A DNA stretch of 39,233 nt, taken from positions 1-39,233 of the IMG/VR virus record IMGVR_UViG_3300030329_002184. One strand, written 5' to 3'. Position 1 is the first letter of the stretch, and the number at the start of each line of letters is the position of its first letter. This DNA is from a virus. Below are positions 1 through 39,233 of the stretch, one piece after another. The notes under the pieces are model-generated. The model made no database searches. It was not told where the DNA came from and saw nothing but the letters and a program-made list of their open reading frames with translations. Both the position numbers and the translations under genes were made by a program.

Positions 1-1
1 T

Positions 2-2797
2 CCAAACTTGCACCTTCTTAAGAAGGCAGGCGAGGTCGATTTGGAGAACGGGTTCTGCCTTAATGTTCTGTCAGTCTTTGATGAGGACAACTGGGTAAAC
101 CCCTCTGACGATGAGAAGGTTAACATTGCTCTGTATCATGGCTCAATTGCAGGCGTCGAAACCGATGCTGGCTGGGTGATGGATCACGGTGACCATACGC
201 CAGAAATCTTTAAGAACCACGACTTTGCGTTTCTTGGAGACATCCACAAGACCAATCAGATTATCGATATGGAAGGGCGTGTTCGCTACTGTGGCTCAAC
301 TGTGCAGCAGAATCATGGCGAGTCCAATGACAAAGGGTTCTTGATCTGGGATATTCAGGATAAGGATAAGTTTACTTGCAAGCACCACAAGCTTCTGAAT
401 CCTAAGCCATTTGTAACTGTTGAATTGACAAAGGCAGGCAAGATTCCCAAAAATGTGCTGGTTCCTGTTGGAGCACGTTTGCGAATTGTGTCAAACAACA
501 ATTTGCCGCTGGTGAAAATGCGTAGAGCACTAGAGGCAGCAAAGCACCGATTTAGACCAGAGGCAATTACGTTCTTGAACCGCGCAGCAGGTCAGCGAGG
601 CGATGTTAGTAGCTTGACTGCCGAAATTAAACAGGAAAACTTGCGTGATATTACGGTCCAAGAAAAGCTAATAGCAGAGTACCTAAAGGACTTTGAAGCG
701 TCTGAGGAGGTCATACAGAAGGTGTATGACCTTAATCTGAAATACAATAAGGTTGCCGAGGAGAAAGAAGAGGTTACACGCAACATTAATTGGAATCTGA
801 GGAAGGCTAACTGGGATAACCTTTTCAATTACGGAGAGGGTAATTCTATTGACTTTGCGAAGCTCAACGGTATCGTAGGCATCTTCGGGAAGAATTATTC
901 CGGCAAGTCATCGGTGATCGACAGTATCCTGTATACTATTTTTAATTCGACTTCCAAAAACGAACGTAAGAACCTCAACATTATCAACCAGAACAAGGAA
1001 GATGGCACAGGCACTGTAGAGATTACGGTCGGGGATAAGACGTATACAATCACAAGATCGTCTGAGAAGTACGTCAAGAAGTACCAAGGCAACGAGAGCA
1101 TTGAGGCAAAAACGAATATTGACTTCTCGTGTTTTGACGAAATTACTCAAGAGACTACAAGTTTGAATGGCTTGACAAGGAACGAGACCGACAAGAACAT
1201 TCGTAAGGTGTTTGGCTCGTTGGATGACTTCTTGATTTCCTCGATGTCTTCTCAGCTTGACGCGCTGTCCTTTTTGAGAGAGGGTTCGACAAAGCGCAAA
1301 GAGATCTTCGCTAAATTCTTGGACCTTGAGATATTTGAGAAAAAGTTTAGGTTTGCCAAGAATGACGCATCGGATTTGCGAGGGGCAATCAAGAGGCTTG
1401 AAGATCGAGACTTTAACGAAGAGATTGCTGAAGCACAACTGGCTTTCGATGAAAGCGAGGAGCAGCTACAAGAGCAGCAGGCTTTGTGTGAAACCCTCAA
1501 GGGCAAGATTGGCGAAGCCCTTGAAGAGATGGGCGAGATAACGAAAAAGATTGAATCAATGCCCGTAGAGGTTGTTGATATAGCCAATGTGATTGATCAG
1601 ATAGACAAGAAGACGAAAGACCATGTGGCGGTTACTTCATCATTGTTTGAGCACGAAAGCGAGCTACACAAGAAGATAGCCATCCACAGCAAGATCGACA
1701 AGTTTCTCAGCGAATTCGACATTGATGATGTCTTGGAAAGAAAAGACAGAATCTCGACGCTTAGAGATGAGATGAAGGTTCTTGAACGGGACTTGAAGCA
1801 GATCGAGAAGAAGGTTGCCACCCTTGACGATCCCGGTTTCCTCAAGGGCTGTAAATGTCTTAACGAAGCGGAGGAAGCTTTGCGCGACAAGCCGTATAAG
1901 CTGGATAGCCTCAAAGATACCGAGCAAGAGGTCCAAGACCTCAATCCAGAAGAGGTTGACGAGCACATTGAAAAGTACAGCAAATTGAATGAAAGAAGGT
2001 CAACTTTATCGGAACGAATCCTAAAATTGAATCTATTTATCGAGAAAGACAAAAACAATATTGAAAATCTCAAAAGAGAGCTACAAGACCTTCATGCTCA
2101 AAAGGAAGAGTATCAAGAGAACAAAGAGGCTATAGACAACTTAGAAAGCTTTCTTGCCGAGAAGAAAAAGAAAGAAATTGATCTCAACCTTAGCCAAGAT
2201 CGTTTCGATAAATGCCAAGAGACCATCATGAATCTTTACAAGGTTCATGGGTCTTACGAGGAAAAACTAGACACCCTTACGAGTTTGCAAGAGGAACTCG
2301 ACGAACTAAGACAGGAGTATTCAGCTTATGATTTATTTATGCGGTGTATGCATAGTAATGGAATTGCTTATGATGTTATCAAAAAGAGGCTTCCGGCAAT
2401 CAATGATGAAGTCGCGAAGGTACTTGCCAATATAGTTGACTTCGAAGTCTTTTTCGAAGACGACGGCAAGAAGCTAAACATTTTCATCAAGCATCCAAGC
2501 TATGACCCTCGTCCTTTGGAAATGGGCTCTGGTGCCGAGAAGACGATAGCGGCAATGGCAATACGTCTTGCCCTGCTTTCGGTCTCAAGCTTGCCGAAGG
2601 GCGACATCTTTATTTTGGATGAACCCGGCACAGCTTTGGACGCCGATAACATGGAAGGTTTCGTTCGGATCTTGGACGTTGTAAAATCATATTTCAAGAC
2701 CGTTCTACTTATTACGCACCTTGATTCGCTCAAGGATTGCGTAGATACACAGATCACCATCGACAAGGTGGATGGATATGCTTTTATAAGGCAGTGA
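2..2797 (+). CDS. 46/47: Fused SbcD/Mre11-SbcC/Rad50-like recombination nuclease (gp47-gp46 fusion), 5' end outside window
   Basis: The reading frame is open to the left edge, so the N-terminus is missing; the TTG at 8 is unlikely to be the real start. Counting residues from that TTG, residues 1-250 match the second half of an Mre11/SbcD phosphoesterase: YHGS (about 44) and GDIHK (77-81) fit the late metal-binding motifs, followed by a capping domain. From about residue 258 a Rad50/SbcC ATPase begins: Walker A GKNYSGKSS (294-302), a long charged coiled coil, the ABC signature LEMGSGAE (837-844) and Walker B ILDEPG with D871/E872. The coiled-coil apex has CKC (C615, C617) where Rad50 normally has CxxC. 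In T4 the two subunits are separate genes (47 and 46) that resect DNA ends for recombination-dependent replication. Here one open frame joins them. The family is clear; the function is inferred from it. Confidence 0.93.
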   Translation, partial: PNLHLLKKAGEVDLENGFCLNVLSVFDEDNWVNPSDDEKVNIALYHGSIAGVETDAGWVMDHGDHTPEIFKNHDFAFLGDIHKTNQIIDMEGRVRYCGSTVQQNHGESNDKGFLIWDIQDKDKFTCKHHKLLNPKPFVTVELTKAGKIPKNVLVPVGARLRIVSNNNLPLVKMRRALEAAKHRFRPEAITFLNRAAGQRGDVSSLTAEIKQENLRDITVQEKLIAEYLKDFEASEEVIQKVYDLNLKYNKVAEEKEEVTRNINWNLRKANWDNLFNYGEGNSIDFAKLNGIVGIFGKNYSGKSSVIDSILYTIFNSTSKNERKNLNIINQNKEDGTGTVEITVGDKTYTITRSSEKYVKKYQGNESIEAKTNIDFSCFDEITQETTSLNGLTRNETDKNIRKVFGSLDDFLISSMSSQLDALSFLREGSTKRKEIFAKFLDLEIFEKKFRFAKNDASDLRGAIKRLEDRDFNEEIAEAQLAFDESEEQLQEQQALCETLKGKIGEALEEMGEITKKIESMPVEVVDIANVIDQIDKKTKDHVAVTSSLFEHESELHKKIAIHSKIDKFLSEFDIDDVLERKDRISTLRDEMKVLERDLKQIEKKVATLDDPGFLKGCKCLNEAEEALRDKPYKLDSLKDTEQEVQDLNPEEVDEHIEKYSKLNERRSTLSERILKLNLFIEKDKNNIENLKRELQDLHAQKEEYQENKEAIDNLESFLAEKKKKEIDLNLSQDRFDKCQETIMNLYKVHGSYEEKLDTLTSLQEELDELRQEYSAYDLFMRCMHSNGIAYDVIKKRLPAINDEVAKVLANIVDFEVFFEDDGKKLNIFIKHPSYDPRPLEMGSGAEKTIAAMAIRLALLSVSSLPKGDIFILDEPGTALDADNMEGFVRILDVVKSYFKTVLLITHLDSLKDCVDTQITIDKVDGYAFIRQ

Positions 2798-2806
2798 ACT
2801 AATTAT
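2798..2806 (+). promoter_or_regulatory. CTANTTA motif, candidate late promoter element
   Basis: ACTAATTAT lies directly after the stop codon of the nuclease gene and 14 nt before the next ATG. It is one of a set of similar intergenic sites in this window. The spacing to the start codon is the shortest of the set, so this copy is weaker evidence on its own. Confidence 0.4.
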
Positions 2807-2820
2807 ATTTGGAGAGTTAA

Positions 2821-2994
2821 ATGACACAACAAAAAGCTTTGCAAGCCCTCATCAATGCTGTTAATGTGGCTCAGCAGCGAGGAGCTTATAGTTTGGAAGA
2901 GGCAAGTGCAATTCATGATGCGATTATGGTATTCACAACCCCTCCAACAGCAGAAGAGCCCTCAGAGAAATCTGAGAAAAAGAAGAAGAGCTAA
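2821..2994 (+). CDS. Small conserved phage protein (57 aa), function unknown
   Basis: An ATG at 2821 preceded by GGAG at 2811-2814 opens a 57-codon frame ending in TAA at 2992-2994. The N-terminal half, with the stretch LINAVNVAQQRGAYSLEEA, is predicted helical and resembles a short protein I remember from marine T4-like phages; the C-terminus is a charged, lysine-rich tail. No function can be assigned. It sits alone between the recombination nuclease and the membrane/lysis-type genes. Confidence 0.75.
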   Translation: MTQQKALQALINAVNVAQQRGAYSLEEASAIHDAIMVFTTPPTAEEPSEKSEKKKKS

Positions 2995-3022
2995 TTCAGA
3001 ATATTAAAATATAGGAGGTATT

Positions 3023-3217
3023 ATGAAGATGGCTATTAAAGGTGCAATTGATAGAACTTTGGAGAAAGCGGTCTCACGCAAGTTGCTTGTGTGGGCGACA
3101 GCTACCGGTCTGGCAGCAACGGGCTTTCTCACTAGCGGAGACTGGGTAACCATCTCGGCACTGTATCTGGGCGGTCAAGCTGTTATCGATGCAGTCGTTA
3201 AGCTGAAGAGCGCATAA
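3023..3217 (+). CDS. Small two-helix membrane protein, candidate holin
   Basis: This 64-aa protein starts at an ATG with a near-perfect Shine-Dalgarno AGGAGG (3013-3018). It has a short basic N-terminus followed by two hydrophobic stretches, roughly residues 21-37 and 43-60, separated by a TSGDW turn. Size, topology and position one nucleotide before a spanin-like gene (TAATG overlap at 3215-3219) suggest a holin or other small inner-membrane protein. Holins share little sequence similarity, so this is inference from architecture and context. No endolysin is visible in the window to complete a lysis cassette. Confidence 0.6.
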   Translation: MKMAIKGAIDRTLEKAVSRKLLVWATATGLAATGFLTSGDWVTISALYLGGQAVIDAVVKLKSA

Positions 3218-3588
3218 TGCTTGTGCAGTTTCTGTCCAAGCATTGGCGTGAGGTGCTGATCGTCTTAATGGCGGTCGGCATCTCCGTCGCTTGGTCGCAA
3301 GACCATAAATCATTGATCAAGGCTTATGATAGCACGGTTCAAAGTTACGAGACTCAATTGGAGGCTTTGAACGAAAGCTATCAGCGTGAACTCGAAAGGA
3401 AAGAGCAAGCCCTTCAGGACTATCAAGCCAAGATGGAAGAGATTGAAAAAGAATATTTAGAGTTTCGAGAGAATGTCGAGGAGCAAAAGGCGGATAGGGT
3501 AATTGAGTTAACCGAGATCCGACACAGCAATCCCGATGCTCTCGTTACAGAAATAGAAACTGCTTTTGGGTTTGAGCATGTGGAGTAG
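3217..3588 (+). CDS. Spanin inner-membrane subunit-like protein (Rz-like)
   Basis: The 123-aa product has an N-terminal membrane anchor (about residues 10-27, ending near AWSQD) and then a long, charged, heptad-rich coiled coil of about 70 residues (about 30-100), the layout of an inner-membrane spanin. Spanins join the inner and outer membranes at the last step of lysis of Gram-negative hosts. The start overlaps the preceding stop codon by one nucleotide, and the 3' end overlaps the next gene by 11 nt, a nested arrangement common for spanin pairs. Sequence alone does not prove the role; a short tail-fibre or envelope coiled-coil protein is the alternative. Confidence 0.6.
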   Translation: MLVQFLSKHWREVLIVLMAVGISVAWSQDHKSLIKAYDSTVQSYETQLEALNESYQRELERKEQALQDYQAKMEEIEKEYLEFRENVEEQKADRVIELTEIRHSNPDALVTEIETAFGFEHVE

Positions 3589-4012
3589 AATTCTATTGTT
3601 GTTGAGTCTGAGCTTTCCTGCTATGGCAGAGGACACCGCTCAGTTTACCTTGGTCCCGAGGGGCGGCATTGTTCCCTTCGAGGCGACATGCTTTAACGAT
3701 GTGGCTACAGCAGAGATTCTAACTTGGAAGCAGTTCACGCAAATCGAATTTCAAAAACGATTAGAGTTTGAGCAAGCCAAGTGGAACGAGAGGTGCCAAC
3801 TCGACATTGCAAACTTGCAGATTTCTCTGGACGAGAGCCAGACTCGCTTTAACGAGGAGTTGGCTGCGAAGAACACTGAACTGGAAGACCTTCGACAGAT
3901 TATTGCGAAGGACAGAAAGAAAAATATTCCTGCTATTATTGCGGGTAGTGTGGCTGCTGGAATTGTACTCGGCTTAGGTTCTGCTTACGCCATTAACCAA
4001 ATTGTGGACTGA
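3578..4012 (+). CDS. Secreted coiled-coil protein with C-terminal membrane segment, candidate spanin partner
   Basis: I chose the ATG at 3578 and not the in-frame TTG at 3566, because the ATG gives a clean signal peptide, MWSRILLLLSLSFPAMA, with a likely cleavage after AMA. The mature part carries a short conserved-looking segment with VPRGGIVPFEA, a helical, coiled-coil middle (about residues 45-110), and a C-terminal hydrophobic helix (IPAIIAGSVAAGIVLGLG). There is no lipobox cysteine, so it is not a classical outer-membrane lipoprotein spanin. It overlaps the Rz-like gene by 11 nt and is probably translated with it. I recall similar signal-peptide/coiled-coil/C-terminal-anchor proteins in marine phages beside lysis genes. 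Function is inferred. Confidence 0.6.
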   Translation: MWSRILLLLSLSFPAMAEDTAQFTLVPRGGIVPFEATCFNDVATAEILTWKQFTQIEFQKRLEFEQAKWNERCQLDIANLQISLDESQTRFNEELAAKNTELEDLRQIIAKDRKKNIPAIIAGSVAAGIVLGLGSAYAINQIVD

Positions 4013-4404
4013 TGAAAAAACATAAAGATCCAAATTACATCGTGAGAGTTGAAAAAGCAATAGCCAAGAAGTATGGTCACGAAGCCATACAGAACCCTCG
4101 TAGTGATTGGACCGACGAAAAAGAAGCAGAATACAAAGAGCAGTTGCGAAAAATGACGGAAAAAGAAGATCGCTTTAAAGAAAAAGGCGAGAAGATTGAA
4201 GTCGAAGGCGTTTTAGTCAGCAAAAAACTACTTAATAAAGAACATAGTAGAATATGCCCAGTATGTGAAGCTTTTTCGTTCAGTATACAGGACAACGTAT
4301 ACATGACCAAGTTCGATTGTTGCAAAATGTGTTACTTTCGATGGGTTGAGGGAAGAGAAGAACGATGGGAGTCGGGATGGCGACCCACTAAGGAGAAAAT
4401 TTAA
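4012..4404 (+). CDS. Small zinc-finger protein, conserved in marine T4-like phages, function unknown
   Basis: The 130-aa product has a basic, charged N-terminal helix region and a C-terminal four-cysteine site: CPVC (C82, C85) and CCKMC (C103, C104, C107), followed by a WVEGREERW segment. The pattern fits a treble-clef or zinc-ribbon finger. The start codon overlaps the previous stop (TGATG at 4010-4014). It lies between the lysis-type genes and the terminase. The family looks familiar from cyanophage-type genomes but I know of no function; nucleic-acid binding would be a guess based on the finger. Confidence 0.75.
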   Translation: MKKHKDPNYIVRVEKAIAKKYGHEAIQNPRSDWTDEKEAEYKEQLRKMTEKEDRFKEKGEKIEVEGVLVSKKLLNKEHSRICPVCEAFSFSIQDNVYMTKFDCCKMCYFRWVEGREERWESGWRPTKEKI

Positions 4405-4944
4405 ATGTCAGCAGAATCATTAAAAATCTTTCAAGGACTTGCGCAAGCAGCAGCTAATGCGTATGACGGCGCCTATGATGAAGAGGGCAAACCTTTAGAG
4501 ATCGGTCTTACAAGAGAAGACGGACACTACGTTAACGACTCTCGTACTCTCGACGGGTTTAAAATCAAATTCGCTGGCGCTACTCTAGTTATCAACTATC
4601 AGGGCGAGATTCGTTTAAAAGAGGTTTACAAGGGAGACTTTGAGGGCGAAATAGCGCAGCGCATCGAGGACATCGCCTCCTATCTCAAGAAAGAATACAA
4701 GAAGATAACGGGCGAGAGCGTGACCTTGAAAGCGGATGGCGAAGTACACGTTCTTGTGCAGAACACGAGTCGTGTTAGAACTTGGGTTCAGGCTCATCGC
4801 TCCTATAGCATTACGAATGTGAAGGGTACTGACGAAATCTTAGAGCCTAGTACCGACAAGCTCCAAGATGGTTTTCAAAAGTTTTTGGACCAAGGAGGGT
4901 GGGATGGAAAACGTCCTGACAACGATTCTCGCAAAAGTGCCTAA
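4405..4944 (+). CDS. Conserved hypothetical upstream of the large terminase
   Basis: This 179-aa protein follows AAGGAG and starts at the ATG at 4405. It has alternating alpha/beta character with no recognised motif; residues 40-75 look like beta strands and residues 75-100 like a helix. Its stop codon overlaps the terminase ATG by one nucleotide (TAATG at 4942-4946), so the two are translationally coupled. In T4 the small terminase gp16 lies just upstream of gp17, so a terminase small subunit is an obvious positional guess, but I see no helix-turn-helix or gp16-like coiled-coil signature to support it. Confidence 0.65.
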   Translation: MSAESLKIFQGLAQAAANAYDGAYDEEGKPLEIGLTREDGHYVNDSRTLDGFKIKFAGATLVINYQGEIRLKEVYKGDFEGEIAQRIEDIASYLKKEYKKITGESVTLKADGEVHVLVQNTSRVRTWVQAHRSYSITNVKGTDEILEPSTDKLQDGFQKFLDQGGWDGKRPDNDSRKSA

Positions 4945-6527
4945 TGGTTCATGAGTTATCAAAAAAAGAAATTGTCAAAGAGATAGTTAGGTCGGGTAAA
5001 GATCCGGTCTACTTTATTAACAGTTATTGCCGCATCTCTCATCCGATGAAGGGGCTCATCCCTTTTAAGACTTACGACTATCAGGATAACCTTTTAAAAG
5101 ATTTCAATGATCATCGCTTTACGATCATCCTCAAGGCACGTCAGCTAGGCATCTCCACTATTGTTGCCGCCTACGTTGTGTGGCTTATGTTGTTTCACCG
5201 CGATAAGAACATTCTTGTTATGGCGACCAAGTTCAGCACAGCCGCCAACCTTGTTAAGAAGGTGAAGGCGGTGATGAGGAACCTGCCCCCATGGATTCGT
5301 ATTGCAGATATCTCGGTGGACAACCGTACAAGTTTCGAGCTTTCGAACGGATCACAGATTAAAGCCACGTCCACATCAGGCGATGCTGGTCGCTCTGAGG
5401 CTTTGTCTTTGTTGGTCATTGACGAGGCTGCTCACGTTGAAGGTTTGAGTGAGTTGTGGACAGGGTTGTATCCGACACTTTCGACTGGTGGTCGATGCAT
5501 CGCGCTTTCGACGCCAAATGGCGTAGGCAACTGGTTTCACAAGACATACGTTGAGGCAGAACTGGAAGATAACGACTTCAAGCCTATTAATCTTCCTTGG
5601 GACGTTCATCCTGAGAGGGATCAGGAGTGGTTCGAGAAAGAGACAAAAAACATGTCCCGCCGCCAAATCGCTCAAGAGTTAGAGTGCAACTTTAACACGT
5701 CAGGCGAAACTGTTATTCATCCCGATGACCTAACGAGGATTGAGCAGACAGTGGGCGATCCCAAATATCGTACAGGTTTCGACCGCAATTATTGGATTTG
5801 GGAAGAGCACCAGCCCGAATGCACCTACCTCTTATCAGCCGACGTAGCCAGAGGAGATGGGGCTGATTACTCTGTCTTCCATGTGATTAAGCTAGAGACG
5901 ATGGAGCAAGTTGCAGAATATCAGGGCAAGCCAAGTTTGGACATGTATGCAAACATCCTTAATCAAGTCGGGAGAGAATATGGAGATGCCCTGTTGGTTG
6001 TTGAGAATGTGGGCATTGGAATTTCCGTCTTGGAGAAGTTGCAAGACTTACAATATCCCAATATCTATTATTCGATTAAGGGAACTCACGAGTTCGTAGA
6101 GTCTACCGTTGCGGAGTCTTCCAATAGTGCAGTAGCGGGTTTCACCACCTCCTCCAAGACGCGCCCATTAATTGTTGCCAAGTTGGAAGAATTCGTCAGA
6201 AACAAACTAATTACTCTATACTCGGGTAGACTATTCAACGAATTTAAAACTTTCATATGGAGCAACGGAAAGCCACAGGCAATGCGCAGTTATCACGATG
6301 ACTTGGTAATGTCTTTGGCAATTGCCTGCTGGGTGAGGGATACAGCTTTGACGGTTAATCAGCGAAATTTAGAATATAAGCAGGCTTGCTTGGACTCCAT
6401 GTTCTTCACTACTGCACGCGTAAACACTCAAATACCGGGACAGCAGGGATATGAAAAAGACTATGTTCAAAAAAGTAGCGAACAAATGAAAGCTTATCAA
6501 GAGTATTCATGGCTCTTAAAGGGATAG
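4944..6527 (+). CDS. 17: Terminase large subunit (gp17-like): packaging ATPase and nuclease
   Basis: The 527-aa product has the two-domain plan of a large terminase. The ATPase half shows a Walker A-like KARQLGIST (64-72), Walker B LLVIDEAA with D160/E161, and the coupling motif ALSTPNG near residue 190. The nuclease half has the RNase H-type acidic residues in SADVARGDGADYS (D300), VVENVG (E354) and SYHDDLVMS (D452/D453). It drives DNA into the prohead at the portal and cuts the concatemer. It is shorter than T4 gp17 (610 aa). It stands four nucleotides before the portal gene, the usual gp17-gp20 neighbourhood. Assignment is secure. Confidence 0.97.
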   Translation: MVHELSKKEIVKEIVRSGKDPVYFINSYCRISHPMKGLIPFKTYDYQDNLLKDFNDHRFTIILKARQLGISTIVAAYVVWLMLFHRDKNILVMATKFSTAANLVKKVKAVMRNLPPWIRIADISVDNRTSFELSNGSQIKATSTSGDAGRSEALSLLVIDEAAHVEGLSELWTGLYPTLSTGGRCIALSTPNGVGNWFHKTYVEAELEDNDFKPINLPWDVHPERDQEWFEKETKNMSRRQIAQELECNFNTSGETVIHPDDLTRIEQTVGDPKYRTGFDRNYWIWEEHQPECTYLLSADVARGDGADYSVFHVIKLETMEQVAEYQGKPSLDMYANILNQVGREYGDALLVVENVGIGISVLEKLQDLQYPNIYYSIKGTHEFVESTVAESSNSAVAGFTTSSKTRPLIVAKLEEFVRNKLITLYSGRLFNEFKTFIWSNGKPQAMRSYHDDLVMSLAIACWVRDTALTVNQRNLEYKQACLDSMFFTTARVNTQIPGQQGYEKDYVQKSSEQMKAYQEYSWLLKG

Positions 6528-6531
6528 ATAA

Positions 6532-8496
6532 ATGGCAGACCAAACTAAAAACCCACGCAATCCAGAATCAACTTTATTTCGAAGACTGACTCGCTTGTTC
6601 TCTGGACCGATTACGAATTATCGGTCCCAGATGACTCGGAACTACAAGCGTACTCAGTTAGATTATTTTGCTTCTCGGTTTAAGAGCGCGTCAGGGCAAC
6701 AGTTTAAGAGGACCGGATATAATCCGTTTGCCCAGATTAACTCCTCTGCAATGGCTAATCAGCGCAGGTCGGAACGGTATACCGATTTTGATCAGATGGA
6801 GTACACTCCTGAGATTGCTTCTGCTTTGGACATTTATGCGGACGAAATGACAACACACTCTTCGTTGCAGTCTATGTTAACCGTCAAGTGTCCCAATGAA
6901 GAAATCAAGGCTGTCTTGGCAACACTGTATCAGAATATTTTGAACATTGAGTACAATTTATTTGGATGGTGCCGCACCATGTGTAAGTATGGGGATTTTT
7001 TCCTGTACCTTGATGTTGATGACCATCTTGGCATTAAAACGGTGATTGGGTTGCCGCCCGGAGAAGTGGAGCGTCTGGAAGGCGAGGACAAAACTAATCC
7101 AAATTATGTCCAGTATCAGTGGAACTCTGCCGGTCTTACTTTGGAGAATTGGCAAGTGGGTCATTTTCGCATTCTTGGGAACGATAAGTACGCGCCTTAT
7201 GGAACTTCCGTGCTGGAAGCGGCACGTCGAATCTGGCGTCAGTTAATCCTCATGGAAGATGCAATGATGGCATACCGTATTGTCCGAGCGCCGGAGCGTA
7301 GGGTGTTTTATGTGGACGTGGGAAATATTCCTCCGTCCGATGTGGAACAATATATGCAGAAAGTCATGACATCTATGAAGCGTAACCAGTTGGTGGACGC
7401 TCAGTCAGGTCGTGTGGATCTGCGCTACAACCCCATGAGTGTGGAAGAAGATTATTTTATTCCAGTCCGAGGAGACACGTCGTCCAAGGTTGAAAATTTA
7501 GCCGGAGGTCAGAATACAGCCGATATTGAAGATGTCAAGTATCTGAGAGACAAGTTGTTCTCTGCATTGAAGATTCCAACCTCTTACCTGACCCAAGGAG
7601 AAGAGGGGACCGAAGATAAGACTACTCTCGCTCAAAAGGACATTCGCTTCGCTCGCACAATTCAGCGGCTACAACGCGCTGTTATTACCGAGCTTGAAAA
7701 AATCGGGATCATTCATCTTTATACGTTGGGTTTTCGTGGAGACGATCTTTTAAACTTTTCTCTCTACCTTAACAACCCCTCCAAGCTCGCAGAACTTCAG
7801 GAGCTTGAGCATTGGAAAACAAAATTCGATATTGCTTCTTCTGCAACAGAAGGATTCTTCAGTCGCCGCTGGGTTGCCGAGCATCTCTTTAGCATGACAG
7901 AGGAAGAGTTCCTTCGCAATCAGCGTGAGATGTTCTATGACCGTAAATACGATTCCCAGCTTAATGCCGCCGCAGAGGCAGCGGGCGAGGCTGAAGCCGC
8001 TTTGGGCGGCGCAGGCGCTCTTGGTGGTGACGAACTGGGTGGCGACGAGTTTGATCTTGGTGGAGAAGAGGGCGGTGACGAATTTGATCTCGGAGGCGAA
8101 GGAGGGGGCGAGGATGTCGGCGCCGAAGAAGACGAGGGTGTCTTATTGGCAGAGCCGCCAGCCAAGAGAGATCTAGATGAGGATGGTTCCTATATCACCC
8201 CCGGCGCTAAAGGCAAGCGCTATAAGCCTGTAAAGACAGATAAACGTCAAGCGGGCGCTAGGACACGGAGTTATGGTGGCAAATGGGGCAAAGAATCTGC
8301 TGGCTCTTCGACTCGCAATGTGTTTAAGGGCTTCAATGATTTAAAAAGCTTAGGTGCAGGGATTTATGAACAAGAGCGCTCTAATTATGAGCAGAAGCAA
8401 ATACTTGCGGAAAGACATCTTCTGGAGACTTCCTACGAAATCCAGAAGCTAATTGCTGGAATGGAGTCAAAGGAAAATGAAAATGAAACACAATAA
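6532..8496 (+). CDS. 20: Portal protein (gp20-like) with acidic glycine-rich C-terminal extension
   Basis: The 654-aa protein matches the T4 gp20 portal: the N-terminal region has RSERYTDFDQMEYTPEIASA and ALDIYADEMTT, the middle has GLPPGEVERL and YAPYGTSVLEAARRIWRQL, and the stretch FIPVRGDTSSKVENLAGG is characteristic. The portal forms the dodecameric vertex for genome entry and neck attachment. T4 gp20 is about 524 aa. The excess lies at the C-terminus, where residues about 485-545 are an alanine/glycine/acidic low-complexity region with repeats of GGDEFDLGGE (nt about 8025-8150), followed by a basic segment and a final helix. It overlaps the next gene by about 14 nt. Confidence 0.96.
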   Translation: MADQTKNPRNPESTLFRRLTRLFSGPITNYRSQMTRNYKRTQLDYFASRFKSASGQQFKRTGYNPFAQINSSAMANQRRSERYTDFDQMEYTPEIASALDIYADEMTTHSSLQSMLTVKCPNEEIKAVLATLYQNILNIEYNLFGWCRTMCKYGDFFLYLDVDDHLGIKTVIGLPPGEVERLEGEDKTNPNYVQYQWNSAGLTLENWQVGHFRILGNDKYAPYGTSVLEAARRIWRQLILMEDAMMAYRIVRAPERRVFYVDVGNIPPSDVEQYMQKVMTSMKRNQLVDAQSGRVDLRYNPMSVEEDYFIPVRGDTSSKVENLAGGQNTADIEDVKYLRDKLFSALKIPTSYLTQGEEGTEDKTTLAQKDIRFARTIQRLQRAVITELEKIGIIHLYTLGFRGDDLLNFSLYLNNPSKLAELQELEHWKTKFDIASSATEGFFSRRWVAEHLFSMTEEEFLRNQREMFYDRKYDSQLNAAAEAAGEAEAALGGAGALGGDELGGDEFDLGGEEGGDEFDLGGEGGGEDVGAEEDEGVLLAEPPAKRDLDEDGSYITPGAKGKRYKPVKTDKRQAGARTRSYGGKWGKESAGSSTRNVFKGFNDLKSLGAGIYEQERSNYEQKQILAERHLLETSYEIQKLIAGMESKENENETQ

Positions 8497-9298
8497 GAAA
8501 AGAAATACGGCATTCTTATTTGAAACACTTGTTAGTGAATTGACAAAATCTGTTGTCCACAATGATGCGGAAAAGAGAGCCACTACGAAAAACTTAATTT
8601 GTAAGTATTTCCGGCGTGGAACCAACTTGTATGAGGAGTTGCAACTGTACAAGGCGCTATTGGAAACGCGAGGTCTGGAGCCAATAGTGGCTGAAAAACT
8701 CATATTTGAAGTAAAGACTCAGCGTAAATGCATTATGGACACAGAGATTTTTAAAGAGCAGTCGGACCTTATTGGCGATATGAACAAGGAATATGGCAAG
8801 AGTGCGTTTGCTAACTTTGTGCCCAATTATAAGGATTTGGCTACGCTCGCACAACTTTTCAACACCAATGTTTCTGTCAAGGAGCGCGTCCTTCTGGAGT
8901 CAAAAATTATTGAGACTTTAACGAGCCCGGAAGATGCGCAGCAAGAGAAAATGGTCCCCATTGACAATCTCGTATACAAGACCTTTGTAGAGAAGTTTAA
9001 TGAGAAGTACGGTGATACACTGGAAGAGCACCAAAAAGCACTTCTGGGAAGGTATATAACCTCCTTTGCTGATAATGGCGTGGAGTTAAAGCTCTTTCTG
9101 AATGAGGAGATCGGGAGATTGAAAAGGGGAATACTTGAATCACTTGATTCTGAGGAATTAAAGGGTGACCCTAAGATGGCGGAAAGCGCCAAGAGAGTCC
9201 TTGAAGAACTCCAGAGCTATTCCGCTAAAGAGATCGACGAAGATATGATAAGGAGCGTTTTGAAGATTCAGCAGCTAACCAAGGAGTTGCACGCATAA
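8483..9298 (+). CDS. Conserved protein downstream of the portal gene, function unknown
   Basis: The frame could start earlier (TTG 8453, ATG 8477), but the ATG at 8483 gives MKHNKKRNTAFLFE, the form I remember for this family, and places AAAGGA (8469-8474) at a good distance. The product is about 271 aa, mostly helical and charged, with no catalytic motif that I can see. It begins inside the portal gene's last codons and its stop overlaps the next ATG (TAATG at 9296-9300). In T4 this slot holds the prohead core proteins gp67 and gp68, so a role in head assembly is plausible by position only. Confidence 0.75.
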   Translation: MKHNKKRNTAFLFETLVSELTKSVVHNDAEKRATTKNLICKYFRRGTNLYEELQLYKALLETRGLEPIVAEKLIFEVKTQRKCIMDTEIFKEQSDLIGDMNKEYGKSAFANFVPNYKDLATLAQLFNTNVSVKERVLLESKIIETLTSPEDAQQEKMVPIDNLVYKTFVEKFNEKYGDTLEEHQKALLGRYITSFADNGVELKLFLNEEIGRLKRGILESLDSEELKGDPKMAESAKRVLEELQSYSAKEIDEDMIRSVLKIQQLTKELHA

Positions 9299-9867
9299 TG
9301 GCTATTTCTATCAGAGTTGGTGGTGCTGTAGAGCCGGAAGCCGCTTCGGAGGCGTCGGAAGTTCCGTCTGTGCCTATTAAGTTTAATTTAAATATGAGGC
9401 GCACGCTAGACAACAACATCATCATCAGTGATCATCCTGATATCGATATTGTTCTAATGTTAGGGGCGGAAGAGAAAATAGTGTTATTTCCCAAGGAAGT
9501 CATTAGCGATATTGTTTACGATACGCAGAATCGTTTTTTTCGCTTTATGAGGAAGAAGGGTATTGTTAACCCTGAGACAGTGCGAGGTGGTAATGTGTAT
9601 GGCTCGCTGGAAGGGTCTGTTTTAGGTTCGGCAGAACAAGAACAGTTTCTTCCCTTGGTAATCCTCAATATTAGCAAGTTTATCGATGAAGAGCGTCCTT
9701 ATTTTGAATATGTCGAGAAATACAAGCAAATGGAAGATGATGAGATGCTTGATCCTACTGCCGCCGACTCTACTGAGTTAGGAGAGGTACCGCAGGCGGC
9801 TGATAAAGGCGGTATTCGTCCCGGTTACGGGAGAGTAAGTCCATATTTCTTAAGCTATATGCTGTAA
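9298..9867 (+). CDS. Conserved head-region protein, function unknown
   Basis: The 189-aa product has a proline/glutamate-rich N-terminus (about residues 1-28) and then a compact domain with IISDHPDIDIVLM, FPKEVISDIVYDTQNRFF and GGNVYGSLEGSV. I recall similar proteins between portal and protease genes of marine T4-like phages, always without a function. The acidic C-terminal tail ends in RPGYGRVSPYFLSYML, which looks like a short conserved peptide. It is translationally coupled to the gene before it. A prohead core or internal-scaffold role would fit the position, but nothing in the sequence proves it. Confidence 0.7.
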   Translation: MAISIRVGGAVEPEAASEASEVPSVPIKFNLNMRRTLDNNIIISDHPDIDIVLMLGAEEKIVLFPKEVISDIVYDTQNRFFRFMRKKGIVNPETVRGGNVYGSLEGSVLGSAEQEQFLPLVILNISKFIDEERPYFEYVEKYKQMEDDEMLDPTAADSTELGEVPQAADKGGIRPGYGRVSPYFLSYML

Positions 9868-9877
9868 CGGGGAGAGG

Positions 9878-10204
9878 ATGGAACTCTTATATTTCATATT
9901 GGCAGCTTATGGGATGACCCAGCTTATTGTTTATGGCTCGATATTTCGTAAGGTGCGACCCGCCAAGGAGTGGCTGGGAGGCTTTGGTGAACTGTTCCAC
10001 TGCCCAATGTGTATGGGCTTTTGGGTGGGAGCGTTTTTGTGCGGGATAAACGGTTATACAGAACTATTTACTTTTGAACATACTATTGCGAATTATTTTG
10101 TTTTGGGATGTTTAAGTTCCGGCACCTCTTATGTTTTAAACATGATCTTCGGAGATTGCGGGATTAAAATTCAAAAATTGGAGGCACATGATGACGCGCA
10201 CTAA
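9878..10204 (+). CDS. Small membrane protein with CPMC motif (DUF1360-like)
   Basis: The 108-aa protein follows GGGGAGAGG and has an N-terminal hydrophobic helix (residues 1-20), a loop with FHCPMCMGFWVG (about 47-58) that begins a second membrane segment, and a third hydrophobic stretch (about 75-95). The C-P-x-C-x-G-F-W pattern within a small membrane protein is the hallmark I associate with DUF1360 phage and bacterial proteins of unknown function. It lies between head genes, but nothing suggests it is in the virion; membrane remodelling or superinfection effects are only possibilities. Confidence 0.75.
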   Translation: MELLYFILAAYGMTQLIVYGSIFRKVRPAKEWLGGFGELFHCPMCMGFWVGAFLCGINGYTELFTFEHTIANYFVLGCLSSGTSYVLNMIFGDCGIKIQKLEAHDDAH

Positions 10205-10265
10205 ACTTATTGCAAATAGAAGTTGGTACTTGCGACCTGTCGCACGTTGTTGCAAAGGGGCATAG
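10191..10265 (+). CDS. Possible 24-codon peptide gene overlapping the DUF1360-like gene
   Basis: A strong GGAGG (10180-10184) lies within the last codons of the membrane-protein gene, 6 nt before ATG 10191 (a second ATG is at 10188). The frame encodes 24 residues, starting MTRTKLIANRSWYLRPVAR, and stops at TAG 10263-10265. The ribosome binding site is better than many real ones here and would otherwise be unexplained. Its shortness means that chance cannot be excluded. Confidence 0.4.
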   Translation: MTRTKLIANRSWYLRPVARCCKGA

Positions 10266-10267
10266 CT

Positions 10268-10284
10268 CGGGCGGGTAGCGCCCG
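10268..10284 (+). other. Stem-loop upstream of the prohead protease gene
   Basis: CGGGCG (10268-10273) and CGCCCG (10279-10284) form a six base-pair G+C stem with a five-base loop. No U-tract follows, so it is not a standard terminator. A second hairpin, TGCGA/TCGCA with loop CCTG (10231-10244), precedes it. Together they may fix an mRNA processing end or modulate protease translation, which begins 17 nt downstream. Confidence 0.4.
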
Positions 10285-10301
10285 CATTCAAGGAAAAACA
10301 A

Positions 10302-10910
10302 ATGAAAAAAGTATTACTGAGAGAATATTACGAATTATGTGAGGGTGGTGTTTGCCAAGATCTTCTGACCGAAGAGGAAAAGAAGTTTGTTGCAAATGGT
10401 GGCATGATGCTGTCTGGAAAACTCCAAGAGGCAGATGTACAGAATGGAAACGGTCGCGTCTACCCGCAGCCTGTTCTCGAAAGAGAGATGAAGAACTACA
10501 CAAAGCTCGTGAAAGAAAGGCGAGCACTTGGAGAACTTGATCACCCAGACGATTCGGTGATCAACCTCAAGAATGCTTCTCACATGGTGACGGAAGTCTG
10601 GTGGGATGGTCCATCGGTCATGGGCAAGGTTAAAGTGCTGAACACTCCATCTGGCAAGATTCTACAAGAATTGGTCAACGATGGGGTGAAACTAGGCATT
10701 TCTTCTCGTGGTCTTGGGTCGGTGAGAGAATCCAAGGGTCAGACAATCGTGGAAGACGATTTTCAACTGATCTGCTTCGATTTCGTATCAGAGCCCTCCA
10801 CACCAGAAGCATATATGGCACTTCAAGAATCCAAGAATAGACCCAACATATTCACCAAGGCAGATCGAATTAACCGGCTCCTCAACGATATTGTTGGAGA
10901 TTTCGACTGA
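10302..10910 (+). CDS. 21: Prohead maturation protease (gp21-like)
   Basis: The 202-aa product carries the features of the T4 gp21 family of serine prohead proteases: the N-terminal NGNGRVYPQPVLEREM, the histidine in GELDHPDD (H81), the catalytic-serine segment GISSRGLGS (S134/S135) and the later acidic residues before DFVSEPSTPEAYM. It cleaves scaffold and capsid proteins during prohead maturation. The length is close to T4 gp21 (212 aa). It is preceded by AAGGAAAA and is followed with a one-base overlap by an uncharacterised gene. In T4, gene 21 is followed by 22 and 23; here five genes intervene before the scaffold. Confidence 0.95.
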   Translation: MKKVLLREYYELCEGGVCQDLLTEEEKKFVANGGMMLSGKLQEADVQNGNGRVYPQPVLEREMKNYTKLVKERRALGELDHPDDSVINLKNASHMVTEVWWDGPSVMGKVKVLNTPSGKILQELVNDGVKLGISSRGLGSVRESKGQTIVEDDFQLICFDFVSEPSTPEAYMALQESKNRPNIFTKADRINRLLNDIVGDFD

Positions 10911-11452
10911 TGGAAAGGTTGCTGCTAGAGCGTATTATCCGCGAAGAAGTTGAACTAATAGGTGAAGACTTCACGGATAGAATGAAAGATCTAAAGTCTA
11001 AGTTCTTAAAGAGTAAAAAGCAAAAGAGGGCTAAAGAAAAGAAAGCTGCCCAAGCTGGCGAGAAGCCCCCCAAAGAATTTTACAAACAAGGTCCCTTCAA
11101 GGGACACGAGAAGGGCAGTCTTAGTTTCGGGGATGCTTATAAGTTTGGTCGCTACGAGACAATGATAGACCAAGGCTATAGTCATGCTGCTGCGATGCAA
11201 AAATTGTGGGGCGACAAGCCCCCGGAACCACCCAAGAAGACTGCGGCACCCGAAGCTCCAGAGTCCGCACCTGAAGTAGAGGCAGAGCCAGAAGCGGGTA
11301 GTTGGGAAGACCTCTTCGGAAAAGAGGGCGACTCTGAACCCACATCGGCAGCAGACATTGCATCAAAAGAAAATGACGATGATTTTGATTTTGATAAAAT
11401 TCTTGTTGCCGACGATGATTCGGACGCTTGGTTGTTTTCTGGAGAAGATTAA
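10910..11452 (+). CDS. Charged hypothetical protein in the head operon
   Basis: The 180-aa product is divided by composition: a basic helical N-terminus with many lysines (residues 1-55), a short conserved-looking globular part with FGDAYKFGRYETMIDQGYSH (about 73-92), a proline/alanine/glutamate-rich linker (about 103-130), and a highly acidic tail ending DDSDAWLFSGED. Its ATG overlaps the protease stop codon. Such charge-segregated proteins are common among prohead core components, but I do not recognise the family. Confidence 0.65.
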   Translation: MERLLLERIIREEVELIGEDFTDRMKDLKSKFLKSKKQKRAKEKKAAQAGEKPPKEFYKQGPFKGHEKGSLSFGDAYKFGRYETMIDQGYSHAAAMQKLWGDKPPEPPKKTAAPEAPESAPEVEAEPEAGSWEDLFGKEGDSEPTSAADIASKENDDDFDFDKILVADDDSDAWLFSGED

Positions 11453-11464
11453 AAAGGAAAGAGA

Positions 11465-11887
11465 ATGAAAAAAGCAGATTTGAAAAAACTTTTAAAACCC
11501 CTTGTGAAAGAGTGCATCAAAGAATGCCTCTATGAAGAAGGCACTCTCTCGACAATCGTATCAGAAGTCGTCAAGGGAATGAGTGGTAGCGTAATTCGTG
11601 AAGCAGTTGAGCCAACCCTTGAGCCCGACAAGCCAATGTTCCCCCCGCAGCCAGAGAGGAAAATCGAGGCGATGACCGAGCAGAGAAAGCGGCTTATGGA
11701 CGCCATCGGCTCAGATTCATATGGTGGGGTTAATATTTTTGAAGGAGTTTCTCCCGCACCATCGCAGCGCTCGGCAGAATCCGCCGCCAGCAGCCCATTG
11801 GGAGATGTAGACCCTAGAGATCCCGGCGTTGATATTTCAGGCATCGTGGCTCTCGGCGGAAAAAAATGGAAAGCTTTTACACAGTAG
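11465..11887 (+). CDS. Conserved head-operon protein, function unknown
   Basis: The 140-aa product begins with a lysine-rich helix, MKKADLKKLLKPLVKECIKE, of a type I recall from several marine T4-like phages, where this N-terminus is the conserved part. The middle is proline-rich and the C-terminal end has GIVALGGKKWKAF. An AAAGGAAAGAG ribosome binding site precedes it. No enzyme motif is visible. Its place between protease and scaffold suggests a head-associated role, by context only. Confidence 0.65.
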   Translation: MKKADLKKLLKPLVKECIKECLYEEGTLSTIVSEVVKGMSGSVIREAVEPTLEPDKPMFPPQPERKIEAMTEQRKRLMDAIGSDSYGGVNIFEGVSPAPSQRSAESAASSPLGDVDPRDPGVDISGIVALGGKKWKAFTQ

Positions 11888-11889
11888 AA

Positions 11890-11898
11890 ACTATTTAA
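11890..11898 (+). promoter_or_regulatory. CTANTTA motif, candidate late promoter element
   Basis: ACTATTTAA lies between the stop codon at 11885-11887 and the ATG at 11917, followed by GGACAGGAG as the ribosome binding site. It matches the other intergenic copies and would drive the pair of paralogous virion-like genes. Confidence 0.45.
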
Positions 11899-11916
11899 AG
11901 GACAGGAGAATAAAAA

Positions 11917-12015
11917 ATGGCATTTGATAATACGGTCGTGGGAGCACCAAAGGGGTATGGAAGAACACGGCGACCCAAAGCCTTGTGGAACGATAGCGTT
12001 GTCAGCAACAAGCAG
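11917..12015 (+). repeat. Direct repeat copy A (5' end of the first paralogue)
   Basis: Bases 11917-11966 are identical to 12394-12443, and bases 11984-12015 are identical to 12461-12492, with a 17-base variable stretch between. The repeat is the conserved 5' coding end of the duplicated genes. Confidence 0.9.
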
Positions 12016-12384
12016 AACGGCACCAGCGTGGCTATGGTGGGCGCCGCATCAGACTTGTCTGCTACACTAACTTCCGTAGTTGCTGGGCAGAATGGCTATT
12101 CTACTGAGAACCAAAAATTTCTTCATGTGCAGATAGAAAACAATGATGCGAACGAGGATATCACTATTTATGTCTACAATTATGCATTTGGTGCTTGGTC
12201 TCCACTATATTTAGATGTCCAAGCAAACAATGTTAATGGTTCGAAAGCGATTGCAACCTTTAGTTCCGTGGATGGCAAAAAACTATTCGTCCTCCCTATT
12301 GAGGGGATTGACAGGGTAGCCTTCGTTAATGACGGCAGCGTTGATGCAAATCTTGTTGTCCGTGCAGCCTGCACATCGTTTTAG
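11917..12384 (+). CDS. Virion-like protein, first of a tandem pair
   Basis: The 155-aa product starts MAFDNTVVGAPKGYGRTRRP and is otherwise rich in short beta-type segments, with YVYNYAFGAW (about 86-95) and a C-terminal VVRAACTSF. It is clearly paralogous to the next gene: the first 50 nt of the two genes are identical, as are 32 nt shortly downstream. The all-beta look, the abundance-type ribosome binding site and the place just before scaffold and capsid genes suggest a head decoration or other abundant virion protein. I do not recognise the family well enough to name it. Confidence 0.7.
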   Translation: MAFDNTVVGAPKGYGRTRRPKALWNDSVVSNKQNGTSVAMVGAASDLSATLTSVVAGQNGYSTENQKFLHVQIENNDANEDITIYVYNYAFGAWSPLYLDVQANNVNGSKAIATFSSVDGKKLFVLPIEGIDRVAFVNDGSVDANLVVRAACTSF

Positions 12385-12393
12385 GAGTTAAAA

Positions 12394-12492
12394 ATGGCAT
12401 TTGATAATACGGTCGTGGGAGCACCAAAGGGGTATGGAAGAACCCGAAGACCAAAAGAACTGTGGAACGATAGCGTTGTCAGCAACAAGCAG
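12394..12492 (+). repeat. Direct repeat copy B (5' end of the second paralogue)
   Basis: This is the second copy of the 99-base repeat described for 11917-12015, offset by 477 bases. Unequal recombination between copies would delete or amplify one gene. Confidence 0.9.
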
Positions 12493-12888
12493 GCGGCAAC
12501 CACTGTAACTGTCGTTGTCAGCACCGCCTTAAATGATGACATCACCGACACCACTTCAGGGGAAAATGGATATAGCACGGAAAACCAGAGATATCTCCAT
12601 CTTCAGTTAACTGGGGATGACGACGACTCCTACGACGTTACAATTTATGGATACAATTATGCGTTTGGTGCATGGGCTAAATTGTATACGCTCTGTCGAG
12701 GCGCACCTGCCGCCAATCCGACCGTCGAAACTAGCTATGATCCAGCCCTTTATTCGACTATGGATAGCGCAACAGGTGGTCCAAAGCAATTTACCATCGA
12801 GATCGCAGGCATTGACAGAATCGCTTTGACAGCAGACACAAATGATATCGCCAAAATAACGGCAAGAATGGCTTGCAGCACATTTTAA
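12394..12888 (+). CDS. Virion-like protein, second of a tandem pair
   Basis: The 164-aa product shares the N-terminus MAFDNTVVGAPKGYGRTRRP, the WNDSVVSNKQ segment, the YNYAFGAW segment and the C-terminal ARMACSTF with its upstream neighbour, while the middle has diverged and gained a loop of about ten residues near positions 108-120. Order and spacing (9 nt) indicate a local tandem duplication. A decoration or vertex role is inferred from position. The retained identical 5' DNA against diverged middle suggests either gene conversion or strong constraint on the 5' end. Confidence 0.7.
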   Translation: MAFDNTVVGAPKGYGRTRRPKELWNDSVVSNKQAATTVTVVVSTALNDDITDTTSGENGYSTENQRYLHLQLTGDDDDSYDVTIYGYNYAFGAWAKLYTLCRGAPAANPTVETSYDPALYSTMDSATGGPKQFTIEIAGIDRIALTADTNDIAKITARMACSTF

Positions 12889-12901
12889 AACAGGAAGATA
12901 G

Positions 12902-13147
12902 ATGGCATACGGAAATAGAAGGCTACCCAATACCGGCAGAAAAGCCTCACATGTGACAGTAACCCCCAAGAAAAACGAAAGTCCCGAACGCTTAATCAAG
13001 CGCTTTATCAGGAAGTCGAAGAAAGAAAGAATCATTGAGCAGGTTCGAGAGAGAAGATTCTACGAGAAACCTTCGGTAAAACGACGAAAAAAGCGTGCGC
13101 AAAGGGCGAGAACACTTCAAAAGCTTGCCCAAAAGCATCAGGACTAG
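12902..13147 (+). CDS. rpsU-like: Phage-encoded ribosomal protein bS21 homologue
   Basis: The 81-aa product matches bacterial small-subunit protein bS21 across most of its length: after a 20-residue extension it has VTVTPKKNESPERLIKRFIR, then VRERRFYEKPSVKRRKKRAQ, against the E. coli pattern with V.V..NE, a RF.R helix, VR.R.FYEKP and a basic C-terminal helix. bS21 sits at the 30S platform near the anti-Shine-Dalgarno region of 16S rRNA and takes part in initiation. Phage bS21 homologues are known from environmental phages, so exchange for the host protein is a reasonable hypothesis. The gene lies within the head operon 13 nt after the paralogous pair, and so would be expressed late. Confidence 0.88.
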   Translation: MAYGNRRLPNTGRKASHVTVTPKKNESPERLIKRFIRKSKKERIIEQVRERRFYEKPSVKRRKKRAQRARTLQKLAQKHQD

Positions 13148-13198
13148 CTCACAAGGGCAAAAGGGTTAGAGATTAGAGGGAATTTATAACTTTTGGGT

Positions 13199-13207
13199 AC
13201 TACTTAT
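13199..13207 (+). promoter_or_regulatory. CTANTTA motif, candidate late promoter element
   Basis: ACTACTTAT is located in the 95-base gap between the bS21-like gene and the scaffold gene, 35 nt before the chosen scaffold ATG. If it is a promoter, the GTG at 13210 would be too close to the transcript start, which supports the ATG at 13243. Confidence 0.5.
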
Positions 13208-13242
13208 TTGTGAAAAAGAATCTTCTATTGGAGAATAAATTT

Positions 13243-14304
13243 ATGTCAACGTTGTTAGAACAGGCTATTGTAGACGCCGCCGCCTTGAAGGAGGCTGCTC
13301 TCAAGAGCGCAGAAAATGCTATTTTAGAAAAGTATGCTCCACAGGTGAAGAGTGCCGTTGCATCGCTGTTGGAACAGGAAGAACTAGATTTAGGGATTGA
13401 AGACGAGGAAGCCGCAGTGGACGCCCTCCCCCTAGCCGCAGCAGAAGAGGCGCCTCTTTGCCCTTGCCCAGATGAGGACGAAGAAATTGAGATCGACTTT
13501 GACCAACTTCAGGCGATGGCTGATGAACTCTCCGCAGGAGAAGCTGAATCTTCGGAGATGCTGGCGGCAGAGTTTGGCGCAGAGGGCGAAGAAGATCCTT
13601 TTGAGCTTACCGAGGCTGTCTTAGAGGCTATCGAATCAGACGAGCCCCCACAACTCGAAGAAGAGGAAGAAGCTGCGGAGGAAGATCTTGAAGAAGAACT
13701 CGAATTAACGGAAGATAACCTTGACTCAATTCTTGAAGAATTAGTTGTGGATATCCAACCTCAAAAGAGCGGCTGGGCGGGAACGCCAGAAGCCGTCTCG
13801 GATCATTATGCTGAGCTTAAGTTAGCGCAGATGGCGTCAACAGAAGCTCAGGAAGAAATCAAAGTTATGAAACAAGCTCTTGGGAATATCAAGAAGGACT
13901 ATGCTCAGATGAATGAGCAGTTTGAAAAAGCCCAGTCCAAGAACAAGAAGCTTGTTAACACACTTTCTGACATGAAGGAGGCACTTGAAAAAGTGCAACT
14001 CTCGAATGCCAGATTATTTTACACGAATCGTGTACTGAATAGTAGCTCCTTGAATGAGCGGCAAAAGTCAAAAATTGCTGAAGCTATTTCGGATTCTCGT
14101 TCTGTAAATGAGGCGAAAGTCATTTACGAAACACTTCAAAGCGCAGTGGGCTCTCCTTCTACCCAGAAGGGACCAAAATCACTGAGCGAAGCAGTAAGTC
14201 GAAATTCGCCTTTGATGGCTCGACGCAAAGAGTCGTCAAGCAGCCCTAATAATAGTTCTGCGGTCAAGCGTATGCAAAGACTAGCAGGCATTTCTAATAA
14301 ATAA
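13243..14304 (+). CDS. 22: Prohead core scaffolding protein (gp22-like)
   Basis: I start the gene at ATG 13243, with GGAG at 13230-13233, and not at the upstream GTG 13210, which lacks a ribosome binding site. The product is about 353 aa: a helical N-terminus, a strongly acidic middle (about residues 40-170), then a coiled coil and the segment with KVQLSNARLFYTNRVLNSSS followed by LNERQKSKIAEAI, which I recognise from scaffolding proteins of marine T4-like phages. The C-terminus is basic with RMQRLAGISNK. It would fill the prohead and be cleaved by the gp21-like protease. It directly precedes the major capsid gene, as in T4. Confidence 0.88.
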   Translation: MSTLLEQAIVDAAALKEAALKSAENAILEKYAPQVKSAVASLLEQEELDLGIEDEEAAVDALPLAAAEEAPLCPCPDEDEEIEIDFDQLQAMADELSAGEAESSEMLAAEFGAEGEEDPFELTEAVLEAIESDEPPQLEEEEEAAEEDLEEELELTEDNLDSILEELVVDIQPQKSGWAGTPEAVSDHYAELKLAQMASTEAQEEIKVMKQALGNIKKDYAQMNEQFEKAQSKNKKLVNTLSDMKEALEKVQLSNARLFYTNRVLNSSSLNERQKSKIAEAISDSRSVNEAKVIYETLQSAVGSPSTQKGPKSLSEAVSRNSPLMARRKESSSSPNNSSAVKRMQRLAGISNK

Positions 14305-14320
14305 AAAGGAGGACTTTAAA

Positions 14321-16171
14321 ATGTCTATTTTAGAAAAATTAACAGAAGGTATTGTTAATAGAGATCTCCGTCAAGAAGGTGCTGCTCTTCTCTCCAAGTG
14401 GGAAAGAACAGGACTTCTGGAAGGTCTCAGCAATGACCGCTCCAAGCAAACGATGGCTCGTTTGATGGAAAACCAAGCTAAGGAACTTCTTCGCGAAGTC
14501 GCCGGGTCTACAATGGCTGGCGGTGATGTCGAAGGTTTCGCAGCCGTGGCATTCCCAATCGTTCGTCGAGTGTTTGGTGGTTTAATTGCAAATGATTTGG
14601 TCAGTGTGCAGCCTATGAGCTTGCCGTCTGGTCTGATCTTTTTCCTTGATTTCACCTTTGGTGATAACAAGTTGGCTGAATCGGAAGGTAACTCAATCTA
14701 CGGTGGTGGCGTTGTTGGTCAAGCATTGACTGGCGGTGTTAGCCTCGGTGGTGCGAATGCTGAATTGGGTCCATATGCCCTTAACAACGGCTTTGCTTCT
14801 CCAACTGGCTCGTTCGTCATTGACGGTGACGGTGCTGGAGACTGGAACGATGCCAATGCAGGCATGGCGCTTATTGGTTACGGTGTTGTCGGCAGTGCAG
14901 GCGATACTCAGGTTGGTACGCCGCAGCCTAGCCAAGCGGTTCTTGATGAGTGGTGCTCGTATGATCCCGATCTTTCTGGGTCTGGGGTTGCCGTGGTGGC
15001 GTTTACAGGATCAACTGATGTTAATCAGCAGATTAATCTTCAGAATCTCATTGCCATTGCTACGACTGGCTCGCTTGCGGCTGGGCGCATGGTTCGCCGA
15101 CACACTTCGTATGCGACTGGTTCAAACATGACGGATCCACAAAACTCCAATTTCACTCTGAGAATGGTGTTTGAGACAACCAACACGGACTTGGATGAAG
15201 GTCTGTGGGGTATTGGTGTGGCAGGAGGAGCCAACACTGGTGGTATGATTTCAGAATTGACACGTTCTGGTATCGCGCCCGGTTTCGAATGTGCTATCTA
15301 TGACAACTTCGGTGGTACACCTTCGGCTGGAAGCTCCGAGGCAATCGGTGCAGTTGCAGCGACCACTACTTGGGGTCTTGAGGACTCCGAGCAGATCCCA
15401 GAGATCGACATCAAAGTTGACTCTGTGAGTGTGACCGCTGTTACCAAGAAGCTCAAAGCCAAGTGGACGCCTGAGTTGGGACAGGACTTAAATGCCTATC
15501 ACAACTTGGATGCTGAAGTCGAGCTTACGAGCATCTTGAGTGAGCAAATCGCTCTGGAAATCGATCAAGAGATCCTCAAGGATCTTCTCGTCGGTGCCAA
15601 GGCTGGTACATACTACTGGTCGCGTTCGCCCGGTCTGTTCGTGGACAAAACTACTGGTTTAGAGCTTGGTGCTGCTTCGGCTGCTCCTGACTTCACCGGT
15701 ACCGTCTCCGAGTGGTACGAGACTCTTGCCGAGACCATCAATGATGTCTCTGCACAGATCCATCGCAAGACTCTGCGTGGTGGTGCTAACTTCGTGGTGT
15801 GTTCACCCGAGGTTGCCAACATCCTTGAGTTCACTGCTGGATTCCGTGCAAGCGTCACTGCTGATCAGGACAGAGGCTCCATCGGTGCTGTGAACGTTGG
15901 TTCACTTTCTAAGAAGTTCGACGTGTACGTTGATCCTTACTTCCCACGGAACGTTGTTCTTGTCGGTCGGAAGGGTTCTAGCTTCCTTGAAAGCGGCTAT
16001 GTTTACGCCCCGTATGTGCCACTTCAGGTCACGCCGACTATCTTCGGTGTCGAGGACTTCGTGCCCCGCAAGGGTGTCATGACTCGGTACGCCAAGAAGA
16101 TGGTGCGCCCTGATATGTACGGTGTGGTTGTCGTCCAAGGTCTCTTAGGTCAAGCTGGTGCAACTAGCTAA
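14321..16171 (+). CDS. 23: Major capsid protein (gp23-like)
   Basis: The 616-aa product has the typical T4 gp23 pattern: N-terminal propeptide-like region (first ~60 residues, MENQAKELLREVA), the P-domain core with VAFPIVRRVFGGLIANDLVS and QPMSLPSGLIFFLDF, and the C-terminal half with KWTPELGQDLNAYHNLDAE, VEYDPYFPRN-like VDPYFPRNVVLVGRKG and APYVPL. T4 gp23 is 521 aa; the extra length lies mainly in glycine-rich loops at about 120-260. It has a strong AAAGGAGG ribosome binding site and is followed by a strong terminator, as expected for the most highly expressed virion gene. Confidence 0.97.
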   Translation: MSILEKLTEGIVNRDLRQEGAALLSKWERTGLLEGLSNDRSKQTMARLMENQAKELLREVAGSTMAGGDVEGFAAVAFPIVRRVFGGLIANDLVSVQPMSLPSGLIFFLDFTFGDNKLAESEGNSIYGGGVVGQALTGGVSLGGANAELGPYALNNGFASPTGSFVIDGDGAGDWNDANAGMALIGYGVVGSAGDTQVGTPQPSQAVLDEWCSYDPDLSGSGVAVVAFTGSTDVNQQINLQNLIAIATTGSLAAGRMVRRHTSYATGSNMTDPQNSNFTLRMVFETTNTDLDEGLWGIGVAGGANTGGMISELTRSGIAPGFECAIYDNFGGTPSAGSSEAIGAVAATTTWGLEDSEQIPEIDIKVDSVSVTAVTKKLKAKWTPELGQDLNAYHNLDAEVELTSILSEQIALEIDQEILKDLLVGAKAGTYYWSRSPGLFVDKTTGLELGAASAAPDFTGTVSEWYETLAETINDVSAQIHRKTLRGGANFVVCSPEVANILEFTAGFRASVTADQDRGSIGAVNVGSLSKKFDVYVDPYFPRNVVLVGRKGSSFLESGYVYAPYVPLQVTPTIFGVEDFVPRKGVMTRYAKKMVRPDMYGVVVVQGLLGQAGATS

Positions 16172-16192
16172 TCTATAGAGGTTAACAAAACC

Positions 16193-16223
16193 AACCCGCT
16201 CTCTTCGGAGGGCGGGTTTTTTT
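16193..16223 (+). terminator. Intrinsic terminator after the major capsid gene
   Basis: AACCCGCTCTC (16193-16203) pairs with GAGGGCGGGTT (16208-16218) around the very stable TTCG loop, giving an 11 base-pair stem with one G-U pair. Seven T residues follow (16217-16223). Confidence 0.93.
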
Positions 16224-16265
16224 GTTTATACTTGCTTAACCCTTCTGCGAAGACTACTTACGGGT

Positions 16266-16283
16266 GAAAGGAGCAATCCTTTC
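16266..16283 (+). other. GNRA-capped hairpin in the leader of the next gene
   Basis: GAAAGGA (16266-16272) and TCCTTTC (16277-16283) make a perfect seven base-pair stem with a GCAA tetraloop, 37 nt before the ATG at 16320. The stem hides a GGA that might otherwise act as a false ribosome binding site. No U-tract follows. The rest of the 148-base gap holds the terminator before it and the ribosome binding site AGGAGG after it; no clear promoter is seen. Confidence 0.5.
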
Positions 16284-16319
16284 GTTAATTGACCTAACAT
16301 TCTATAGGAGGAATATATT

Positions 16320-16841
16320 ATGGGAACAAAAAGAGTAGGTTGGGCTAGAATTAAAAGCCTGATTAACGAAAATAACAACTTATTGCAACTTAAGCGCGTA
16401 CAGGTTAAGGAAGTGTCCAGCGCTACAACCTTGACGGAAGCTGATAGTGGAAGCACCATTGTGTGGACGAAAGGTTCGGCGCACGATATCACGCTTCCTG
16501 CTGCGAAGGAAGGGCTTCACTTTACAGTTAAGATCGCTGTTGGTGCCACCGCTAACCACTACATCAAGACAGCCAGCACTGCTGATGTATTTTATGGTAA
16601 GGCTGTCATCAATACTTCTGACGCAACGGAAGCTGCACCCGCAGTTCAAATTGTAACGAAAGCTAGCGGTTTGTCTGGTACAATCGATAGAATTCATCTT
16701 CACAAGTCGAATGCTGCCAATGGCGGTCAGGCTGGAGATACAATAGAAATCACCTGCGTAGATGACACATACTGGCTTGTCGATGCTCGTCTCACAACCA
16801 GCAATGGCACCCCCAACGCTGCGGCAGTCTTAATCGCTTAA
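16320..16841 (+). CDS. Capsid-associated/decoration protein candidate
   Basis: The 173-aa product begins MGTKRVGWARIKSLINENNN, a short N-terminal helix that I recall as conserved among virion proteins of marine T4-like phages, followed by a beta-rich domain with TTLTEADSGSTIVW, ITLPAA and DTIEITCVDDTYWLVD. This layout (helical N-terminus then a small beta-fold) fits capsid fibres or decoration proteins encoded next to gp23. It forms a single-gene unit between two strong terminators and has a strong AGGAGG site, which suggests high, separately set expression. The precise role is inferred. Confidence 0.7.
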   Translation: MGTKRVGWARIKSLINENNNLLQLKRVQVKEVSSATTLTEADSGSTIVWTKGSAHDITLPAAKEGLHFTVKIAVGATANHYIKTASTADVFYGKAVINTSDATEAAPAVQIVTKASGLSGTIDRIHLHKSNAANGGQAGDTIEITCVDDTYWLVDARLTTSNGTPNAAAVLIA

Positions 16842-16866
16842 TAAGATAGATTTAGATACGCTACAG

Positions 16867-16897
16867 CCCCCTTCCCTTTCTGGGTTGGGGGTTTTTT
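16867..16897 (+). terminator. Intrinsic terminator after the capsid-associated gene
   Basis: CCCCC (16867-16871) and CCC (16874-16876) pair with GGG (16882-16884) and GGGGG (16887-16891), with an internal TT/TT mismatch and a five-base loop. Six T residues follow, then CTTTTT. Confidence 0.9.
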
Positions 16898-16907
16898 CTT
16901 TTTAAGA

Positions 16908-16916
16908 ACTAATTAT
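16908..16916 (+). promoter_or_regulatory. CTANTTA motif, candidate late promoter element
   Basis: ACTAATTAT immediately follows the T-tract of the preceding terminator and lies 31 nt before the ATG of the tubulin-like gene. A terminator followed by this motif is the most convincing context among the copies, since a new transcript must start here. Confidence 0.6.
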
Positions 16917-16947
16917 TGGAGATACGGGGGCTAAAAGGAAGGTAAAT

Positions 16948-17982
16948 ATGAGTGATTTTGACTTTATAGACCATTATGGTGACGACGAAGAAGTAAAAAG
17001 CGAACAACAACTCGATGATAACGATGTAATTTCCTCTCTAAACTGCGCTATTATTGGCGTTGGTGGTGGAGGGGGCAAGATGGCTAAGGCTTTTCTTGAT
17101 ATCGGCTTCAACAAGACGTTGTTGGTGAACACGACCCCCAAAGATATCCCCGAGGGCGTCGATGATAAACATGTCGTTTTAATTCCTGATGCTGATGGCA
17201 TCGGAAAAGACGTTAATTTGGGCAAAACCGTCTTTGCAGACAATGGGGCAGTCGTTGAAGATGCCCTGAGAACCAAGCTAGGCAACGTAAATTGGCTGTT
17301 TGTCCTTGCAGGGGCAGGAGGGGGCACAGGAAGTGCTGTTTCCTCGCTACACGGCGTCTTTGAGCGCTATTTGAAGTCGGTAAGCGCCGAAGGTGAGGTG
17401 GTTTATATCGTTTCTCAGCCAAGTGCCCAAGAGTCGTTGAATTCTACCATTACCAAGAACGCATCTGCGCTTCTTGCTGACGTTGCAGAACATCCTCATA
17501 TCATTATCGACAATGAGCGCCAAGTCAAGCTTTTACGGGGCAAGATAGGGATGCTGGGAATGTATCCTTTCGCGAATATGGCATTTGCCAAGCTCTTCGC
17601 TCAAGTATTGAAGCTCTCTTCGGAACAATCTTCGATTCAATCGTTTGATTCCAAAGATTTAGAGCGTTGTCTGAGGACAAACAAAAGAATGTTTATCGGC
17701 TCTACAATTGTAGCCGATCCTGACATCCCAAACTTGGGAGCTACCATCTTTCAGAACTGCCTGAAGCGCTCCCCGTGTCCTTTGCCAAAGGGTAAGCCAT
17801 CTACAGGCTCTATGTTGCTTGTGGTGACCCCGGAAATGGCTAATGACCCCGATATCAGCCAGCACTTAGATGCTGCCATTTCCTATGTTGGAGGAAGAAC
17901 AGATACTCTGTTCGCTGGCGTCTATGTGAAAGAGAATTTACCCGGTCTTGTAGCCATTCTGATGATGAATGGGCTCGACTAG
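16948..17982 (+). CDS. FtsZ/tubulin-superfamily GTPase
   Basis: The 344-aa protein has the nucleotide-binding signatures of the tubulin/FtsZ superfamily: IIGVGGGGGKMA (35-46), corresponding to the first glycine-rich loop, and VLAGAGGGTGSAVS (119-132), the tubulin signature GGGTGS. Later, SFDSKDLERCL is in the place of the FtsZ synergy loop that supplies catalytic acidic residues, and the C-terminal beta region (SMLLVVTPEM, TLFAGVYVKENL) fits the activation domain. The N-terminal 30 residues are acidic. Phage tubulins such as PhuZ form spindles that position DNA in some jumbo phages; bacterial FtsZ builds the division ring. Here the gene lies between head and neck genes with its own candidate promoter. 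Filament formation and role are inference. Confidence 0.88.
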   Translation: MSDFDFIDHYGDDEEVKSEQQLDDNDVISSLNCAIIGVGGGGGKMAKAFLDIGFNKTLLVNTTPKDIPEGVDDKHVVLIPDADGIGKDVNLGKTVFADNGAVVEDALRTKLGNVNWLFVLAGAGGGTGSAVSSLHGVFERYLKSVSAEGEVVYIVSQPSAQESLNSTITKNASALLADVAEHPHIIIDNERQVKLLRGKIGMLGMYPFANMAFAKLFAQVLKLSSEQSSIQSFDSKDLERCLRTNKRMFIGSTIVADPDIPNLGATIFQNCLKRSPCPLPKGKPSTGSMLLVVTPEMANDPDISQHLDAAISYVGGRTDTLFAGVYVKENLPGLVAILMMNGLD

Positions 17983-17991
17983 ACTAGTTAC
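17983..17991 (+). promoter_or_regulatory. CTANTTA motif, candidate late promoter element
   Basis: ACTAGTTAC starts just after the stop codon of the tubulin-like gene and lies 20 nt before the next ATG, with TTGGAGG in between as the ribosome binding site. Confidence 0.45.
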
Positions 17992-18011
17992 ATTAAACCA
18001 TTGGAGGAATA

Positions 18012-18338
18012 ATGGGTAAGAAGAGAAGGATTCTTAGGAATCCCAAGTTTGCGAGTTTGAGAAAATTGAGAAAGTGGAATGATCTTGTGACTGCCAACAA
18101 TATACAGGAAGAAGTGAGTCATGAGCCACCCCAAGAGACAGAACCAGTCGTTGAGACGCCAATTTTAAAGTTGGCAGAGAAAGAATTAGCTCCTCCCGAA
18201 GAGGAAACAGAGCCAAAAGTTGTGGAAGCTAAAAAGGCACCTGCTCGAAAGAAGCGGGCTACGACAAAGCCAAAGACAACCCGCGCTAAAGCGAAAAAGA
18301 CAAGTTCTAAGAAGTCAAGCACTTTGTCCACTCGGTGA
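18012..18338 (+). CDS. Small basic protein with lysine/alanine-rich histone-like tail
   Basis: The 108-aa product starts MGKKRRILRNPKFASLRKLR, a basic segment I recall from small proteins next to neck genes of marine phages. An acidic, proline-rich middle (about residues 37-72) follows, and then a C-terminal tail of about 35 residues made almost only of K, A, R, T, S and P, similar in composition to histone H1 or AlgP-type tails. Such a tail would bind nucleic acid without sequence specificity. Virion-packaged DNA binding or binding of host nucleoid are both possible. A good TTGGAGG site precedes it. Confidence 0.7.
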   Translation: MGKKRRILRNPKFASLRKLRKWNDLVTANNIQEEVSHEPPQETEPVVETPILKLAEKELAPPEEETEPKVVEAKKAPARKKRATTKPKTTRAKAKKTSSKKSSTLSTR

Positions 18339-18346
18339 CTATTTAC
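18338..18346 (+). promoter_or_regulatory. CTANTTA motif, candidate late promoter element
   Basis: ACTATTTAC, then TATGATAGGAG, overlaps the last base of the preceding stop codon and lies 20 nt before the neck-protein ATG. Confidence 0.45.
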
Positions 18347-18366
18347 TATGATAGGAGAATCCATGC

Positions 18367-19638
18367 ATGGCTATACCCACCTTAACTCCCAAGAGTCAAC
18401 AGAGCGCAGTTGTCCTCCCCGCGACGGGATCAACGACTGATGTATCCTCTGCGTGTCCCTTGGGCATCTATACTGGATCCTCAGACTTTTTGTCGGGAGC
18501 AGCAGATCAGGTAGCCTATACCTATCAGAAGTTGGGTGGGGATGTTCTGGACATCGAAGTGACTTCCGGTTCGATATACGCCAACTATGAAGAGGCGTGC
18601 TTGGAATACTCCTACATTGTGAACACTCATCAGGCGAAGAACATGCTTGGAAGTGTGCTTGGGCAAACCACAGCCAGTTTTGACCACAATGGTGTGATAA
18701 GGGGTGGAGACACCTTAAGCGGCAGCAATGTCGAATTGCGCTATCCTCGTTTTGAGTTGCGGTATGCCCATCGTGTAGGCGATGGCACCTCTTTCGAGGC
18801 GGGATTTGGTGGCAACCAAAATCAATATTCGGCATCCGTAGACCTAGAAACGGGTGTACAGGATTACGATCTCCAGAGCATAATTTCTAGCTCTGCTGTT
18901 GGTTCGAGCAAGGCTTATGGGGGAAAAGTTGGCAACAAGAAAGTCAACATTACCCGAGTCTTTTATAAGACCCCTCAAGCAATGTGGAGGTTTTTCGGCT
19001 ATTACGGCGGCTTGAATGTCGTTGGTAACGGTCAAATTTATGGGTATGGTCAATGGACAGATGATTCCACTTTTGAGGTGGTTCCGGTGTGGCAAAACAA
19101 GATGCAAGCCATGGCTTATGAGGATATGCTTTATACGCGGCTATCCCACTATTCTTACGAGATACACAACAATAAGTTGAGAATATTTCCTGAGCCTACT
19201 TCTAACATCATCTCCAAGATGTGGGTGACGTTCACAATCGAGAATGAGCAGGATAACTGGGATGAATATGCGGATAAAGATATAGGCGCTGAGGGTATCA
19301 ACAACATGAATACGCTGCCTTTCACCAATATTCCATATGCATCCATTAACGCTATCGGAAAACAGTGGATTCGCCGTTTCGCGCTGGCTCTAACCAAAGA
19401 GACTTTGGGGCAGGTTCGAAGTAAGTTTGGGAGTATTCCAATCCCCGGCGAGAGCGTCAATTTAAACGGAGATGCCTTGGTCACTCAGTCAAAAGAAGAA
19501 CAACAGACTCTCAGAGAAGAATTGAAAACCGTTCTGGATGAGCTTACTTACGCTAAGATCGCAGAACAAGATGCAGGAGTCATGAGTAACGTAAATACGT
19601 CACAGAAATTTGTGCCACTAATGATCTATCAGGGGTAA
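18367..19638 (+). CDS. 13: Neck / head-tail adaptor protein (gp13-like)
   Basis: The 423-aa product shows the layout of T4 gp13-type neck proteins: an N-terminal segment with YTYQKLGGDVLDIEV and YEEACLEYSY (about 50-80), and a C-terminal part with IRRFALALTKETLGQVRSKF, IPIPGESVNLNGDAL and a final acidic helix. These proteins sit on the portal and close the filled head for tail joining. T4 gp13 is 309 aa; the extra part lies in the middle. ATG 18367 was chosen because ATG 18363 is out of frame; GGAG is at 18354-18357. The order gp13-gp14-gp15-gp18 that follows supports the call. Confidence 0.8.
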   Translation: MAIPTLTPKSQQSAVVLPATGSTTDVSSACPLGIYTGSSDFLSGAADQVAYTYQKLGGDVLDIEVTSGSIYANYEEACLEYSYIVNTHQAKNMLGSVLGQTTASFDHNGVIRGGDTLSGSNVELRYPRFELRYAHRVGDGTSFEAGFGGNQNQYSASVDLETGVQDYDLQSIISSSAVGSSKAYGGKVGNKKVNITRVFYKTPQAMWRFFGYYGGLNVVGNGQIYGYGQWTDDSTFEVVPVWQNKMQAMAYEDMLYTRLSHYSYEIHNNKLRIFPEPTSNIISKMWVTFTIENEQDNWDEYADKDIGAEGINNMNTLPFTNIPYASINAIGKQWIRRFALALTKETLGQVRSKFGSIPIPGESVNLNGDALVTQSKEEQQTLREELKTVLDELTYAKIAEQDAGVMSNVNTSQKFVPLMIYQG

Positions 19639-19645
19639 TTAAGCG

Positions 19646-20137
19646 ATGTCCACGAAAAACAAATGGGAGCAGCCCGCACAACCCCCCTCGCCTTTGTTTA
19701 CGGGGAAAAAAGAAAGAGACTTAGTTAAGCAGGTGAACGATGAGCTTATTGAGCGAGTTATTGGGCAAACACTTGTTTATTATCCCATTGATGTAGATCG
19801 TACTAATTTTCATCCCCTTTATGGCGAAGCTATCACTAAGACGTTTCTTCCCCCTATTCGTGTCATGGCTTTGGTGGAGATGATCGACTATCAGACCACC
19901 TACACCGACAATGTGGGAATTGATTTTGATGCCAACATTATGGTCCATTTTCATCGGCGTCGTTTAACGGAAGATCAAGATTTGTATGTGCGCCAAGGCG
20001 ATTTCGTCCTCTACGGAGATATATATTATGAGATATCAAATCTATCGGAGTCTAGGCTGTTTGGGCAGATAGACCATCGATTGGAAATTGCGGCACGTTG
20101 TACCGCAGTAAGGGAGGGGACTTTCAATGCCGAGTGA
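19646..20137 (+). CDS. 14: Neck protein (gp14-like)
   Basis: The 163-aa product has a proline-rich N-terminus and then a beta-rich domain with LVYYPIDVDRTNFHPLYGEA, IDFDANIMVHFHRRRL and RQGDFVLYGDIYYEI, which parallels the YYVPRE...GD.IYFP...FEI pattern of the T4 gp14 neck protein. gp14 joins gp13 in the head-completion complex. It is shorter than T4 gp14 (256 aa). It begins 7 nt after the gp13-like gene and overlaps the next gene by 11 nt. The call rests on weak pattern similarity plus order. Confidence 0.7.
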   Translation: MSTKNKWEQPAQPPSPLFTGKKERDLVKQVNDELIERVIGQTLVYYPIDVDRTNFHPLYGEAITKTFLPPIRVMALVEMIDYQTTYTDNVGIDFDANIMVHFHRRRLTEDQDLYVRQGDFVLYGDIYYEISNLSESRLFGQIDHRLEIAARCTAVREGTFNAE

Positions 20138-20993
20138 CGAAACCCACGTTGGGAAAGAAAACGCGGCTGTTCGTGAGATGACGATGATGCCCTCCACCAT
20201 CGAGACCATCGATACGGCTCTCCATACTTGGTTGGACGAAGAAGTGAATCCGTTTGCTACCACCAACCAAGGGTGGGAAAAAGTGAAAATACGATGGGTC
20301 AGCGGCGAGCGAAGTTGGCAAGTCAAAGACGACAGAGATATCAGAGATGATAGTAGCCGCCTTATTCTCCCGATGATTACAATGCACCGCTCAGGATTTC
20401 AGAAAGATCCCTCACTTAAGGGTGTGGCGTGGGCTCATATACCCAATGCCAGCGATGTCAAGGGAGGAGCGAGAAGCCTTCATGTATCTCGCCGAATCAA
20501 CCCACAAAAGACAGCGGAATTTGCAAACGCCACAGCTAATCGGCTGTATAAAGACAGCACTTTTCCATTTGAGAACAAGAAAGTGGTCTATGAGACAAAA
20601 ACTTTCCCCATCCCAGTTTACATTGTGGGCACTTATACAATCTCTATTCGTACTGAGTACGTCCAACAAATGAATGAAATTGTGCAACCATTTTTGACTC
20701 GTACCGGACAAATTAATAACTTTTTTATGTTGCGGGACGGACATCGCTATGAGGGATTCATTCAGAATGACCTTACGGCTGAGGGAAATGCCGTCAATAT
20801 GGGCGATGATAGCCGCTTTTACCTCAACACTTTCGACATTAAGGTGCTTGGTTACCTTATAGGCGAAGGTAAAAACGATGAACGACCCCGAGTCACTGTT
20901 CGTGAAAATGCCGTTGAAGTTAGATTTCCTCGCGAACATGTTATCTTTGGGGATATTAATGAGTATTTAAAGAAAGGTTTTTATAGATCCTAA
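20127..20993 (+). CDS. 15: Tail sheath stabiliser / tail completion protein (gp15-like)
   Basis: The 288-aa product carries LILPMITMHRSGFQKD, then KTFPIPVYIVGTYTISIRTE, YVQQMNEIVQPFLTRTGQ and a beta-rich end with VLGYLIGEG, matching the gp15-type pattern in which a P.I.L.. strand is followed by a strand-helix unit with QI...LP.F. gp15 caps the finished tail and connects it to the neck. Length is near that of T4 gp15 (272 aa). The ATG overlaps the end of the gp14-like gene, with GGAGGGG upstream. It is the last gene before a gap of 81 bases and the sheath. Confidence 0.8.
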   Translation: MPSDETHVGKENAAVREMTMMPSTIETIDTALHTWLDEEVNPFATTNQGWEKVKIRWVSGERSWQVKDDRDIRDDSSRLILPMITMHRSGFQKDPSLKGVAWAHIPNASDVKGGARSLHVSRRINPQKTAEFANATANRLYKDSTFPFENKKVVYETKTFPIPVYIVGTYTISIRTEYVQQMNEIVQPFLTRTGQINNFFMLRDGHRYEGFIQNDLTAEGNAVNMGDDSRFYLNTFDIKVLGYLIGEGKNDERPRVTVRENAVEVRFPREHVIFGDINEYLKKGFYRS

Positions 20994-21015
20994 AGAGAGA
21001 TTCGTCGTTTGATAC

Positions 21016-21024
21016 ACTATTTAT
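21016..21024 (+). promoter_or_regulatory. CTANTTA motif upstream of the sheath gene, inside an imperfect inverted repeat
   Basis: ACTATTTAT lies 50 nt before the sheath ATG. It is flanked by ATTCGTCG (21000-21007) and CGACGGAAT (21045-21053), an inverted repeat with a one-base bulge. If the motif is a promoter, only the right arm would be transcribed. Confidence 0.5.
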
Positions 21025-21074
21025 TAACGAAACTTAGGAATCTTCGACGGAATTTTTAAAGGAGAGCATAAGGA

Positions 21075-24000
21075 ATGTCAGATGTAAGAAAATTTAAGTT
21101 CGTATCCCCCGGTATCTTTTTACGGGAGATCGACAATTCCCAACTGCCCGCTGTGGCACCCGAAGTTGGACCAGTCGTTATCGGAAGGGCACGCAAGGGT
21201 CCAGCCATGCGACCCATTCAGGTGAATTCTTTTAGCGAATTCGTTAACACTTTTGGGACGCCAATTGCTGGCGGAGGGGGAGGAGACTATTTCCGTGATG
21301 GAAACATTTCTGGTCCTACCTATGGTCCTTACGCGGCTCAAGCTTATTTGGACGCAAATGTCGGACCTGTTACCTATGTGAGAACACTTGGAGACGCTCA
21401 CCCTAACAATGACGCCTCCGTTTCTGCCAAAGGAGGGTGGAATACGGGAACTTCTACGGCGGTTATCGAATTCGACAACGCAGATGGGGACGAAGCGGTG
21501 CGTTTCCAAAAAGGTGGCGCTTATGGTCTTTTTATCTGTCAGTCCGGTAGCTCCCCAACAAGTGAGAACTCTGGCTCCTTGGCGGCTATCTGGTATTGCA
21601 ACAGTGGCTCATGCATAACCCTTTCGGGAAGCGCCCGTGGCACCTCTGCCGATGCTGGTGGTGGTGGACCAACCGTTGGCGCCTCTGGCTCCGCTCTGGT
21701 GGTGGAAAGCTCCTCGGGTATCGAGTTCAAGGCACAGGTTCTGGACTCATTGGGTAATCTGTCCGCGCAGACATCATTTAACTTTGATCGTAACAGCGCT
21801 AAATACATCCGTAAGGTTTTTAACACGAATCCTACCTTCTGTAATTCGACTATTACTGATCAGAGCTTGCTCAATAACGGAGATGCGACCTATTGGCTCG
21901 GAGAGACTTATGACTCTGCTCTGTTTGAAAGATTGGGGTCCGATAGTGGCACAGTTTACGGCTTTATTGCGGCTATCAACTCGGGGTCTACTTTCGGCGC
22001 TAACAACGCAGGAACAAACCAGTGGGCGGATCGTCAAACGACGTATATTAACCCACGAACTGGCTGGTTCTTTGCTCAAGACTTGACTACTGACACGGCT
22101 TCTTATGATGCTCAGACACAGCCAAAGCTGTTTTGCTTTCACGCCCGCGATTATGGCGAGGCAGCACAAGAGCAGTATAAGATTTCAATTCAGGACATTA
22201 GACAATCCACTAATGATTTCGACGCATACGGAACCTTCACGGTGGTCATCCGTGCATCATACGACAGTGATGCTGCCCCTGTTGTGATTGAGAGGTTCTC
22301 TGGGTGCAACCTTAATCCGCAATCACAAAACTACGTTGCTCGCAAGATTGGCGACAGATATGTGGAGTGGGACTATGATGATGCACGCATGAGGCAATAT
22401 GGGGAGTTCGACAACCGTTCAGAAATCGTTCGCATTGAAATGAACCCCGATATCGGCGCTTATGATGAGCGTTCGCTTCCATTTGGTGTCTTCGGACCAC
22501 CACGCCCACCGGGCTTTATGGTTATCTCTGGGAGTGCCACTTATTCAACTGGGTCGAACATTATTCCCCTTCTGGGCACCGGAGACCAAACAACTATCGG
22601 CAACACCGGAGCCGCAGCAGCAACAGCAACAATAACCACTGTTGCCGAAGCATCCATTGTCGATACTAAAGACTTTACACTAACTGATACTGCTGGTGTA
22701 ACGACAACGTATAACCTTTCCACGGGCGGTGGCACCGGCACCAACGGCGATGCATATACCCCCGGCACCACCGTTACGGTTGGTCTTCTCGGCACTACCA
22801 CTCGCGCAGATGTTCGGGATCAACTCATCACTAGAATTAACGCCGGTACTGCTATCGGCTTTACGGCTGCTGCAAGTGGTGAGGATGTTGTCGTAACGCA
22901 AGACCATGCTGGAATCGACGGGAACCGAACAAATACGGACGAAGGAACTGGCTTGACTGTTGGCAATTTTGTAAACGGCGCTGGTGGCGGTTATGGAATA
23001 GGCTATTCCTATGTGGCAGGAACCTCCTCTTGTGCTGGTAACTTTGCGGGAATGAGTGGTTACGAAGAGTTGCCAGCGAACCTTGGGGTCGCAATGCGTA
23101 TTCAAACGTCCATTGGAGGCGCCAACACCGGAGCCGGTGCCTATCAGTTTACTTCTTCGCTGTTCTTCCCCTCGACACTTACGAGGCTCTCGGCTTCGGA
23201 TCATGGGGTTGCGAGCGGCAAAGAGGCTTACTGGGGTCTTCAGACCAACACATGGACTTCCGGCAGAACATCCACTACATTTGACCAAGGCTATCGTGAT
23301 TATCTGCGCGGTCTTCCTCTGGAGTCTACTACCGCAGGGTTTGATACTCTTTCTGGACCTCCGACAAACAATGAATATTCTTGGATTTTTACCTTGGACG
23401 ATATCATTGTTCCCGATGACAGTGCCGGAACAGGCGGCAACACTAACAAGGCGTATTGGGCTTCGGGCTCACGTCAAGGCGTCGTCGGCATGGAAGGTTA
23501 TGGAGCGCCTATCAGCACAGCCGGAGGTACTTCGGTTACGGCAGGAAGCACATATGAGTCCATACTGGATTATAAATTGAATAAGTTTACTACTCCGCTT
23601 TATGGTGGCTTTGACGGCTTCAACATTAAGGAGAAGGATCCGTTCCGCGATGGCTTTATGAGCCCCACCGCTACGGCGCTTAATAACTATGCTTATAATA
23701 CTATTGAGAAAGCAGTTAACACTGTTAAGGATCCAGAGTTTGTTGAAATGAACATGCTGACGGTTCCCGGTATTGTTAACGAGAATTTGACGAAGAAGGT
23801 CCTTAACGTTTGCGAAGAGAGAGGAGACGCCCTCGGAATCATCGATCTCCGTGGAGTATATCAGCCTTTCACTGAGAATTATAACAACTTCAAGTCCCGC
23901 GTGACAGCCACATCCCTTGCGGGAGTTGTGACGGCTCTTAGAGACCGCTCTATCAACTCCAGTTATGGGTGTACATACTATCCTTGGGTGCAGGTTACTG

Positions 24001-24605
24001 ATACCATGACCGGACAGCGCCTGTGGGCTCCACCTTCGGTCGCCGCTATTGGAACTTTCGCGAGTTCTGAAAGCAGGTCAGAGGTTTGGTTTGCTCCTGC
24101 TGGATTCAATCGGGGCGGTCTCACTGGAGGCGCCGCAGGAATCCCTGTGACAGCCGTTACTGAGAAGCTGAGTTCATCGGATCGTGATACGCTTTACGAA
24201 GCAAACATTAATCCGATTGCTTCTTTCCCAAGTGAAGGTCTCGTTGTCTTTGGTCAGAAGACCTTGCAAGTTACGCCGTCCGCACTTGATCGCATCAATG
24301 TTCGACGCTTGATGATCTACATCAAGAAGGAGATTTCGCGGATTGCAGCAGGCATCCTGTTTGATCAGAACGTGCGAGCTACTTGGACGCGCTTTACCAA
24401 TCAGGCTAACCCCTTGTTGGCTAGTGTTCAGTCCAGACTCGGATTGACAGAATTCAAGGTTGTTCTTGATGAGACTACGACGACCCCTGACTTGATTGAC
24501 CGCAACATCATGTATGCGAAGATCTTCTTGAAGCCAGCTTATGCAATTGAATTTATTGCCATTGACTTCAATATCACGAGGACAGGAGCGTCATTCGAAG
24601 ACTAA
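21075..24605 (+). CDS. 18: Tail sheath protein (gp18-like), greatly enlarged
   Basis: The N-terminus (KFVSPGIFLREIDNSQLP, then GPVVIGRARKGP) and the C-terminal region (about residue 845 onward, with NMLTVPGIVN, YPWVQVTDTMTGQRLWAPPS, FQSFPSEGLVVFGQ-like FPSEGLVVFGQKTLQ, LDRINVRRLMIYIKK and ATWTRFTNQANP) are those of contractile-tail sheath proteins. At 1176 aa it is far longer than T4 gp18 (659 aa). The excess is in the middle; residues about 505-640 form a Thr/Ala/Gly-rich domain with TKDFTLTDTAGVTTTYN, IGFTAAASGEDVVVTQDHAG, which looks like a self-contained beta-domain inserted into a surface loop. The sheath contracts to drive the tube through the envelope. Confidence 0.95.
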   Translation: MSDVRKFKFVSPGIFLREIDNSQLPAVAPEVGPVVIGRARKGPAMRPIQVNSFSEFVNTFGTPIAGGGGGDYFRDGNISGPTYGPYAAQAYLDANVGPVTYVRTLGDAHPNNDASVSAKGGWNTGTSTAVIEFDNADGDEAVRFQKGGAYGLFICQSGSSPTSENSGSLAAIWYCNSGSCITLSGSARGTSADAGGGGPTVGASGSALVVESSSGIEFKAQVLDSLGNLSAQTSFNFDRNSAKYIRKVFNTNPTFCNSTITDQSLLNNGDATYWLGETYDSALFERLGSDSGTVYGFIAAINSGSTFGANNAGTNQWADRQTTYINPRTGWFFAQDLTTDTASYDAQTQPKLFCFHARDYGEAAQEQYKISIQDIRQSTNDFDAYGTFTVVIRASYDSDAAPVVIERFSGCNLNPQSQNYVARKIGDRYVEWDYDDARMRQYGEFDNRSEIVRIEMNPDIGAYDERSLPFGVFGPPRPPGFMVISGSATYSTGSNIIPLLGTGDQTTIGNTGAAAATATITTVAEASIVDTKDFTLTDTAGVTTTYNLSTGGGTGTNGDAYTPGTTVTVGLLGTTTRADVRDQLITRINAGTAIGFTAAASGEDVVVTQDHAGIDGNRTNTDEGTGLTVGNFVNGAGGGYGIGYSYVAGTSSCAGNFAGMSGYEELPANLGVAMRIQTSIGGANTGAGAYQFTSSLFFPSTLTRLSASDHGVASGKEAYWGLQTNTWTSGRTSTTFDQGYRDYLRGLPLESTTAGFDTLSGPPTNNEYSWIFTLDDIIVPDDSAGTGGNTNKAYWASGSRQGVVGMEGYGAPISTAGGTSVTAGSTYESILDYKLNKFTTPLYGGFDGFNIKEKDPFRDGFMSPTATALNNYAYNTIEKAVNTVKDPEFVEMNMLTVPGIVNENLTKKVLNVCEERGDALGIIDLRGVYQPFTENYNNFKSRVTATSLAGVVTALRDRSINSSYGCTYYPWVQVTDTMTGQRLWAPPSVAAIGTFASSESRSEVWFAPAGFNRGGLTGGAAGIPVTAVTEKLSSSDRDTLYEANINPIASFPSEGLVVFGQKTLQVTPSALDRINVRRLMIYIKKEISRIAAGILFDQNVRATWTRFTNQANPLLASVQSRLGLTEFKVVLDETTTTPDLIDRNIMYAKIFLKPAYAIEFIAIDFNITRTGASFED

Positions 24606-24610
24606 AAAAA

Positions 24611-24630
24611 GGGGTGATTTATTTCACCCC
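24611..24630. terminator. Hairpin between sheath and tube genes
   Basis: GGGGTGA (24611-24617) and TCACCCC (24624-24630) form a perfect seven base-pair stem. The preceding seven-A run (24604-24610) becomes a T-run on the opposite strand, so it is a good intrinsic terminator for leftward transcription, but lacks a U-tract for the rightward direction. It may act as a processing or stability element for the sheath mRNA. Confidence 0.55.
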
Positions 24631-24631
24631 A

Positions 24632-24640
24632 ACTACTTAT
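24632..24640 (+). promoter_or_regulatory. CTANTTA motif, candidate late promoter element
   Basis: ACTACTTAT followed by TATAG lies between the hairpin and the tail tube gene, 23 nt before its ATG. The abundant tube protein would justify a promoter of its own. Confidence 0.55.
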
Positions 24641-24663
24641 TATAGAAAGGGAGAAAACAAATA

Positions 24664-25272
24664 ATGGCTTTTTGGACCGATGCAACACTACAAGACCCGA
24701 AGAGAGCGTATAGATTTTTGGTCGAATTGGGTACAATGGAAAACAATGCACAGTGGTATGCGAAAAGTGTTTCAAAGCCTAGCTTTACCGTTGGCACCAC
24801 CGAGCACAAGTTTTTGAACCATACCTTCTATTACCCCACCCGTACAGAGTGGGAAGAAGTGACGGTGACGTTGGTTGATCCGGTTTCTCCCGATGCAGCT
24901 AACTCCACGTTGGCTATCATGAAGGCAAGCGGATATGATCCTTCTGCAATGAGCATGGCAGATGTAGGTACGACAACCTCCAAGACGGCAGCAGTTACAG
25001 CCCTTGGCGGTGTTAAGATCATGCAGATCGACTCGCTCAGTAATCCAATTGAGACTTGGACCCTTTGGAATGCATTCATCACAGGCGCTAAATTCTCCGA
25101 ATTGGCTTATGATAGTGATGACATGTCTACCATTGAATTGACTTTCCGCTATGACTGGGCATACTTGACAACGGCGGTTGCCTCTCCGGTTGGTTCTATC
25201 AGCAATGAGATCACTGCCGAGTTGGGTACGACTACTCTGGATCAGAATACCTATTTTGAGCCCGGATCGTAG
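24664..25272 (+). CDS. 19: Tail tube protein (gp19-like)
   Basis: The 202-aa product is a typical T4-like tail tube subunit: DPKRAYRFLVEL at the N-terminus, AQWYAKSVSKPSF, an HKFLNHTFYYPTRTEWEEV strand-loop, and the C-terminal WTLWNAFITGAKFSELAYDS with STIELTFRYDWA. It stacks as hexamers to form the inner tube and usually lies immediately after the sheath gene, as here. T4 gp19 is 163 aa; the small excess is at the C-terminus and in the middle. Ribosome binding site GAAAGGGAG is present. Confidence 0.95.
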   Translation: MAFWTDATLQDPKRAYRFLVELGTMENNAQWYAKSVSKPSFTVGTTEHKFLNHTFYYPTRTEWEEVTVTLVDPVSPDAANSTLAIMKASGYDPSAMSMADVGTTTSKTAAVTALGGVKIMQIDSLSNPIETWTLWNAFITGAKFSELAYDSDDMSTIELTFRYDWAYLTTAVASPVGSISNEITAELGTTTLDQNTYFEPGS

Positions 25273-25309
25273 TAGAGAGCACAAGAGATAAGATTTAACA
25301 GAGGTGTAA

Positions 25310-26161
25310 ATGGCTAGAAATAATGGAGATCGTTTAGGGGCTCCATCAGTCGCAGTAACAGACTCCCCTATGACAGATGCTCCCCCCAATCCTATGTTGG
25401 CGTTTGCAACGCCCACTATGTTTGTGGATTTGCCATCAAGAGGGCGACTCTATCCCGAGTCGCATCCCCTTAATGGTTGTGAGCAATTAGAGATTCGCTT
25501 TATGACAGCGAAAGAGGAAGATATTCTAACTTCTCAGTCCCTTTTGAAAAAGGGTGTTGCGATTGATAGAATGCTTCAAAATGTTATTCTTGATCCCCGC
25601 GTGAAAGTAGACGAACTTGCAGTGGGCGACAAGAATGCTATAATTATTGCCGCTCGTATTAGCGGCTACGGCAAAGACTACGAGATAAACGTTACTTGTC
25701 CCAGTTGTGCCGCTAAGGTGGAATATAATTTCGATCTAGAGTTGGCTACCACTAACTATGGCGACGACCCCGGCGAGTACGATGTTACCCAAACAGAACA
25801 AGGGTCCTATATCATTAAGACTCCTCGTCTGGGTGCAGAAGTTGAAGTCCGCCCCATGTATGGAGTAGATGAAAAATATCTTACTCAGCTTGCCGCTAAC
25901 AAGAGGCGTAAAAAGCTTCCAGAAACGACTTTGACCGATCAGCTTAAAAGGCTAATCGTTTCCGTTAACGGGAATACGGAGTCGGCATATAGAGAATCAT
26001 TCATCAATCAAGCCCCGGCTTCCGAGGCTCGATACATTCGTAGGGCTTATCGACAGGTGTTGCCCAATATTGATCTAACTCAAGAGTTCACCTGCTCTTC
26101 ATGCGGAGTAGAGACCGAAATGGAGGTGCCCTTGACAGCCAAATTTTTTTGGGCTCAGTGA
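25310..26161 (+). CDS. 26: gp26-like baseplate/tail assembly protein with two zinc knuckles (zero-frame product)
   Basis: The 283-aa product has the T4 gp26-type N-terminal core, with FVDLPSRGRLYPES, IRFMTAKEEDILTSQSLLKK and GVAIDRMLQNVI, and two CxxC pairs, CPSC (C130, C133) and CSSC (C262, C265), that could hold one zinc. T4 gp26 is a baseplate hub assembly protein. Here the gene lies between tail tube and tape measure, the position of the tail assembly chaperone in most long-tailed phages, and its end carries a slippery T-run leading into a conserved-looking second frame. The chaperone role is therefore inferred from position and the frameshift candidate. Confidence 0.85.
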   Translation: MARNNGDRLGAPSVAVTDSPMTDAPPNPMLAFATPTMFVDLPSRGRLYPESHPLNGCEQLEIRFMTAKEEDILTSQSLLKKGVAIDRMLQNVILDPRVKVDELAVGDKNAIIIAARISGYGKDYEINVTCPSCAAKVEYNFDLELATTNYGDDPGEYDVTQTEQGSYIIKTPRLGAEVEVRPMYGVDEKYLTQLAANKRRKKLPETTLTDQLKRLIVSVNGNTESAYRESFINQAPASEARYIRRAYRQVLPNIDLTQEFTCSSCGVETEMEVPLTAKFFWAQ

Positions 26162-26372
26162 TCAATATATTGAAAGTGTATATGAGCAGTTTTTTCTGCT
26201 CAAGTACCACGGAGGGTGGAGTTTTTACGAAGCCTATAATTTACCTGTTCAGGTTCGCTACTGGTTCTTAAAGAGGCTAGAGAAGCAGCTTAAAAATGAA
26301 ACAGAGCAAGTTAAAGCGGCTCAGAAAAAAGGTCGCTCTGGCGGATCATCCCCCCATGGACCGCCAAAATAG
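26136..26372 (+). CDS. Frameshift extension of the gp26-like gene (+1 or -2 frame), about 73 aa
   Basis: Downstream of the T-run at 26144-26150 the frame shifted by +1 (equally -2) stays open to TAG 26370-26372. It encodes a protein-like sequence with DQYIESVYEQFFLLKYHGGW, SFYEAYNLPVQVRYWFLKRL and a basic, Gln/Lys-rich end. It has no ATG, GTG or TTG near its beginning, so independent initiation is unlikely. The upstream limit given here is the last in-frame stop (26133-26135). A fused product would be about 353 aa. I remember similar short YHGG...YNLP proteins near tail genes of marine T4-like phages. An alternative is initiation at a rare ATT codon (26169). Confidence 0.7.
   Translation, partial: QPNFFGLSDQYIESVYEQFFLLKYHGGWSFYEAYNLPVQVRYWFLKRLEKQLKNETEQVKAAQKKGRSGGSSPHGPPK
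26144..26150 (+). other. Candidate ribosomal frameshift site
   Basis: Seven T residues in AAATTTTTTTGGG are read as TTT TTT TGG in the zero frame. A tRNA-Phe on the second TTT can move +1 and still pair with TTT; a -2 shift reaches the same frame. A simple -1 shift does not lead into the open extension. Confidence 0.6.
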
Positions 26373-26400
26373 GGTCGAAGGCGAAAGCCTTCGACCTTTC
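26371..26400 (+). terminator. Intrinsic terminator after the tail assembly gene
   Basis: GGTCGAAGGC (26373-26382) and GCCTTCGACC (26387-26396) form a perfect ten base-pair stem with a GAAA tetraloop, extended by one G-T and one A-T pair, followed by TTTCTT. It begins inside the stop codon of the frameshift extension. Confidence 0.88.
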
Positions 26401-26411
26401 TTGCATAAGGA

Positions 26412-26420
26412 ACTATTTAT
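26412..26420 (+). promoter_or_regulatory. CTANTTA motif, candidate late promoter element
   Basis: ACTATTTAT followed by ATAGAG lies directly after a terminator and 29 nt before the next ATG. As at 16908, the terminator-motif-gene order supports a promoter role. Confidence 0.6.
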
Positions 26421-26449
26421 ATAGAGTGACCCTATAAGGAGACCGCCAC

Positions 26450-26797
26450 ATGATAAATGAAGAAAAGCTGGAACCCATTGTTATTGATTTTGCGGAGATA
26501 CGGAATAGCGAACTTAATGAGTCATTCTTGGCAGCATTTGGTAACTGGGTCAAGCTGATTACGAAGAGGATGTTTGACAATCCGGGGATCAGCGTCCCGT
26601 CTGGTGGTGTCAGTGTGCGAGGAACACCCACGGAGGTGAAATCTTTCGCGAGAGCACTGGGAAACGAAAAGAAATATATTGAGGTGGCTAAGAGGCACGG
26701 ACTTGATGATCCGCGTACCATCTCTAACAAGGCAAAGCTAAAAAAAGCAATAAATGCCTTTGAGCGTGAGACTGGTATAAAGTGGCCGTTCGAGTGA
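26450..26797 (+). CDS. Small hypothetical protein upstream of the tape measure gene
   Basis: The 115-aa product starts at ATG 26450 behind AAGGAGA. The N-terminal part is acidic and helical; a central IPSGGV-like segment (ISVPSGGVSVRGTPTEVKSF) leads to a basic C-terminal helical region ending KAINAFERETGIKWPF. I do not recognise a family with a known function. It would be co-transcribed with the tape measure gene, which starts 11 nt downstream, so a tail assembly role is possible by context. Confidence 0.65.
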   Translation: MINEEKLEPIVIDFAEIRNSELNESFLAAFGNWVKLITKRMFDNPGISVPSGGVSVRGTPTEVKSFARALGNEKKYIEVAKRHGLDDPRTISNKAKLKKAINAFERETGIKWPFE

Positions 26798-26808
26798 GGG
26801 CTTTATAA

Positions 26809-29181
26809 ATGGCAAGAAGTAGAGACGAAATTAAGGCGCTGACCGACGCTCTTGCGGCTGAAAGACAAGAGCTTGAGGCGCTTGCCGAGCAAAGTGGGCT
26901 TACTGCTGAACAGCAACGCGATTTGATGGAGACCACTCTAAAAGAAGCCGAGGCTATGCGAGACCTCCGGCGTGCGGGTGGTGAAGTAAGTAAAAGTCTG
27001 GTTGAACTCAACGAGGACATTCGCCAAGCAAAATCTGGGCTTGACGAATATAATGAAACGATGTCTCGATCCTCGGATATAGAGAAGAAGTTTGCTGGCG
27101 CATCCAAAGACTTAGGAAAAGAATTAGCAGGACTCATCCCTGTAATTGGTGGCAACACGGATGTCTTGGGCTCCTTTGGGGGCAAGCTGGCTGCTGCCAC
27201 ATCTGGTGCTGAAGGCTTCGCAGGCGGCATGGGCAAAGTGCTTGGCTCTCTCAGACAAAATATATTTGGTCTTCAAGGGTGGTCAAACCTGATGCACACC
27301 GGAGAAGAATTGCTCGCTGCCTATATCACATCTAGCATTGCACTTGGTATCGAAATTCAGTCTGTTACAGCCGACTTTAATGAAGCCACCGGTATGATGG
27401 GCAAATATGATGATCAAATCTATGACCTCATGCGAGCCCAACAAGACGCGGGCGTCTCTTTTGAAGAAGCCGCTCAGGCACATCAGAGGCTGATTGCCAG
27501 CATGACTCGATTTACTGCGTTGTCGAAAACCCAGCAAGAAACATTGTCAACTACCACAGCAATCCTCAATGAGTTGGGTGTCGCAACTGACACTACAACC
27601 CAAAACTTACACATTATGACCACAAGCTTGGGCATGAACGCGATTGAGGCGGAAGAGACCACTAGACGCCTCCAGACGGCAGCACTCGCCATCGGCGTGC
27701 TACCCGAAGAGATGGCATCAGATTTTGCGGCGGCTGGTAAAGAATTTGCTTCCTTCGGAGATCAAGCAATTGAGGTCTTTCTCGATCTTAAGGAGATGGC
27801 AAAGGTAACCGGTATCGAGCTTACTAAGCTGCTGAGTATTACAGAGCAATTTACCACCTTTAGCGGGGCTGCGGACCATGTGGGGCGCCTAAACGCACTT
27901 CTTGGCGGTCCCTTCCTTAATACCATTGATATGGTCAATTTGAGCTTGGAAGACCCCGCTGCCGCGATGCTGCAAGTTCGAGACGCTGTGTTGGATGCAG
28001 GAATGTCTTTTGAGACAATGAATCCAGCCATGAGAAGGGCGGTAGCGGAAGCTGCTGGGCTTGAAAGCACCGCAGATTTGATGGCACTGATGAGCGGCGA
28101 TATGGAGGCTCTAGGAATGGCTTCCAGTCAATCCGCAATGCAACTTGAAGAGCTTAAGGAAGCCACAAAGTTTACACAAACTTTCTCAGAAGAATTGGAA
28201 GCTACTAGACTTGCTTTTACAGCGAACTTAGCGCCCATTATTAATGATTACATCATCCCCCTTCTGAATTGGATGCAGGAAGTGGCTGAGACGCTGGGAA
28301 CTAAAGGTACAATAGCGTTGACTATTGGCGGGGGTCTTGCAATGATCGTCGCGGGCTTTATCGGGATGCGGATGGCTATGAGTGCTATGACAGCCCCCGT
28401 GAGAACATTTTCAAAGGCTGTAACCGAGGGGATAGACTCAATGAACGAGTCGCTCACAAGAGTAGCCGAATCTTTGGAGAGAACGTCAGGTGAATCCATA
28501 GATAAAATGGGGGACGCAATCAAGGAAGTGAGCGAAAACAGCAAGAAGGCTGGTCCTTCTATCTTGGCTGTGGGTGCTGCGATCTTGATGATTGGTGGCG
28601 GGATTTACTTCGCTGCTATAGGCATGGCTCAGTTTGTCAAGGCTTTTGCTGGGCTTGGAGACGCTGCATGGGCGGCAGTAGCGGGACTTGCGGTGTTTTC
28701 TGTTGCGTTTCTTGGGTTTGTATGGATGCTTTCTGGACTTGCAGCCAGCCCTGCGACATGGGCAGGTGTCGGCGTTCTCTTGGCTATTGGCGCGGCTGTT
28801 ACTGGGATTGGGTATGGAATCCAACTGGCGACAACTGGTATGGCTACGCTTATCTCATCAATCGGCGACCTAGCAGGGACAGCAGGGGAATTCGTCAAGA
28901 TTGCCGAGGCTCTTGAGTCGATGAACGGCGCAAAGCTCATGATCTATACCAACGCGATGTCGCAGACAGCCGCAGTTGCCAATTCCCCTATGGGTGCAGC
29001 GGCAGCGGCAATGAATAGGGCAGCGGGAGGAGGCGGAAAAGGCGCTCCCCAAGAGGTCAAGGTGGATGTCGATGTAGCCATAGAAGGCTCACTCAGGGAG
29101 ATGTTCAAGGTGTTGGATAAGCGATATGCAATGAAGAACAAGCTTACGCCACAGAAGAAGACCAACGAGCACGTCCTTTAA
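26809..29181 (+). CDS. Tail tape measure protein
   Basis: The 790-aa product has the composition and layout of a tape measure: an N-terminal helical and coiled-coil region rich in A, E, Q and L (residues 1-110), a long Ala/Met/Thr-rich helical middle, and four strong hydrophobic segments in the C-terminal half (about 502-525, 585-610, 622-647 and 654-677). A glycine-rich hinge (AAGGGGKGAPQ, near 745) precedes a small C-terminal domain. Tape measure proteins fix tail length and help DNA cross the inner membrane. The length would suit a tail of roughly 110-120 nm at about 0.15 nm per residue. T4 uses gp29 for this; I see no clear gp29 similarity. Confidence 0.88.
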   Translation: MARSRDEIKALTDALAAERQELEALAEQSGLTAEQQRDLMETTLKEAEAMRDLRRAGGEVSKSLVELNEDIRQAKSGLDEYNETMSRSSDIEKKFAGASKDLGKELAGLIPVIGGNTDVLGSFGGKLAAATSGAEGFAGGMGKVLGSLRQNIFGLQGWSNLMHTGEELLAAYITSSIALGIEIQSVTADFNEATGMMGKYDDQIYDLMRAQQDAGVSFEEAAQAHQRLIASMTRFTALSKTQQETLSTTTAILNELGVATDTTTQNLHIMTTSLGMNAIEAEETTRRLQTAALAIGVLPEEMASDFAAAGKEFASFGDQAIEVFLDLKEMAKVTGIELTKLLSITEQFTTFSGAADHVGRLNALLGGPFLNTIDMVNLSLEDPAAAMLQVRDAVLDAGMSFETMNPAMRRAVAEAAGLESTADLMALMSGDMEALGMASSQSAMQLEELKEATKFTQTFSEELEATRLAFTANLAPIINDYIIPLLNWMQEVAETLGTKGTIALTIGGGLAMIVAGFIGMRMAMSAMTAPVRTFSKAVTEGIDSMNESLTRVAESLERTSGESIDKMGDAIKEVSENSKKAGPSILAVGAAILMIGGGIYFAAIGMAQFVKAFAGLGDAAWAAVAGLAVFSVAFLGFVWMLSGLAASPATWAGVGVLLAIGAAVTGIGYGIQLATTGMATLISSIGDLAGTAGEFVKIAEALESMNGAKLMIYTNAMSQTAAVANSPMGAAAAAMNRAAGGGGKGAPQEVKVDVDVAIEGSLREMFKVLDKRYAMKNKLTPQKKTNEHVL

Positions 29182-29210
29182 GCCTTGAAGGGTGAATTTT
29201 CCACTTTGAG

Positions 29211-29219
29211 GCTAATTAC
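29211..29219 (+). promoter_or_regulatory. CTANTTA motif preceded by a hairpin
   Basis: GCTAATTAC lies 18 nt before the next ATG. It overlaps the right arm of a possible stem-loop, AGCCTTGAAG (29181-29190) with CTTTGAGGCT (29204-29213), which contains two G-U pairs and has no U-tract. This copy departs from the ACTANTTAY form in its first base. Confidence 0.4.
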
Positions 29220-29237
29220 TGATGGAGGTATTGCAAG

Positions 29238-30254
29238 ATGGCAGGTGAATTCGCCAATTGGTTAATGGGTGTCCCTAATGAGCCGAAAGAGGTAGGCGAC
29301 CAAATTCACAGTGAGCAAGCTGCCTTTAGGAGCGCCGTAACACCGGGCTATTCCGATCCAGCGATTGGGTATGCCAACGCCCGAGGAGCAGCCGCTCAGC
29401 TAATGTTTCAGCATGTCCCGACAGGGAACACCGTAAGCTTTATGGCATTTCTTGAAAGCTTTTCCGACAATTATGACTCGAAGTGGAACTCAGAAGAAGT
29501 CTATGGGCGCATGGACCCCATTCAGACGTTCCGAGGAACCAGTCGGACAATGAATTTAAGTTGGACGATTCCCGCCGACAGTATTACGAGCGGATACCAA
29601 AATTTGTCAATGGTTCAGGGGCTGGTGCGCATGTTGTATCCAGTTTACACAGAAGATAATGGGGCAAACTCTATTTCTAAATCTCCTTTGATTCGTATTA
29701 AATTTGCTAACTTGGTTGCCAAGCAAGCCGGAGGCGACGTATCATCGGGGCTTCTTGGAACTCTTTCAGGGCTGAGCGTGGAGCCAGATCTGGAAGCAGG
29801 GTTTTTCGATAACCCAGTTGCTGGGACTACGAATGCAGCGAGCGATCATCCGGGGCAGGCATCTCCAACGATTGTGGGTGTGGGAGCCCAAGCCGGAAGT
29901 CTCGCCCCGAAAGTTATAAATCTGTCTTGTGAGTTTACCGTATTGCACGAACACGAGTTGGGCTTCAAGAAGGGAGCCAAACCGGGGCAATGGGATTGGC
30001 GTGGAGCCGACCCTACATATTTTCCATATCAACAGAAGACGAAAGCCAATCTGGAGGCGTATGCTCCAGATCCCATTCCTCTGGCTATCTTTGCGGATGA
30101 CATCGCCGCCAATGAAGCTGCGGATGAGGCTGCGGCTGCGGAAGCCGCCCTGCGTGCAGGGGAAACGACGGAGTTCAACCAAGAAGCACTAGACGCCGTG
30201 ATGAACGGCGAGGTTGAGGCAGCAGACGAAGGCGCACTGGGAGGACAACCCTAA
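29238..30254 (+). CDS. Baseplate tube-cap-like protein (gp48/gp54 position)
   Basis: The 338-aa product has a core with VSFMAFLESFSDNYDSKWN, EEVYGRMDPIQTFRGTSRTM and LSWTIPADS, and then QGLVRMLYPVY and ISKSPLIRIKFANL. The pattern of a strand-rich domain with a P-I-x-x-F-x-G-T-x-R segment resembles tail tube-type folds seen in baseplate hub/tube-cap proteins (T4 gp48, gp54) or LysM-adaptor partners. The C-terminal 60 residues are an Ala/Glu-rich, low-complexity tail. It directly precedes a gp53-like gene (one-base overlap), which supports a baseplate place. The exact T4 counterpart is uncertain. Confidence 0.7.
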   Translation: MAGEFANWLMGVPNEPKEVGDQIHSEQAAFRSAVTPGYSDPAIGYANARGAAAQLMFQHVPTGNTVSFMAFLESFSDNYDSKWNSEEVYGRMDPIQTFRGTSRTMNLSWTIPADSITSGYQNLSMVQGLVRMLYPVYTEDNGANSISKSPLIRIKFANLVAKQAGGDVSSGLLGTLSGLSVEPDLEAGFFDNPVAGTTNAASDHPGQASPTIVGVGAQAGSLAPKVINLSCEFTVLHEHELGFKKGAKPGQWDWRGADPTYFPYQQKTKANLEAYAPDPIPLAIFADDIAANEAADEAAAAEAALRAGETTEFNQEALDAVMNGEVEAADEGALGGQP

Positions 30255-30592
30255 TGGGAACACGATATAACAACAGATCAATGAAAGTCAATGAAGACCC
30301 TATGTACGATAATGTCTTCAAGAAGCGGGGTGTCAAGAAAATACGTCAATATACGACGCCTGTTTTTCCCGAGATCACCCCCGAAATGAGAAATATGCTG
30401 GTGCGCGAACAACACATATGGGCAATCGGCGACTCCTACGAAAAATTGTCAGCGATGTCTTATGGTATGCCGGGATATTGGTGGGTGATCGCATGGTATA
30501 ACAAGAGACCTACAGATGCCTTGGTTAATGTGGGAGATATCGTATTTATCCCTCGACCGCTAGAGACCATTTTAGAAATCTTTAGGAAGTAA
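30254..30592 (+). CDS. 53: Baseplate wedge protein gp53-like (LysM-fold)
   Basis: The 112-aa product has a basic N-terminus and a LysM-like domain from about residue 50: EQHIWAIGDSYEKLSAMSYG, then YWWVIAWYNKRPTDALVNVG and DIVFIPRPL. This D.Y..LS...YG....WW.I...N...D....G..I.IP pattern is typical of T4 gp53 and related LysM-type baseplate proteins that connect wedges or hub to the tail tube. It is shorter than T4 gp53 (196 aa). It is translationally coupled to the gene before it and 3 nt from the gene after it. Confidence 0.85.
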   Translation: MGTRYNNRSMKVNEDPMYDNVFKKRGVKKIRQYTTPVFPEITPEMRNMLVREQHIWAIGDSYEKLSAMSYGMPGYWWVIAWYNKRPTDALVNVGDIVFIPRPLETILEIFRK

Positions 30593-30595
30593 GCG

Positions 30596-33352
30596 ATGAC
30601 TATTTTGGATCTGCAAAAAAAGACCAACCCTTATTCCACGGCAATGAATGGGGCTCAACAAGTCGCCGTCGATCAGGCATGGCTGATGCAGAATATAGGG
30701 GCGCTATCAGGGTGGGCTTCGGACTTTGATCACACAGCCTACAACAGTTATACAAAAATGGTTGACCTCAACGCCGGGTACGACAACTGTGCGACAATAA
30801 ATAAACTTACTTGGGTGCCCGGTTCATTTGATTTTATGAAGCTCACCCCCGATAAGCTATCTTTGTTGCAGCCCATGATCCGACTGTACAAGGTTCAATA
30901 CGATGAGGATGGCGAGCCCACCAGCGAAGTAGAAATGGTGTTCCCTAGCACCACTGGTACCATTGTTGGTGCTGATGGTGCGCTAAAAAACATCCTAGAA
31001 GATTCCACAGACACGGGAATAGGAATCAAATCTTTCGAATACAAGTTTATTGGTTCTAACCCCGCCACAGTTCGCAACGATATTGAAGCTAAGCTCGTTT
31101 TATATTTTCAGAACTTTTCAGAGCTTCTGAGAACACGGCACGGCAAAGCCATTAATGCAGCAGGAGAGGCATCAGATATTCAATACCGTTTTGTTGATTT
31201 TTTTGATCGGGCAGGGAGACAGAAGGCGGGCGCCCAAGACGGGACTCAATCTTCAGGCGCCTTAGCCACGCCTAGAATTGATTACGCTGATACTGAGGAG
31301 GCTTTAGATTACAAGTCGGACATACAAGACTGCGCCGACCAGCAGGCTCCCAACAGGCGTCGTTATAGGGGTCCACCAGATTTTGAGATTAAGGCTGTTC
31401 TGGGGTGGGCTTCTCAAGATGGAAACTCTAGCAAAATGCTCGACAGTGCTACGCTTGCGCTGCTGGATAATACCCAAATGGGACTCTTCTTAACTCTCGT
31501 TGATCATGATTTTCAATTTGAAGATGACGGAACCTTTACATTGGAACTCAATTATCGGGCTCGGTTAGGGGGCATTTTGGGTCACCCAGAAGCTGATGTG
31601 CTTGCTCTTGGGTCGAATGAAGGAGACTCCGGTGGTTATGTTTCTATTCATCCAGACGACGGTCGCAGAACTAATTGGTGGGCTGAGTGGAAGTCCAACA
31701 GCGGTACCGATCTTATTTTTGAGGGGACACCCTATGAAATATTACAGCAATTAAAAGCTGATTTGAAGGTGGCAGAAACTTGCTGCGATACTGAGTTCAA
31801 AACACATCTTCAGCAGATGTATGGTCGCCTTGTAGATGAAATTAGAACTTTTAAATTTCAAGCTTTTGGGAACTGGGCTGCTTCATCCAATAATCCAAGA
31901 GTAGAGCATCTTACGGTATCGAGAGACGCCTTGGATCGATATGCTCGGGGCACCAACACCAGAGAAGGTGATCCTGAGCAGAGTTGGCGATTTGGATACT
32001 CCGAGCAGCGACCTTATGGGTTGGGTGCCCCCAAGCCGGGTTCGGGCGGCGCCATGGATACTGCATTGTCGAACGATAATACGGGATTATGGTCGGGTGA
32101 AGATATGGAACAAGAGGGCGCGGACGCTCGACGGGAACAATGGGCTGACTTTGTGGAAGAGGGTCCCAATCACGAGAGAGATTGGGCGGTTTACTCTGAG
32201 ATCACAATTCCTTTTGTTAGGTTGGGGCATATCATTGAGTATTTCGCCAATGTTGCGCTTCCCGACGAGGGAACCGCATCTTTGAGCCCCGATATCACAC
32301 AAAAGATTCAGATTCTGCTGGGGACTATAAGGGTGAATACATGGAACGAGGGGGCTCTGGGCGCCACGGGAGGGGCGCAGATGAACTTAGGGATGCGAAC
32401 CTACTTTTTGAGTGATATACCCATCGCATGGATGTCGTTTCGCAATTTTTGGAACAAACGGGTCATACAGACGCGTCGAAAAAACTACCCCCTTTTGCAA
32501 TTTATGCGAGATCTTGTTTCTGATGTGATAATGAGCGCCATTAATTCCGACTATTATTGGCATGGCGGAGGTCCCGTATCTAAAAGTCAGCTACGAACCG
32601 CTTATCTTTCTTTGCCTCCCAGAGATGACGGCGCCAATCCCGTGGATTGGTGGAGGGTGAACAACTCTCCGGGGAACCGCTATCTGATTGATACGTCGGT
32701 GCTCCAAGGCGCGTTTAACGGAGAGAAATTCACGGTCACGCCCATGGCTTTTCTCAGTAGTAAGACGCCCGCATATGAGCAGTTTCACTATTTGGTGATT
32801 ACAGTGGAAGATGGCAGTATGGGGGCATTTAGAAAGGATCGGATACCTGCCGAGATGACGCGGCGCCAATGGAACCAAATAATGAACATACATCATTTTG
32901 GTTTCGGTGAGGATCGAGGTGTTTTAAAAACTGCCAAGTTTTCAAAAACTACGCAACCATTTTTGAGAGAAGCTCGCTACTTGGAAGACGGCTATAATCC
33001 TTTTCAGCAGCTTTCTAACGTATACGATGTAGAACTCGACCTTGTGGGTGCCCCTTTCTTTTATCCCGGTCAATACATATGGATCAGTCCCTACGGGCTT
33101 AGCAAATCCAGTGAGTACCCCCTTGGCTCTCCAGATGAGGCACCTCCGACTGATAATCCGGTGGGGGGCAGTTACGCTAACTTGATGGGTCTTGGAGGAT
33201 ATCACATCATTATTGATGTAGGTGGCTACTTAGAGGATGGGCAGTACGAAATGAAAATAAACGCTCGCTATGATAATAGCGGAGCCAACTCCGGCGAACG
33301 CGAAGGCTTCGGGTCCCAAGATACTAACAGATGTGAAGACGAGGAGAGCTAA
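30596..33352 (+). CDS. Large baseplate-region virion protein, function unknown
   Basis: The 918-aa product starts MTILDLQKKTNPYSTAMNGA and has many aromatic, beta-rich segments, such as FEDDGTFTLELNYRARLGG (about 300-320), ISEITIPFVRLGHIIEYF-like YSEITIPFVRLGHIIEYF (about 530-547) and VELDLVGAPFFYPGQYIWIS near 810. The last pattern, a membrane- or hub-like strand with a pro-aromatic turn, recalls hub proteins with beta-barrels. I cannot assign a T4 counterpart; a hub or wedge component is the best guess given gp53-like and tape measure genes upstream. There is no signal peptide, coiled coil or hydrolase motif that I can see. Confidence 0.7.
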   Translation: MTILDLQKKTNPYSTAMNGAQQVAVDQAWLMQNIGALSGWASDFDHTAYNSYTKMVDLNAGYDNCATINKLTWVPGSFDFMKLTPDKLSLLQPMIRLYKVQYDEDGEPTSEVEMVFPSTTGTIVGADGALKNILEDSTDTGIGIKSFEYKFIGSNPATVRNDIEAKLVLYFQNFSELLRTRHGKAINAAGEASDIQYRFVDFFDRAGRQKAGAQDGTQSSGALATPRIDYADTEEALDYKSDIQDCADQQAPNRRRYRGPPDFEIKAVLGWASQDGNSSKMLDSATLALLDNTQMGLFLTLVDHDFQFEDDGTFTLELNYRARLGGILGHPEADVLALGSNEGDSGGYVSIHPDDGRRTNWWAEWKSNSGTDLIFEGTPYEILQQLKADLKVAETCCDTEFKTHLQQMYGRLVDEIRTFKFQAFGNWAASSNNPRVEHLTVSRDALDRYARGTNTREGDPEQSWRFGYSEQRPYGLGAPKPGSGGAMDTALSNDNTGLWSGEDMEQEGADARREQWADFVEEGPNHERDWAVYSEITIPFVRLGHIIEYFANVALPDEGTASLSPDITQKIQILLGTIRVNTWNEGALGATGGAQMNLGMRTYFLSDIPIAWMSFRNFWNKRVIQTRRKNYPLLQFMRDLVSDVIMSAINSDYYWHGGGPVSKSQLRTAYLSLPPRDDGANPVDWWRVNNSPGNRYLIDTSVLQGAFNGEKFTVTPMAFLSSKTPAYEQFHYLVITVEDGSMGAFRKDRIPAEMTRRQWNQIMNIHHFGFGEDRGVLKTAKFSKTTQPFLREARYLEDGYNPFQQLSNVYDVELDLVGAPFFYPGQYIWISPYGLSKSSEYPLGSPDEAPPTDNPVGGSYANLMGLGGYHIIIDVGGYLEDGQYEMKINARYDNSGANSGEREGFGSQDTNRCEDEES

Positions 33353-33355
33353 ACA

Positions 33356-34651
33356 GTGCCAGATACTTTTTTTGCGACAAATGATATGTCATCTGCGGCT
33401 GATCTTTTTTACGAGAGAAGTAAATATAAGGCTTTGGCATTTGCTGAATCTGGGAGCCCTGCCATTAAAGACTTCTGGGATCACGAGCTTATCTTTTATG
33501 GAAGAGTTGACGCGCAAGGGAGCATTGTGGTCCCTCGCAAGGAAAAGATTCGCGCCCTTCCCGGCGGACGCACAAAGTCATTGTTTGCGTTAGACTTTGT
33601 GGTGGATGCTTTCAAGGACCTCAAGAAAAATGTATACGCTCTTCAACGTGAGGGCTGTCTCGCCACCGAGAATCCTGATGGTACGATAGAATTGTATCTG
33701 GCTTCATTTGAGCCAGTGAGAGCCTATAAAAGCCCGATGAAAGGTTACAATTCTCAGCTAAAACGCATTTATAATAGCTTTCTCGACCTCTACATGAAGG
33801 GGGAAAATCAATATACAGAGGTGATGAACTTTGAGGAATTTCGTCAAGCATTCCAATATTTTGTAAAGCACTACCTTCATGGAATGCCTTTCAACTTTTC
33901 TTCCTTGGTCATCAGCCCATTTAACTCCGTTCTGGGCACAGGGCTCGCTATAGATATTGCCGAACTAGATGCGGGAGAGGATCCCGTGAAAGAGGAGAAG
34001 TTCTTGGATAATTCGCGACTCAAGCTGTATCAGAACTTGGCTCAGGAATATGGATTCTATATTGACAAGAATGTCCCATGGCGCTTGGTGGCGGATTTGG
34101 GGTCGGCTACGTTGAAGCCTTACATTATGGGGAGATATCCTGAGATGTCTGGCATTGATAGCATTTTTGAGGAATACTATGAGACTGCAACGAGTCAAGA
34201 TTTTACTTTAATGCGCTCCCAACTGATACGGTTTTACAACCATTTCGTAACCAGTCGCCCTCATGAGATGGTTCCCCAACGCGAATGTTCAGCGAAGTTT
34301 AAAACCATTTATCGAGAGCCAGCGGTCACACAGGCGTCATTGGCAGAGTCTTACTCGGATGCGGATTGGATGGAGATGTATGCAGAATTCAGAAACTTAG
34401 AAAGTCCCATCACCTACCCGCCCAACGTCGTCACACAAATCATAAAAAATGCAAAAGATTTGACGAATAAGGTTGACACGGCGAAAGCAATCGATTATAT
34501 TGATTACAAGTTCAAGGGGCTTACTGCTTCTCCCGGTTCAACCGGCTATGATAGTCTGTCTAGCTACATGGCGTCAGGAGATTATTCTGTCGAAGAGAAG
34601 AAAGAGATCATTCAGTTTACAGCACAATCAGAGAATACTGTAATTTATTGA
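33356..34651 (+). CDS. Baseplate-region protein, function unknown
   Basis: The 431-aa product starts at GTG 33356, which has GAGGAGAG (33341-33348) at a proper distance; ATG 33386 would be the alternative start. It includes FALDFVVDAFKDLKKNVYAL (about 83-102) and a long helical segment with RIYNSFLDLYMKGE and FRQAFQYFVKHYL, plus a conserved-looking VPWRLVADLGS. No enzyme motif is recognised. It lies in the same tightly packed run as the 918-aa protein and just before the polymerase-like gene, so it could be the last virion gene of the tail operon. I recall proteins of this type in marine T4-like phages, without a function. Confidence 0.65.
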   Translation: MPDTFFATNDMSSAADLFYERSKYKALAFAESGSPAIKDFWDHELIFYGRVDAQGSIVVPRKEKIRALPGGRTKSLFALDFVVDAFKDLKKNVYALQREGCLATENPDGTIELYLASFEPVRAYKSPMKGYNSQLKRIYNSFLDLYMKGENQYTEVMNFEEFRQAFQYFVKHYLHGMPFNFSSLVISPFNSVLGTGLAIDIAELDAGEDPVKEEKFLDNSRLKLYQNLAQEYGFYIDKNVPWRLVADLGSATLKPYIMGRYPEMSGIDSIFEEYYETATSQDFTLMRSQLIRFYNHFVTSRPHEMVPQRECSAKFKTIYREPAVTQASLAESYSDADWMEMYAEFRNLESPITYPPNVVTQIIKNAKDLTNKVDTAKAIDYIDYKFKGLTASPGSTGYDSLSSYMASGDYSVEEKKEIIQFTAQSENTVIY

Positions 34652-34658
34652 GGTGTAA

Positions 34659-35843
34659 GTGTTATTTCAAACGCTCGACAACAAGCAAGAATGCGTGGGA
34701 GTCTATCATGATGGAGTATTACTTTTTGGCGAGGATGGAATCGCAAAGGTGGCTGGTGGAACACACACATGGTCATACGCTCCCTACTTGGAAAGAAGCG
34801 AGGCTGAGTATGCTTATTTGTATTGCGGGATTGGGCTGGACATGGTTTGCCCTGAGCACCTTCGTGCCGACTGGGAATTTGTAAATTCTAAGCTCCAAGC
34901 ATTTGTGAGATCGTTCGTCGAGGCTAAAGTATCTCTGGATGATAATTGTTTCTTTGACCTCGTTCCAGAATCCTTTCTCAAGGACTACTGCTATATGAAG
35001 GATCAGATTTGTAAGTTTGTGTTCGAGAATTATGAGAGACCCGCGAACTATGACCACTTGTTGGCAACCAGTAAGTTGCTCCATAAGCTGGCTTTCCAAA
35101 AGCTCAACCTGAACTGGTCGAACATGCGAAGTCAGATTCATCGACAGTCAATTCGAAAGCAAATCAGAAATCTCAGGAAGGTATCCCCATATTGCAAGTA
35201 TAACTTGTTTGGGACCAAGACAGGAAGGCTCACGACAAAAAAGAATAGCTTTCCTATTTTGACCCTTGCCAAAGAAATGCGCCCCGTTATCCAGCCTCAA
35301 AGGGATTTTTTCGTCAGTTTTGACTTCAACGGCGCAGAATTGAGAACTTTGCTTGCTTTGGGAGGGTCTGAGCAGCCCCTAGAGGACATTCATGAGTGGA
35401 ACAGGGTGAACGTATACCGTGAAAATGGAAGCCGAGAAGAGGCTAAAAAACGCCTTTTTTCTTGGCTCTATAATCCGGGTTCTAAGGACCAAATGGCGAA
35501 CAAATTCTATGATCGAGACAGTTTGGTCAAAAAGCACTGGGATGGTGCTTACGTCAACACCCCGTATGGTCGAAAGATCGAAGTCGATAAGCGAAAGGCT
35601 CTCAACTATCTGATTCAGAGCACAACTTCTGATATGGTTTTGGAACAGGCTGTAAAGTTGGATCAATTCTTGGAAGGCTACAAGTCACGAATTGCTTTTA
35701 TCATCCATGATGAGGTGGTCTTGGATATGGACAAGGATGAATCCCACCTTCTGCCCCAGATGGAAGAAATCTTTGCAGACACTCGATTCGGAACTTACAT
35801 GGTTGGCTCGAAAGAAGGTTCCGATTACGGTGTTGCAGCCTAA
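34659..35843 (+). CDS. Minimal family-A (PolA-like) DNA polymerase domain protein
   Basis: The 394-aa product contains the family-A polymerase motifs in order: the FGTKTGRLTTKKNSFP thumb/palm segment (about 184-199), motif A FDFNGAELR with D222 and E227, motif B-like SREEAKKRLFSWLY (R...K......Y), the GRKIEVDKRKALNYLIQSTT segment and motif C IIHDEVVLD with D351/E352. Both catalytic carboxylates are therefore present. It lacks the 3'-5' exonuclease domain; the first 160 residues resemble no domain I know. T4-like phages use a family-B polymerase (gp43), so this is probably an accessory enzyme. The start is GTG 34659 with GAGG 5 nt upstream. It opens a small replication-type group after the tail genes. 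Confidence 0.88.
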   Translation: MLFQTLDNKQECVGVYHDGVLLFGEDGIAKVAGGTHTWSYAPYLERSEAEYAYLYCGIGLDMVCPEHLRADWEFVNSKLQAFVRSFVEAKVSLDDNCFFDLVPESFLKDYCYMKDQICKFVFENYERPANYDHLLATSKLLHKLAFQKLNLNWSNMRSQIHRQSIRKQIRNLRKVSPYCKYNLFGTKTGRLTTKKNSFPILTLAKEMRPVIQPQRDFFVSFDFNGAELRTLLALGGSEQPLEDIHEWNRVNVYRENGSREEAKKRLFSWLYNPGSKDQMANKFYDRDSLVKKHWDGAYVNTPYGRKIEVDKRKALNYLIQSTTSDMVLEQAVKLDQFLEGYKSRIAFIIHDEVVLDMDKDESHLLPQMEEIFADTRFGTYMVGSKEGSDYGVAA

Positions 35844-35847
35844 TTAT
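35839..35847 (+). promoter_or_regulatory. CTANTTA motif overlapping a stop codon
   Basis: CCTAATTAT, then AGACGGGAG, includes the TAA stop of the polymerase-like gene and lies 16 nt before the next ATG. Part of the match is explained by the stop codon, so this copy is weaker. Confidence 0.35.
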
Positions 35848-35863
35848 AGACGGGAGAGATATT

Positions 35864-36931
35864 ATGGAATACACGCAAGCATGGCAACGCTTTATCAATG
35901 AGGGCGGTGTCAAGTCTACCAAAACAGACGCCCGTCTTACCCCACAGTTGGTGGTTCAGGCAATAGACGTATATAAGAGGGTGTTGGCAGACTTTAATCG
36001 CTGGCTGGAACGAGAGAATCAAGCGCCCGTCCGCCCTGTTCGTCCAGTTGGATCTGTAACATATGCCCAGCGTGATTTGCAAGATGGTACCGATGTGATT
36101 TATGGCGATGTGGACTATTTGGTTGAATTTCCACCACCACCATCCGCAGGAGAAGAATATACGGAGGCGAGAAAAGAAGAGAATGCGATGAAGCGCAAGT
36201 ACCGAAAGCTTTTCACGGCATTTCTAAATTCTGATATGGTAACCCCAGAAGTTGACATTTACGAGACGATGGCAGAAAACTCCGATCCGTTTATGGTCAT
36301 TTTGGAGGCACATCCCGGCATTCTGGTGCAGGTCGATACAGTCATCACCTTTCCTGATTATGCTGACTGGCTCTCTACACGCTATACGCCAGAGCGAGGG
36401 CTCAAAGGGTATACGATTGGGAAACTTTATAAAGCGCTGGGGGACATGTTCCCTCTGACCATCGGAACGGAAGGTGTCATCGCTCGCAAGAAAGATGGAC
36501 ATTTAGTGACCGGAAAGCTAAGGAAAGGTGTCGAGCTAGAGATTGTAAGCAAGAGCCCTAGAACATTCTTGCTTGATATTGTCGATTATGTGATCGAGGA
36601 AGACAATCCAGAGATCCATCCCGACCTCCAAAAGCACGGAGGCATGACAGGTGAGATAACCCTCCGCAAGCTGGCACAAGGTATCCGAGCACTGGGCTTA
36701 ACGCTTGAGCTTAACGAGTATATGCGTGCTTCTGACTTTATTTCCAAAGTCCTCATGAATTATGAAGAGGGCTTAGAGGAACACAGGTCGAGAACCACAA
36801 AAAGGATAGAAAATAAAATTTCTCAGTTGCAAGATTCTTCACAACGTGCTAAGTTAGAGAAGAAGATAAAGGAAATAGACGAAATCAATGCGAAAGCGTT
36901 GGAGGCAGTCGCTCCAGAATTGAGGGTTTAA
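35864..36931 (+). CDS. Nucleotidyltransferase-fold protein
   Basis: The 355-aa product has the core of a polymerase-beta-type nucleotidyltransferase: GS at 63-64 in PVGSVTYA, then a strand with YGDVDYLVEF (D82, D84), and a third acidic strand ILVQVDTVITF (D158). The glycine-serine plus DxD plus D set would bind NTP and two metals. The C-terminal part (residues about 300-345) is a charged helix, possibly coiled coil. Similar proteins are, as I recall, encoded in marine T4-like phages and usually annotated only as putative nucleotidyltransferases. It lies 20 nt after the PolA-like gene and is coupled to the tubulin-like gene. The substrate is unknown: nucleotide, RNA end or protein are all possible. 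Confidence 0.75.
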   Translation: MEYTQAWQRFINEGGVKSTKTDARLTPQLVVQAIDVYKRVLADFNRWLERENQAPVRPVRPVGSVTYAQRDLQDGTDVIYGDVDYLVEFPPPPSAGEEYTEARKEENAMKRKYRKLFTAFLNSDMVTPEVDIYETMAENSDPFMVILEAHPGILVQVDTVITFPDYADWLSTRYTPERGLKGYTIGKLYKALGDMFPLTIGTEGVIARKKDGHLVTGKLRKGVELEIVSKSPRTFLLDIVDYVIEEDNPEIHPDLQKHGGMTGEITLRKLAQGIRALGLTLELNEYMRASDFISKVLMNYEEGLEEHRSRTTKRIENKISQLQDSSQRAKLEKKIKEIDEINAKALEAVAPELRV

Positions 36932-37800
36932 TGAACATTGTTGGACTGGGTAGCGCAGGCTGTGCAATTGCTGAAGCACTGAGCAAATATCCCCAATACA
37001 ATATTTATAAGATTGATGCTGTTGCTACGAGCGACTTTGATTTCGCAAATGCTTACGAGGATCCCGCTGGGACTAATTTCTTTGGCATTGAGGAAAAGCA
37101 ACACCCCGAAGAGTATGAAGCCGAGATACGGGGATTGAAAACTTTCTTTCAAGGGATTGACGGTGAGGTGGTCTTCATCCTGTCAGGGGGAGCCAAGATC
37201 GCCGGAGCCTCTTTGGTCATTTTGCAGCATTTGAAGCATTGCAAGGTTACAGTCCTGTATGTCAAGCCAAACTGTGACACACTGGAAGATGTGAAGGTGA
37301 GAATGCACAATGTCTGCTTCGGGGTTCTTCAGGAATATGCAAGATCTGCTGTATTTGAGCGCCTTATCATTGTGGACAATAACGTAGTCGAGAGTATCTT
37401 GGGAGAGGTTCCCATTATCGGCTATTACGACAAACTTAATGAACTTATTGTGTGGATTTTCCACATGCTCAATGTTCTCAAGAATTCTAAACCTGTGATG
37501 GGGAAAATTAACGAAACCAAAGTAACATCACGCCTGACCAGCATTGGCACCGTGGATTTTGATAGTGGTGAGGAAAAAATGTTTTTTTCCCTTGACAACA
37601 TCCGAGAAAAGGGTTATTTTTATCTCTTAAGGAAGGAAGATTTGACATCAAGTGGCAGCTTGCTGAAGAAGATAACTGAGCAGGTTAAAAGCTTGGAGGA
37701 AGAAGGAGCTAGATCTTCATACGCAATTTATTCTTCCGAATACGATCAGAATTATGTTTTCTGTATGACTCACACACCACATATCCAAGGGGGTAATTAA
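36931..37800 (+). CDS. Degenerate tubulin/FtsZ-like protein
   Basis: The 289-aa product begins MNIVGLGSAGCAIAEALSKY, which fits the first glycine loop of FtsZ/tubulin, and has VVFILSGGAKIAGASLVILQ (81-100) exactly where the GGGTGS signature would be, but with SGGAKIAGAS in its place. The spacing between the two loops is similar to that in tubulin-type proteins. The central helical part (YARSAVFERLIIVDNN, PIIGYYDKLNELIVWIF) looks like the H7 region. It may have lost GTP hydrolysis or binding. A Rossmann-like nucleotide-binding protein is the alternative reading. It overlaps the nucleotidyltransferase stop codon by one base. Confidence 0.7.
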   Translation: MNIVGLGSAGCAIAEALSKYPQYNIYKIDAVATSDFDFANAYEDPAGTNFFGIEEKQHPEEYEAEIRGLKTFFQGIDGEVVFILSGGAKIAGASLVILQHLKHCKVTVLYVKPNCDTLEDVKVRMHNVCFGVLQEYARSAVFERLIIVDNNVVESILGEVPIIGYYDKLNELIVWIFHMLNVLKNSKPVMGKINETKVTSRLTSIGTVDFDSGEEKMFFSLDNIREKGYFYLLRKEDLTSSGSLLKKITEQVKSLEEEGARSSYAIYSSEYDQNYVFCMTHTPHIQGGN

Positions 37801-38054
37801 TGACAGGCTATCAAGCAACATTCATGAAGAAGGACGGCTCAGCGCGAGAAATTCGTTTTGTCCGTACCGACGACATGCCAGAAAATGTACTGGCTAAACA
37901 CATTAAAGGTACCGGCAAGAAACGAACTCTTAAAGAGGGAAACGAGCTTGTTTGGGACATTGACAATGGGGGCTTTCGGGTCTTCAATTGGGACACGGTT
38001 CAGGGCGAAGTAAAAAAGTTTGATTATTTTCTTGACAACCCTGAGAAAGCGTGA
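37800..38054 (+). CDS. Small conserved phage protein, function unknown
   Basis: The 84-aa product reads MTGYQATFMKKDGSAREIRF at the start and has KRTLKEGNELVWDIDNGGFR and VFNWDTVQG near the end, giving a small beta-rich domain. I recall this pattern (KDG...LVWD..N.G.R.FNW) in several T4-like phages, where it is close to gp32 and has a DUF-type name. Its ATG overlaps the previous stop codon. The sigma70-type promoter for gp32 lies within its last codons. A regulatory or RNA-binding role is possible but not shown. Confidence 0.7.
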   Translation: MTGYQATFMKKDGSAREIRFVRTDDMPENVLAKHIKGTGKKRTLKEGNELVWDIDNGGFRVFNWDTVQGEVKKFDYFLDNPEKA

Positions 38055-38060
38055 TACATT
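38032..38060 (+). promoter_or_regulatory. Sigma70-type promoter of the gp32 gene
   Basis: A perfect -35 TTGACA (38032-38037), a 17-base spacer, an extended -10 TG (38052-38053) and the -10 TACATT (38055-38060) lie within the last codons of the preceding gene. The predicted start near 38067 would give a leader of about 50 nt. This is the clearest host-type promoter in the window and implies early expression of gp32. Confidence 0.75.
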
Positions 38061-38069
38061 GATTAACAG

Positions 38070-38093
38070 CAGAAGGGAAGATTTGCCTTTCTG
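38070..38093 (+). promoter_or_regulatory. Hairpin in the gp32 leader, candidate translational operator
   Basis: CAGAAGGG (38070-38077) pairs with CCTTTCTG (38086-38093), eight pairs with one G-U, leaving an eight-base loop. It is at the 5' end of the predicted transcript, 24 nt before the ATG. T4 gp32 represses its own translation by binding from a 5' leader pseudoknot; the position here is comparable. Confidence 0.5.
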
Positions 38094-38117
38094 ACTTTAA
38101 CACCAATAGGAGAAAAA

Positions 38118-38873
38118 ATGGGTATCAATCTAGAAAAGATGCGAGCAAAACTCGCAGCATTACAAAACAAGGGTGGCAACAACAATTTTTGGAAGCCGCA
38201 GGATGGGGAGCAGACGATTCGTATCGTCCCAACCGCTGATGGCGATCCTTTCAAGGATTACTGGTTCCACTATAACTTAGGGAAGAATAACGGCTTCCTG
38301 AGCCCGAAGAAGAACTTCGGGGAAAGCGATCCTCTGGATGAGTTCATTCGCAACCTCTTCAACGAGGGAACGGAAGATAGCATCAAGATGGCTAAGAACC
38401 TTATGGCGCGGCAACGTTTCTTTGCTCCCGTCTTGGTTCGCGGCGAGGAAGACAAGGGTGTCCGTATCTGGGGCTTCGGCAAGATGGCTTATCAACAGCT
38501 TCTTGAACTGGTCCTGAATCCCGATTACGGTGATATTACGGACACTGAGGAAGGCACTGACCTTACTATCAAGTATGGTAAGCCTCCCGGCGCGGCTTTC
38601 CCGCAAACCACAATCACACCACGTCGGCGTACTTCGCCACTCTGCGACGATGCAGTAGGCGGTCCCGATAAGTGTGCCGAGCTTCTCGAAAGCATCCCTG
38701 AATTCGAGACACTCTTTGAACGTAAGACCCCCGAAGAGGTGGGTGCTATGCTCGACGAGTGGCTAGAGGGCGATGCTGGAGCCGAAGACGGTAAGGAGAC
38801 GACAAAGTATTCAACAACTGAGACTGATCAGGTGAAGGCTGCTTTCGACGATCTTCTGAGCGCGAGTGCGTAA
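38118..38873 (+). CDS. 32: Single-stranded DNA-binding protein (gp32-like)
   Basis: The 251-aa product has the elements of T4 gp32: an N-terminal basic segment for cooperativity (INLEKMRAKLAALQNK), the OB-fold entry with NNFWKPQDGEQTIRIVPTAD, then PFKDYWFHYNLG, a core with KMAKNLMARQRFFAPVLVRG and GVRIWGFGKMAYQQLLEL, and an acidic C-terminal tail ending with DDLLSASA for partner binding. It lacks the histidine-three-cysteine zinc site of T4 gp32; only C176 and C186 remain near a loop. It coats ssDNA in replication, recombination and repair. T4 gp32 is 301 aa. An AATAGGAGA site precedes the ATG. Confidence 0.93.
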   Translation: MGINLEKMRAKLAALQNKGGNNNFWKPQDGEQTIRIVPTADGDPFKDYWFHYNLGKNNGFLSPKKNFGESDPLDEFIRNLFNEGTEDSIKMAKNLMARQRFFAPVLVRGEEDKGVRIWGFGKMAYQQLLELVLNPDYGDITDTEEGTDLTIKYGKPPGAAFPQTTITPRRRTSPLCDDAVGGPDKCAELLESIPEFETLFERKTPEEVGAMLDEWLEGDAGAEDGKETTKYSTTETDQVKAAFDDLLSASA

Positions 38874-38896
38874 TGTCGCGTTTTCGCCCGTAAGAG

Positions 38897-38905
38897 CCTA
38901 ATTAT
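38897..38905 (+). promoter_or_regulatory. CTANTTA motif in the lipoprotein leader, within a small hairpin
   Basis: CCTAATTAT, then TATGG, lies between GAGCC (38894-38898) and GGCTC (38909-38913), which are perfect complements. If it is a promoter, the transcript would carry a leader of about 140 nt before the ATG at 39052. Confidence 0.4.
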
Positions 38906-38942
38906 TATGGCTCAAGTGGACCCCGCAGATCAGAGTGGGGGG

Positions 38943-38995
38943 GCGCGTATTGCTTCTCGGTTAGAGCGATGCGTCCGAAATTATAACCGACGCGC
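38943..38995 (+). ncRNA. Possible structured leader RNA (pseudoknot)
   Basis: GCGCGT (38943-38948) pairs with ACGCGC (38990-38995). Inside, ATTGC (38949-38953) pairs with GCGAT (38966-38970), and the loop CGGTT (38958-38962) is perfectly complementary to AACCG (38985-38989), right beside the outer helix. A mutually exclusive stem, GCGTC (38971-38975) with GACGC (38989-38993), is available. A terminator-like hairpin follows six bases later. The sequence matches no riboswitch class I know. Confidence 0.45.
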
Positions 38996-39000
38996 AGGTT

Positions 39001-39031
39001 GGGGCATGGCGTCACAGATGCCCCTCGTTTT
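39001..39031 (+). terminator. Terminator-like hairpin in the lipoprotein leader
   Basis: GGGGCAT (39001-39007) pairs perfectly with ATGCCCC (39018-39024), with a ten-base loop, followed by TCGTTTT. It stands 20 nt before the ATG at 39052. It could end transcription from gp32, or attenuate a leader transcript. Confidence 0.65.
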
Positions 39032-39051
39032 AAAATAAAGGAAACAAAAAA

Positions 39052-39233
39052 ATGTTTAGCATGATTAATCGTGATCACGTCTTTGGCGCGATCTTTGGAG
39101 TGGGAGTTGTTATCTGCCTGTCGTTTATGACTGGCTGTGGCGACGAGAAGGACGGGGAGACTGCTGATACGGCAGTTGACTCTACTACTACTGAAACCAC
39201 GACTACTACGACCACTACCGGCACCACCACTGG
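39052..39233 (+). CDS. Lipoprotein with Thr-rich linker, 3' end outside window
   Basis: The ATG at 39052 with AAGGA (39038-39042) opens a frame that runs off the right edge after 60 codons. Residues 1-29 form a lipoprotein signal: a short basic start (MFSMINRDH), a hydrophobic core (VFGAIFGVGVVICLSF) and a lipobox-like MTGC with C29. An acidic segment (GDEKDGETADTAVD) follows, and then an almost pure threonine stretch. It is expected to be exported and lipid-anchored in the envelope of a Gram-negative host. It may act in lysis (outer-membrane spanin) or superinfection exclusion, but the missing part prevents assignment. Confidence 0.75.
   Translation, partial: MFSMINRDHVFGAIFGVGVVICLSFMTGCGDEKDGETADTAVDSTTTETTTTTTTTGTTT

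Follow-up and report, generated by a model that had tools for sequence, protein, structure and literature searches.

Phage tubulins have been studied chiefly as PhuZ of the nucleus-forming jumbo phages, in which PhuZ is an accessory gene. The filaments formed by PhuZ centre the phage DNA and carry capsids (PMC4244570, PMC12908238), and a C-terminal helix, H11, together with an acidic knuckle is the mark of the PhuZ and TubZ proteins (PMC3678025). In this study, a viral DNA stretch of 39,233 nucleotides (IMG/VR record IMGVR_UViG_3300030329_002184), referred to here as the window, was analysed. Its plus strand encodes at positions 16948–17982 a 344-residue protein of the tubulin/FtsZ superfamily, which we call TUB1. 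The protein resembles PhuZ of the Chimalliviridae (phiKZ, 201phi2-1, Goslar) in being a phage tubulin, of ~330 residues in PhuZ, with a G-rich T4 loop and T7 aspartates, and the PHROG annotated as 'tubulin PhuZ' matched 12 of 17 TUB1 family members, with a best value of 3.5e-6. The two differ in their termini, as the acidic tail of TUB1 is N-terminal whereas H11 and the acidic knuckle are features of PhuZ.

Sequence signature and predicted fold of TUB1

The TUB1 open reading frame starts with ATG and has the ribosome-binding stretch AAGGAAGG upstream. An acidic N-terminal tail (residues 1–30, containing DFDFIDHYG) is followed by the first glycine loop, T1 (GVGGGGG, residues 37–43), the T4 loop GGGTGS (residues 124–129), N189, the H7 helix with N210, and the T7 pair D234xxD237 within the segment SFDSKDL (residues 232–238). 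The activation domain (residues 247–343) completes the protein, which carries no C-terminal extension. N189 and N210, positioned by alignment with FtsZ, are presumably the guanine-contact residues, and the HMMER alignment paired D234 and D237 with the two aspartates in the T7 loop of the S. aureus FtsZ (NLDFAD). Both glycine loops, with GGGTGS at 124–129, and the SFDSKDL segment had been reported in a preliminary description of this DNA, and all were located as described. Residues G124–S129, N189, N210, D234 and D237 were invariant in 50 of 50 aligned TUB1 homologues, as were, in the first loop, G39, G40, G42 and K44.

The Pfam Tubulin profile matched TUB1 at 3.6e-7 with 31.1 bits, slightly below the curated cut-off of 33 bits, which was cleared by the TUB1 homologue in 8 of 11 related large contigs. 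The search of PDB sequences retrieved archaeal CetZ (3zid, 7.6e-10, over residues 40–340) along with many FtsZ structures, and FtsZ matches down to 7e-9 were obtained when the alignment of 17 TUB1 homologues served as the query. PHROGs and NCBIfam likewise assigned the protein to tubulin/FtsZ. Given the Pfam and CetZ values and the invariance of the motifs in 50 homologues, the signature lies far above chance. The earlier reading of TUB1 as a tubulin/FtsZ-like protein with intact GTP-binding and T7 signatures is therefore confirmed at the level of sequence and predicted structure, as the Pfam match, the CetZ match and the two-domain predicted fold agree.

The AlphaFold2 model of TUB1, built from 17 homologues, had a moderate mean pLDDT of 76.8, and its confidence was low precisely at the T7 loop (residues 225–243). 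The predicted elements followed the tubulin order, namely a Rossmann GTPase domain, H7 (residues 203–223), the T7 loop and an activation domain closed by the last strand, S10 (residues 334–343). A plain Rossmann fold devoid of H7 and the second domain was thus not obtained, as both were present in the model. The Rossmann dehydrogenase reading was also rejected at the sequence level, where PDB matches of the 3-hydroxyisobutyrate dehydrogenase kind were limited to residues 20–64 around the first glycine loop, leaving the second domain uncovered.

All 50 Foldseek rows listed for the TUB1 model belonged to the tubulin/FtsZ superfamily with both domains aligned, led by CetZ (1e-18) and followed by FtsZ and TubZ; the Foldseek and VIA alignments spanned residues 30–343. 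The VIA comparison gave a Z score of 22.9 for CetZ2 (263 residues, rmsd 11.4), 22.7 for CetZ1 (183 residues, 2.2 Å) and about 20 for FtsZ, while the absence of PhuZ among the 50 VIA matches listed excludes nothing. TubZ was compared with TUB1 through these fold matches. Over the full length, the rmsd of the model against solved structures was ~14 and the domains did not superpose, so that the model is no reliable guide to how the two domains are oriented.

To the FtsZ equivalog TIGR00065, TUB1 gave a partial match (3.1e-7, 30 bits) that did not reach the cut-off of 295.2, and the BLASTP comparison with phiKZ PhuZ was not significant (E 0.28). The family tree included three FtsZ sequences, three PhuZ sequences and one partial CetZ. 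PhuZ and FtsZ formed separate clades (that of PhuZ starred) with TUB1 outside both, a placement made weak by the very long branches of 7 to 9 changes per site that led from TUB1 to FtsZ, PhuZ and CetZ. The partial CetZ row, with a branch length of 7.2, was unplaced. All TUB1 homologues stop directly past the last strand, with neither the FtsZ linker nor its conserved terminal peptide, and since the protein ends there, it also has neither the helix H11 nor the acidic knuckle that PhuZ and TubZ carry at the C terminus. The acidic N-terminal extension of the homologues carries a conserved DFDFIDHY-like motif. These sequence and model comparisons suggest that TUB1 represents a distinct family of the superfamily, with CetZ the nearest among solved proteins and membership of CetZ itself not clear. 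The label FtsZ-type, used in the preliminary description, is consequently not retained, as the nearest solved fold is CetZ and the tree sets TUB1 apart as its own family.

Phage type, gene setting and conservation

The virion block of the window comprises the genes for terminase, portal, gp21 protease, S21 protein, a core-like protein, gp23, neck, sheath, tube and tape measure, and is followed by part of a DNA polymerase and gp32. PHROGs identified the terminase, portal, protease, gp23, sheath and tube, which upholds the T4-like structural setting claimed earlier. TUB1 lies between the gp23-like major capsid protein (14321–16171, plus strand; PHROG 138, 9.5e-74) and a neck or head-tail adaptor-like protein (18367–19638, plus strand; PHROG 211, 1.2e-11). 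The gene adjoining TUB1 (18012–18338, plus strand) encodes a small Lys-rich protein and precedes or follows TUB1 in those relatives where TUB1 has this location. The phage, marine and uncultured, is of the T4 type, with the core virion genes of T4 present. Because the annotated proteins closest to the window gp23 are those of Flavobacterium phage immuto, Microcystis phage Mel-JY01 and Rhodothermus RM378, it probably belongs to the Far-T4 branch. Marine Far-T4 phages have been tied to Flavobacteriales or Bacteroidetes (PMC13037479, PMC7198788). Three of the four TUB1 matches in bacterial genome contigs came from Flavobacteriales MAG bins, and these are probably phage contigs that were binned with their hosts. 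The accessible parts of the Far-T4 genome paper (PMC4360716) and of PMC7198788 and PMC13037479 contain no mention of tubulin or FtsZ.

Several further features of the window and its relatives were observed. The ribosomal protein S21 gene (12902–13147; Pfam 5.4e-15) lies within the head operon, and Microcystis phage Mel-JY01 has an annotated S21 gene at a comparable location. Tandem paralogues at 11917–12384 and 12394–12888 have the common N terminus MAFDNTVVGAPKGYGRTRRPK, and a RecF/SMC-like ATPase of 929 residues (8–2797; Pfam 1.2e-11) adjoins the terminase block. Around TUB1 in four relatives (L013, L020, L046 and L075), several neighbouring proteins begin with a common N terminus, for instance MKITRKQLENLIREEL or MKLLFENWRKFL, which may serve to target internal proteins, cut by the gp21 protease, to the head.

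Homologues of TUB1 were found at no fewer than 80 loci in uncultured viral contigs, with 55–97% identity to the window protein. In the window and some 18 relatives, TUB1 occupies the gp23–neck interval; about 32 others have it upstream of the terminase genes, three have it beside the protease, and one has it between the S21 and core genes. In nine large relatives, the gp23–neck interval was devoid of TUB1. As relatives carry the gene at several other places, its address in the head-tail operon is lineage-specific. The unusual location in a T4-like operon, remarked upon in the preliminary description, was thus borne out as a setting but not as a fixed position. Overall, 54 of 80 relatives had TUB1 amid genes for the virion or for packaging, and 26 of 80 had it apart from the virion genes of the window, so the link to virion genes is not absolute. 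No conserved partner gene of TUB1 emerged.

Against its nearest relatives, TUB1 showed a dN/dS of about 0.02 (Nei-Gojobori; dN 0.016–0.019, dS 0.77–0.99). It was better conserved than gp23 at all 12 loci compared, than the neck protein at all 15 and than the portal at 25 of 28; its conservation was also greater than that of the tube and similar to that of the terminase. TUB1 is under very strong purifying selection, and this extreme constraint therefore points to a central job in this phage group.

In contrast to the genomes that harbour PhuZ, the TUB1 phage is T4-type, and neither a match to chimallin nor a beta subunit of RNA polymerase was found. The beta subunit (PF00562) was found in none of nine TUB1 contigs of 131–236 kb, which may be incomplete, against 14 of 14 control genomes. 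The phiKZ chimallin (gp54) had no match in seven of these nine contigs in a weak, single-sequence search for which phiKZ was the positive control, ChmA being a protein that diverges. As neither the beta subunit nor a phiKZ-like chimallin was detected in these contigs of up to 236 kb, the TUB1 phages show no sign of a nucleus.

The motif CTA[ACT]TTA[CT] occurred 17 times on the plus strand of the window and not at all on the minus strand, against a Markov expectation of 2.3 per strand on average and 7 at most. Eleven of the 17 copies were located within 90 nt upstream of gene starts, including those of TUB1, the sheath, the tube and the gene preceding TUB2 (a second protein of interest, described below); example sites on the plus strand are 2799, 16909, 18339, 21017, 24633, 26413, 29212 and 35840. 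The copy at 16909–16918 (CTAATTATTG, plus strand) lies 39 nt before the TUB1 ATG, and like motifs were present upstream of TUB1 in several relatives (L001, L003, L004 and L058). The T4 late promoter TATAAATA was tried as the promoter of TUB1 and rejected, as no site was present near the gene and the CTAWTTAY motif was found instead. CTA[ACT]TTA[CT] is a probable phage-specific promoter element that differs from the T4 TATAAATA. The strand bias, the placement at gene starts and the similar motifs in relatives argue for a candidate promoter of TUB1 itself; the earlier proposal of an own late promoter is thereby kept in respect of a candidate motif and abandoned in respect of the T4 sequence. A terminator-like hairpin with a T-run, read from the sequence, lies between TUB1 and the upstream gene (16874–16891, plus strand), and terminator-like sites in the TUB1 region were not commoner than in shuffles.

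TUB2, a second predicted tubulin fold

The preliminary description had missed a second protein of the window, TUB2 (36931–37800, plus strand; 289 residues), which is encoded between the DNA polymerase gene and gp32. The polymerase gene (34659–35843, plus strand; Pfam DNA_pol_A, 3e-13) corresponds to the C-terminal part of an A-type enzyme and lies just upstream of TUB2 in the cluster of the relatives, while the gp32-like ssDNA-binding protein (38118–38873, plus strand; Pfam gp32, 2e-11) is downstream. With only 394 residues, a GTG start and matches to the C-terminal part of phage polymerases, the former is a split or reduced DNA polymerase.

Alone, TUB2 gave no significant family match, and the Pfam results for 23 members were equivocal (TrkA_N at 8e-5 in five, Tubulin at 0.03 in four). 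The model built from 23 homologues had a pLDDT of 90.5 and a pTM of 0.89. Foldseek matched it to FtsZ (1.5e-13, TM 0.62–0.69), and VIA matched it to CetZ (Z 23.8; 255 residues, 2.9 Å) and then to TubZ, FtsZ and tubulins, with residues 1–289 covered. From the model, we are confident that TUB2 adopts a two-domain tubulin fold. Homology of TUB1 and TUB2 by profile alignment was tried and set aside, since hhalign gave a probability of only 7.5, with the aligned stretch being the expected T4-to-H7 region; the assignment of TUB2 stands on structure.

TUB2 retains the T1 loop (GLGxAGC), has a degenerate T4 loop (GAGxISG) and the guanine-contact-like residues N150 and N170, and is devoid of the T7 acid pair and of a C-terminal extension. 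Across 31 homologues, the first loop GLGxAG was kept, the T4 loop was GAGxISG-like, N150 and N170 were present in 29–30 of the 31, and no conserved acid was seen at the expected T7 position (residues 186–200). The gene was always within the polymerase–gp32 cluster where the contig covered that stretch. By tblastn, neither TUB1 nor TUB2 had relatives among cultured phages, with no TUB1 match in 50,697 phage records (E 0.01), and a profile search of immuto, RM378 and Mel-JY01 found neither protein.

TUB1 and TUB2 might form a two-component system in which TUB2, as a nucleotide-binding but non-activating subunit, caps, nucleates or alternates with TUB1, somewhat like alpha/beta tubulin. This reading is compatible with, and not exclusive of, the filament explanation given below for TUB1. 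It is consistent with the full tubulin fold of TUB2, in which the T7 acids are gone and the guanine-contact-like Asn is kept, and with the presence of TUB2 in 12 of the 20 IMG/VR TUB1 contigs longer than 60 kb that were searched, and in 9 of the 11 longer than 100 kb. However, no TUB1 was found in contigs of 155 and 159 kb that carry TUB2, on account of which TUB2 may be wider spread than TUB1, and TUB2 was not found in one TUB1 contig of 236 kb. TUB2 also evolves much faster than TUB1, and the two genes are far apart. Taken together, we regard the two-component system as possible but unlikely. Equally tentative is the broader proposal that these nucleus-less T4-type marine phages would have a cytoskeleton of a TUB1 GTPase filament and TUB2 that connects the place of replication with the assembly of virions.

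Proposed role and comparison with known tubulins

Going by what holds across the superfamily, a protein whose T1 and T4 loops, guanine contacts and T7 acids are all intact should assemble into protofilaments that depend on GTP and hydrolyse it between subunits. We propose, with moderate confidence, that TUB1 is a GTP-driven filament that organises the infected cell and places phage DNA or proheads without a nucleus. This role is favoured on the grounds of homology, predicted fold, invariant residues, dN/dS, the predominant setting among virion genes and the precedent of PhuZ. As regards polymerisation, dynamics, cargo and the role of the tail, we infer that TUB1 would bind GTP between subunits, which would stack head to tail into protofilaments, and that D234 and D237 of one subunit would meet the nucleotide of the next, leading to GTP hydrolysis and a dynamic filament. 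TUB1 would be expressed from the common promoter class of the phage, with or beside the virion genes. The filament would place replicating DNA, or bring proheads to the DNA for packaging, with no phage nucleus being involved. The acidic N-terminal tail, with its DFDFIDHYG motif, is a likely docking site for partners and would bind cargo or membrane, a role that belongs to the C-terminal tails in FtsZ and PhuZ.

A different function within the same superfamily would be genome segregation, with TUB1 acting as a TubZ-like tubulin in a carrier or pseudolysogenic state through an adaptor on a centromere. TubZ is among the fold matches of TUB1, and the adjoining small basic protein (18012–18338) could be a DNA-binding adaptor; however, this protein was not seen beside TUB1 at the other positions of the gene, and no TubC-like iteron array was found near TUB1. 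The lack of a TubZ-type C-terminal helix and the setting in a lytic T4-type virion operon also argue against segregation, which we consider quite unlikely. It is very unlikely that TUB1 co-assembles with the host FtsZ or poisons it and so disturbs host division, a possibility that the preliminary description had raised next to the positioning of capsids or DNA. Certain phages do target FtsZ, and the T1, T4 and T7 signatures are common to both proteins, but TUB1 is only about 15–20% identical to FtsZ and very distant from it in the tree. A poison would need just one face, whereas the GTP-site and T7 residues are both kept, and the extreme conservation fits an assembly of its own and not an arms race with FtsZ. 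Lastly, TUB1 could belong to the virion or prohead, perhaps as an internal protein or one associated with the scaffold, and not be a cell-spanning filament. This is suggested by the location between gp23 and neck and, in four further relatives, by the adjacent protease or core gene, but is highly improbable in view of an intact GTPase signature that would be superfluous, a position that is not fixed and the lack of the N terminus common to several neighbours.

Beyond what had been noted for this gene, the TUB1 family is widespread, is under extreme constraint and has a second, cryptic tubulin fold alongside it. A constrained tubulin in abundant T4-type marine phages with no signs of a nucleus suggests that the use of tubulin to organise infected cells predates the phage nucleus or extends beyond it. 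These phages also make it possible to test whether tubulin can transport capsids or DNA without a nuclear shell. TUB2, barely visible to sequence searches, indicates that cytoskeletal proteins of phages can escape notice, and it offers a natural non-activating subunit for study.

Among the known systems, archaeal CetZ is the best solved match of TUB1 both in sequence, over the whole length, and in fold, but the identity is about 20–25%, the branches are very long, and the host and context are wholly different. FtsZ shares the T1, T4 and T7 signatures, as aligned with the S. aureus protein, and differs from TUB1 in its C-terminal linker and conserved peptide and by a very long branch. The uncultured-phage proteins A0A6J5RW92, A0A8S5UFG9 and A0A8S5USZ9 (UniProt/BFVD), which are named FtsZ, cell division protein or tubulin, are the best viral fold matches of TUB2 (TM 0.73); they are longer (347–452 residues) and 11–16% identical to it. 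With such FtsZ-named proteins of uncultured phages already in UniProt, TUB1 is a variant within the known phage tubulins.
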